A stretch of DNA of 40,429 nucleotides, taken from Candidatus Raymondbacteria bacterium RIFOXYA2_FULL_49_16 (lineage in GTDB: Bacteria > Fibrobacterota > OXYB2-FULL-49-7 > XYB2-FULL-49-35). The stretch lies in contig MFYT01000063.1 of assembly GCA_001789205.1 (NCBI GenBank), positions 1 through 40,429 on the forward strand, written 5' to 3'. The position numbers and the translations under genes are program-made. Below are positions 1-40,429 of this stretch, one piece after another (position 1 is the first letter of the stretch; every line of letters begins with the position of its first letter). The notes beneath the pieces were generated by a model. That model was not told the origin of the DNA. It did not search any database and saw nothing but the letters and a program-made list of their open reading frames with translations.

Positions 1-688
1 TCTTAATCGCTTTTTCTAACACAACGCCGCATTCCACAGGCTTGAATGGTTCGCCTTTTGTGCTGATACGGGAATACGCCAGCAGATCATTGATCAGCTG
101 TTTCATTCGCAATGCGCCATCGACCGCAAATCCAATGAATTCATGCGCGTCTGAATCGAGTTTTTCCTTGTACCGTTTTTCCAAAAGCTGCAGATAGCTT
201 GAAACCATCCGCAATGGCTCCTGCAAGTCGTGGGACGCCACATAAGCGAATTGTTCAAGTTCAGAATTGGAGCGTTTGAGCTCTTCTTGTTTCTTTTCAA
301 GGTTTGCAGCCATACGCTCGCGCAGTACTAATTCTTCTCTGATTCGAACGCTGAATTGTCCCAATTTTCCAGTGATAATGCTGACGACGATAAAGATAAC
401 GATAACCATAACTCCACTGATTGATTCCTGACCAGTCAGGTTTCCAACCTGGTAAACCGTCATACAAATTCTGAGCAAGATAAAAGATGCGACCGTGGTG
501 AGCAGGGCCGGCCATACACCCCAATACCAACCTGCTACAACGACCGCTATAATGGCGATATTGATTACTGAAGGGTGCCTGACTTTTTCAAAAACAATCA
601 AGATCGTCACAATGGTGGCAAACATTGCAGCCAGCGGGACTGTGATAGACCTTCTTTTTTTACCATCCATCGATTGCATATCGTTCAT
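1..688 (-). CDS. Membrane histidine kinase, DUF4118-type sensor, partial (C-terminus outside window)
   Basis: The first 229 residues are visible; the frame is open to base 1, so the ATP-binding domain lies beyond the window. Four hydrophobic segments (about residues 17-33, 41-56, 59-77, 91-108) include the [11 protein letters not shown] stretch typical of the DUF4118 membrane domain of KdpD-like kinases. A short coiled coil follows, then a HisKA dimerisation domain with the phospho-acceptor His at about residue 153 in [10 protein letters not shown]. The start ATG (686-688) overlaps the stop of the upstream kinase as ATGA, so translation is probably coupled. From the coiled coil onward it is nearly identical to the upstream kinase at 685-2010, while the membrane parts are unrelated. 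It probably autophosphorylates and passes phosphate to receivers of the same operon; ligand unknown. Confidence 0.85.
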
Positions 689-2010
689 TCTATAGCTTCA
701 TTATTAGAGTGTAGAGTAAACCAAATGGTAGTTCCCTTTTTCACTTCAGATTCCACCCATATTCTCCCGCCATGCCGTTCAACGATTTTCTTGCACACGG
801 CCAACCCAATACCAGTTCCCTCGTATTCCTCCCTCGAATGCAAACGCTGGAAAATCTGGAAAACACGCTCATGATTTTCCGGCGCTATGCCTATTCCGTT
901 ATCGTGTACGCCAAACACCCATGCCCTGGCTTCCTGTTTGGCTGTAATACGGATGCCAGGCGTCCTGTCTTTGCAAAATTTAAGCGCGTTGCCGATTAAA
1001 TTCTGGAACAATTGGACCAGTTGCCCTTCATCGCCTTTTAGTTCCGGTAAGAAATCGTGAGTGATCACCGCTTTCTTTTCCCGTATTGCCACTTCAAGGT
1101 TCTTGATTGTCGCCTCAAAAACCGTATTGCATTTCACAACCTCAAACGGTTTGCCTTTTGTGCTGACGCGCGAATAGGTCAACAGGTCGTTGATCAGCCG
1201 CTGCATGCGTATGGCCCCATCAACGGCGAAATTAATAAAATCAATGGAATCTGCATCCAACTTGTCCTTGTTCCGTTTTTCTAAAAGTTTTACGTAACTC
1301 GCTACCATGCGCAGGGGCTCCTGTAAATCATGGGACGCCACGTACGCGAATTGTTCAAGCTCGGTATTGGAACGTTTTAGCCTGCCTAACAATTCCTCGG
1401 TTTTTCTCCTTTCAAGCTTGTTTTCTTTTTGCATGATATGCGCTACTGCGCCAATAATAATTGGAAGATAAATGGCTTCAAGTATAGGTACTATTTCGGG
1501 TTTTACGGAATACCCGGCTATTTTCTGACTTACGATAAGATGGTGCAAGAAATCCTGATAAAAAAAGGAAACAATGAAAAAGACGGCTATTTGAGCCAAG
1601 GCTATAAAGACATGAGGTATAATGGGCAATTCCAGCAACCCGGCGATAACAGGAAAGAGACAATAGCATAAAATAATAGTGCTGTAAATAAACCCGTTAT
1701 CCATTTTGCCCATGAAAATAAATGTCTGGATAAACAGATGTATTTCCACGGAATAAATAAACGCCTTCCTTACAAAGTCCAGCTTCTCCTTTGCCGTAAG
1801 GACCATCAGCAGAATATGGTATAATCCGACGGCAGTTAACACGAAGGAGCTGAGCGTGGAAATACCGGTTATATTTAAAAAAGCGGCCGCAGTCCATGCG
1901 ATTATAACAATAACAATATTTAATGCGTTCACCTGGTGAAAAAGCCTGGCAATCCGTGCGTCGCATCCTGGTTTTATGCCCAGGTTCAACAGATAATGAG
2001 AACCATTCAT
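685..2010 (-). CDS. Membrane-bound sensor histidine kinase
   Basis: 441 residues. The N-terminal 195 residues hold about six hydrophobic segments (near 30-47, 53-72, 86-100, 107-127, 131-150, 178-193) with no recognisable periplasmic domain, so it may sense within or near the membrane. A short coiled coil (195-220) leads into HisKA, with the acceptor His227 in [10 protein letters not shown]. The ATPase domain has the N-box [10 protein letters not shown]1 DNGIGI and G2 GTGIGL, so the kinase looks complete and active. The start ATG at 2010 has GGGA eight bases upstream. It ends in an ATGA overlap with the next kinase, its partial duplicate. The receiver protein at 2077-3132 lies 66 bases upstream in the same operon and is a plausible partner; this pairing is inference. 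Confidence 0.9.
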
Positions 2011-2076
2011 TTATATTCCCACGTTTATCGCGTTCATCGCCCGATGCTTAAATGTATATGCTCTTTATTGTTGGCA

Positions 2077-3132
2077 TTATCTACCCCAATCCATCTCAAC
2101 CGCTTTAATCAGCTGGTCTAATTTCTGCATTATGATCCCGTCATCAGACATCGCGTTGGATACAGACATATCGGCAATAAAATTCGCCGTTGCCCCAAGA
2201 ACAATCGCAAGGATCAGGATGGCCGCGATGATCTTAAAGTTTCCTCCCGCATATCTCAGGCGGTACAGGCTGAAAAACCTTCGTATTGGGTGTATGGCAT
2301 GCATTGCCTGGGTTTTTTCAGATTCAGTCTCCATATGCTTCATCTCATCAATTTTTTTGAAATTGATTTCACCAATGAATTTTAACAGTTCGTTGTGGTC
2401 AAAAGGTTTGGGAATAAAATGGTTCGCGCCGTTTTTTAACGCCTGGTTGATATCTTCGCTCCCTGCTTCACCGCTGATGAGCAATATGTACGTATAGGGA
2501 TCATGTTCCCGTATCGCTTTGACCGCTTCAACGCCATCCATCTTTGGCATATTGATGTCCAGGATAATAAGGTCATAATCATTGACCAGTATTTTTTCAT
2601 ACGCCTGCGACCCATTACTCACAATCGAAATCCTGTATCCTTTTTCGGAGAGCAGCCGTTCTAAAATATCGCACATATGGGGATTATCATCTGCTATCAG
2701 TATCCTTTCCCGGTTAAAACCAAGCATTGGATCAGCGTTGCAATAACCAAGCCTCATTGCCCTATCACTTGCCAGGGCTTTTGCAGCCATATCCGCAAGA
2801 ACGTCCCAATGGATCGGTTTTTCCAGATATCCGAAAAGACCAAGGCGCTCGCACTTGTCGCGTGTCGCTTCAGTGCCATATGCGGACATGATGATTGTTT
2901 CCATGCGTGGTTGGGCTTTGTGCGCGGCTTTGACCAATTCTATGCCATTCATGCCCGGCATGTGCACATCGGATATTAACAGACCATAGTGTTGCTGTTT
3001 GATCAGTACAAGCGCTTCTTTGGGATCATTTACCGCGTCCACCGCAAACCCGGATTTGCTCAGCATGGCGCACGTTATGTCGGTAAGATCTTTCTCATCA
3101 TCAACTACTAGTATTCGTTTGCTCACAATCAA
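2077..3132 (-). CDS. Tandem double-receiver protein with C-terminal membrane segment
   Basis: 351 residues. Receiver 1 (about 5-120) has the acidic pair at 11-12, phospho-acceptor Asp55 in LLISDVHMPG and Lys105. Receiver 2 (about 143-258) has Asp192 in LILDINMPKMDG and Lys242. Both pockets look complete. No DNA-binding, cyclase or other output domain follows; instead there is a charged linker and one hydrophobic helix (about 300-320, rich in I, L and A) with a short tail. Double receivers often serve as phosphate sinks or docking scaffolds, and this one appears to be anchored in the membrane, possibly close to the two membrane kinases encoded just downstream. It lies 27 bases after the FapA gene. 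Confidence 0.85.
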   Translation of the reverse strand: MIVSKRILVVDDEKDLTDITCAMLSKSGFAVDAVNDPKEALVLIKQQHYGLLISDVHMPGMNGIELVKAAHKAQPRMETIIMSAYGTEATRDKCERLGLFGYLEKPIHWDVLADMAAKALASDRAMRLGYCNADPMLGFNRERILIADDNPHMCDILERLLSEKGYRISIVSNGSQAYEKILVNDYDLIILDINMPKMDGVEAVKAIREHDPYTYILLISGEAGSEDINQALKNGANHFIPKPFDHNELLKFIGEINFKKIDEMKHMETESEKTQAMHAIHPIRRFFSLYRLRYAGGNFKIIAAILILAIVLGATANFIADMSVSNAMSDDGIIMQKLDQLIKAVEMDWGR

Positions 3133-3159
3133 CCTCCTATTTATCGCATGATGCTCCCA

Positions 3160-5034
3160 TTAAACATGGGGCATTGTTTTGACCTCTTTATTCTCAGTGT
3201 CCTCGTAAAAAATCACCTTTGTCAGTTCTCTGGTTAGCGTCATCCTGCTTTCGCGTATCTTCACCGACACATCAGAATGGCAGGTATCTCCTACCCTGAT
3301 TGTGATCGCTTCCTTGTCAGTCATGCGTTCCTCAAGCACCGCCATTTTTGCCAGCAGGCCTGCGCGCTGTTTTTCCAGCACGCCCTTCTTTTCTATAATT
3401 TTATCGATAAGCCCCTTTTTGTCCTTTAACGCCTCCGGCTTTGTCTTGGCAAGTTCGAGCACAGGCAGCAAGGAAAAATCGATCTTTTGAATATTTCCTT
3501 CAGTGAATTTTATCACGTCTTCCAATTCAACTATTTTCTTTCTGACAAGAAAATCAGTGCCCGCTTCGACAAAGGTCTTTATGCCAGCGTCAGATCCCAG
3601 TGTGCGTACATCAAGGCCTTTTTGCGCGTATACTTCTCCGCCAATAACAGCCCCGCGCTTGGTCTTCATGATCAACTTCTGGGACGTGCACAGATAGCTG
3701 TTTACAGCGAAATTGCCTAACGTTATGGTCCCTTGGGCCTCAATGCGCGCGTTCTGGACATAATCCGCGGAAATATTTCTTCCCGCAGACACCAGTCCCT
3801 TGCCTTTGGAAATAACCCCCCCCCTTATGATAACGTCCCTGCCGGCTTCAATACGCGCTGATTCCACGTTTCCCTTGACCACAATGTCTCCGGCTGCCTT
3901 AACTTCAAAACCTTCTTTGATGTCCCCATTAACAAGCACTGTACCGTTGAAGTTAATGTTTCCTGTGGAAAAATCAACATCACTATCGACCGAAAAGACC
4001 TCAACTACTTCAAGAACATTGTTGTGGAACATGACCAGGCCGCTTGCCATCGCATACAGCTCGCGTCCGTTCTTTTCCGCGCGTACACCCGCACCAGGGC
4101 AGCACATTGCCTCTTTGGAAGGCGCAATGGGAATAGCGGCCCCAAAGACGTCAGTCCCCGGAACAGCCGGTACGGGAGGAATAATGACGGCGAGCAGGTC
4201 GTTTTTCTTCACAGTGACTAAATTCACTGAATTCTTATAATCAATCCGACCATCGGGCAATATTTTAAAATCATATTCCTGCTGCTGCGTGTTGAATTTC
4301 AGTTCAATTTTTCCATCACTGCCGCGCATAGGAAGCTTGGCCTTGGCTACGGCAACATTCTTTTGGGTCGCACCAGTTCGGTTGACAACATCAATAGCGC
4401 TATTAATTTCAGAGACCGCGACCCCCGCTTTTACGCCTGCTTGCGCAAGCGCGGCAAGGACCGTTTCTTTTGACAGTTTTTTACCAGTTCCACGGCCTGG
4501 AAAAAAATCCGCCATTGCGCTCAACTTGTCTTTCGCAATCCTGACTTCAATGGCGCAGTCCTGGTCGCAGGGAAAAACACATAGACTCTCGTTGAGAACA
4601 ACAACCCAGCCTGCAACGCCGGCAGCATACACCTCTCCCTTGCCAGTCTGCGTTTTGGTGACATTTGTACCAGGAGCATAGCGCGTTTTGGCATTGGCTG
4701 GTTTAAACGCGATGAGCTGGTCTTTCTGGACGCTAGCGCGGCCTTCAAACTGTCCGGGGATCAACGATTCCAACGCTGTCCCGGCAGGCATGCGCGTACA
4801 AACAATATCGTCCTTAAACATCAGGTCATCCGCCCCGGTCTCTTCCTCATGGGCATCAGGACTCTTTTTGCCCTCAATGCCTTTCTTTTCTCCTAAAAAG
4901 CCCTTTTCTTCGAGGACGTGTTGCGACATTCCGTGGACAATTTCCGCGGACTCTATATCGAGCAGTTGTTCCTCGAGACGGGCAAATGTGCGTTCAACGT
5001 CTTCAGGTTTCTTATTGTCTAATGGTTCAGACAT
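3160..5034 (-). CDS. FapA family (DUF342) protein
   Basis: 624 residues, typical for FapA-family proteins. The N-terminal third is charged and variable. The middle (about 215-480) shows the family pattern: a segment around LPDGRIDYKN, then a long run of short glycine-rich beta repeats (for example KAAGDIVVKGNVESARIEAG) that should fold as a right-handed beta helix like polymer-forming cytoskeletal proteins. The C-terminus (about 490-590) is a charged coiled coil. Family members have been linked to polar localisation of flagellar or other envelope machinery, but the biochemical role is poorly defined. It follows the HDOD gene by 10 bases; HDOD and FapA genes often occur in signalling operons. 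It is unrelated to the Pseudomonas amyloid protein of the same name. Confidence 0.88.
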   Translation of the reverse strand: MSEPLDNKKPEDVERTFARLEEQLLDIESAEIVHGMSQHVLEEKGFLGEKKGIEGKKSPDAHEEETGADDLMFKDDIVCTRMPAGTALESLIPGQFEGRASVQKDQLIAFKPANAKTRYAPGTNVTKTQTGKGEVYAAGVAGWVVVLNESLCVFPCDQDCAIEVRIAKDKLSAMADFFPGRGTGKKLSKETVLAALAQAGVKAGVAVSEINSAIDVVNRTGATQKNVAVAKAKLPMRGSDGKIELKFNTQQQEYDFKILPDGRIDYKNSVNLVTVKKNDLLAVIIPPVPAVPGTDVFGAAIPIAPSKEAMCCPGAGVRAEKNGRELYAMASGLVMFHNNVLEVVEVFSVDSDVDFSTGNINFNGTVLVNGDIKEGFEVKAAGDIVVKGNVESARIEAGRDVIIRGGVISKGKGLVSAGRNISADYVQNARIEAQGTITLGNFAVNSYLCTSQKLIMKTKRGAVIGGEVYAQKGLDVRTLGSDAGIKTFVEAGTDFLVRKKIVELEDVIKFTEGNIQKIDFSLLPVLELAKTKPEALKDKKGLIDKIIEKKGVLEKQRAGLLAKMAVLEERMTDKEAITIRVGDTCHSDVSVKIRESRMTLTRELTKVIFYEDTENKEVKTMPHV

Positions 5035-5044
5035 AGATAAGCCT

Positions 5045-5908
5045 TTATATGCCCCATTCCTTCATGAGCGCTTGGACTTCCTCACCAACTTTATTGGAAA
5101 TGGCATCAATGTCGGAGACAGCTATGGCTGTTTTTTCCCTTATGTGCGTTTCAGGTCCATTGATCCATCCAGGCACCACACTGCCGATGCCCCGTTGCCG
5201 CATCTCGGCCTCAGCAACGTGGGCCAAGGCTATTTTGTCCCTGCTTTCAGGGCATTGCGCCATGCCCATACCCGGAGTGTGATGATACCGGATAGCGTCA
5301 ATGACAAATTTCGGGAGTCCCCATTTTTCCGCGAGCAATGAACCAATCTCACAATGGTCAGTGGCCAGGCATTCTTTCTCAATATGGTGAAATAGCGCCT
5401 TTTGCCGTACAGTACACTGCAAAACCTGGACAAATTCATCGTGGAAAAACTGGTCAAGGACCAGTATCCCGATATCATGCAAAAGACCAGTAAGAAAAAA
5501 ATCCTCGGGTTCTGGATATTTCAGGCCGCGAGCCAGGTATTTTGACGCCAATGCAGTGGCAAACCCGTGTATCCAGAATTGTTCACGGTCAAAAATTGAC
5601 GCCGCAACGCTGGAACCAAAGGAATTGACCACAGAAACCCCAAGAGTAATGTTTTTTACCGTATTAAGGCCCAATATGACAATTGCCTGCTGGATTGAAG
5701 CGACAGGTGTCCGCAAACCATAAAAAGCGGAATTCACTAATCTGATGACCCTGCTGGCAATTGCCTGATCGCGGCTGATGACCTTCGCGATTTGGGACAT
5801 GTTGGATCGGGGATTTACGATCAATGCCTGCAGCTCCCTGATCACAACAGGAAGCGTAGGAAGCCGTTCGATTTCAGACAATCGTTCAACAATGGTGGCA
5901 TTATTCAT
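5045..5908 (-). CDS. HDOD domain protein
   Basis: About 287 residues. The HDOD domain begins near residue 10 (SEIERLPTLPVV) and shows the family signature SRDQAIASRVIRLVNSAFYG and LGLNTVKNI. An HD pair remains at about 144-145 (LLHDIG), but HDOD proteins are generally thought to be regulatory rather than hydrolytic. No receiver or other domain is attached. A TTG at 5920 would lengthen the protein by four residues. I prefer ATG at 5908 because GAGG lies six to seven bases ahead of it, and this start overlaps the stop of the upstream kinase by eight bases. It is probably a cytoplasmic adaptor acting with the FapA protein encoded next. Confidence 0.9.
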   Translation of the reverse strand: MNNATIVERLSEIERLPTLPVVIRELQALIVNPRSNMSQIAKVISRDQAIASRVIRLVNSAFYGLRTPVASIQQAIVILGLNTVKNITLGVSVVNSFGSSVAASIFDREQFWIHGFATALASKYLARGLKYPEPEDFFLTGLLHDIGILVLDQFFHDEFVQVLQCTVRQKALFHHIEKECLATDHCEIGSLLAEKWGLPKFVIDAIRYHHTPGMGMAQCPESRDKIALAHVAEAEMRQRGIGSVVPGWINGPETHIREKTAIAVSDIDAISNKVGEEVQALMKEWGI

Positions 5909-6947
5909 GAGGTCCCTCAAGATGGTTTTTTAAGGTAATATGAAAAGACGCGCCCTCTCCAGCTTTGCTCTCGCAATACAGCGACCCCCCAAAGCTTTCG
6001 ATGAAAGCGCGGGTAATATAGAGTCCCAACCCATGTCCATCAATCGATTGGGTCGCATTCGCTGCCCGGTAATATTTCTCAAATATATATGGCAACTCAT
6101 TATCACTGATACCCTCACCCTTGTCTCTGATGGAAATGACCGTATGGTCGGTTTCTCTATTGATTAGGACCCTGATTTTGGTGCCTGGCCTGGAATACGC
6201 AAGGGCATTCTTGAAAATATATCCCAGGGCTTGTCTCATTTTATCAAAATCCGCTGCAATTTCCGCGGCCATATCACCCTCGTACGCAAAACGGGAGGCA
6301 ATAGCCGGCGCATCGGGAAAGGCCATGCCAATTTCTTCCACTGCCTTGTGGATTGCCCGCATGGCCTTGAATACTTCTGGTTCAATCTCCCGTCCAAGTA
6401 ATCCAGTGTCTATGATGAACGTATTCTTTAGATCGTTCAACAAACCCGTTAGCCTGTTCACTTCTGTGTGGCTTAAAGAAATGATTTCACGCGCATTATC
6501 GGGCATGCCGGTTATTTTTCCAGAAGAGAGCATGGCAAGGGACGTCTTTATGCTGGTGAGTGGATTGCGGATTTTGTGTAAAAGAATAGAGACAAATTCT
6601 GTCTTTAGCGACTCCATTTGCTTATAATGCGATATATCACTGAGAATAAGCACGATATCATTGTCCCCGGCCCTGCTTATCTCTGCCTGCAAATGCCTGT
6701 TTTTCACTGAAAACCGGCACTGTTCCACACCTCTTGTTCCTCTGGCAAACCGGTTGAGCGCGACCATGAGCTGCTCGTTACTAAAACACGGGGCCTGGCT
6801 GCCCAAAAGCAGGTCTTCGACGCCAATATCAAACAGTTCCAGGGTCTTTGTATTGCAGGTGCGGAATTGCAGCCCTGGTGAAAAAATGCACACGCCCACA
6901 GGGAGCATGTCCATAAAGGGCTGCAGGTCGCTTTTTTCCGTTTCCAT
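5901..6947 (-). CDS. PAS-containing cytoplasmic histidine kinase
   Basis: 348 residues with no membrane segment. A PAS-like domain (about 8-110) begins DMLPVGVCIFSPGLQF and ends ILSDISHYKQ. The HisKA domain has its acceptor at His124 in SILLHKIRNPLTSI; the residue after His is Lys instead of the usual Glu or Asp, which could affect autophosphorylation or phosphatase activity. The ATPase domain has N-box FKNALAY, G1 DKGEGI and G2 HGLGLYI, so nucleotide binding should be intact. It sits 30 bases downstream of a lone receiver gene, the obvious candidate partner, and overlaps the HDOD start. Confidence 0.88.
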   Translation of the reverse strand: METEKSDLQPFMDMLPVGVCIFSPGLQFRTCNTKTLELFDIGVEDLLLGSQAPCFSNEQLMVALNRFARGTRGVEQCRFSVKNRHLQAEISRAGDNDIVLILSDISHYKQMESLKTEFVSILLHKIRNPLTSIKTSLAMLSSGKITGMPDNAREIISLSHTEVNRLTGLLNDLKNTFIIDTGLLGREIEPEVFKAMRAIHKAVEEIGMAFPDAPAIASRFAYEGDMAAEIAADFDKMRQALGYIFKNALAYSRPGTKIRVLINRETDHTVISIRDKGEGISDNELPYIFEKYYRAANATQSIDGHGLGLYITRAFIESFGGSLYCESKAGEGASFHITLKNHLEGPHE

Positions 6948-6977
6948 GGTTTTGTCCTTTGTATATGGCCGATTATG

Positions 6978-7346
6978 CTATTCCACGCATTGTTTTATCA
7001 ATTGATCCAACGCCTCGGGCTCAAACGGCTTGGCAATATATCCGGCAGCGCCTTTTTCCTTTGCCAGACTGTATCCGTTCGAGTATTCCTTGGCCGTGAA
7101 GATGATCACAGGTATACTGGCTGTTGCAGGATCCTCCTTCAGGCGCGCAAGCACCTCCCATCCATCCATGACAGGCATCATGATATCGAGGAGAATGGCA
7201 TTGGGACGTTCTTTTTGGGCCGCGGCGAGCCCTTCAGCGCCGCTGGCAGCCTGTACTGTGTTGTATCCGAAATAAGACAGCGCAAGGGCCGTTGATTTTA
7301 CTATCAGCTTTTCATCGTCGATAATGAGGATCTTTTTCTTTTCCAT
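6978..7346 (-). CDS. Single-domain response regulator
   Basis: 122 residues from the ATG at 7346, chosen because AGGAG lies a few bases upstream; the frame is open further but that extension would run into the 3' end of the preceding kinase gene. The protein is one receiver domain: the start KKILIIDDEK, the phospho-acceptor in AILLDIMMPVMDGW, and the lysine in GYIAKPFEPEAL are all present. With no output domain, it is likely a phosphate shuttle or a CheY-like effector. It is flanked by two histidine kinases in the same operon and could link them. Confidence 0.9.
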   Translation of the reverse strand: MEKKKILIIDDEKLIVKSTALALSYFGYNTVQAASGAEGLAAAQKERPNAILLDIMMPVMDGWEVLARLKEDPATASIPVIIFTAKEYSNGYSLAKEKGAAGYIAKPFEPEALDQLIKQCVE

Positions 7347-7384
7347 GGAAAACTCTCCTATTGTTATTTTGTTGCCTATTTTGC

Positions 7385-8872
7385 TCATTCCACAGGAAGC
7401 AGCACCTTCACTGTTGTACCGCGTCCGCATTCAGAGACAACGTCGATGCTTCCCCCAAGCAGGCCAATGATCCGTTTTACCAGGAAAAGCCCTATGCCAA
7501 CGCCATCGTGACTGCGGGTAAGATTATTCTCGGCCTGGAGGAACGGATTGAACAGCTTGGGTACAAAATCTTCCGGAATGCCAGTGCCTTCGTCAATAAC
7601 CAGGATTGATGCGCAATCTTTATCGCATGATAGGTCAATACGGACCTTGCCGCCGGTATGGCTGAATTTGACTGCGTTGTGAAGCAGGTTCTCCAGAATC
7701 ACCATTACCTTTTCCCGGTCGGTTGATATAACAGTAGGCGCATCGGACTTGTTCAGGGAAAAACTGACTTCCCGGGCATCGGCTTCGGGCTTCAGCTTCT
7801 CGAACACAGTGCATGCAAGGGCCGCAATATCCGTTTTTTCCTTTTCAATGGACACATCGGGTCCCGCATAGAGGGCGACCTTGATCAACCGGCCTGTAAG
7901 GTAATTCATCGCATGGACCGATTCTTTCAGTTCGGGAATTAGGTCTTTGACGCCATCAGCGGCGTGCTCGATCATAAAGAGTCCGTTCTGGATCACCGTA
8001 AGCGGGGTCCGTAATTCGTGGGCCACGATCGAAAGAAAGTTCTGTCTAATGAGGGATGAATGGAGTTCCGCTGTTTTTTCTGAAATAACCACCGCGGTCC
8101 CGGCCCTGTTTCCAGTACCGTAACCCAGGATCGGATGGCTCTTGACCATATACATACGCCCCTGGTTCTCGTACCATCTGAAACCCCGTGTATCGAATCC
8201 AGCCGCACTGACCGTTCCAATAAACAGGGGATCGGGGATTACCCGGGAAATCGGCATGCCTATGCATGCTGATTCGTTTATCCTGAGAATATCGCACGCC
8301 TGTTTGTTGATTATGACAAGCAAGCCAGCCGTGTCGAACGCTATGAGCCCCTCTTCAATGGAGTCAAGGATGATGCGAAAACGGTCCCGTTCATTTTCCG
8401 TGATAAGGGTCAATAGTTTTACCTGACCGGTCTTTTCCCCCAGTTCCCATTTAAGGGAATTAAGCATTGCGGCTTCATTTTTCCTCGCGGTAATGCGGAC
8501 AATGGCCTCAGAGACGCTCTTCATAAGAGCATCAATAGAATACGGTTTCGCAATATAATCAAACGCTCCGGAACGGATTATCTCTTTGGCTTCCTCAAAA
8601 TCCTGCTGGCCCGATACAATAATGACTTCGCACCCTGTATTATGGGGACGCAGTTTTTTCACCAGCCCCACGCCGTCCATAACAGGCATATCAATATCAG
8701 AGAGAAACAGATCATAGGGGCCCTGGTTGTGTTTGGACCATGCTTCGGCCCCGTCGCAGGCGGTATCGATAGTCCAGTTGTCAATACCGGCAACCATCAT
8801 GCTGTTCAGAACCCGAACAACCAGTTCCCGCTGCTGGAGTTCGTCATCAGCGACAAGGATCCTGATTTTCAT
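7385..8872 (-). CDS. Hybrid kinase: receiver-PAS-HisKA-ATPase
   Basis: 495 residues, cytoplasmic. An N-terminal receiver (1-125) has Asp59 in LFLSDIDMPVMDG and Lys109. A helical linker and PAS domain (about 164-268) follow, then HisKA with His285 in SIVAHELRTPLTVI and an ATPase domain with N-box NLLHNAVKF, G1 DEGTGI and G2 GVGIGLFLV. A receiver at the front of a kinase usually means that another kinase controls this one by phosphorylation. It starts 20 bases after the HTH-receiver gene and lies 38 bases before the lone receiver. Confidence 0.9.
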   Translation of the reverse strand: MKIRILVADDELQQRELVVRVLNSMMVAGIDNWTIDTACDGAEAWSKHNQGPYDLFLSDIDMPVMDGVGLVKKLRPHNTGCEVIIVSGQQDFEEAKEIIRSGAFDYIAKPYSIDALMKSVSEAIVRITARKNEAAMLNSLKWELGEKTGQVKLLTLITENERDRFRIILDSIEEGLIAFDTAGLLVIINKQACDILRINESACIGMPISRVIPDPLFIGTVSAAGFDTRGFRWYENQGRMYMVKSHPILGYGTGNRAGTAVVISEKTAELHSSLIRQNFLSIVAHELRTPLTVIQNGLFMIEHAADGVKDLIPELKESVHAMNYLTGRLIKVALYAGPDVSIEKEKTDIAALACTVFEKLKPEADAREVSFSLNKSDAPTVISTDREKVMVILENLLHNAVKFSHTGGKVRIDLSCDKDCASILVIDEGTGIPEDFVPKLFNPFLQAENNLTRSHDGVGIGLFLVKRIIGLLGGSIDVVSECGRGTTVKVLLPVE

Positions 8873-8892
8873 GAAAATCCTTTTATTAAGGT

Positions 8893-9492
8893 TTACTGGA
8901 CCGCCTGCTGCAACGCGTCCATACCAAGCATTGTCTTCACGTTTCGTATGAATTCATCAATATCCACAGGCTTTTGCAGTACCCTAAAAACATTATACGG
9001 TTTGAGTGCCGCAATGTTTTCAGAGGTCGCATAACCGGTACATACCAGGAATTCAGCGTGGCTGGTGGCATTGATTGACTTGATGTTCCGTAACACTTCG
9101 AATCCATCGGCTTTGGGCATGTGAAGGTCCAGGATAATGGCATCAGGAATAAAAATGCCCGCTTTTACGCACGCCTCGTATCCATTGGCGGCTGTTTCAA
9201 TCAACAGCTTTGCATCAATTTCGCGTAAAAGAGTTGTAAACAGCTTGACTATCGATTCCTCGTCATCCACGACCATGACTTTTTTTACTTTTTCCTGGCG
9301 TTCAAGAATGTTCAGGGAAATACCATGGGCATGAAGAAAGGATTCGAGATTTGCATGGGGTATACGGCGATATCCGGTTATGGGCGTATTCTCAGAGATC
9401 AATAATCCCTTATCACAATAATTCTTTACGGTTTTTTGAGAAATACCAATTATTTTGGCCACTTCTCCGGTTGTATAATAATTCTTTCCCAT
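8893..9492 (-). CDS. HTH (MerR/excisionase-like)-receiver response regulator
   Basis: About 199 residues from the ATG at 9492, which has GAGG just upstream; a longer open frame (to 9603) covers the promoter and is unlikely to be coding. Residues 3-58 form a MerR/BldC-type winged helix (YTTGEVAKIIGISQKTVKNY, then GYRRIP). A receiver follows (about 70-188), with Asp122 in AIILDLHMPKADGF and Lys174. This order, DNA-binding first and receiver second, is the reverse of most response regulators. It is the first gene after a strong promoter, so it may autoregulate the whole operon. Confidence 0.88.
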   Translation of the reverse strand: MGKNYYTTGEVAKIIGISQKTVKNYCDKGLLISENTPITGYRRIPHANLESFLHAHGISLNILERQEKVKKVMVVDDEESIVKLFTTLLREIDAKLLIETAANGYEACVKAGIFIPDAIILDLHMPKADGFEVLRNIKSINATSHAEFLVCTGYATSENIAALKPYNVFRVLQKPVDIDEFIRNVKTMLGMDALQQAVQ

Positions 9493-9540
9493 AGCACCTC
9501 GACGGTAAATCGGTAATCTGGTAAAAAGGTATTTCGTTAA

Positions 9541-9569
9541 TAATATAACAAATAAAAAATGATTTGTCA
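9541..9569 (-). promoter_or_regulatory. Sigma-70-type promoter of the signalling operon
   Basis: Read on the minus strand: TTGACA (9569-9564), a 17-base spacer, and TATATT (9546-9541). This is a perfect -35 and a near-perfect -10 at optimal spacing in an AT-rich stretch. Transcription would begin near 9534, giving a leader of about 42 bases before the ATG at 9492. It is the best-formed housekeeping promoter in the window and fits the start of the run of nine closely spaced genes down to base 1. Confidence 0.75.
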
Positions 9570-9656
9570 ATAGATTAATGCAGTGTTTAACAAAATTTCT
9601 CAATTAATGAGTTATTTTAACTAAATAGTTTCCGGTTAAAAACGATAAAATACCTT

Positions 9657-9686
9657 CTTTGTCCGGTGAGACAAAGCCCGCCGGAC
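9657..9686 (-). terminator. Overlapping hairpins after the sigma-54 activator gene
   Basis: Two stems share bases. A 7-bp stem pairs 9657-9663 with 9670-9676 around a 6-base loop, and a 6-bp stem pairs 9661-9666 (GTCCGG) with 9681-9686 (CCGGAC). They cannot both form. The minus-strand sequence after them is moderately T-rich. It may act as a weak terminator between the activator gene and the downstream operon; the run of T is too broken for a confident call. Confidence 0.35.
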
Positions 9687-9710
9687 CATCAGGTAGACGC
9701 AAGACTTATA

Positions 9711-11396
9711 TTATTTCTTGAATTTCGACTGGTCTATATCATAATGATATAGTATTTTATGAAAAGAGGCCCGGTTTATTTTGGCATGCTGGGCGCAGAG
9801 GGTCACATTTCCTTTATATTTCCTGAGCAACTCAATTACATAGCCCCTTCTAAATTTCTCCTGGTATTCTTCAAGAGATGGTAAACTATTGGTCCCGGCA
9901 TTTGCATAGGCTTTATTCTCCAGTTTTATCGGGAGATCGCTGGCTTTGATCTCCCCGTCACGGCTGAGAATAAAGGCTTCAAGAAGAACATTCTCCAGTT
10001 CCCGAACATTTCCAGGCCATGCGTAGCCGCATAGGCTTTCCATGGCTTCCGGTGTAATCGTTTTCATTAAAACACCAGGGTTATTTCTATTATATTTTGT
10101 TTTAATATATTCCACAAACAAAGGCATATCATCTTTCCGTTCGGCCAATCGCGGCATCCGGATCTTTACAACATTGAGACGATAATAAAGGTCCTCCCTG
10201 AAAGAGCCTTCAGCGACCATTTTCTCCAGGTCCCTGTGCGTTGCTGAAATAATCCTAACGTCAACGCTGATTTCAGCAGTCCCGCCAACCCGCCAGATTT
10301 TCCGTTCCTGGATGGCGCGCAGGACCTTTGCCTGGAGGTGAGGATTCATGTCTCCGATTTCATCGAGGAACAAGGTGCCCTTGTCAGCAAGCTCAAACAT
10401 GCCTTTTTTCGCCTGGACCGCGTTGGTAAACGCCCCTTTTTCGTGTCCGAACAACTCGCTTTCGAGCAGGCCTTCAGGCAACGACGCGCAGTTTACCGGT
10501 ATAAATGCGTTATGCTTCCTGGCGCTATGCTGGTGGATAGAGCGCGCCGCGATCTCTTTGCCCGTACCTGTATCACCGGTAATGAGCAGATTGGCATCCA
10601 CCCGCGCTAGGCGCGTTATCAGTTCTTTGACATTTTTCATTGGAACGCTGGCGCCTATTAATAAATTTCCACCAGCGATATCCAGTTCGGCCGCGCGCCG
10701 GCCCTCTCCCGCTGTTTTTCCTTCCGGACATGCGCTCTGTACAATATCGTAAAACAGGGAAAGATCAAGGGGTTTCTTTAGGTAATGATCAATGCCTTGG
10801 ACTTTTGCCAATGTCCTTATTTCCTGGTCATTGGACACGCCGGTGAGAAGTATGGTTTTTATTCCGGGTATTGTTTCCCGTATCCTTTTGATCAGAGCAA
10901 GACCATTCATTCCAGGCAACAGATAATCGATTATGGCAAGCCGGAACCTTGCTCCAGCAAGCGCATTGAGACACGCTTCCGCTGATAGAAATCTCCTGGC
11001 CGAATAGCCATTTTCCTGCACCATCTCCTTTAAAAGGTCGGCAAGAAACCTTTCATCGTCAACAATGAGGATGTCAGCGCTGCCCGTAACTTGGGAACCT
11101 TCATCATTGTTGTCAGGGAGCAAAACCGCAGGTTCATGAGGTTCGGCCATTGCGGGTTCTGTTGTTGCCGTGTTTTGCGTGATAGTTTTAATAGATTCAA
11201 CGAGAGAGGCGCCTTCCTTGCATACATCAATAATAGTTTTTATATAACGGACTATCTCTTCATTGTCCTGGCATTTTTTTCCCATTAATTGAGCATAACC
11301 ACTAATGGTTCCCAGCTTATTATTCAGATCGTGGGCTAATCTGCGCCCTTCATTGCGCGATACATCACTCATATCAATAATTATGGTTGTTTGCAT
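9711..11396 (-). CDS. Sigma-54 activator: HisKA-like hairpin-receiver-AAA+-Fis HTH
   Basis: 561 residues. Residues 10-75 resemble the dimerisation hairpin of a histidine kinase (His22 in RRLAHDLNNKLGTISGYAQL), but no ATPase domain follows. A receiver comes next (about 108-222) with Asp157 in AIIDYLLPGMNG and Lys208. The sigma-54 interaction AAA+ domain (about 245-480) has Walker A GDTGTGKE (274-281), Walker B TLFLDEIGDM, and a GAFTGA loop that reads GAFTNA (321-326). A Fis-type helix-turn-helix is at about 510-551. It should use ATP hydrolysis to open sigma-54 promoters. The divergent operon at 11637 has a -24/-12 promoter and is the likely target. Confidence 0.92.
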   Translation of the reverse strand: MQTTIIIDMSDVSRNEGRRLAHDLNNKLGTISGYAQLMGKKCQDNEEIVRYIKTIIDVCKEGASLVESIKTITQNTATTEPAMAEPHEPAVLLPDNNDEGSQVTGSADILIVDDERFLADLLKEMVQENGYSARRFLSAEACLNALAGARFRLAIIDYLLPGMNGLALIKRIRETIPGIKTILLTGVSNDQEIRTLAKVQGIDHYLKKPLDLSLFYDIVQSACPEGKTAGEGRRAAELDIAGGNLLIGASVPMKNVKELITRLARVDANLLITGDTGTGKEIAARSIHQHSARKHNAFIPVNCASLPEGLLESELFGHEKGAFTNAVQAKKGMFELADKGTLFLDEIGDMNPHLQAKVLRAIQERKIWRVGGTAEISVDVRIISATHRDLEKMVAEGSFREDLYYRLNVVKIRMPRLAERKDDMPLFVEYIKTKYNRNNPGVLMKTITPEAMESLCGYAWPGNVRELENVLLEAFILSRDGEIKASDLPIKLENKAYANAGTNSLPSLEEYQEKFRRGYVIELLRKYKGNVTLCAQHAKINRASFHKILYHYDIDQSKFKK

Positions 11397-11416
11397 ATAC
11401 GATTATCAAGCTTCTT

Positions 11417-11438
11417 TTTGTTGCCTGCAGGAACTACT
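11417..11438 (+). promoter_or_regulatory. Candidate activator-binding site, distal (half-conserved)
   Basis: It contains the 9-mer TTTGTTGCC (11417-11425), then TGCA and a poorly matching right arm beginning GG. The same 9-mer with the same 4-base spacing occurs 66 bases downstream in a better palindrome. It lies about 175 bases upstream of the -24 element and close to the start of the activator gene, so it might also affect the activator's own transcription. A separate perfect inverted repeat ATTGT-ATC-ACAAT lies at 11448-11460; its role is unknown. Confidence 0.4.
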
Positions 11439-11482
11439 TTATAACCCATTGTATCACAATACATTAAGCTAAATAACCAACC

Positions 11483-11504
11483 TTTGTTGCCCACAGGCGA
11501 CAAA
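11483..11504 (+). promoter_or_regulatory. Candidate upstream activator site (22-bp palindrome)
   Basis: Left arm TTTGTTGCC, 4-base centre CACA, right arm GGCGACAAA: eight of nine positions pair. It sits about 87 bases upstream of the -24 GG, the usual distance for a site bound by a Fis-type sigma-54 activator dimer. Its left arm is repeated exactly at 11417. Confidence 0.55.
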
Positions 11505-11590
11505 CACAACTATTACTATTAAACAGGCAATATCTATTCAACTAACTATATATCAATGGATTCGAATTACCTTTTTAAATAAAAAATATC

Positions 11591-11604
11591 GGCATGCCTT
11601 TTGC
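11591..11604 (+). promoter_or_regulatory. Sigma-54 (-24/-12) promoter
   Basis: The sequence CGGCATGCCTTTTGCG carries the invariant GG (11591-11592) and GC (11603-11604) separated by exactly ten bases, with TTGC at -12 as in the consensus. Transcription should begin about 12 bases later, near 11616, just ahead of the AAGGAG ribosome site (11621-11626) for the ATG at 11637. A sigma-54 activator is encoded divergently next to it. Confidence 0.68.
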
Positions 11605-11636
11605 GTTTTCTTTTGTAAAAAAGGAGATAAAAAACT

Positions 11637-12341
11637 ATGTTATCAATTATTAAAATAATGGTAGCCACGGCGCTATTCTCTGTGCCGGTTCTTTTTGCAT
11701 ACACAGAGAACGCTGTGATTGTAAACTACATTAAGCCAGCCGGGAGTTCGGTCGGAGACCTTTGCATGGATCCTCTGTTGCTTACCAATGTTCTCCAGAA
11801 CGAATTGACCCAGACAGGAAACTTTCAGGTCCGTGACAGGTCCATTGTCTTTGGCACAGAAGAGCTTCGACAGTTGTCCGCAACAGCTGAATATTCCGCT
11901 TACGATGCCACCATTCTTGGCCAAAGAACCGGCACTCCGCTTGTAGTCATGGGATGGATACGATGCATGGGTGATAATGTATGGATAAAAATCGGGCTTT
12001 TTGACACTGAAATGGAGGAAGAAATAAAAAGCGTTTCAGGGTCCTATACAAATTCACGTGAAGAAATGACAGACCACGCTATTCCAGATCTTGTAAAAAA
12101 CCTTATCAGCGTTAAAAAACGCTCCAAGGCCAATGACGCACTCGCGATTGAGTCGATCAAGGATACCGAGCCTGATATGGCCGTGGCAAAACCCGCGCAT
12201 ATCAAGTCCTCATATGTGAGATGGGCCCTGATCGGCGGAGCCCTTACCCTCTCAGCCGCATATATAATTGAACTGCTTTCCAGTCCCTCTTCCGGGCCGG
12301 CAAATGGAAATGTAAATACGGAAGTCGTTGCAACATGGTGA
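11637..12341 (+). CDS. CsgG/LpoB-like secreted protein with C-terminal hydrophobic segment
   Basis: 234 residues with an excellent AAGGAG ribosome site. A signal peptide covers about residues 1-21 (FSVPVLFA, cut after Ala21). Residues 25-160 resemble the nucleotide-binding-like fold of CsgG/TolB/LpoB proteins: an early strand AVIVNYI, then LTNVLQNELTQTGNFQVRDR, and VMGWIRCMGDNVWIKIGLFD. A hydrophobic segment lies at about 195-213. No lipobox is seen. Such proteins act in the periplasm at the outer membrane, in secretion or envelope assembly; the exact role here is unknown. It overlaps the lipoprotein gene by 7 bases, so the two are probably made together. Confidence 0.7.
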   Translation: MLSIIKIMVATALFSVPVLFAYTENAVIVNYIKPAGSSVGDLCMDPLLLTNVLQNELTQTGNFQVRDRSIVFGTEELRQLSATAEYSAYDATILGQRTGTPLVVMGWIRCMGDNVWIKIGLFDTEMEEEIKSVSGSYTNSREEMTDHAIPDLVKNLISVKKRSKANDALAIESIKDTEPDMAVAKPAHIKSSYVRWALIGGALTLSAAYIIELLSSPSSGPANGNVNTEVVATW

Positions 12342-14890
12342 GAAGGTTTCTTCGCCAGTCTTTTTGTTTCGTACTGTGCATGCTCTTCTTCGGTGCGTGC
12401 GAACGCACTATGCCCACAAGCGCTGATACTACAACAAAAATATCAATCCAAATCTCCTGGAAAATTGGGGATCAAACCGTTGTTCCGAATATTGACAGCG
12501 TCAGGATCACCATTCAATCAACGGCGTTTCTCTCAAAACGGGTGAACATTTTCCCTTTTTCCAAAGGGACCGGTGAAATTGAAGAAGTACCCAGCGGTAT
12601 CGATATTATTATTACCGTTGAAGGGCTTGACGCTGATGACAAGGTACTGTTTGCCGGAAGCGCTGCCTGCAAAGGGATACTGGAAGGGGAAATAACAGTC
12701 CCTGTTGCGGCCTATTTTATTGTTCCGCAAGATACCCTGGGTCCGGTCATTTCCCTGCTCTCGCACCAAAATCCGGACACGGTAAATTCACGGATAGTGA
12801 GGATTTTTGGTCAAGCGCTGGATTCAAGCGGCATTTCCGCTTTTATGGTGAATGACTCCCTGGTTCCTTGTTCCGATTTTTTTTGGGATTTTCATGGCTT
12901 TATGTTGCAGAATGGCAGGAACACAATACGGGTGAAGGCCATTGATAATAGTTACGAAAAAAACGTATCCACGAAAGACATTGTTTTGTATTACAACCCT
13001 CTCTATGTTGAAAAAACAAACCATGCCCCGCATTTTACAGTGAGTGCAACAAGTTTGACCGCAACGCTTAAAGCAGGCGACATCTATCAAAAGGCCCTGA
13101 GCGTGATTGATCAGGATTCGTTCAACGTGCTTACCTTCAGGATCAGCCAGCCATTTCAGATTTTACTCGACACAAGCGTGTTTTTCAGGACCCAATTGTC
13201 AGACACAGGTACATATGCCGTATGCGCCTATGTGCTTGACCAGGACAGCGCCATGGACTCCATTGCATGGACCGTCACGGTCGTTAATCCTGCCATCAAT
13301 AACACGCCTGTTTTCCTGACACGCTCCCAGGAATTGTTCAGAGAGGTATATGCCGGTTCCGCGTATTGTGATACGGTAATCGCTTCAGACTTGGACCAGG
13401 AAGAAGGCCTGGTTTATTCGATTTCCAATAATGGCGGTTGCGCTGTACTGATCGACAACCTCTCCGGGATCATACGCTGGACGCCTGGTCCGGAAGAAGT
13501 GGGTACGCATGCAATAACCATCCAGGTAAAAGACGATTCAAACGCAATGGCAACGCTTGTCTGGACTGTTACCGTAAAACATCCGAACGTGCTCGTTTTT
13601 TCCGCGGGCAACGATAGCGTCTATTCAATAAACGACACCATCCAGCTCAATCCGGCAATAAGTTTGGCATCAGGGTCTGTATTGCGTTATGAATGGAAAA
13701 TTGGCAATACCGGCATATGGCGCACTGTCTCAAGACCAGATACGGTAATTATCGCGCCTTCCACGCCTATTGACTCCTACACCTGCATATTGCGGATAAC
13801 CATTTCAACAGGCGACATGCTCGAAAGCCGCTCCAATATCCGGATCTCCCTTGACCCACCGCAAGTGTCCGCGGGAAAAGACAGCGTTGTGCTGCGGAAC
13901 CGCGTGGTAAACCTCATTGGCCATGCAATTGACCGCTATGGTTCAATAATAAAGACAGAATGGGACATTGGCAATACCGGTGTTTTTACGGAATCAGCGG
14001 ATATGCGCGCCTCGTTTACCATGCCCGGCAGCAGTTCAGTCTATCGGTGCGTTTTTCGCGCAACCGATGATGACCTGAATGTTTCATCTGACACGGTCAC
14101 ATTCAGGATATTGGAATCAGCCATGTGCTTTATTCAGCCGGATTCGGGGATCGCGTGTTCAATCGGCGTATCTTTTTCCATGGGTTCTACCAGTGAAGAG
14201 TCTGATGAAAGACCAGAGCACATGGTCACAGTGCAGTCGTTCTACATAGACTCTTTTGAAGTGACCCAGGAAAAGTTTTTAAATATAATGGGCGTGCAAC
14301 CATCGAGCGCGGCATACGATCATAGCAAACCGGTTGAAAGCATTACCTGGTTTGACGCGGCATTGTACTGCAATACCATTAGCAAGCACCAAGGGTTTGA
14401 TACGGTATATCAATATTCAGGAATAGAGGGAAATCCTGGCAATAACTGCACCATGCTTCAAAACCTGATCATCAGGCATTCGGCAATTGGTTTTCGCCTG
14501 CCCACAGAAGCTGAATGGGAATGCGCATGCAGGGCCGGAACAAGCAGCCTTTATTACTGGGGCAATGACCAGACACAGGCGACTTTTTTCGCCACGTTCG
14601 GCGGCAATACCATTGTCGAACCCTCGTATACCGGCGCCAAGCAGCCCAATGGCTTTGGTTTGTACGATGTGGCCGGCAATGTCGCAGAATGGTGCAATGA
14701 CTGGTATGGCCCCTACAGTGCTGGGCTGGCAAATAATCCAATTGGGCCAAGCGAGGGCAGCGCAAAGGTAATCCGCGGGGGCAGCTGGCAAGACAATGTG
14801 AATGAACTGCGCTCTTCGAACCGCAGTTTAGGCATGCCAGGATGGAAAAGCAGTTTTGTGGGATTCAGGACCGTGCTGCAGGTGCAATGA
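12335..14890 (+). CDS. Large lipoprotein: Ig/cadherin-like and PKD-like repeats plus FGE-sulfatase-fold domain
   Basis: 851 residues. A lipoprotein signal ends at FFGAC, giving acylated Cys22. The middle has Ig- or cadherin-like modules (about 235-415, with HAPHFTVSAT and GIIRWTPGPEEVGTHAITIQ) and two PKD-like modules (about 418-590, each with an EWxIGNTG motif). The last 250 residues are an FGE-sulfatase (SUMF1-type) domain: FSMGSTSEESDERPEHMVTV, GFRLPTEAEWECACRAG, GLYDVAGNVAEWCNDW, RGGSW. The paired catalytic cysteines of true formylglycine-generating enzyme, which follow RGGS, are absent, so it is probably a binding or surface-display module. The final 26 bases overlap the converging ATPase gene. 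Confidence 0.9.
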   Translation: MVRRFLRQSFCFVLCMLFFGACERTMPTSADTTTKISIQISWKIGDQTVVPNIDSVRITIQSTAFLSKRVNIFPFSKGTGEIEEVPSGIDIIITVEGLDADDKVLFAGSAACKGILEGEITVPVAAYFIVPQDTLGPVISLLSHQNPDTVNSRIVRIFGQALDSSGISAFMVNDSLVPCSDFFWDFHGFMLQNGRNTIRVKAIDNSYEKNVSTKDIVLYYNPLYVEKTNHAPHFTVSATSLTATLKAGDIYQKALSVIDQDSFNVLTFRISQPFQILLDTSVFFRTQLSDTGTYAVCAYVLDQDSAMDSIAWTVTVVNPAINNTPVFLTRSQELFREVYAGSAYCDTVIASDLDQEEGLVYSISNNGGCAVLIDNLSGIIRWTPGPEEVGTHAITIQVKDDSNAMATLVWTVTVKHPNVLVFSAGNDSVYSINDTIQLNPAISLASGSVLRYEWKIGNTGIWRTVSRPDTVIIAPSTPIDSYTCILRITISTGDMLESRSNIRISLDPPQVSAGKDSVVLRNRVVNLIGHAIDRYGSIIKTEWDIGNTGVFTESADMRASFTMPGSSSVYRCVFRATDDDLNVSSDTVTFRILESAMCFIQPDSGIACSIGVSFSMGSTSEESDERPEHMVTVQSFYIDSFEVTQEKFLNIMGVQPSSAAYDHSKPVESITWFDAALYCNTISKHQGFDTVYQYSGIEGNPGNNCTMLQNLIIRHSAIGFRLPTEAEWECACRAGTSSLYYWGNDQTQATFFATFGGNTIVEPSYTGAKQPNGFGLYDVAGNVAEWCNDWYGPYSAGLANNPIGPSEGSAKVIRGGSWQDNVNELRSSNRSLGMPGWKSSFVGFRTVLQVQ
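14843..14879 (+). repeat. 37-bp direct repeat, left copy
   Basis: This stretch encodes WKSSFVGFRTVL near the end of the lipoprotein gene. It is identical over 37 bases to 16149-16185. On the other strand it supplies the last codons and stop of the DUF4143 ATPase gene. Confidence 0.95.
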
Positions 14891-16043
14891 GCTTATGGGC
14901 CTTATTGTAACGAACCACCTGGAATCCGTCTATGGAATATTCCTGGTTTCCCGTATAAACAAGGTATCCTGCTTTCGCTGATTCCGGAAATACCTTGTGC
15001 AGGTAGCGCAGGCCCTTCAGAAAATCCGGAACAAAAGTTTGGGCGGACTTTATTTCCATGGGGATGAGCGACGCGCCGGATTTATACACGACGTCGATTT
15101 CGTTTCCATTGCTGTCCCGGAAAAAATGAAGGTTATGATCAAGACCCTGATTGTAACGGCTCTTGACGAGTTCCTGGACAACCAGGTTCTCGAAAAGATT
15201 GCCGCGTAAGGGGTGCAGTTCCATGTGGCTTTTTTCCTCGATGCCGAGCAGGTACGCTGCCAGTCCGACATCGTAAAAATAGAGCTTAGGCGCCTTGATC
15301 AGCCGCTTGCCAACATTCTCAAAATAGGGTTCAAGCATGAAAACGATATACGACGCCTGCAATATCGAAAGCCACGCGTTGATCGCAAAAACCGACACGC
15401 CGGCATCATTGGACAAGCTGCTGACATTCAGCAACTGCCCTACCCGTCCGGCGCACAGGCGGATGAATTTCTGAAAGAGATGGAGGTCTTTGATCTGGAT
15501 GAGCTGGCGCAGGTCGCGTTCGACATACGTCTCAAAATAATTCCGGTACGCCTTGTTGGGATCAAGCTTTTGATCGTAGATGCGGGGATAAAAACCATGA
15601 AGCAGCCAGTCGTCAACGGTCATCCGTTTGCGGAAGCGTTGCGCTTCGGCCAGCGTGAAAGGCAGAAGGCGAAGCAGTGCCGTCCTTCCTGCAAGAGACT
15701 GCGAAACGCGGTTAAGGACCTCGAACTGCTGGCTGCCGGTGAGCACGAACAACCCGTTTTTCCCCTTCTGGTCCGCAATCCCCTGGATATACGAAAGCAG
15801 CTCCGGTGCGCGTTGAATTTCATCGAGAATGACACCCTTTGGATTCCTGCCGAGAAAAGCGCGGGGATCCGTCAAGGCCGCATCCCGCGTATCGGGATCC
15901 TCGAGGGAATAATAGGCCATGTTGGGGCAGGCGGAACGGACAAGCGTGGTCTTGCCGGACTGCCGGGGGCCCGTAACAGTCACAACCGGGTACGTTTTAA
16001 GGAGCGATAGAAGTTCGCCCTGTATTTTGCGCTTAATGGCCAT
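14865..16043 (-). CDS. AAA ATPase with DUF4143 domain
   Basis: About 392 residues from the ATG at 16043 (a TTG at 16061 would add six). Walker A GPRQSGKT lies at residues 25-32, followed by the family motif YYSLEDPDTRDAA and Walker B GVILDEIQRAP. The C-terminal half is DUF4143, ending with a restriction-endonuclease-like motif (GNEIDVVYKSG, IPMEIKSA). These ATPases are widespread, patchily distributed and often linked to mobile or defence regions; their function is not established. The gene opposes its neighbours, has no strong ribosome site, and its last codons lie in a repeat copied from the lipoprotein gene. All this suggests later insertion. Confidence 0.9.
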   Translation of the reverse strand: MAIKRKIQGELLSLLKTYPVVTVTGPRQSGKTTLVRSACPNMAYYSLEDPDTRDAALTDPRAFLGRNPKGVILDEIQRAPELLSYIQGIADQKGKNGLFVLTGSQQFEVLNRVSQSLAGRTALLRLLPFTLAEAQRFRKRMTVDDWLLHGFYPRIYDQKLDPNKAYRNYFETYVERDLRQLIQIKDLHLFQKFIRLCAGRVGQLLNVSSLSNDAGVSVFAINAWLSILQASYIVFMLEPYFENVGKRLIKAPKLYFYDVGLAAYLLGIEEKSHMELHPLRGNLFENLVVQELVKSRYNQGLDHNLHFFRDSNGNEIDVVYKSGASLIPMEIKSAQTFVPDFLKGLRYLHKVFPESAKAGYLVYTGNQEYSIDGFQVVRYNKAHKLIAPAARS

Positions 16044-16142
16044 GTGTTTATGTAATTCCAATGTTGAAGATTAGTTTTACATAAATATAAGCAGCGAGGG
16101 GGCGTTCATGCAAATGAAAACGACTGATCCCATGATGGAATT

Positions 16143-16196
16143 CAGGGGTGGAAAAGCAGTTTTGTGGGATTCAGGACCGTGCTGCCGGTCAAATAG
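16143..16196 (+). pseudogene. Remnant of an FGE-sulfatase-fold gene 3' end
   Basis: The reading frame QGWKSSFVGFRTVLPVK followed by TAG matches the end of the lipoprotein at 14890, with a slightly different final tail (LPVK instead of LQVQ). A stop lies in frame just upstream (TGA ending at 16127), and no more of the domain can be seen. It is either the tail of a lost second copy or a duplicate made when the ATPase gene arrived. Confidence 0.75.
16149..16185 (+). repeat. 37-bp direct repeat, right copy
   Basis: Identical to 14843-14879. The two copies bracket the ATPase gene, 1306 bases apart start to start. Confidence 0.95.
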
Positions 16197-16725
16197 TATC
16201 ACCTTCCAAGCCTTCGGTTCTGGATGAAAGATGAAGTGCCGCATGCAGCGTTGAAAGAAGCGCAGACATTGTGTATGGTTTAGGTAAAAATCCGTATCCC
16301 TTTTTTCTTATTTTAGCGTATTCAGACCGGTCATCGGCATAACCACTCACGAACACCACCGGGGTATTGAAGCGCCTTGGCTCCACGTGGTTCTCGTAAA
16401 ACGATATTCCAGTCCCGTCTGGAAGAACGACATCAGAGATCACCGCTTTAATATTTCGTCCTTTTTCGTCAAAGATATTGGTCGCTTCTGCATCAGGTTT
16501 GGCGCCTTTGACTTTTGAACAGTTCCATTCAACGTTTTTCCCGCCCTCTCCCTTTGGCGTTGCCGAAAAGAGCATATAATCCACTTCAAGAGAAGGTCCA
16601 ACCTCGACAAAAGAGAATTTGAGTGCTTTGACCCAATCTTTGATGGACGAAAGCGCACCGCTCGAGGCGGAAAGAGCCCTGGTTTGGTGAAAACGCCTGA
16701 GGCCACCACTAATTCCTACTGTCAT
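16189..16725 (-). pseudogene. Decayed hybrid-kinase/receiver fragment
   Basis: 178-codon open frame. Only the C-terminal part is recognisable: from about residue 78 it aligns with receiver 2 of the next kinase (AVISDVVLPDGTGI, then GYADDRSEYAKIRKKGYGFLPKPYTM). The phospho-acceptor Asp and conserved Lys remain, but the first beta strand and the acidic pair needed for magnesium are missing. The N-terminal 75 residues look unlike a receiver; a stretch near DYMLFSATPKGEGG might be the tail of a kinase ATPase domain, which would imply an internal deletion. It is probably a remnant of a duplicated hybrid kinase. Confidence 0.6.
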
Positions 16726-16754
16726 ACAATGGTAATATATGAAAATTAAACTTG

Positions 16755-19466
16755 TTATTGCACTTTTAATATTTCACGGAGAATCAAAAACAATTTCTCC
16801 ATCGTATACGGCTTTGACAGGAACCTGTATCCTTTTCTTTTAATAAGTTCATAGTGCGACCGGTCATCCGTGTACCCTGTGGCAAACAATATAGGGAGCG
16901 CCGGATACCGGCTCTGCACAAAGTTCTCCACGAATTCTATTCCCGTCCCGTCCGAAAGAATAATATCGGAGACAATCACCTGCACTGTTTTCCCTTTTTC
17001 GTGCATAACAGACTGCGCTTCAGCCATGGAACCGGCAACAAGGACTTTGTATCCGCCGGTTTCAAGCATTGTCACGGCAAGCTCCCTGACCTCTTCCTGG
17101 TCCTCAATGACCAAAACAGTTTCGTTGTTTCCTTTTAACTCTTCAATGGTTTTAACCGTTTCTTCAAGGTCCGGGTCTTCAGCAGTGGATCTACTGGCGG
17201 GAAAGTATACTGTAAAAGAAGTGCCTTTGCCCAAAACGCTCTCCACAGTTATCCATCCCTGGTGTTGTTTCACAATTCCATAGACCACGGAGAGCCCCAG
17301 GCCCGTTCCCCTGCCAGCTTCCTTGGTTGTAAAAAACGGCTCAAAAAGATGCTCAAGGTGTTCCTGGGCAATCCCCGTTCCAGTGTCGCTGACAATTAAT
17401 TTCACGAATTTTCCAGTACGCGCAAAAACATGCTTTGCACAATATTCAGACCCGATTATTTCATGTCGCGCATAAATGGAAAGCGTGCCTCCTTTGGGCA
17501 TTGCGTCGCGGGCATTGACCGCCAGATTCATGACAACCTGTTCCAGTGTCCCCTTGTCCCCGTTTATGGCTTTCAAACCAGGTTCTATCTCAGTTTGAAT
17601 ACGAATATCCTCGCCAATGAGGCGCTCCAGCATTTTCAGCAGCGATTCCACTGTTTTCCCAAGGTCCAGCGGCCGCATTTCCATGGGCTGTTTACGGCTG
17701 AATAAAAGGAGCTGCCGTATAATGTCCGCTGCCCGCATAGCGCTTTTTACTATCTGGTTCAGGTCATGGGCCAGAGGATCGCTTTCTGGTACGCGCCGCA
17801 GGGCAAGGCCAGCGTATCCGTGGATCGCGGTAAGGACATTGTTAATATCGTGCGCCACACCGCCCGCAAGGGAGCCAATGGCCTCCATTTTCTGCGATTG
17901 TCTGAACTGATGCTGCAACTTCTCGCGTTCCTCCTCCGCCTTCTTGCGTGCGGTAATGTCCTTGCTGAAACCAAGAATCCGTGTTTCTGAGAGTTTGACC
18001 GCGGCAACGGATAAGCAGCGTTCAGTCCCATCTTTATGCTTATGCCAAAGGTCAGTGGTCGCCGCGCCTGTTTCCATCAGTTTCTTGAAGTGAGCAAGTC
18101 CATCATTCATAGACCTTTCAGCAAGCATGTCACGGATTGTTATTTTTTCAATTTCTTCTTTGGAATACCCTGTTATGCGGCAGGCTGATTTATTTACTTC
18201 TACATACTTTCCCGTATTGTCTACCACAAAGACGCCGTCAGGGGCATTCTCTATATAGCTACGGAACTTTTCTTCGCTTACCCGCAACGCTTCTCCGGCC
18301 AATTTGTGGGTCTGTTCAGCCTGGATAGCGTAGAGTGCAAAGGCGATGTCGCCCGCGACCTCCTGTAAAAGACCCGCTTCCTCGTCATTCAACTGAACAT
18401 CCTTGGGAAGCGAGATGCCCAGAATGCCGTAGTCTCTGCCCGCGTACCTCAGAATGATTGTAGCGGCCTGGTCGTGACCGTAATGCTCCCAAAGCAGGCA
18501 TTGTCTGCAGTCCCTTTCCGGATCGAGCAGAACCAGCCCGTCTTTTGCAGCCAGGGCTTTTTCGCGGCACACAGGCATGCGGCCTTCTGAAAGCATTTTG
18601 GCAAAGGGTTCGAACTCTTCGCCCCAGCCAGCTTTTGCAAGGGCAACAGGCGGCCCATCCTTGCCATATACCGCGATCCAGGCGCCGTTGTAACCGCGCG
18701 TTTCAGTGAGCGATTCGCAGGCCTGATGAACAAGCCTGTCACGGTCTTTTTCGCGTACAATGAGCTGGTTGACGTTGCGGATGGCCGCGAGTATTCGGTT
18801 AAGATGCCTTATCTGCTGTTCCGCCTGTTTGTGCTCCTCGATTTCATCGGTAAGCGCCGCTGTTCTTTTGTTCACCAGGTCTTCCAGATGCGCGTTCAGT
18901 AATCGCAATTCTTCCTGGGTTCTTGCCAGTTCCCTGTTTTTATGTACCGCCGCTTCATAGGTGGAAATAAGCAGGGTAAGCATCTGCTGCTGATCAGCCG
19001 TAATAAACCGCCGCTTACCGCCGAACATAATCTCCACGCCAACGCGTACACGATCGCCATTGCGCAGCTTCCGGTTGGCCAGAATTTGTTCAATGTGCGT
19101 GATCAGATACTCTTCGTCGTACGGTTTGGTAATGAAGTTGTCAGCACCGCAGATCAGCCCCTCAAGCACATCTTCCGCGTTGGACAGGGAAGTCAAAAGA
19201 ATCACCGGGGTCTCCCCTGCCCCGGAAGTTGACTTTATCTGTTTGCATAATTCATACCCATTCATATCGGGCATGACAATATCGCTGATGACCAGCGCTG
19301 ACCTGCTTTTGCTAAAAAGAAGAAGCGCCTCTTTGCCATTGTTCGCCACCGACACCTTGTAGCCATGCTTTTCAAGAATATATCGCAGCTGTTCGGCCTG
19401 CGTAAGGCTGTCCTCGGCAATGAGTATTTCCACGGCGCTTTTAGAAAAATCCTTTTTCGTTTCCAT
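16755..19466 (-). CDS. Hybrid histidine kinase: receiver-coil-GAF-PAS-HisKA-ATPase-receiver
   Basis: 903 residues, soluble. Receiver 1 (about 12-130) has Asp62 and Lys114. A long coiled coil (160-220) leads to a GAF-like domain (about 240-385; note Cys320 and Cys323 in CRQC), then a PAS domain (about 400-510, ending [10 protein letters not shown]). HisKA has His539 in [14 protein letters not shown]; the ATPase domain has N-box [11 protein letters not shown]1 DTGTGI and G2 GTGLGL. Receiver 2 (about 783-900) has Asp834 and Lys885. It begins 8 bases after cheB, the position held by the response regulator WspR in Wsp operons, so receiver 1 may take phosphate from CheA. Confidence 0.93.
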
Positions 19467-19474
19467 AAAAACCC

Positions 19475-20518
19475 CTACTTTTTAACCAGTTCCGCCAGCA
19501 TTGCCGCAATACCTTCGGGTGAAAGCACGTACATTGCCGCATCCAATTTGACGGCCTCTCCCGGCATGCCATACACAATGCAACTTTCTTCGTCCTGCAC
19601 AATGGTGAGCGCGCCCCTTTCTTTCATAATTTTCAATTCCTCTGCGCCATCCCTTCCCATGCCGGTCAGAAGCACGCCGATTGCGGCCTGACCCAATACC
19701 TGCGCAACAGAACGGAAAAGATATGAGACCGATGGACGCAGGCCGTTCTCAGGCGGGAGACTGCTCAGCGATATACGCAGGCCGCGTTCCAGGCCCAGGT
19801 GAAAACCGTCCGGAGCAAGGTAGGCGTGTCCGGGCAAAATAGGCTGGCTGTGCGATGCCACGCTCACCGGGAAACCGGACAGACTGGACAGCCACTCTGC
19901 CAAACCTTGAACAAATCCTTGCGCAATATGCTGTACAATAAGCACGGGTACGGGAAAGCCGGGCGCTAGGCCCGACAGGATTTTCTGCAATACCGGCGGC
20001 CCTCCGGTTGACGCGCCTATTGCAATTGCCCGTATGGTACCGGTTCTTTGCGGCGATAATTGCCCAGACACTGGCGCTGCCATGCGCACTTTGGATGACC
20101 GGGCGAGGCGTCTTACTACCTTTATCTCTGACATTAGTTTTACCGTCTGTATCAGTTCCCGTGAGGCTGCCTCAAAGGCGGAATGGTCAATGCCCGCAGG
20201 ACGGCGGACTAAAGCCAGGGCGCCTGCTTCAATTGCACGGAATGTAGAGGGAAGTTCTGATGCGCCGATGCTCCCGCTTACAATAACAATGGGGGTCGGT
20301 ATGGTCTCCATGATCCGGCGTGTTGCTTCAAAGCCATCCATCATTGGCATATGGATATCCATGGTAATGACATCGGGCTTGTGCATCTTGAGAATTTCCA
20401 GGGCTTCCATGCCGTTGTTTGCCGTGCCCACAACCTGGATTGCCGGATCAGAGGTAAGAATATATGTCAGAAATTCCCGCGCCACTGGAGAATCCTCGAC
20501 AATGAGCACCTTTATCAT
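19475..20518 (-). CDS. cheB: CheB chemoreceptor methylesterase
   Basis: 347 residues, normal length. Receiver (1-120) with Asp54 in VITMDIHMPMMDG, then the methylesterase domain (about 160-345) with the triad Ser170 (AIGASTGG), His197 (IVQHIAQG) and Asp290 (LTGMGRDG). It removes methyl groups (or deamidates glutamines) on the MCP encoded two genes upstream, resetting its signalling. The receiver lacks the usual KP motif: the sequence is LVRRPAG, with Arg where Lys is nearly invariant, which may alter activation. It lies 12 bases after cheA and corresponds to WspF in Wsp systems. Confidence 0.95.
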   Translation of the reverse strand: MIKVLIVEDSPVAREFLTYILTSDPAIQVVGTANNGMEALEILKMHKPDVITMDIHMPMMDGFEATRRIMETIPTPIVIVSGSIGASELPSTFRAIEAGALALVRRPAGIDHSAFEAASRELIQTVKLMSEIKVVRRLARSSKVRMAAPVSGQLSPQRTGTIRAIAIGASTGGPPVLQKILSGLAPGFPVPVLIVQHIAQGFVQGLAEWLSSLSGFPVSVASHSQPILPGHAYLAPDGFHLGLERGLRISLSSLPPENGLRPSVSYLFRSVAQVLGQAAIGVLLTGMGRDGAEELKIMKERGALTIVQDEESCIVYGMPGEAVKLDAAMYVLSPEGIAAMLAELVKK

Positions 20519-20530
20519 TATTTTTTTCCT

Positions 20531-22669
20531 TTAAATGAGTTTTTGGATCACGGCCAGCAGATTACTCTGATCAAAACTGCTTTTTACAATATAGGCGTTC
20601 GCGCCGGCGTCAATGCCGCGCTCCTTGTCTTCACGCGATTCAAGCGCGGTCACCAGCACCACCGGCAAATCACTAAGCTTTTTATCAGCCCGGATTTTTG
20701 TTGTTAACTCAAATCCGTTCATACGCGGCATGTCCACGTCCAAGACCACAAGGTCGAACTCATTGCTGCGCACCTGGGTCAGGGCGTCAACGCCGTCAAC
20801 GGCCGTGGCAACCTGATAGCCCGCGGTTTCCAGGATGTTCTTGAGCAGCGTGCGCGAGGTGATGGAGTCTTCGGCCACGAGTATTCTTCCTGTACTGGAT
20901 TGGGCCTTGGCAACAACGTTTTGTTCCCGGGGTGCTGCAGAGGTTTGTATCGCTGATTTTATCAGGTCAGCCACATTGAGCACAGGCACGACCTTGCCCG
21001 TGCCAAGAATTGTTGCGCCCGCGATGTTGCGCACGCTTTCCAGTTGCGGCCCCAGCCCTTTGACCAGCACCTCCTGCTCCTGCAAAACCTCATCGACCAT
21101 AAATGCCATGCGCTTTCCGGCATAGGCGAGGACAATTACTGGCAAATGCGATGTCTTTGCACTATTGGACGGTTTAGGCGCTACAGGCAGTTCAAGGGTC
21201 TTGCTCAGGCGGGCCATTGACAGCACCTGCCCGTCCAGCCGGATGGTTTCGCGGTTTTCGACTGTTTTGATGTCTTCCTTTTTCACTCTCAGCACGCGTT
21301 CAACATTGACAGCGGGAAGAACAAACAGAGACTCGTCCGCTCTTACCAGAACACCCATGAATGTGGCCAGCGTCATGGGCAGAACAAGCCGCAGTGCGGT
21401 ACCATCCCCTATCCGGCTTTCCACGGACACACTGCCGCCGAGTTTTTCCGCCTTTTCGCGCACAATTGCCAGGCCCAGACCGCGGCCTGAAATATCAGTG
21501 ATCATTGGGCTGGTGGAAATTCCGGAATGAAAGATGAACTCTAATGCCTCCCTGGAATCGATCTGCTGCGCAGCGCCTGCGGCCAAAAGCCCCTGTTTTA
21601 TTGCTGCTGCCCGGACTTTGGTCAGATCAATGCCAGTACCGTCGTCTGAAATGGAAATTTCCATCTGGCGGTTGTCTTTTGCCGCAAAGCACAGCCGGAT
21701 TGTCCCGGATGGACTCTTGCCCAGTTGCGCGCGTTCTTCGGGCTTTTTCATACCATGGTCAACGCAGTTGCGGAAAATATGGATGAGCGGGTCTTTCAGT
21801 TCATCGAGAATGCGCTTGTCTATCTTTATCTCCGCGCCATGGACAATCAGTTCCACCTCTTTTCCCTGCGCATGCGCAAGATCGCGGACCATTTTTGGAA
21901 AAATTTCCACAAGCGTGCTGACTGGCAGCATTATGAGGCTTTTCATTGCCTCCAGGTGTTCATCCACCATGCGCCGGAGCGCGCGCAGGTCCTGTTCAGC
22001 GGCCCGGGTCGCAGCGTCTATCCGGCCCCGGATCGTTTTCAGTCCCTCATCTGTCCTGCACAAGTCAAGCATACCGCTTATCTCCTGTAATTCCCTGACA
22101 CGCTGTTCCGCGGCCATTTTAACATAGATCATTTCCTCGGCCTGGAGCAGCAGGGGATCAAGCTTTTTAACCGGTATCCTTACCGTGTCCGCCTGTACCA
22201 GACGCCTCTCCGTGACAGTCTGTGGCAGTGAATTCTCAGGCTTTATGTGTATCGGAGCCCCTTTGGCTACTGCGTTCAACCGGCTTACCAGCTCTCCGGT
22301 CTGTTTCAGCCCTGTTTTTGCCGGTTCTGTTTCCGAAGGCGGAACAAGCAGTGTAATGCAATTTACGGTTTGATGGAGCAGGTCCAGCAGGGCCGGGTCA
22401 AGGGAAATGTTCCTTTTTTTCAGGGAAAAAAGCGCGGCCTCAAGCGCCTGGCAAAGTGTCTCGATTTCCGCCAGATTCACGGAACGCGCTGCGCCCTTAA
22501 GGCTGTGCGCCTCACGAAAGAGGTTTTCGGTCACTTTTGCCCGGTCCTCGGTTTCCCCGGCTTTTTCAAGCTCCATCAGGAATGTGGACATGGCACGGAC
22601 ATGCTCCCCGGCTTCTATCCGGAATGTTGCCCGCAGCCGTTTGAGGAATTCGCCGTTCTTTGTGTCCAT
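20531..22669 (-). CDS. cheA: CheA-receiver hybrid kinase (WspE-like)
   Basis: 712 residues. The N-terminal Hpt domain has phospho-acceptor His55 in REAHSLKGAAR. A dimerisation region follows, then the ATPase domain with N-box IFRNCVDHGMKKPEER (about 298-313), G1 DDGTGI and G2 GRGLGL. A CheW-like domain (about 435-575) binds the array. A C-terminal receiver (about 595-712) has Asp644 in VVLDVDMPRMNGF and Lys696. No separate P2 docking domain is obvious. The attached receiver is the hallmark of WspE/FrzE-type kinases from non-flagellar chemosensory systems. The receiver may act as phosphate sink or output. Confidence 0.95.
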   Translation of the reverse strand: MDTKNGEFLKRLRATFRIEAGEHVRAMSTFLMELEKAGETEDRAKVTENLFREAHSLKGAARSVNLAEIETLCQALEAALFSLKKRNISLDPALLDLLHQTVNCITLLVPPSETEPAKTGLKQTGELVSRLNAVAKGAPIHIKPENSLPQTVTERRLVQADTVRIPVKKLDPLLLQAEEMIYVKMAAEQRVRELQEISGMLDLCRTDEGLKTIRGRIDAATRAAEQDLRALRRMVDEHLEAMKSLIMLPVSTLVEIFPKMVRDLAHAQGKEVELIVHGAEIKIDKRILDELKDPLIHIFRNCVDHGMKKPEERAQLGKSPSGTIRLCFAAKDNRQMEISISDDGTGIDLTKVRAAAIKQGLLAAGAAQQIDSREALEFIFHSGISTSPMITDISGRGLGLAIVREKAEKLGGSVSVESRIGDGTALRLVLPMTLATFMGVLVRADESLFVLPAVNVERVLRVKKEDIKTVENRETIRLDGQVLSMARLSKTLELPVAPKPSNSAKTSHLPVIVLAYAGKRMAFMVDEVLQEQEVLVKGLGPQLESVRNIAGATILGTGKVVPVLNVADLIKSAIQTSAAPREQNVVAKAQSSTGRILVAEDSITSRTLLKNILETAGYQVATAVDGVDALTQVRSNEFDLVVLDVDMPRMNGFELTTKIRADKKLSDLPVVLVTALESREDKERGIDAGANAYIVKSSFDQSNLLAVIQKLI

Positions 22670-22684
22670 TGTATTTGACCGCCT

Positions 22685-24319
22685 TTAAACCTTGAACTGT
22701 TCCACTGTTCCCTTGAGTTTCTGTCCCAGTTCGTACAGGTTCTTTGCCGTTATCTCCGCCTGTTTCATGCTCGCCGCTGTTTCTGACCCTGCCTGGTTGA
22801 TGTTCTCCATGGCTGTACCTATCTGGTTCATTCCCACCACCTGCTGCTGGCTGGATGCCACTATCTGAATGGCTGCCTGCACAGCCTCTCCGCTGCTCTC
22901 TGCCAGCACCTGGATGGCCTCTCCGGCCTGCACAGACTGCTTTACCCCGGCATCCACTGCCTTGCTCCCCTGTTCCGTGGCCATGACAGCAGCGCTGGTG
23001 GCCTTCTGCACATCGTTCAGTATGGTGCGCACCTGGGCCGTTGCGTGCTTTGACTGTTCCGCAAGGTTCTTGATCTCCTGCGCAACCACGGCAAATCCCT
23101 TGCCCTGTTCCCCTGCCCGGGCCGCCTCGATGGCCGCATTGACTGCCAGAAGATTTGATTGATCGGCAATGTCCGAGACCGAGGCGATGATTCCGCCAAT
23201 GGACTGTCCCTGCTCGCTCAGGCTGACAATGGTCCTGGTAATCGCCTCCATCTGGCCACGGACGGCAAGCATGCCGGCAGCGGCCTCTTCCACGGCTTTT
23301 TTCCCGGATTGAAAGACCTGGGACACACGCTGCGCGCTGTCCGAGACGTTCTTTGCCTTGTCCGATGAAAGCTGCGCCGCCTGCCTGACCTCCTCCACCG
23401 TGGTCGTGGTCTCACCTATGGCAAATGCGTTTTCGGCCGTGCCCGAAGCCACCTGGGTGGTTGCGGCAAGGATTTCAGAGGAAGAACTTATGAGGGTATT
23501 TACGGCTTCTTGAATCCCCTGTATCTGTTCCCGCAATGTCTCCCCCATGCTGCTCAGGGATCGCAGCAAGTCACCCAGCTCATCGCCCCGTTTCTTGTCC
23601 GCGGAAAGCTCAACGGTCAGGTTCTTCGAGGCGATCATGTTCGCCGCGTTCACACTCGCCCTTAACGGCCTGATTATGCCCAGGGTCAAAAAGATGGCTA
23701 TTGCCAGGGCAAGAACGATCGCCACGGCCCCAATCAGATACATGAATGTGCGCGCATTTTCCTGCGCAATGTTCGCCTCATCGTACCGTAACGCGGTGCG
23801 CGTTTCACTATGCCGTACAAGATCGTCCACGTTTTCTATCCATTGACCCACCGCGGGACTCGCTTTCCCGGTCATCAGACCAAAGGCTTCGCTGTGCTTG
23901 CCTGCCACGGCCAGATCGAGTACGTCATTGTTCAGCGCCCGTGAGATCTCCTGGGAAGCTTTGACCTTGGAAATCATACCAACCGCTGCCGTATCGTCGG
24001 ACGGGGTCAGTTCCTTGACTTTCTTCAGGTTATCGTCGTAAACCTTCCTATTTTCAGCGATCGCGCTTCTTATTTCCCTGGCCTTTTCTGTGTCCTTGAA
24101 CAGCAAGGCCGTACGCATGGCGATAGATACCTCCCTTACATCAGCGATCATACCATTGGCCGATTGAACGCAGACACTGTTAATTTTTACGATACGATCA
24201 AGCTTGTCATGACTGGCGGCCATCTGATTAATACTAACTATAATTATTAAAATCATAAAACCAATCACCAGGCAGAAGCCCAGCGCCAAACGCAATCCGA
24301 TTTTCATGTTTTTAAACAT
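22685..24319 (-). CDS. Methyl-accepting chemotaxis protein, four-helix-bundle sensor
   Basis: 544 residues. Membrane helix 1 (about 9-30) and helix 2 (about 192-213) flank a periplasmic four-helix-bundle sensor of about 160 residues. A HAMP domain follows (about 214-267), then the cytoplasmic coiled coil with the conserved tip [20 protein letters not shown] (about 383-402) that docks CheA and CheW. There is no C-terminal CheR-binding pentapeptide. It is the only receptor in the cluster, lying between cheW and cheA, so the array is probably dedicated to it. The ligand is unknown; WspA, its positional analogue, senses surface or envelope stress. Confidence 0.95.
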
Positions 24320-24330
24320 ACCTTGCTCCT

Positions 24331-24882
24331 TTAATTATTTTCAGATTCAACGGCCGATTTGTCCACGATTATTTTATTATCATCTAATATTTTTTGCGCA
24401 TCGAGTATGACCATGCGTTCTCCCGTAACGCCTTTCAAATATTCCGCGCCAATTCCGGCTATCGTGACGGGAGGCGCCTGGATCGCCGCACGCGGGACAG
24501 ACCGTGTACCGAGAATGGCATCGGCAAGAATTCCGAACTCCATCTGGCTGTTTTTGAGGATAATCACCTTATTGAGTTCGCCCAGGCCCTTGTCCGGCAG
24601 ATTGAAGAACTTCTTGAGATCAACCACCGAAAGTATCTGCCCGTGCACATTGGTGATGCCCAGTACAAAGGCCGGCACGCCCGGAAGGGGCGTGAAATCT
24701 TTCAGCGGATGTATTTCGCGCACAAAGGCCGATTCAATGCCGTATGTTTCAGACGCAAGGACAAACTCGACAATTTCGAGGAATTCATGTCCGGATAGCG
24801 CCTGTCCGGGTTCGCGCGCCAGGGCCCGCGCCCGCGTTCTGAGAACAGTGTCCTGGTTCTGCGCCATGTGGTCCTGTTTCAT
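24331..24882 (-). CDS. cheW: CheW coupling protein with N-terminal extension
   Basis: 183 residues. About 35 charged residues precede the CheW fold, which starts at [22 protein letters not shown] and includes [23 protein letters not shown]. It links receptor and CheA. The ATG overlaps the stop of cheR as ATGA, so translation is coupled. The extension and the position after cheR match WspD; the second cheW lies just before cheR. Confidence 0.93.
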
Positions 24883-26309
24883 GCCAATGCTCCAGTTTCA
24901 ATGGTGACAAGAATTATTTCCTTTAACCTGCCGGCCGTCAGCCCTTCGGATTCGGGCAGAATATCTTCGGGCCGGTTCTTTTCAAGAAGCGCAAGCGCGT
25001 TTTCGAAATGTTTTTTTGCCAGCCGCGCATTTCCCTGCCGCAGCGCCATTGTGCCCAGCGTAAAATGGGCCAGCAGGAAATTCTGATCTATATAGAGCGT
25101 CCGTTTCAGGGAAGCGCCTGCTTCCGTAAGCCGGTTCATTTCCTGGAGAATGATCGCGCGCAGATAATGCATTCCGGGATTAAGCTTGTCTGAAGCCAGG
25201 GCTTTTTCGCACACAGCCAATGCCTCGGTGAGTCTGCCCTTGTCCGCCAGCGCCCGGATTGAGAAGGCCTTTGAAGGCAATGCTTCTTTTTCAATTTTCC
25301 CGGGTATTTCCAGCGCAATTGCCTGAACGGGTTGTTCCATAACAGGAACAAATTTGCTCTGTGGCGGTAATTCGATGGCAGTTACAGGAGTTTTATCATC
25401 TCCGGAGAATTGGAATAGCGTCGGCGTTTCATACGGGAGAATCTTTGGCAATGGAGACATTGTGTGGTCTTTCCGGTAGGCAATTACGCCGGGAAAATGG
25501 ACCGGGGCAAACTGGGGAAAGAGGGCCTGCGAAAGTTCGCTGGCGCCCACCATCAGCCATCCGCTATCCACAAGTGAGCGGTAAAGATCCTTGCCCACCT
25601 GTCTGGCGCGCTCAGGCGCAAAATACATGAGCACATTGCGGCAGAAGATGATATCCATGGCGTTTGTGTTGTTTACCGGGGAGGGATAAATGTCTTCGGC
25701 CAGGTTCAGATAAGAGAATGTGACCATCTTTTTGATTTCAGACAGAATCTCAAACACCCCGTCCTTTTTGCTGTGAAAGTAACCATCGGTAAGCCACTGC
25801 GGCGCATTGCGGAACGACCATTTGCTATAAATGCCAGCCATTGCCTTGCGCAGAATACGGGGATTTATGTCCGTGGCCAGAATTGTAATATTCCAATCCG
25901 CCAGGTCAGGTATGGCCCTTTTAAGCGCTATTGCGATAGAATATGGTTCCTCGCCTGTTGCGCAGCCTGCGCTCCAGATTCTCAACCGTTTATCGCCTTT
26001 TTCCCGTTCCCGGACCATGGCTGGTAAAATTTCCCCGCAAAGAGCTTCAAAAGCCAACGGTTCCCGCCAGAAATATGTCTCATGTATTGTAAGATGGCTT
26101 GCCAGCATATCCATCTGGCTGGCGGTTAATGGCGCGGACAATAGCCACTGAACAAATTGTTCATTGCCAATAAAACCGAATTCTTTGGCCGCGTTACCAG
26201 CCTTGTATTCCAGGTCGCCCCACCGCTCTCTGGGAAAATGAAGCGCGGTCCTTGCCGCGATCATTTCGCTCAATTGAGACATCAGACTGTCGGGAAGCGT
26301 ATGGTTCAT
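24879..26309 (-). CDS. cheR: CheR chemoreceptor methyltransferase with TPR tail (WspC-like)
   Basis: 476 residues. The N-terminal helical domain and SAM-dependent methyltransferase fold (1-280) show HETYFWREPLAFEAL, the SAM-binding motif IWSAGCATGEEPYSIAI, LATDINPRILRKA and IIFCRNVLMYF. After a linker, residues about 348-450 form tetratricopeptide repeats (ALAVCEKALASDKLNPGMHY, AHFTLGTMALRQGNARLAKK). CheR-TPR fusions are typical of WspC and other non-flagellar systems, where the TPR part assists receptor binding; this fits an MCP lacking the tethering pentapeptide. It overlaps both flanking cheW genes by 4 bases. Confidence 0.94.
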   Translation of the reverse strand: MNHTLPDSLMSQLSEMIAARTALHFPRERWGDLEYKAGNAAKEFGFIGNEQFVQWLLSAPLTASQMDMLASHLTIHETYFWREPLAFEALCGEILPAMVREREKGDKRLRIWSAGCATGEEPYSIAIALKRAIPDLADWNITILATDINPRILRKAMAGIYSKWSFRNAPQWLTDGYFHSKKDGVFEILSEIKKMVTFSYLNLAEDIYPSPVNNTNAMDIIFCRNVLMYFAPERARQVGKDLYRSLVDSGWLMVGASELSQALFPQFAPVHFPGVIAYRKDHTMSPLPKILPYETPTLFQFSGDDKTPVTAIELPPQSKFVPVMEQPVQAIALEIPGKIEKEALPSKAFSIRALADKGRLTEALAVCEKALASDKLNPGMHYLRAIILQEMNRLTEAGASLKRTLYIDQNFLLAHFTLGTMALRQGNARLAKKHFENALALLEKNRPEDILPESEGLTAGRLKEIILVTIETGALA

Positions 26310-26782
26310 TCAACACCTTGGGCCATGGAAGCCTTCAGGTCGCGCTCCTCGTCCAGTGAAAGAAATTGGTCTATATCGTGTATAAGCACAAGATTGTCAT
26401 CCAATGTGGCGACCCCTTTGATGTATTCAGCAAAAGGAAGCGCCTGTTTCGCGTCCACCATCTGGTTCTCAGTCAGTTCGCGAATTCCCTCAACTGAATC
26501 CACCACAAGCGCAACAGGCCGCCGCGAAGTTCGTGCGATGATGAGCCTGTCGTCTGTGTTTATTTGACGTACCGGCAGACGAAAACGTTTGCGTATGTCG
26601 AGGACGGGCAGCACCTTTCCCTGCATGTTTAATACGCCCAATACGATCTCCGGCGCCTTGGGCAGGGGCGTGATCTCCACTGCACGGACAACCCGTTCCA
26701 CAGCGGACAGATAGAGCGCGTAACGCGGTTGATCCAGCGTAAACAGGACAATTTTTTTTTCTTGTGCCAATGGTGTGTTCAT
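26306..26782 (-). CDS. cheW: CheW coupling protein (first copy, WspB-like)
   Basis: 158 residues, about the standard CheW length. The fold is clear from KIVLFTLDQPRYALYLSAVERVV, PKAPEIVLGVLNMQGKVLPVLDI and RPVALVVDSVEGI. It ends in an ATGA overlap with cheR. Two different CheW proteins serving one receptor and one CheA is the Wsp arrangement. Confidence 0.93.
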   Translation of the reverse strand: MNTPLAQEKKIVLFTLDQPRYALYLSAVERVVRAVEITPLPKAPEIVLGVLNMQGKVLPVLDIRKRFRLPVRQINTDDRLIIARTSRRPVALVVDSVEGIRELTENQMVDAKQALPFAEYIKGVATLDDNLVLIHDIDQFLSLDEERDLKASMAQGVE

Positions 26783-26810
26783 AATGCTTTGTTTCGTTTT
26801 CCCTTATCGC

Positions 26811-27929
26811 TCACATGTGCTTTACATACACTTGCCCCAAAGTAGTGGCATGCGAATTATAAATCAAGTCGAAAGTCCCTGAAACCTTCTCGAATGCATC
26901 CAGTACCGCTGGATCAAAATGTTCCGGCTTAGTCCTGCCGTCACCCTCCTGAAGAATCTGGCACGTTTTGGTGTGCGCCAGCGCTGGTTTGTAGGGCCGT
27001 TTGCTGCGCAGGGCATCGTACTGGTCGCAGATAATCACGATCCTGCAAGCGGGTGGAATGTCTTCGCCTTTTTTCGCCCGGGGATATCCACTCCCATCCC
27101 ACCTCTCGTGATGGCCAATCGCAACTTCGGAGGCCATTGTAATGAGCGGTACCTCTGATTCTGAAAGGATCTTCGCGCCTATTGTGCAATGCGACTTCAT
27201 TGTGTCAAATTCCGCCGGAAGCAGAGGTCCTTTTTTCAACAGGATAGAGTCGCTTATCCCTATTTTGCCGATATCGTGCATGGAACTTGAAACCGCTATA
27301 GTCTCGCAGAGCTCTCTTGGCATGCCCATGGTAGCTGAGAGGGTCGCCGCATACATGCCAATCCGCTTAATATGCCTGCCAGTTTCATCGTCACGGTATT
27401 CAGCGGCGACCAAAAGCCGGTCGAGCATTTCGCGCGAAGCGCGCTCCAATTTGTCCATGGCGTTATCAAGGTCGGCCGTTCTTTTCTTCACGGTCCGTTC
27501 CAATTCAGATTTGTATTCTCTTTCGAGTAGCAGCAGTCTGTGGTAATCGGCAGCCTTCCTAACCACTGCGGAGAGGAAACCGGGGTCAAAGGGCTTAAGG
27601 ATGAAGTCAAATGCCCCGGCTCTCACGGCTTCGGCAGCAAGCGCCAGTTCCGCGTAACCAGTTAATAAAATGACCGGAACTTCGGGCCTTGCCGAACGTA
27701 CCCTTTTCAGCAGATCGATCCCTGTTCCATCGGGCATTTTAATGTCGCTCAAAACCGCCACGACCGGTGATATGCTGAACAGCGCCAACCCTTGTTTCAC
27801 GTTCTCCGCAGCCTGCACCGTAAAGCCATCCTCGGTCATCAACTGAACTATCATGTCCCGTACCTGCTGGTCGTCATCGACAACAAGCAGTTCAGCAGGT
27901 TTTCCGTTTTTTACAAACTCATTTGTCAT
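26811..27929 (-). CDS. Receiver-HD-GYP c-di-GMP phosphodiesterase response regulator
   Basis: 372 residues. The receiver (about 12-128) has the acidic residues DDD at 18-20, Asp62 in [13 protein letters not shown], and Lys112. A helical linker leads to an HD-GYP domain (about 160-355) with the full set of motifs: His186, HDIGK (218-222), [11 protein letters not shown] (273-283) and [13 protein letters not shown]. It should hydrolyse cyclic di-GMP, as RpfG does, under phosphorylation control. It precedes the chemosensory genes by 28 bases and overlaps the upstream receiver gene (ATGA), so CheA is its likely kinase. This would make the array lower c-di-GMP, opposite to Wsp. Confidence 0.93.
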
Positions 27930-28351
27930 TTACGAGCCCCAATTTCCTCAATTGCCTCGCGCACGCTTTTCAGCAATTGATCGCTTTCGAACGGCTTTGT
28001 GAAATACGCCTTGGCGCCGTTTGCCATTGCCCTTGCATGGATATTCTCGTCGTGCAGCGCGGTAATGAAAATGACCGGCAGTGCGGACCCCGCGGACTTT
28101 AATGTATCCTGAAGTTCAAGCCCGTTCATGCTCGGCATGTGAATGTCGATAATGGCGCAGCCCGGCGATTTTATTTTTCCCGACCCAATAAACTCTGCGG
28201 CGGAACAATATGTTTCAACAGCATAGCCCGCGGACTTGAAAAGCCTGTACAGCGCCTTGCGCACTGAAGGATCGTCGTCAACAACAAAAACACAAAAGGA
28301 AATGGCGGTATTCGTCATGTTTTCTACCAGCATGTATGTTAGTATACGCAT
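27926..28351 (-). CDS. Single-domain FixJ-type receiver
   Basis: Up to 141 residues; alternative ATGs exist at 28333 and 28318, and none has a clear ribosome site. The receiver (about 19-138) has Asp69 in [16 protein letters not shown] and Lys119, and is most like the FixJ/NarL receiver encoded at 28882-29508, but it has no DNA-binding domain. It is the first gene of the chemosensory operon and could act as the CheY-like output or as a phosphate sink. The 126 bases ahead of it must hold the operon promoter; I could not resolve a convincing -35/-10 pair there. Confidence 0.88.
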
Positions 28352-28477
28352 CCTGCCGTTGTCCTGGATATTGGACCTTAGGCCTATACTCTGTAAGAAT
28401 TGTAGTTTTTTGTCGGTTTAATTGTTATTGTCGAAGGGTAGCCGGCGGGAAATCCATTGCAATCGTTGCGGTGGCTG

Positions 28478-28726
28478 TCAGGCAGAACGCATCGACACGT
28501 GCTGGGTAATGTTTTTCTTACTTAAATCACATTTTTTGTGGAAAAGCGAGCGGCCGCATTTTTTAGGCTCTTTCGTATGCGGACAGGAAATCTTCGCGCG
28601 AGATACCAGAAGGCCTGAAACGCCGAAGGTTTCTATATGAAAAGCGATAGCTGACTTCACATCGGCCAAGGCTGCCTCATAGGTGTCTCCCTGGCCGACA
28701 ATTATTGATGAATGACGCCCCTGCAA
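28478..28726 (-). pseudogene. HicB-type antitoxin relic
   Basis: Only residues VGQGDTYEAALADVKSAIAFHIETFG match the HicB/UPF0150 antitoxin fold. The normal N-terminal strands are missing and replaced by codons from the repeat at 28710, the only start is a TTG inside that repeat, and the C-terminal 45 residues look unrelated. No HicA partner is present. The gene is probably broken by the repeat insertion. Confidence 0.55.
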
Positions 28727-28844
28727 TGATCCCCCCGCGGAGCGCCTATCCCTGGAACGCCCCCCTCAACAAGGGGGCATCTTTCGGAAAAAATATTGGG
28801 GGGATCCTTGGCATTCAGGCATTTACTGTACAGGGGCGTCATTC
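28710..28844. repeat. MITE-like palindromic element
   Basis: Perfect 14-bp terminal inverted repeats, GAATGACGCCCCTG (28710-28723) and its complement (28831-28844). A second inner inverted pair GATCCCCCC/GGGGGGATC (28728-28736, 28798-28806) surrounds a central GCCCCC/GGGGGC hairpin (28759-28778). It has no coding capacity. It disrupts the HicB-like frame. Confidence 0.8.
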
Positions 28845-28859
28845 TGCAACACTGACATC

Positions 28860-28881
28860 TATTGATGAATGACGCCCCTGC
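28860..28881. repeat. Third copy of the element end, as direct repeat
   Basis: 22 bases identical to 28703-28724, in direct orientation, ending exactly at the base before the stop codon of the FixJ-like gene. It may be a fragment of another copy or a duplication made on insertion. Confidence 0.8.
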
Positions 28882-29508
28882 TTACGACCTCCGAAGCCCC
28901 GCTTCCTGCTCAAAACGCACAAGCTCTGCCACTGACCCTGCCTTCATCTTCTCCATGACGCGGTGCCGGTGTACTTTGACCGTTTTCTCGGCAATCTTCA
29001 ATTCAGCGGCGATCTGCTTATTGAGCATCCCGGTGATAACCAACCTGAACACATCTCGCTCACGGTTGGTCAAAAACTGTATCCGCGCCTGAATTTCTTT
29101 TTTATGTATCCGGGCAGGAAAATCCTTTGTCTCTTTTTTAAGCACCTTTTCAATCGCGGACAACAGCTCCTGGCTTTCAAACGGCTTGGTCAGGACATCC
29201 ATTGCGCCTGCCTTCATGGCCTTTACACTCATGGGGATATCAGCATGTCCGGTAATGAAAATGATCGGCACATTGCGGTCTGATATGGAATTCAGCGTTT
29301 CCTGCAACGCAAGCCCGTCCATGCCCGGCATGGATATATCAAGAAGCAGGCACGAGGAACTCTCAATCCTGGGGCATGCAAGGAAGTCTTCTGCAGAAGC
29401 AAATGCCTTTGCCTCGTACCCTGAAGTCCTTACCAGGCGGCACAGGCTTTTGCGCACAGAAGGGTCATCGTCAACGATATAGACCAAGGGTTGAACGCCG
29501 GATATCAT
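28882..29508 (-). CDS. FixJ-like response regulator: receiver-LuxR HTH
   Basis: 208 residues. The receiver (about 6-122) has Asp57 in LLLDISMPGMDGL and Lys108 in VLTKPFES, with the FixJ-family pattern ITGHADIPMSVKAMKAGA. A LuxR/GerE helix-turn-helix follows (about 144-205: LTNRERDVFRLVITGMLNKQ, AEKTVKVHRHRVMEKM). Phosphorylation should promote dimerisation and DNA binding. Its ATG overlaps the stop of the kinase upstream (ATGA), making the two a standard two-component pair. Confidence 0.95.
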   Translation of the reverse strand: MISGVQPLVYIVDDDPSVRKSLCRLVRTSGYEAKAFASAEDFLACPRIESSSCLLLDISMPGMDGLALQETLNSISDRNVPIIFITGHADIPMSVKAMKAGAMDVLTKPFESQELLSAIEKVLKKETKDFPARIHKKEIQARIQFLTNRERDVFRLVITGMLNKQIAAELKIAEKTVKVHRHRVMEKMKAGSVAELVRFEQEAGLRRS

Positions 29509-30401
29509 GGATTTCCCGTGTGAATAGGAAGGGTGAAGCTGACTGTTGCGCCCTTGTCAGGGTTGTTGCGGACCGACAGTCTGCCGCCGTGGCTCTCAAC
29601 AATGGATTTGCAGGTCGCAAGCCCCAGGCCCAAACCATTGGGCTTGGTGGTAAAAAATGTTTCAAAGGCCTTGCTCGACTCGGTTTTGCTAAAACCATGC
29701 CCGCAATCAGAAATGTCCACAAGCACGTTCCCGCTGTTGTCCGTGCCTGCGCTTACCGTAATCATTCGGTCAGTGGACGCGGCCTTTTCCATGGCATCGC
29801 ACCCGTTCATGACCAGGTTCAGGATGACCTGCTGGATTTGGACGCGGTTTCCAAGCACCTTGGGCAGGTTCGGGTCAAACGCCTTTTGGATCGTGATGCT
29901 CCGTATGGCCAAATCGCTGTGGCTCAGGACCAGCACTTCCTCCAACAAGCCAGCCATATCGAGCGGTTCCCGTTTTATTTCGCCCTTTTTCAGGTAATTC
30001 CGCAACTCCTTGATCACAGCGCTTATCCGGCGGTTGTCGTCCATAATGTCCTTCAGGGCGTCCCGCACTTCATCCATATCGGGTTTTTCAGCATCCAGGA
30101 ACCGCAGTATGGACTGCGCGTTGCTTAAAATGGCGGCCAGGGGCTGGTTTATCTCATGCGCCAGGGAGGTGGCAAGTTCGTTCATGGCCGCGCTCCTGCC
30201 CATGTGCAGGAGCGCTTCATGCTGTTTCAGCCGTTCCGTATCTGTCTGCTTTTGCTCCGTGATATCCTCGAATATATCGACAATCTCCGCTGACCGTATT
30301 TCACTTTTCTTCAATTCTTCTTCCAATTGCTTTCTTTCAGTGATGTCGCGGGTAGTGCAAATGATTTTTTTCATGGTTTCCCCGGAATCTCTTGCTGGCA
30401 T
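29505..30401 (-). CDS. FixL-class histidine kinase with truncated sensor
   Basis: 298 residues. The N-terminus starts with CTTRDITERKQLEEELKK, which is normally the last strand and exit helix of a PAS domain; the rest of the PAS is missing, and a second short piece FEDITEQKQ follows. HisKA has His82 in LAHEINQPLAAILSNAQ, the FixL/DctB type. The ATPase domain has N-box NLVMNGCDAM, G1 SDCGHGF and G2 GLGLGLATC. The sensor has probably been lost, so the kinase may be constitutive or driven by partners. It is coupled to the FixJ-like regulator. Confidence 0.88.
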   Translation of the reverse strand: MPARDSGETMKKIICTTRDITERKQLEEELKKSEIRSAEIVDIFEDITEQKQTDTERLKQHEALLHMGRSAAMNELATSLAHEINQPLAAILSNAQSILRFLDAEKPDMDEVRDALKDIMDDNRRISAVIKELRNYLKKGEIKREPLDMAGLLEEVLVLSHSDLAIRSITIQKAFDPNLPKVLGNRVQIQQVILNLVMNGCDAMEKAASTDRMITVSAGTDNSGNVLVDISDCGHGFSKTESSKAFETFFTTKPNGLGLGLATCKSIVESHGGRLSVRNNPDKGATVSFTLPIHTGNP

Positions 30402-30523
30402 GTATTCAGGGAGGCTATTTCTCGGCGTTGAACGCTAAACAACAAAGAGTGTCTTAGACTTATAATATCGTTTATTGTCAGCTATTTCCCAATAACTATG
30501 GTTCATTGTATCATCAAAACTAC

Positions 30524-30556
30524 AATACCTATGATACCTACGATACCTACAAATAC
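30524..30556. repeat. Short tandem repeat (9-bp unit)
   Basis: Three full units of GATACCTAC or a close variant, plus a partial fourth, lie in the 154 bases between the FixL-like kinase start and the small ORF at 30556. The phase is one base short of a helical turn. It may be a regulatory site for the FixLJ pair or simple slippage DNA. Confidence 0.7.
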
Positions 30557-30681
30557 TAGCGGCTGGTTTCTTTAAAAGAAACTTCATCATCATCAAAAAC
30601 CTCGTTATCAAGGAAATTCCGCACCTCTTCTGTCAATTCCTTGACTTCATCCTCGATTTTCTTGTCCTCAGACCAGCGCAT
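30556..30681 (-). CDS. Possible small acidic protein (41 aa)
   Basis: A short frame begins MRWSEDKKIEDEVKELTEEV and ends in FKETSR, very acidic and predicted helical. The ribosome site is poor. It overlaps another short frame (30633-30800). A single frameshift would join the two. I do not recognise it. Confidence 0.35.
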   Translation of the reverse strand: MRWSEDKKIEDEVKELTEEVRNFLDNEVFDDDEVSFKETSR

Positions 30682-30800
30682 GGGACCCCCATTGTAAAAT
30701 TTATTTCTTTTTCAGCACAAGTGATTATTGCGTGAAAATCAGCGTGTTCCCTTTCAAAAATCGCCTCTGCCTCAGTATCAGTTTTACCCAGCATAGGCAT
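30633..30800 (-). CDS. Possible small protein (55 aa) overlapping the acyltransferase end
   Basis: It starts at ATG 30800 or 30794, inside the 3' end of the GNAT-fold gene, with the sequence GKTDTEAEAIFEREHADFHA. The first 38 residues look protein-like and the rest, which overlaps the 41-aa frame, does not. Possibly it is the front half of one small gene whose rear half is now out of frame. Function unknown. Confidence 0.3.
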   Translation of the reverse strand: MPMLGKTDTEAEAIFEREHADFHAIITCAEKEINFTMGVPCAGLRTRKSRMKSRN

Positions 30801-31617
30801 GCTCTGGCTGATGATTGCTCTTTACGGGCAGTCTGAGCCTCTTGGTCTTAAGGTTGGCCCTGAAATAGGTTTGCATCTGGAAATGGGTACGGCTGAGGGT
30901 AGCGAACTTTTGCTCGTGCAGCATGCAGTCCTTACGCATAAGACGCCACCTCTTAAGGTCTTGGCCATAGCGCACAAAATGGCCCGAATCCTGGAAAAAA
31001 AGCCGTTTGGTGTACATATTTTTCAGTTCAGGCGAATCGCCGTCGCAGGTAATGTACGAATAGACTGTATTTGTCTGCACGATCTTTGCCCAAATGGCCT
31101 TAAAAAGCATGTTCACCACAACGCAAACAGCCCTGTGGCCAAGCTCAAAGGAACGTCTGAGACGGTAAATTTCAGAGACAATGCAGTCGCCGCCCACATC
31201 CAACCCTGTACTGAAATGGTCTCCAGCCCGTTCTCCATCGGCAAGCACGGCATATTCCACTGGCAGCTTCAGCTTCCGTGATTTAACAATGTATTGGGCG
31301 CATCCAACAATTGTTGACCCTGTATCCCGGACAATAAAGGTTGCAGCTGTAGACCAATACTGGCGGTCGTAGGCGATTTCCTGGGACCGGTGCGGTAAAT
31401 CAGCAGGATAGCAGAAATTGAGGAATTCTCTGCGAAGTTCCTCGTCCATCTCCATTATCAGATGTTCGGACAGGGTAAAACCGCAGTTGTCGTCGAAATT
31501 AATAGGAGAAGCGATCCTGGGAAGGGTAAAAAACGACGAAAAATAGCTGATAGTGTTCCAATGATTTTTATGAACACGGCTGAGAATCCGGTCAACAATG
31601 CCGGCTTGGTTGCTCAT
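30784..31617 (-). CDS. GNAT-fold acyltransferase, LuxI/FeeM-like
   Basis: 277 residues, no signal or membrane segment. The pattern resembles N-acyl amino acid synthase (FeeM) and LuxI-type autoinducer synthases: an early segment EELRREFLNFCY, the core strand STIVGCAQYIVKSRKLKLPVEY, then VSEIYRLRRS (compare E-x-S-R-L in that group), an amphipathic helix VVVNMLFKAIWAKIV and a late YTKRLFFQDSG. Such enzymes join a fatty acyl chain to an amino acid or S-adenosylmethionine. The resemblance is by motif pattern only. The start overlaps the upstream kinase stop as ATGA, so synthesis is coupled to a sensor. Confidence 0.6.
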   Translation of the reverse strand: MSNQAGIVDRILSRVHKNHWNTISYFSSFFTLPRIASPINFDDNCGFTLSEHLIMEMDEELRREFLNFCYPADLPHRSQEIAYDRQYWSTAATFIVRDTGSTIVGCAQYIVKSRKLKLPVEYAVLADGERAGDHFSTGLDVGGDCIVSEIYRLRRSFELGHRAVCVVVNMLFKAIWAKIVQTNTVYSYITCDGDSPELKNMYTKRLFFQDSGHFVRYGQDLKRWRLMRKDCMLHEQKFATLSRTHFQMQTYFRANLKTKRLRLPVKSNHQPEHAYAG

Positions 31618-32408
31618 GCTGCAAAAGAGGTTTCCTTGAGGGGAAGAAAAATCTCGAAAAGCGCTCCCTCGCCTTTTTTGCTGACAACATGTATGGTGCC
31701 GCCATGCGATTCGGCAAAAAGCCGCACATTGGTAAGGCCAAGGCCAGTGCCTTTTTCACCCTTGGTAGTAAAATAGGGCGTAAAAAGATTTGGCAATATG
31801 TTTTCGGAAATACCCTTGCCGCTGTCCTGCACGGCAATGATGACATACCTGCCGTCGGTTTCAATTGCCCTTGCCGAGATGGAGACAATGCCAGGCCCAT
31901 GCATTGCCTGGGCGGCATTTACCACGAGGTTGAGCACGGCGTTTTGCACATGCTGGGGAAAAGCCTGCACATAAAGCGGGTTTGCCGGCACGTTTAAATG
32001 CACCATTATTGATTTATCTATTATGACGTCTGCGGAAATTGCCGCGTCTTCAAGCACTTTGCAGACATCGACAAGAGGTTTTTTGCCAACTGGTTTAGCC
32101 TTGAGCTCCATGATTGTGTCAAGCGCCTGGCGTGCCCGTTCAACGATGAGATCGCAATGTTTTTTCGCGGTACTGCCTTCGGGTTCGCGCATGCCCAGAA
32201 GCGTGGCATGGCCAATAAGAACATGCACTGTATTACGAAAATCGTGGAGGGTGCGGGAAACCGAACTCAAGTATTCGTCAAGGTCCATGGCACTGTCAAC
32301 TTTCCCCATGGGTGGAAAAGTTTTTTCTGACGACTGCGCAACCGATTGCCCGCATCCTGCCACGAGGGGATTTCCTTTTTGCCGTGAAAGTTCAAGTAAT
32401 TGATTCAT
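31614..32408 (-). CDS. Small soluble histidine kinase
   Basis: 264 residues. There is no sensor domain: about 45 N-terminal residues precede a HisKA-like hairpin with His55 in SRTLHDFRNTVHVLIGHATL. The ATPase domain (about 145-258) has N-box NLVVNAAQAM, G1 QDSGKGI and G2 GTGLGL. The true start is uncertain: ATG 32408 has a weak ribosome site, and internal ATGs exist at residues 34 and 41. The 161 AT-rich bases upstream (32409-32569) separate it from the receiver-AraC gene and probably hold a promoter, but I see no clear -35/-10 pair. A likely partner is the receiver-AraC protein. Confidence 0.85.
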   Translation of the reverse strand: MNQLLELSRQKGNPLVAGCGQSVAQSSEKTFPPMGKVDSAMDLDEYLSSVSRTLHDFRNTVHVLIGHATLLGMREPEGSTAKKHCDLIVERARQALDTIMELKAKPVGKKPLVDVCKVLEDAAISADVIIDKSIMVHLNVPANPLYVQAFPQHVQNAVLNLVVNAAQAMHGPGIVSISARAIETDGRYVIIAVQDSGKGISENILPNLFTPYFTTKGEKGTGLGLTNVRLFAESHGGTIHVVSKKGEGALFEIFLPLKETSFAA

Positions 32409-32569
32409 ATCTTACAATTAAAGATAATCTAAAATTCTGAAAAAAACAGGCCCATTACCTACATACTTTTTGTCAAAACAAGCAACTTTTCTTGCTAATT
32501 TATGCTGTTTTTAATAAATTTAACGAAAATACAATAACTTGTTGTCTATTTAACAAATAAATTAACTAG

Positions 32570-33268
32570 TTAAATATGCAGGCCAAAAAGGAGAAAAAAA
32601 GTTGAAACATGCTCTTTTAGCAGCCTGGTAGATGAATACCCCAGTATAAAAGCCTTTTCTTCCATGGTAAAATGCGGCCTGATCAATTGAAGGCCCACGG
32701 CTTTTATCCGCTTTCGAAAATCCAAAAAGTCCTTGAATGAATAGCCAAGTGCGTCTTTTATCGAGCGTTTAAAACGCCAATCGTCAGGTTCTTTCCCGAT
32801 AACACCTCTGACTTCGTCATAATATCCGACAAAGGCCGTTTTCCTGCGTTCTAATGATTCCGCGAACCCTTTTTTAAGCCCAGCGAGAATCACTTGAAAT
32901 CCTTTGTTCTTGTCAATAAAAAAGTCCGGGTTGCACCTGCCTGCCTTAAACGCGGCATCAAAAGTATGGCCTGTTACCGCTATGGTATATGTTGTTGGCG
33001 ACGCTTCTTTCACCGAGAGAATAACTTTATCGCCCGACATGCCCGGCATATTTATATCGCTTATGCATACGTCGATATATGCCTGTTCCAAAAGGGCAAG
33101 AGAGTGCTCTGGTTCAAGACAGCTAAAGACCACGGTATTGGGCTGGCTCCGCACAATGGCCTCGCAAAGCGTTCCTAAAAAGAGGTCGTCATCGTCCACC
33201 ACAAGCACAGACCTGAACACTTTTTTAAAATCAGCCTTCTCTCCAAGAAAAGCTTTTATATGGGCCAT
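32570..33268 (-). CDS. Receiver-AraC-type response regulator
   Basis: 232 residues. The receiver (about 20-140) has the acidic run DDDD at 25-28, Asp71 in VCISDINMPGMSG and Lys120 or Lys122. The C-terminus matches an AraC/XylS DNA-binding domain from its first recognition helix on: GYSFKDFLDFRKRIKAVGLQ, then the second helix-turn-helix MEEKAFILGYSSTRLLKEHV and a final FFLLFGL. The first helix-turn-helix is degenerate. It begins 2 bases after the hybrid kinase stop, so the two are co-transcribed. The stop codon lies inside the perfect palindrome TTAACTAGTTAA (32562-32573). Confidence 0.82.
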   Translation of the reverse strand: MAHIKAFLGEKADFKKVFRSVLVVDDDDLFLGTLCEAIVRSQPNTVVFSCLEPEHSLALLEQAYIDVCISDINMPGMSGDKVILSVKEASPTTYTIAVTGHTFDAAFKAGRCNPDFFIDKNKGFQVILAGLKKGFAESLERRKTAFVGYYDEVRGVIGKEPDDWRFKRSIKDALGYSFKDFLDFRKRIKAVGLQLIRPHFTMEEKAFILGYSSTRLLKEHVSTFFLLFGLHI

Positions 33269-33270
33269 GC

Positions 33271-35835
33271 CTACCCCCTTTTTTCAGAAAGCCTGTTAAA
33301 AGCATTCAGGAGCATTGGTCCATCAACTGGTTTTGAAAGTACTATCTCTCCTTCGGCCGGCCTTCGGATATTTACTGCAATATATCCTGTCATGAAAAGA
33401 AGCCGTATGTCCGGCCTCCGTAAGCGGATTTTATCAGCTAGTTCAACGCCGTCTATATCGGGCAAAATAATGTCGAGTACCGCGTACGAGACGGATTTTG
33501 CCCGTTCCCCTTCGAACCAGCGCAGCGTATCCTCGCTGTTGGCGAACTCTATTGTGGCGTAACCCTTTTTCTGGAGCATTTCAGCTACATACTCCCGGAC
33601 AAGGTTATCATCATCTACCACCATGACCAAACCATTGGTCGACATGCTGCTTCCTTTCAAGGCCGCGATATCGTGTTGCTCCCCTGCTGCCAAGGGAAGT
33701 TCAATGGCAAACGTGGCGCCTTCACCTGGCCGGGAATCGACCACTATATTGCCCTGGTGGCTGCGGACAATACCATAAACCACGGACAACCCCAGACCCG
33801 TGCCTTTGCCCTTTGTCTTGGTCGAGAAAAAAGGGTCAAAAATCTTCTCAATGATGTCCGGGGAAATACCGCCGCCAGTATCAGCCACTTTGATAAGCGC
33901 CAGCGCATTGGTCGACTCCGTGGTTATAGTTATACTGCCCTCTTTTTTTCCAATAGCGTCGCGCGAATTCATACACAGATTGAGGATACACTGGTGCAAT
34001 TTGCCTGGATCTCCTTTGACCACCAGGGGTTTTGTATCCAATACCAGGTTGACCGTGGTGCCTTTGTCCACTATGGGAATCGCCAGGTCAGCAACCTCCG
34101 AAACAACCGTATTCACGTCAAATAATTCAGACCCGCCCATGTCACCCCTGCTGAAGGTGCCCAGTTTGTCGATCAGATCGCGTGCGCGTATTGTGGCCTG
34201 GTAAATTATCTGGGCATTGCGGTGCGCCTTGGCGATTTCCGCTTCCTCGAGTATAAACTGGCTGCGGCCATTGATTGAGGTAAGTATATTTTTAAAATCG
34301 TGGGCGAGCCCACCCGCCATTTGTCCTAAAAGCTCCATTCGCTGGGACCGCACAACCTGTTCGTTCAGACGTTTGGTCTCGGTCACGTCCACGCCAATGC
34401 CTGCGACGCCTATAAAGGAACCGCTGTCGTCGAACAAAGGATAACTGTTTAAAGCGATTGATTTCCATTCATTGTTCTTTGTTTTAAAATGCACTTCCTG
34501 GAGTCTGGCTTCTTCGGTCAGCCGGTCCATGAGCCGTTGCGCGTTAAAATCCGCTCCTGGCGCGACCAACTGACCAAAATGCATTTCTTTTAATTCAGCC
34601 TCAGTATATCCGCTCTGCTCTTCCATGGCCCGATTTGCGTACATGAATTTTCCCGAGTGGTCAAAACCAATGATAATGGCTGGTGAATTTTCGTAGAGCG
34701 ACCGGTACCTGTTTTCAGTTGCCTCAAGTTTCTGCTGCATGCGGCGCTTTTCAGTAACGTCGCGCACGCTCACGAGAAAACCAGGCTGTTGCCGTTCATT
34801 GAGCAGGGATATGATGGTAGTATCACCGATCCGTTCCTTTTTCTCAGATGTGATATATGAATACTCCTCGGTAAGCGGCTGGCCATTCTGTTCGCGGCTT
34901 TTTTGCAGCCGGTTTCCATAATATACTGAGGAATATTTTTTTGACATAAAATCCCAAACATGGCGTCCTTCAAATTCCCCGGCTTCCCTGCCAAGCCATT
35001 TGCAAAAAACCGCGTTGGTATAGGTTATCCTTCCTTCAGTATCGAGCCAGATAACGCCCTCGCCAATATTTTCCATGAGATGCCGGTAAAAATTGCGCGA
35101 GGCCTCAATCGTATTGTTGAGGGCGAGAATTTCCGAATATTGCTTTTGGAGGCTCTGGTGGTTTTCCTCCATATGCTGGATAATGGACTTCTGGTCGCGA
35201 ACCCGGAAATTGAACACGTCCACTATCCTGCGGAAAATATTCGGCCGGGGTGTCCAGGTGACTTTGTAGTGGCTGTAGGGTTTACCTTCATTTGACACAC
35301 ACCGAATGTCCTCAATTATTACATCCTGCATTCCTTTTAACCGTAGAGTAGCCAAAGTCCAACCATAATTGAAGTCGTACATCTGGTTTGAATAGCGGGC
35401 CGGCTCATTTGGGATCCACAATATTTCAAGTTCGCCGTCTTTCAACAGTCGAGCTTTGACTTTAAGATTTTTATTCGAGTATTTTTCTACATTTTCGCCG
35501 ATTTTGTGTACTATAACTGAAAGCGGGGCAATCCGTAGAAAAAAAAGGAAAAAATTGCCTACTTCGCTTCGCAATATCTCTTCTGCCACGGAAATCAACA
35601 CTTTTGACCTACCTCCAAGCGCAATTTCGAGTTGTCGGGCCACCTGTGTCCAAGTGAGCCAATCTGTCCATTCCATGGGATTTTCCAGAATGCTTGGTGC
35701 CACTATTACTCCATCCAGAACACGCTCCACCAGACCTTTTTCCCTCGCATATTTTATCATTAGTGACGTGCCGTAACAAGACACTTCCAATGGAACATCA
35801 CCGGCCTTCACAGATAGGTCAACGTTGTTGTCCAA
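33271..35835 (-). CDS. Hybrid kinase: novel N-terminal sensor-PAS-PAS-HisKA-ATPase-receiver
   Basis: About 854 residues using TTG at 35835, which has GGAGG six bases upstream; ATGs at 35865 and 35919 would extend it further into the radical SAM gene. Residues 1-200 form a sensor I cannot name; its second half ([29 protein letters not shown]) resembles 4-vinyl-reductase/XylR_N-like ligand-binding domains. A coiled coil precedes two PAS domains (about 250-362 and 375-490). HisKA has His512 ([14 protein letters not shown]); the ATPase has [16 protein letters not shown] and GTGLGL. The receiver (736 on) has Asp788 and Lys835. It overlaps the radical SAM gene by 17 bases and directly precedes the receiver-AraC gene. 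Confidence 0.88.
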
Positions 35836-37435
35836 AATATGCCTCCCACTCCCGAATAATTTCATCGGGTAAAGTCCGAGTAAAAAGCTCCACTTTTTGA
35901 CTGATGTCATGTACAACACGATAAAAATAGGCCAGATAAAAGGCTAATGCAAGCCGATTGATATTTCCATGATATTTCCAAATCGCCCTCAGCATATAGG
36001 TCCAGTACTGGAACCGGTATCCGGAAAACAGGCCTTGAATAACGATGCTCCGCACTATTCTGATAAAATACAAGTTAGCCGGAATGGAGCCTTTTTTTCC
36101 CGACAATACATATGCGTCGTTCCACCCATCGATCCACCTGAAACAGCGGTTAAAATATTCCACAGGAGCATAGACAGTTTTGATAAATTTCAGGTACCCC
36201 GAGTAAAATGTCTTTGGATGTTGGCGTAAAATGACATTTGTTCTAAACGATTTGGTAATGGCATCTTTGTCCCGTGAGATACGACCCGCTTCAAACAGCC
36301 GCTTATAGAGCCGCGTGCCCAGAGGTGCCTGCAGCACCGACATGCCGGATAATGGAATGTTGGATTCGCGGATGAAACGGATCTGTCCATCCACAGCCTC
36401 TTCGTCGTCCTCATCAAACCCAAGAATAAGTCCGGCAATAATTCCCATGCCATAACGCTGCAATTTCCGTACTTTTGCGACCTGGTCTTTTTCAAGGTTC
36501 TGGTTTTTCCTCACCGATGCCAGCGCTTTTGTGTTCAGCGTCTCAATCCCCAAAAACATGATATTAACCCCGATAGCCGCCATCAATTCCACGATATCAT
36601 CGTGGTCGGCAATCTCAAGGGAGCACTGGGAAAAGAAATCAAAGGGAAAATCCCTTTCTTTCTGCCAATCGCGGATGGCCTCAAGCAATGCAATGAATTC
36701 AGCCCTGTTTTTTTCCTGATTGATGTTTCCCATGAAATTGTCGTCAACTATGTAGACAGTCTTACCCTCGCCGCTTGCATGCAGCAGATTCAGCTCGTGT
36801 AAAACCTGGTCAATGCTCTTTCGCCGATGGCGACCATAGAGTGCCACCATCTGGCAGAACTCGCAGTTATTGTGGCAACCGCGCGACGTCTGGAGCGAAA
36901 CGTTGAAATAACTTCCCCCAGAGAGCAAATCATAGCGGGGTGGTGAAATTTCGCGTAAATCAGGGTGTCCTGAAGCCCTATAAATCTTTCTCAAAATCCC
37001 CTTGCGCATATCATCAGCCAATTGACGGGCGATGGTCTTCTCGCTATTATCGCATAGACTTTCAATTTCGCCGATCACTTTTGAGACATTATCGTTTTCG
37101 AACACATGGTCAAGAGTCGGCAGCAATGGACCGCCGATAACTATCGGCTTGTTAAAACTTTTAAAATATCCGACTAAACGTTCGGCTGATTTCCGTTGAA
37201 GGATATTGGATGAGATAAAGATGAAGTCCGCCCATTGCTCATGGGTATCACGCACATCCTCAACCTCCTCGTCGATAATAGTGTAATTCCAGTCAGGCCC
37301 CATTGCGCCAGCGACTGTTATAAGGGAAAGAGGATAAAATTGGCCCTTCTGCCCGAATATCTCGTTCAAAGGGCTGAAATTGTAAAACCCTTTGTCTGTT
37401 TTTGGCCACACGAGAAGAATGTTTTTTCCAGCCAT
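35819..37435 (-). CDS. B12-binding radical SAM protein (DUF4070 type)
   Basis: 538 residues. The N-terminal 150 residues are a cobalamin-binding Rossmann-like domain (NILLVWPKTDKGFYNFSP, FIFISSNILQ, VIGGPLLPT). The radical SAM core has the 4Fe-4S cluster motif CHNNCEFC and TVYIVDDNFMG, then GLILGFDEDDEE. The C-terminus (HPKTFYSGYLKFIKTVYAPVEYFNRCF) matches the DUF4070 tail. Such enzymes carry out radical methylations or rearrangements on lipids, cofactors or natural products; the substrate is unknown. It overlaps the next gene, a kinase, suggesting that its product or substrate is sensed. A truncated relative lies just upstream at 37512. Confidence 0.9.
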   Translation of the reverse strand: MAGKNILLVWPKTDKGFYNFSPLNEIFGQKGQFYPLSLITVAGAMGPDWNYTIIDEEVEDVRDTHEQWADFIFISSNILQRKSAERLVGYFKSFNKPIVIGGPLLPTLDHVFENDNVSKVIGEIESLCDNSEKTIARQLADDMRKGILRKIYRASGHPDLREISPPRYDLLSGGSYFNVSLQTSRGCHNNCEFCQMVALYGRHRRKSIDQVLHELNLLHASGEGKTVYIVDDNFMGNINQEKNRAEFIALLEAIRDWQKERDFPFDFFSQCSLEIADHDDIVELMAAIGVNIMFLGIETLNTKALASVRKNQNLEKDQVAKVRKLQRYGMGIIAGLILGFDEDDEEAVDGQIRFIRESNIPLSGMSVLQAPLGTRLYKRLFEAGRISRDKDAITKSFRTNVILRQHPKTFYSGYLKFIKTVYAPVEYFNRCFRWIDGWNDAYVLSGKKGSIPANLYFIRIVRSIVIQGLFSGYRFQYWTYMLRAIWKYHGNINRLALAFYLAYFYRVVHDISQKVELFTRTLPDEIIREWEAYFGQQR

Positions 37436-37511
37436 GATAAGCTTCCCAACTTTAAGATTATTTGTAACTATTCACGTCCCTATGCCTGTTTACAAAAGAA
37501 ATAAAGGACTT

Positions 37512-38000
37512 TTAAATTCCCCATGTTCCAGTCCTGACCTCACCCTGAAGGAATTGGTTGATAAAATTCCCCTCTCCCCATGGGGGGAGAGGGGGGATTA
37601 CCGGATGAATGTCCTTTCGGGGTGAGGTCAGTGCCCGATAGTGAGGTATAATATCGCAATGGGGCCGGACAACATCAGGACAAAGGCTCGCAAAGGGACC
37701 GCCGATAATCACCCGTTTCCCCCGCTTCCTGAATTCAGCGGCGATCGCCCTCATGCGCGCCCATTGGGAAACTTTTCCGGTTATGCCAATGTAATCGCAC
37801 GCGGTATTAAAATCAATTACCTGCGCTCCTTCATCGCACAGTGCGATATCCAGATAAGAAGACGCCATGGCGGCCACGGTTGTTATGGATTGATCAGCGG
37901 AATATATTTTAGGCGGCAATCCCCACTGGGCATACACCTCAGTCCCAAAATAATTGGGGAAGTCCGTGGCTGGATTGATCAAATAAATCTTTTTTCTCAT
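37512..38000 (-). pseudogene. Truncated B12-binding radical SAM protein
   Basis: From ATG 38000 the frame reads KKIYLINPATDFPNYFGTEV and continues to IIGGPFASLCPDVVRPHCDI, the cobalamin-binding N-terminal domain of radical SAM enzymes. After about 120 residues it enters a palindromic repeat and stops at 37512. No radical SAM core or cluster motif remains. It may have been the partner of, or a duplicate of, the intact enzyme downstream. Confidence 0.8.
37534..37631. repeat. Palindromic MITE-like element
   Basis: Imperfect terminal inverted repeats, CTGACCTCACCCTGAAGGA (37534-37552) and the complement of a near-match (37612-37631), flank a central GC-rich hairpin CCCCTCTCCCC-AT-GGGGGGAGAGGGG (37569-37594). 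It interrupts the B12-binding radical SAM gene. Confidence 0.85.
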
Positions 38001-38101
38001 ATGAGATTGAAAAGTATAAGTACTGAAAACACTATAAGGCAAGCAAATTGAATAAAGACAACAAATCAGAGAGTTATATTATTGCAACATAGACAGCCAC
38101 A

Positions 38102-38503
38102 TTATTGCATCGTGGACAGGAATTCATTGGGGGAGAGAATTCGTATACCGGTGCACAGCCCTGGAGGAAAATGCTTTTTATTCCCGGTGATCAGAATATT
38201 GGTTTGCGCAACAAGCGCGCATTCGTAAAAGCACCGGTCTTTTTCATCAGGCAGGCTAACGGTCGCGTGCGGAGGGATTACCTGCCGCCCAAGACGCCTG
38301 ATAGCCGACAACAAGCGTTCAACGGCAATTTTGGAAAAACCAAATATATCTCGCGAAAGAACAATCCCATATTCATGAACAATCCGGAGATCGAACGCCG
38401 GAACAAGTTCGCCGCAAGTGATCATCTGCACGATTTCCGCGGGACAGCCGTGACTTCGAATAAGACCGGAAACAAGGACATTGGTATCAACAACCACTTC
38501 CAT
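38102..38503 (-). CDS. PIN-domain toxin (ribonuclease)
   Basis: 133 residues, usual for a VapC-like PIN toxin of the AF0065 type. Metal-binding acidic residues are visible: Asp6 (VVVDTNVLVSG), Glu44 (IVHEYGIVLSR) and Asp89 (LPDEKDRCFYECAL). The fourth position, usually the Asp of TGD, is Asn108 (ITGNKKHF), a known variation. It should cleave RNA when the antitoxin is lost. Its start shares one base with the antitoxin stop (TGATG). Confidence 0.88.
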   Translation of the reverse strand: MEVVVDTNVLVSGLIRSHGCPAEIVQMITCGELVPAFDLRIVHEYGIVLSRDIFGFSKIAVERLLSAIRRLGRQVIPPHATVSLPDEKDRCFYECALVAQTNILITGNKKHFPPGLCTGIRILSPNEFLSTMQ

Positions 38504-38784
38504 CAGAATGTCCTGCGCGCCTGTGCGATCTCTTTCTCAATATCTTCTTCAGAAAGTTTGTTTAATCCTTTTTTATACGCTTGTTCCTGCAATTGAGATA
38601 CGGCCATTGCACACTCAGCCATGGCATCAGTCCGCATACTTTCTTCAAGATCGCCATCCATGATATCCCGCACCATTGCGATAGGCTTGCCATTCAATGT
38701 AACGACAAGCTTGTGCGTTTTCCTCAATCTTTTCCAAACTTTGCCAGGATTAACCCTGAATTCCCGTGATGCGACAAAATCCAT
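38503..38784 (-). CDS. Antitoxin for the PIN toxin (Phd/YefM-like)
   Basis: 93 residues from ATG 38784, chosen for GGGAG six bases upstream; a longer open frame reaching 38847 would run through the promoter and operators. The N-terminus (SREFRVNPGKVWKRLRKTHK, LVVTLNGKPIAMV) has the Phd/YefM DNA-binding pattern, and the C-terminus (EEDIEKEIAQARR) is a charged helix suited to cover the toxin. It likely represses its own operon. Confidence 0.82.
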   Translation of the reverse strand: MDFVASREFRVNPGKVWKRLRKTHKLVVTLNGKPIAMVRDIMDGDLEESMRTDAMAECAMAVSQLQEQAYKKGLNKLSEEDIEKEIAQARRTF

Positions 38785-38804
38785 GACACGCTCCCTGGTA
38801 AAAT

Positions 38805-38847
38805 AATATCCTACAATTAATATAATAAATATCCTACAATAACACAA
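38805..38847 (-). promoter_or_regulatory. Toxin-antitoxin promoter with repeated operator
   Basis: On the minus strand TTGTGT (38847-38842) and TATATT (38824-38819) are 17 bases apart, a good sigma-70 promoter. A 13-bp direct repeat, ATTGTAGGATATT on this strand, occurs at 38828-38840 (in the spacer) and 38805-38817 (just after -10), 23 bases apart or about two helical turns. This is the expected layout for autorepression by the antitoxin. Confidence 0.65.
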
Positions 38848-38881
38848 CAGCTATTTTCATCGTATTGCCACACATGCTTCA

Positions 38882-39781
38882 TCATTGCCGCGCTTTATTG
38901 GCAACGGCAATGACAATATTCCTCAGAAAGACCCTCTTCCCCGAATGATACACCGGTGTTTTGCCAAAATGCTTTTTAAACGATTCTCCTGCCAATATTT
39001 TCAGCGTCTCTACGTCCGCATTCGCGAGATCCTCATACACATCCCAACCAGGAACAACGGTATTTTTATTGTTCCACGGACATACCTTCTCGCATATCCC
39101 GCAGCCATAGACCATCTCTCCCATTTTTTCCGTGATGTCTTCCGGTATCTCACCCTTGTTCTCGATCGTATGATACGAGATGCATTTTCGCGCATCAAGG
39201 ACATACGCATCAAGCGCTCGCGTGGGGCATGCATCAATGCATTTCCTGCATGAACCGCAAGGGTCCCATTTTTCCGGACCATCATGTTCAATCTCCAGGT
39301 CTGTCATGATGCCGCCGAGGAAAAGGCGGCTGCCGTATTTTTTCGAAAGCAGGAGCGTGTTTTTGCCAATACAACCAAGCCCTGCCTTTGACGCATACAC
39401 TTTTTCCAAAACCGGAAGTGTATCGATAAAAACTTTCGTTTTTATGCCTGAAAAAGCCTTTGTCAGATACAAACAAAATGTCTCCAGCTTCTCATGAAGC
39501 AACGCATGATAATCATTTATTAATGCATATGATACAACATGCTTCGATTCAACAGCCGGATAAGGAAACCCGCAAATAATGACGCTCTTTTGTCCAGGGA
39601 GAAATTCCTCTATAACTCTGCGGGTGTTTCTGGTCTTGTGCAGATACGCCATGTCCGCGTGCATGCCAGTTTCAAGCCAGTTCTGGAATGCATTCTTTGT
39701 ACGTGTATCTATTTGGGGGGTGCAAAAACCAATAAGGGGTATTCCTGCCCCAAGAGCAGCTTCACGGATTTTTTGATTCAT
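38882..39781 (-). CDS. queG: Epoxyqueuosine reductase
   Basis: About 299 residues from ATG 39781 (a TTG at 39805 would add eight). It reduces epoxyqueuosine to queuosine in tRNA, using cobalamin and two 4Fe-4S clusters. Seen: NDYHALLHEKL, the catalytic-type Asp120 in FIDTLPVLEK, KAGLGCIGKNTLL, and two cluster motifs CGSCRKCIDACP and YGCGICEKVCPW. It lacks the C-terminal HEAT repeats of longer homologues. No ribosome site is obvious, and the upstream DNA is a REP-like element. Confidence 0.9.
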   Translation of the reverse strand: MNQKIREAALGAGIPLIGFCTPQIDTRTKNAFQNWLETGMHADMAYLHKTRNTRRVIEEFLPGQKSVIICGFPYPAVESKHVVSYALINDYHALLHEKLETFCLYLTKAFSGIKTKVFIDTLPVLEKVYASKAGLGCIGKNTLLLSKKYGSRLFLGGIMTDLEIEHDGPEKWDPCGSCRKCIDACPTRALDAYVLDARKCISYHTIENKGEIPEDITEKMGEMVYGCGICEKVCPWNNKNTVVPGWDVYEDLANADVETLKILAGESFKKHFGKTPVYHSGKRVFLRNIVIAVANKARQ

Positions 39782-39817
39782 GGTAATAACAGTCAAAAGT
39801 AGCAACTTTCCCGCACG

Positions 39818-39905
39818 CTTCGACTACGCTCAGCGCGCGGTACGCTGCAGTGCCTATTATTTAACCTGCCCTGTGCCAATAACCGCTGCCTGAGCGGAGC
39901 CGAAG
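39818..39905. repeat. REP-like inverted repeat, copy 1
   Basis: The 16-mer CTTCGACTACGCTCAG (39818-39833) and its near-complement CTGAGCGGAGCCGAAG (39890-39905) bracket about 55 bases. The same arms recur at 40228-40315. The element contains the stop and the last 17 or so codons of the GIY-YIG gene. Confidence 0.85.
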
Positions 39906-40204
39906 GCAGCGTTATCCGAACTCGTTTCATTTTTACACTTGCTCAATTCATGTATTTTAGTTAGATTATGTTCTATCAACATTTTCTTTTTCTCATGGGT
40001 CCATCCCTGAATCTGTTTCTCTCTAAAATATGCTTCATCGACTCTGTCAAAATGTTCAAAATATACCAGTCTGACCGGCAACCGTTTGCTTGTATGGTTC
40101 GCGCCCACTCCTGATTGATGCTCGTTCAAGCGTCTCTCAAGATTCCAAGTGCTGCCAGTATAGTAACTGCCATCACTACATTCAAGTATATACATGTATG
40201 GCAT
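39857..40204 (-). CDS. GIY-YIG nuclease-fold protein (UPF0213/YhbQ-like)
   Basis: 115 residues. Residues 1-80 match the family: MYILECSDGSYYTGSTWNLE with the GIY-YIG pair modified to YIL...YTG, Arg24 in ERRLNEHQSG, and YFREKQIQGWTHEKK. Members of this small family may nick DNA; physiological role is poorly known. The C-terminal 18 residues (AAFGSAQAAVIGTGQVK) are encoded by a REP-like repeat, so the natural end has been replaced. Another repeat lies just upstream. Confidence 0.85.
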   Translation of the reverse strand: MPYMYILECSDGSYYTGSTWNLERRLNEHQSGVGANHTSKRLPVRLVYFEHFDRVDEAYFREKQIQGWTHEKKKMLIEHNLTKIHELSKCKNETSSDNAAFGSAQAAVIGTGQVK

Positions 40205-40227
40205 AATATCTTCTGTCCCCCCGCACG

Positions 40228-40315
40228 CTTCGACTACGCTCAGCGCACGGTACGTCGCAAGGTCTGTTACGACCGCTATCCAACAACAATAACCGCTGCC
40301 TGAGCGAAGTCGAAG
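40228..40315. repeat. REP-like inverted repeat, copy 2
   Basis: Arms CTTCGACTACGCTCAG (40228-40243) and CTGAGCGAAGTCGAAG (40300-40315) match at 15 of 16 paired positions and could form a long-stem hairpin. Confidence 0.85.
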
Positions 40316-40323
40316 GCAGCAGC
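40239..40323. repeat. 85-bp direct repeat, first copy
   Basis: 85 bases that recur at 40345-40429 with one mismatch (A or G at the eighth-to-ninth base). It contains the right part of REP copy 2. Confidence 0.9.
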
Positions 40324-40344
40324 ATAGATACTTTTCTCCGTCAC

Positions 40345-40429
40345 CTCAGCGCGCGGTACGTCGCAAGGTCTGTTACGACCGCTATCCAACAACAATAACC
40401 GCTGCCTGAGCGAAGTCGAAGGCAGCAGC
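40345..40429. repeat. 85-bp direct repeat, second copy at window edge
   Basis: It repeats 40239-40323 and ends exactly at the window end, so the array may continue outside. The DNA between the copies is only 21 bases. Confidence 0.9.

Follow-up and report, generated by a model that had tools for sequence, protein, structure and literature searches.

How is the pair of overlapping genes that stands divergently to a sigma-54 activator gene in Candidatus Raymondbacteria bacterium RIFOXYA2_FULL_49_16 switched on? The window, by which we mean the whole stretch of DNA analysed (contig MFYT01000063.1; 40,429 nucleotides), holds a 240-bp intergenic gap of 31% G+C, with the activator gene on the minus strand at one end and the two-gene operon on the plus strand at the other (Table 1). 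The sequence-only reading had seen in this gap paired upstream sites and a -24/-12 promoter, serving a lipoprotein operon. Judging from the comparisons below, we put at roughly 0.8 the probability that the gap is an enhancer of the GlrR/QseF type which, with a sigma-54 promoter, switches on the operon pair.

Table 1 Features of the activator gene, the gap and the operon in the window (residue numbers refer to the activator protein).
Feature	Position	Strand	Basis
Activator gene, 561 aa	9711-11396	-	Pfam, HTH profile, GAFTNA tally, tree
HisKA/DHp-like hairpin with HDLNN	activator residues 20-74		HisKA 24.3 bits, E 3e-5, cut-off 26.9
Receiver domain	activator residues 109-217		Pfam
Sigma-54 AAA+ domain with GAFTNA	activator residues 246-412		PF00158 238 bits; followed by lid, then C-terminal GlrR-type HTH
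Half-site, exact left-arm copy TTTGTTGCC	11417-11425, extended 11417-11431	+	repeat comparison
Candidate upstream activating site, palindrome TTTGTTGCC-CACA-GGCGACAAA (22 bp)	11483-11504	.	fits TGT-N12-ACA
Predicted -24/-12 sigma-54 promoter CGGCATGCCTTTTGCG	11590-11605	+	GG 11591-11592, GC 11603-11604
Ribosome-binding site, AAAGGAG region (AAGGAG)	11620-11626	+	before ATG 11637, by eye
Operon gene 1, 234 aa, exported, weak LpoB-like match, C-terminal hydrophobic helix	11637-12341	+	Pfam, by eye
Operon gene 2, 851 aa, lipoprotein, Ig-like stretches, C-terminal FGE-fold domain	12335-14890	+	Pfam, by eye

The palindrome, the copy of its left arm and the GG-N10-GC promoter are all present as first described. 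The arms of the palindrome pair at eight of nine positions, and the copy lies 66 bp away (start to start), matching at 13 of 15 letters over its longer stretch. Its right half reads GGAACTACT in place of GGCRACAAA and is thus missing, so that the earlier "paired sites" reduce to one full site and one half-site. The promoter candidate agrees with TGGCAYGNNNNTTGCW, the sigma-54 promoter consensus, at 10 of 12 defined letters—a modest score that would by itself be weak evidence, with 0.02-0.04 such matches expected per strand of 240 bp and eight sites of equal score on the two strands of the 40-kb window. Given the usual distance from a -24/-12 element, transcription would be expected to start near 11616, which would place the centre of the palindrome near -122; the distance from palindrome to promoter is about 85-86 bp.

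The repeats are far denser in the gap than in the genome at large. The 5.43-Mb genome contains 145 copies of TTTGTYGCC and the gap three, against 0.0064 expected there at the genome's density on both strands (Poisson P ~4e-8); of 500 dinucleotide-shuffled versions of the gap, 18 had at least as many inverted repeats that strong. Since the full palindrome, at zero mismatches, occurs only once in the 5.43 Mb, the predicted regulon is one promoter. Places with up to three mismatches of 18 are fewer than for the reversed pattern (7 versus 34) and therefore look like chance, and the palindrome core with up to two mismatches of 14 is found at 68 places (control, 77). A scan of the genome for such palindromes near -24/-12 sites, proposed with the sequence-only reading, came back without a further target: among 50 of the 68 core places, none besides the window's own has, at 40-120 bp, a sigma-54 element with a score of 10 or more; a single other place reaches 9. 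We therefore rejected a multi-target regulon at the sensitivity used, weak palindrome matches being no commoner than the reversed control. Two individual candidates were also set aside: a two-mismatch place on contig C91 and a close pair of TTTGTYGCC copies on contig C54 both lie inside coding frames, the former MlaD-like by eye.

Beyond this genome, a scan of the genome collection gave 48 further exact copies of the palindrome, of which 46 were covered in part of the follow-up and two share a genome with another. On 6 of the 96 flanks, a GG-N10-GC element scoring at least 10 is separated from the palindrome by 61-93 bp, versus 0.63 expected (P 4e-5), in a test that allowed distances of 40-120 bp, drew its expectation from the same loci and had its distance window and score threshold chosen after a first look at the data. 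These six loci (L119, L128, L131, L136, L144 and L156) include three from related Burkholderiales (L131, L144 and L156), and in all but L128 the palindrome stands directly 3′ of a GlrR-type sigma-54 activator gene; in a further locus, L158, it precedes an operon encoding a kinase, a small protein and a GlrR-type activator. NCBIfam ranked GlrR first for all three activators scanned (L119, L136 and L158), at 582-601 bits and hence below the cut-off of 763. The genes that follow the promoters encode MdoG (L131, L144) or a BON protein (L119, L136), in each case an envelope protein. In each of the three Burkholderiales loci, the exact palindrome and the sigma-54 promoter separate the GlrR-type gene from the gene that follows, identified as mdoG in two cases and cut off in L156; for L131 and L144, this layout predicts GlrR control of periplasmic glucan synthesis.

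Comparison within the phylum was less informative. A palindrome with at most one mismatch occurs in 6 of 167 genomes, this one included, and the reversed control in about as many, so that the phylum-wide count lends no support. No zero-mismatch copy was present in 30 phylum loci around GlrR-like HTH matches, the window activator's own locus stopping short of the gap in that set; one locus with a GlrR-like HTH carries a one-mismatch palindrome of the GlrR type (L188:2246, genome G056). The nearest genomes compared were of the same phylum only, and a protein scan of the genome collection returned no orthologues or relatives.

Which protein would read the palindrome? The C-terminal HTH of the neighbouring activator has no match to the Fis-type family PF02954 at E 0.1, and a GlrR HTH profile built solely from six proteobacterial HTHs that had been found via the DNA pattern gives it 34.5 bits. 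Run against the reading frames of 30 own-genome PF00158 loci (27 of them strong), a stretch of contig C85 and 29 loci of relatives, this profile ranked the window activator first, a paralogue on C85 second (26.8 bits) and the next protein at 19.6 bits. When 82 AAA-HTH sequences were placed in a quick tree—two short rows dropped, and the GlrR proteins being the sole rows from outside the phylum—the activator, the C85 paralogue and two proteins of genome G158 formed a clade (support 100) sister to GlrR (86). The same four proteins, from two genomes, are the only ones in the 167 phylum genomes to exceed 60 bits with an HTH alignment that contains the window's own HTH. Thus, profile match, tree and palindrome link together show DNA code and protein code in agreement: the palindrome is linked to a GlrR-type HTH across phyla. 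At the level of the whole protein, NCBIfam ranks NtrC first and GlrR second for the activator, and the GlrR model NF011695 covers residues 106-560 at 354.3 bits, short of its cut-off of 763. The combination of sigma-54 activator, upstream site, -24/-12 promoter and operon proposed earlier is accordingly borne out in its elements, and exact palindromes elsewhere lie 61-93 bp from sigma-54 promoters, beside the activators with the closest-matching HTH. What the computation establishes is that these elements exist and are unique in the genome, that site and HTH type are linked across phyla, and that the distance to sigma-54 promoters is a shared one.

As a sigma-54 activator the protein is supported by its AAA+ domain and by an RpoN encoded in the genome (PF04552, 198.9 bits, one match); its loop reads GAFTNA instead of GAFTGA. 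The GAFTGA loop is the part of such activators that touches sigma-54. Among 27 own-genome motifs, we counted 20 GAFTGA, four GSFTGA and one each of GSFTSA, GAFTSA and GAFTNA, and 29 motifs in relatives include one GAFTNA and one GAFTDA. A literature search on GAFTNA retrieved no paper. In the excerpted text of one report on NorR (PMC2941729), the bypass variants G266N and G266D, which carry GAFTNA and GAFTDA, are active in vitro and in vivo; since the G266N variant is active yet freed from its regulatory domain, the window activator may by analogy work under looser control.

The loop also opens the way to another reading, in which the C85 paralogue mainly works the site, alone or in mixed rings, and its GAFTNA neighbour serves as a modulator or decoy. 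The paralogue (DHp-REC-REC-AAA-HTH, the hairpin being recognised by alignment only, with no HisKA match at E 0.001) has the canonical GAFTGA, comes second with the GlrR HTH profile and has a recognition helix nearly identical to that of the activator (NRASFHRIL versus NRASFHKIL), and it lacks an obvious site of its own, with no TTTGTYGCC in the surrounding 19 kb. Nevertheless, it is the window activator that adjoins the only full site and outscores the paralogue with the profile, and the equivalent change in NorR, G266N, still permits open-complex formation and activation, again as excerpted (PMC2941729). We consider this reading unlikely as a replacement, and the paralogue may share the site with the activator. 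Upstream of the paralogue gene, at L046:9900-10150, we noticed by eye several near-identical tandem units of about 40 bp that share CATTCTGCTATACTGGCAT.

The position of the half-site, some 20 bp upstream of the activator's start codon (ATG), fits a different arrangement, in which palindrome and half-site serve as an operator for autoregulation of the divergent activator gene and the operon is under another promoter. Two weak sigma-70-like matches on the minus strand would suit such a role, but 2.4 are expected by chance; moreover, the sigma-54 element lies right before the ribosome-binding site, and the palindrome-to-promoter layout recurs at other loci. As an explanation of the gap it seems improbable, and autoregulation could coexist with activation. 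Still more improbable is that a different regulator occupies the palindrome, or that repeat and GG-N10-GC alike arose by chance: many of the 48 exact copies in the genome collection lie in reading frames and are probably chance, but the presence of TTTGTYGCC three times within 240 bp (P ~4e-8) and the link from palindrome to HTH through the GlrR profile argue otherwise.

In the GlrR/QseF-type reading, which we prefer, a dimer of the divergently encoded activator would bind the palindrome, some 122 bp upstream of the predicted start, by way of its GlrR-like HTH, the half-site probably aiding assembly of the hexamer. Looping of the intervening DNA would then carry the AAA+ ring to the sigma-54 polymerase at 11591-11604, where ATP hydrolysis would open the promoter complex and turn on the exported protein and the FGE-fold lipoprotein; expression would thereby depend on sigma-54, and presumably on phosphorylation of the receiver. 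Counting against this reading are the GAFTNA loop, a second site that is half only, the modest promoter score, an activator below the NCBIfam cut-off for GlrR and a second operon copy, on contig C96, that lacks both a good sigma-54 promoter and an adjoining activator.

The N-terminal hairpin of the activator is followed by no HATPase domain in the Pfam scan. AlphaFold2 folded residues 1-90 alone into two helices (14-38 and 45-74) at a mean pLDDT of 63, which does not suffice for a fold search. Genome G158 encodes two PAS-HisKA-HATPase-REC-REC-AAA-HTH fusions. The one at L204:3401-6730 (1109 aa; PAS, HisKA, HATPase, two receivers, AAA+) has a GlrR-like HTH of 67 bits and a hairpin, HDFNN, that aligns with the HDLNN of the window activator; no palindrome was found in its 5′ gap. 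In the other (L205:4668-7970), the AAA domain is without GAFTGA and looks degenerate. UAS-like repeats at 8115, 8187 and 8263 of L205, upstream of this second fusion and accompanied by a sigma-54-like site, were rejected as support because the copies resemble a dispersed repeat and GAFTGA is absent from the AAA domain of that protein. From alignment, the activator's hairpin is probably a remnant of a full histidine-kinase/activator fusion like those of G158, and the series from the G158 fusion through the C85 paralogue to the activator suggests loss of sensor and ATPase parts, if the direction of change is as we suppose. A possible, if doubtful, extension would make the activator a self-contained phosphorelay that shed its kinase: having lost sensor and ATPase, it would have kept the HDLNN phosphoacceptor hairpin before the receiver, take phosphate from a kinase in trans, pass it to its own receiver and, through a pre-activated GAFTNA loop, drive a dedicated single-target enhancer. 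The activator's neighbours are an HTH-REC protein, a REC-PAS-kinase and the divergent operon; the first, beside the activator at 8893-9603 of the window, is a MerR/excisionase-type HTH fused to a receiver domain. Farther along, 19475-26782 holds a chemotaxis-like cluster (CheB, CheA, MCP, CheW and CheR by eye), amid a dense assembly of genes for receivers and kinases. For kinase-activator fusions, titles and opening lines of abstracts in the literature searched held nothing on point.

The two genes of the operon overlap by 7 bp, and their products would, from these features, act in the envelope. The description as a lipoprotein operon holds for gene 2, which has a lipobox, FFGAC, near its N-terminus (by eye) and the FGE fold first proposed for it (PF03781, 146.7 bits), and fails for gene 1, whose signal peptide, also seen by eye, is without a lipobox Cys. 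Nor could the CsgG likeness of gene 1 be upheld: Pfam has no CsgG match and only a sub-threshold one to LpoB (PF13036, E 0.039). In the NCBIfam scan, gene 1 had no match, and a match to the Fibrobacter lipoprotein family TIGR02171 stayed below its cut-off. Distant relatives of gene 1 occur in 15 other genomes (167 searched). The second copy of the operon, again an exported protein plus an FGE lipoprotein (L079:3737-7191, on C96), has a divergent neighbour gene at about 39 bp, no activator adjoins it and its best sigma-54 score is 6; as related gene pairs are also present in genome G046, the module itself appears not to be tied to sigma-54.

How does this arrangement compare with known systems? 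Its kind, a GlrR/QseF-type enhancer with a sigma-54 promoter, is already known, and within the literature searched the new elements are the phylum, the protein architecture and the loop sequence; on GlrR beyond enterobacteria and on Fibrobacteres with sigma-54, the abstract-level text searched held nothing on point. A DNA code, TGTYGCC-N4-GGCRACA, is here tied to a recognisable HTH type across phyla, so that sequence alone suffices to predict a target in a group where little genetic work exists, and the GlrR/QseF-type code would reach envelope genes far from enterobacteria. A published genome survey kept, according to its excerpted text, only GAFTGA sequences (PMC12316311) and would therefore have dropped a natural GAFTNA activator; the apparent graded loss of kinase domains among the activator's relatives provides a concrete case in which to ask how phosphorelay parts come to be reused. 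In E. coli, QseF (GlrR) is described in the excerpted sources as binding three upstream sites at glmY with the consensus TGT-N12-ACA (PMC6075780), given elsewhere as TGTC-N10-GACA (PMC8745638); the window palindrome fits the former exactly and the latter at 7 of 8 letters. With GlrR/QseF (YfhA) of Enterobacteriaceae and its glmY and rpoE enhancers, as excerpted, the window shares the REC-AAA-HTH order, TGT-N12-ACA sites, a downstream sigma-54 promoter and envelope targets, whereas it has one full and one half site rather than three, an extra N-terminal DHp hairpin, GAFTNA and, in place of the glmY-qseE-qseG-qseF order with its kinase and QseG lipoprotein, a divergent operon. The NorR variants are laboratory mutants of a GAF-regulated activator, while the change in the window is natural and the regulatory domain a receiver. 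The G158 fusion at L204 belongs to the same clade and shares the GlrR-like HTH and the aligned hairpin, but differs in its length and in its PAS, HATPase and paired receivers. The beta-proteobacterial GlrR-type loci (L119, L131, L136, L144 and L156) share the exact palindrome, 61-93 bp to the sigma-54 promoter and an exported envelope target (BON or MdoG) where named above; their palindrome, however, lies 3′ of the gene for an activator that is plain REC-AAA-HTH where scanned, and the window's lies between divergent genes.

Follow-up and report, generated by a model that had tools for sequence, protein, structure and literature searches.

A predicted FeeM/LuxI-type synthase gene co-inherited with a V4R-like hybrid kinase gene, and usually linked to a radical SAM gene, in the phylum Fibrobacterota

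In the LuxM/LuxN and AinS/AinR systems of Vibrio, the gene for an acyl-signal synthase adjoins that of a hybrid kinase which senses the product, with no LuxR-type receptor. RpfF/RpfC/RpfG is the DSF fatty-acid quorum sensing system, with output via an HD-GYP protein (PMC5391125). Hydrophobic molecules are the presumed ligands of V4R domains (PMC2253512), and the zinc site of DmpR contains Cys151, Cys177, and Cys185 (PMC7264223). V4R-PAS kinases are already known, such as PcrS (PMC10715001). In the literature searched, we found no description of a LuxI/FeeM-type enzyme paired with a V4R kinase, nor of a lipid-like small-molecule signalling system in the phylum Fibrobacterota. Here, we investigated a locus in a 40,429-nucleotide stretch of DNA, referred to as the window (contig MFYT01000063.1 of Candidatus Raymondbacteria bacterium RIFOXYA2_FULL_49_16). 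A first-pass annotation had read five consecutive genes of this window as one signalling system; only three are linked in other genomes.

Layout and conservation of the locus

All five open reading frames are present where the first-pass annotation placed them, on the minus strand, and the gene junctions it described are seen as well. The features are as follows.

37435..35819, minus strand: B12-type radical SAM gene with DUF4070; usual third module member; CxxxCxxC at residues 187-194
33271..35835, minus strand: V4R-PAS-PAS-HisKA-HATPase-REC hybrid kinase, 854 aa; module core, from domain matches
35186..35835, minus strand: N-terminal V4R-like sensor domain of the hybrid kinase, from family comparison
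32570..33268, minus strand: regulator with receiver and AraC-like HTH domains; a local neighbour that may be an output
31614..32408, minus strand: 264-aa kinase, HATPase_c, with no recognised sensor; local neighbour
30784..31617, minus strand: 277-aa FeeM/LuxI-type GNAT, predicted acyl-synthase; module core, from profile homology
37512..38042, minus strand: remnant of a second radical SAM gene (group B, N-terminal part), 46-49% identical to those of L020 and L022

A TTG at 35835 is the start codon of the hybrid kinase, which overlaps the radical SAM gene by 17 bases; an alternative open GTG lies upstream at 35919. Two bases separate the end of the kinase (33271) from the start of the receiver-AraC gene (33268), and the ATGA at 31614-31617 is common to the small kinase and the 277-aa gene. 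An AT-rich gap of 161 bp (32409-32569) lies between the third and fourth genes. Therefore, the first three and last two genes may be two transcripts. A long minus-strand run of two-component genes, which reaches 26811 and adjoins a chemosensory cluster, has the five genes at its upstream end. That cluster (20531-26309) encodes a CheA-type kinase with a receiver, an MCP with a 4HB sensor, and a CheR with TPR, and several hybrid kinases adjoin it. On the plus strand, within the minus-strand signalling run, positions 12335-14890 encode an 851-aa protein with a C-terminal FGE-sulfatase (sulfatase-modifying-factor-like) domain. A sigma-70-type scan gave more matches than shuffles.

We searched 168 genomes of the phylum using the N-terminal 200 residues of the kinase as a profile. 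This domain and the 277-aa family occur in identical sets of 13 of the 168 genomes (the window's and 12 others), for which the chance probability is 1/C(168,13) = 1e-19 when kinship is ignored. No homologues of the 277-aa protein were found outside the phylum among the 392 genomes searched. DNA surrounding the loci was extracted and the neighbour genes were compared. The 277-aa gene and the kinase adjoin on one contig in 11 of the 13 genomes, and the other two genomes have contig ends compatible with this adjacency. A radical SAM gene adjoins in 11 of 12 testable loci; the number of such genes expected by chance is 0.006-0.044 per 10 kb, and below 0.05 in any module genome. A match at L013, the sole one in the genome-contig search, overlies a MutS2-like gene and is probably due to chance.

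The order of these genes varies. Radical SAM, kinase, and 277-aa gene follow one another in the window (with two additional genes), L016, L019, L024, L025, and L027+L015; the last two are one genome (G055), with the kinase divided between contig ends. The order is 277-aa gene, radical SAM, and kinase in L017, L020, L021, and L022, where the L022 kinase is interrupted by a contig end. In L026, the kinase is divergent from the radical SAM and 277-aa genes; in L023, the 277-aa gene and kinase are convergent without a radical SAM gene; and in L018, the kinase and 277-aa gene are followed by a contig end. Linkage of the three genes was thus kept despite reordering, which is strong evidence that they function jointly. 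The neighbourhood proposed by the first-pass annotation was therefore borne out for a three-gene core, which stays together, and not for all five genes. Every other module locus compared lacks orthologues of the 264-aa kinase and of the receiver-AraC gene, and we no longer count these two genes as system members. The receiver-AraC gene matches Response_reg (E 6.9e-13) and HTH_18 (E 0.002, 18.8 bits vs a Pfam cut-off of 33.6).

The predicted synthase, the sensor kinase, and the radical SAM enzyme

The 277-aa protein had been proposed to be LuxI/FeeM-like, and profile comparison agrees. Neither Pfam nor NCBIfam gives a match for the window copy, and its homologues give weak matches, mostly to GNAT or autoinducer-synthase-like families. 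These include Pfam FeeM (best E 0.057, under Pfam's FeeM cut-off), an exosortase-system acyltransferase (E 0.081), Acetyltransf_1 (E 0.15), and Acetyltransf_5 (E 0.18). The nearest solved structures by sequence are Naa10-type protein N-acetyltransferases, at a weak E of 0.26. The LBL_2463 family, matched weakly by 6 of 12 members, was set aside, as no convincing homologues outside the phylum and no papers were found. A FeeM profile of 4 sequences was too small, and one built from 23 proteins of the 392 genomes, a set that includes related acyltransferases, worked. Compared by hhalign, the 277-aa family matched this profile at P 9.6e-8 (Prob 94.3%) over 118 columns. The elements in register are LPVE, E149-I-Y-R152, the LFK helix, and LY-x3-L-x-F, with E149 and Y151 invariant in the family and R152 nearly so (ExxR). 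A reduced alignment scored 40.1 vs no more than 18.1 for 150 column shuffles, 10.9 for the reversed profile, and no more than 18.8 for unrelated profiles. The match and the far lower decoy scores mark the 277-aa protein, at the sequence level, as a GNAT of the FeeM/LuxI type, broadly defined. An AlphaFold2 model built from the single sequence alone has a mean pLDDT of 31, too low for it to be used.

The hybrid kinase contains matches for PAS, HisKA, HATPase_c, and receiver domains. Its N-terminal part, listed as an unknown sensor by the first-pass annotation, can now be described as a V4R-like domain, predicted to bind a small molecule. V4R profile matches fall at the same position in 5 of 10 homologous N-termini (best E 0.00037), all under the 31-bit cut-off, and the window copy has no such match. 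Shuffle tests speak for V4R in 9 of the 13 sensor copies, the window copy not being among these nine, and the profile-profile score of sensor against V4R is a modest 24.6 vs a shuffled maximum of 22.2. The sensor family carries the motif C153-x4-G-x3-small-x13-E176-x2-C179-x8-C188. Residues C153/E176/C179/C188 parallel C140/E163/C166/C174 of the phylum's true V4R proteins, whose pattern also includes G145 and G149, and the cysteine spacing reproduces that of the DmpR zinc site. Of the four putative metal ligands, the window copy retains only C179, with Y153, D176, and S188 in place of the others. These features point to a V4R-like domain with DmpR-type putative metal-site spacing. No obvious membrane helix was seen in the hybrid kinase (maximum 19-residue hydropathy of 1.7 in the window copy). 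In genome G055, the V4R-like sensor also occurs in one more protein (L027:4774-6210, 478 aa), encoded 1.5 kb upstream of the radical SAM gene of the module, in which a kinase is present and a PAS match was not seen.

The window radical SAM protein has DUF4070 and CHNNCEFC at residue 187 (CxxxCxxC). Alone, it gives no match to PF02310, whereas group-C members do. Orthologues at 51-55% identity adjoin the kinase in L016, L019, and L027. Together with the window copy these make up group A (49-57% identity); L020 and L022 make up group B (58%), and L017, L021, and L026 make up group C (46-51%). The L024 protein also falls in group A, at 33-34% identity, and that of L025 stands alone outside groups A-C. 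Identity between groups is ~14-30% in a multiple alignment. Judged from these identities, the module draws its radical SAM enzyme from at least three divergent, exchangeable subtypes. All members keep CxxxCxxC except that of L024 (L024:12777-14267, genome G037), whose gene is still directly upstream of the kinase. As L023 has no nearby radical SAM gene and L024 lacks the cluster cysteines, tailoring would not be universal.

The remnant at 37512-38042 matches the complete radical SAM proteins of L020 and L022 over 123-125 aa, and no CxxxCxxC remains in it. Since it is of the group-B type, the window locus probably once carried two radical SAM kinds side by side. At the end of the remnant is an inverted repeat, CCCCTCTCCCCCCATGGGGAGAGGGG, which is GC-rich and scores as terminator-like; no exact copy was found in the other module loci compared. 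Small ORFs of 94-118 aa between the radical SAM gene and the kinase in three loci are dissimilar and probably not genes.

Proposed mechanism and alternative explanations

The module could work as follows. The FeeM/LuxI-type synthase would make an acylated small molecule, which a B12-type radical SAM enzyme, differing in kind between genomes, would usually tailor. The cytosolic hybrid kinase would then bind this product through the V4R-like pocket at its N-terminus, relaying the state via phosphorylation. In the window only, the adjoining receiver-AraC regulator would be the likely output. We are evenly divided over whether the three parts act in this way, as synthase, usual tailoring enzyme, and product-sensing kinase. 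Any feedback or population sensing would be putative, and the term "enzyme-linked small-molecule sensing module" is within the evidence, whereas "quorum sensing" is beyond it.

Similarity among the loci bears on what might set the ligand. Synthase and sensor similarity are weakly correlated across genomes (Mantel r 0.27). With the synthase held constant, sensor similarity tracks radical SAM similarity (partial r 0.38, permutation p 0.016) when 10 loci, a small and related sample, are compared post hoc. The reverse partial test on the 10 loci found no association (p 0.29). The pattern is clearest in one genus, where L018 and L026 share 65% in the synthase and 32% in the sensor. L026 has a group C radical SAM enzyme, and L016, of the same genus, has one of group A. 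This fits a radical SAM step that would set the ligand. A bolder version, in which a lineage-specific synthase makes an acylated molecule, interchangeable radical SAM enzymes diversify it, the V4R-PAS kinase reads its final form, and specificity changes by a joint swap of tailoring enzyme and receptor, would be a new form of signalling; we regard it as tentative and rather unlikely.

The main alternative, which we take seriously although we would not bet on it, is that the kinase senses something else, such as an aromatic compound or one derived from the membrane. The product of synthase and radical SAM enzyme would then have no feedback on the kinase, which would control a small lipid or secondary-metabolite pathway that includes both enzymes. 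Known V4R regulators and V4R-PAS kinases indeed answer external phenolics beside the genes they control (PMC7264223 and PMC10715001), and FeeM relatives also make N-acyl amino acids with no known signalling role (PMC11580390). The weak correlation between synthase and sensor similarity also favours this explanation. However, apart from the module itself, the loci share hardly any genes for biosynthesis or transport. Furthermore, kinase and synthase are never apart in the 168 genomes, and a pathway regulator would be expected to be replaced occasionally.

Inseparable occurrence would also suit an enzyme and its protein substrate. The GNAT might modify the kinase or another protein, with the kinase reporting the modification or the supply of acyl donor. 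The V4R relative Bet3 holds a palmitoyl chain, and this, like the weak Naa10-type structure matches (E 0.26), is in favour of protein acylation. We nevertheless consider it improbable, as the FeeM-type match is far stronger (P 9.6e-8) and the recurrent radical SAM enzyme would be left unexplained. Least probable, to a degree that we reject it, is the original five-gene unit, in which a single loop would include the AraC-type regulator as well as both kinases. The tight junctions and shared strand in the window speak for it, and in L017, too, another kinase and receiver come after the module kinase. However, two of the five genes have no counterparts at other module loci, and the 161-bp gap divides the run.

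The three-part module, in which the kinase senses the synthase product, is thus our preferred reading, and it gives the phylum a candidate for lipid-like small-molecule signalling that is concrete enough to test. If the kinase does read that product, this would be a case of a V4R domain whose ligand is defined and self-made, and of a signal diversified by B12-type radical SAM chemistry.

Comparison with known systems

Like FeeM (PDB 2G0B) and the LuxI AHL synthases (PMC9654057), to which it has profile homology, the 277-aa family has ExxR and the C-terminal GNAT elements in register. Unlike them, it has added N- and C-terminal parts, is encoded with a kinase, and falls under the Pfam FeeM cut-off. 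On the sensor side, a V4R-type domain lies ahead of a signalling output, as in DmpR, MopR, and PoxR, and ahead of PAS and kinase domains, as in PcrS. The Cys-to-Cys spacings are 26 then 8 in known V4R sensors and 26 then 9 in the module family, and the window copy differs from DmpR-type sensors in lacking three of the four metal ligands. DmpR, MopR, PoxR, and PcrS answer external phenolics beside degradation genes, whereas the module sensor adjoins a synthase.

As with RpfF/RpfC, a lipid-signal synthase (here predicted) is encoded with a hybrid kinase. However, RpfF is not a GNAT, RpfC senses via membrane helices, and Rpf is without a radical SAM enzyme. Some loci also have HD-GYP genes nearby. 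Three with a coiled-coil front, 50-69% alike, lie on the opposite strand (L019:7619-8515, L020:1829-2782, and L022:14911-15840), and a receiver-HD-GYP gene at 26811-27929 lies ~2.9 kb from the window module. By analogy with RpfC/RpfG, a cyclic-di-GMP output is possible.

LuxM/LuxN and AinS/AinR share with the module a synthase gene that adjoins a hybrid kinase, although the module's ligand is inferred. They differ in that LuxM and AinS belong to another family of synthases, LuxN is a membrane receptor, and no radical SAM enzyme is involved. The linkage and co-inheritance of synthase and hybrid kinase genes expected of circuits of the LuxM/LuxN and RpfF/RpfC kind were found here as well. The module, which resembles these circuits and is made of other parts, seems to be a small-molecule sensing circuit that had not been described before.
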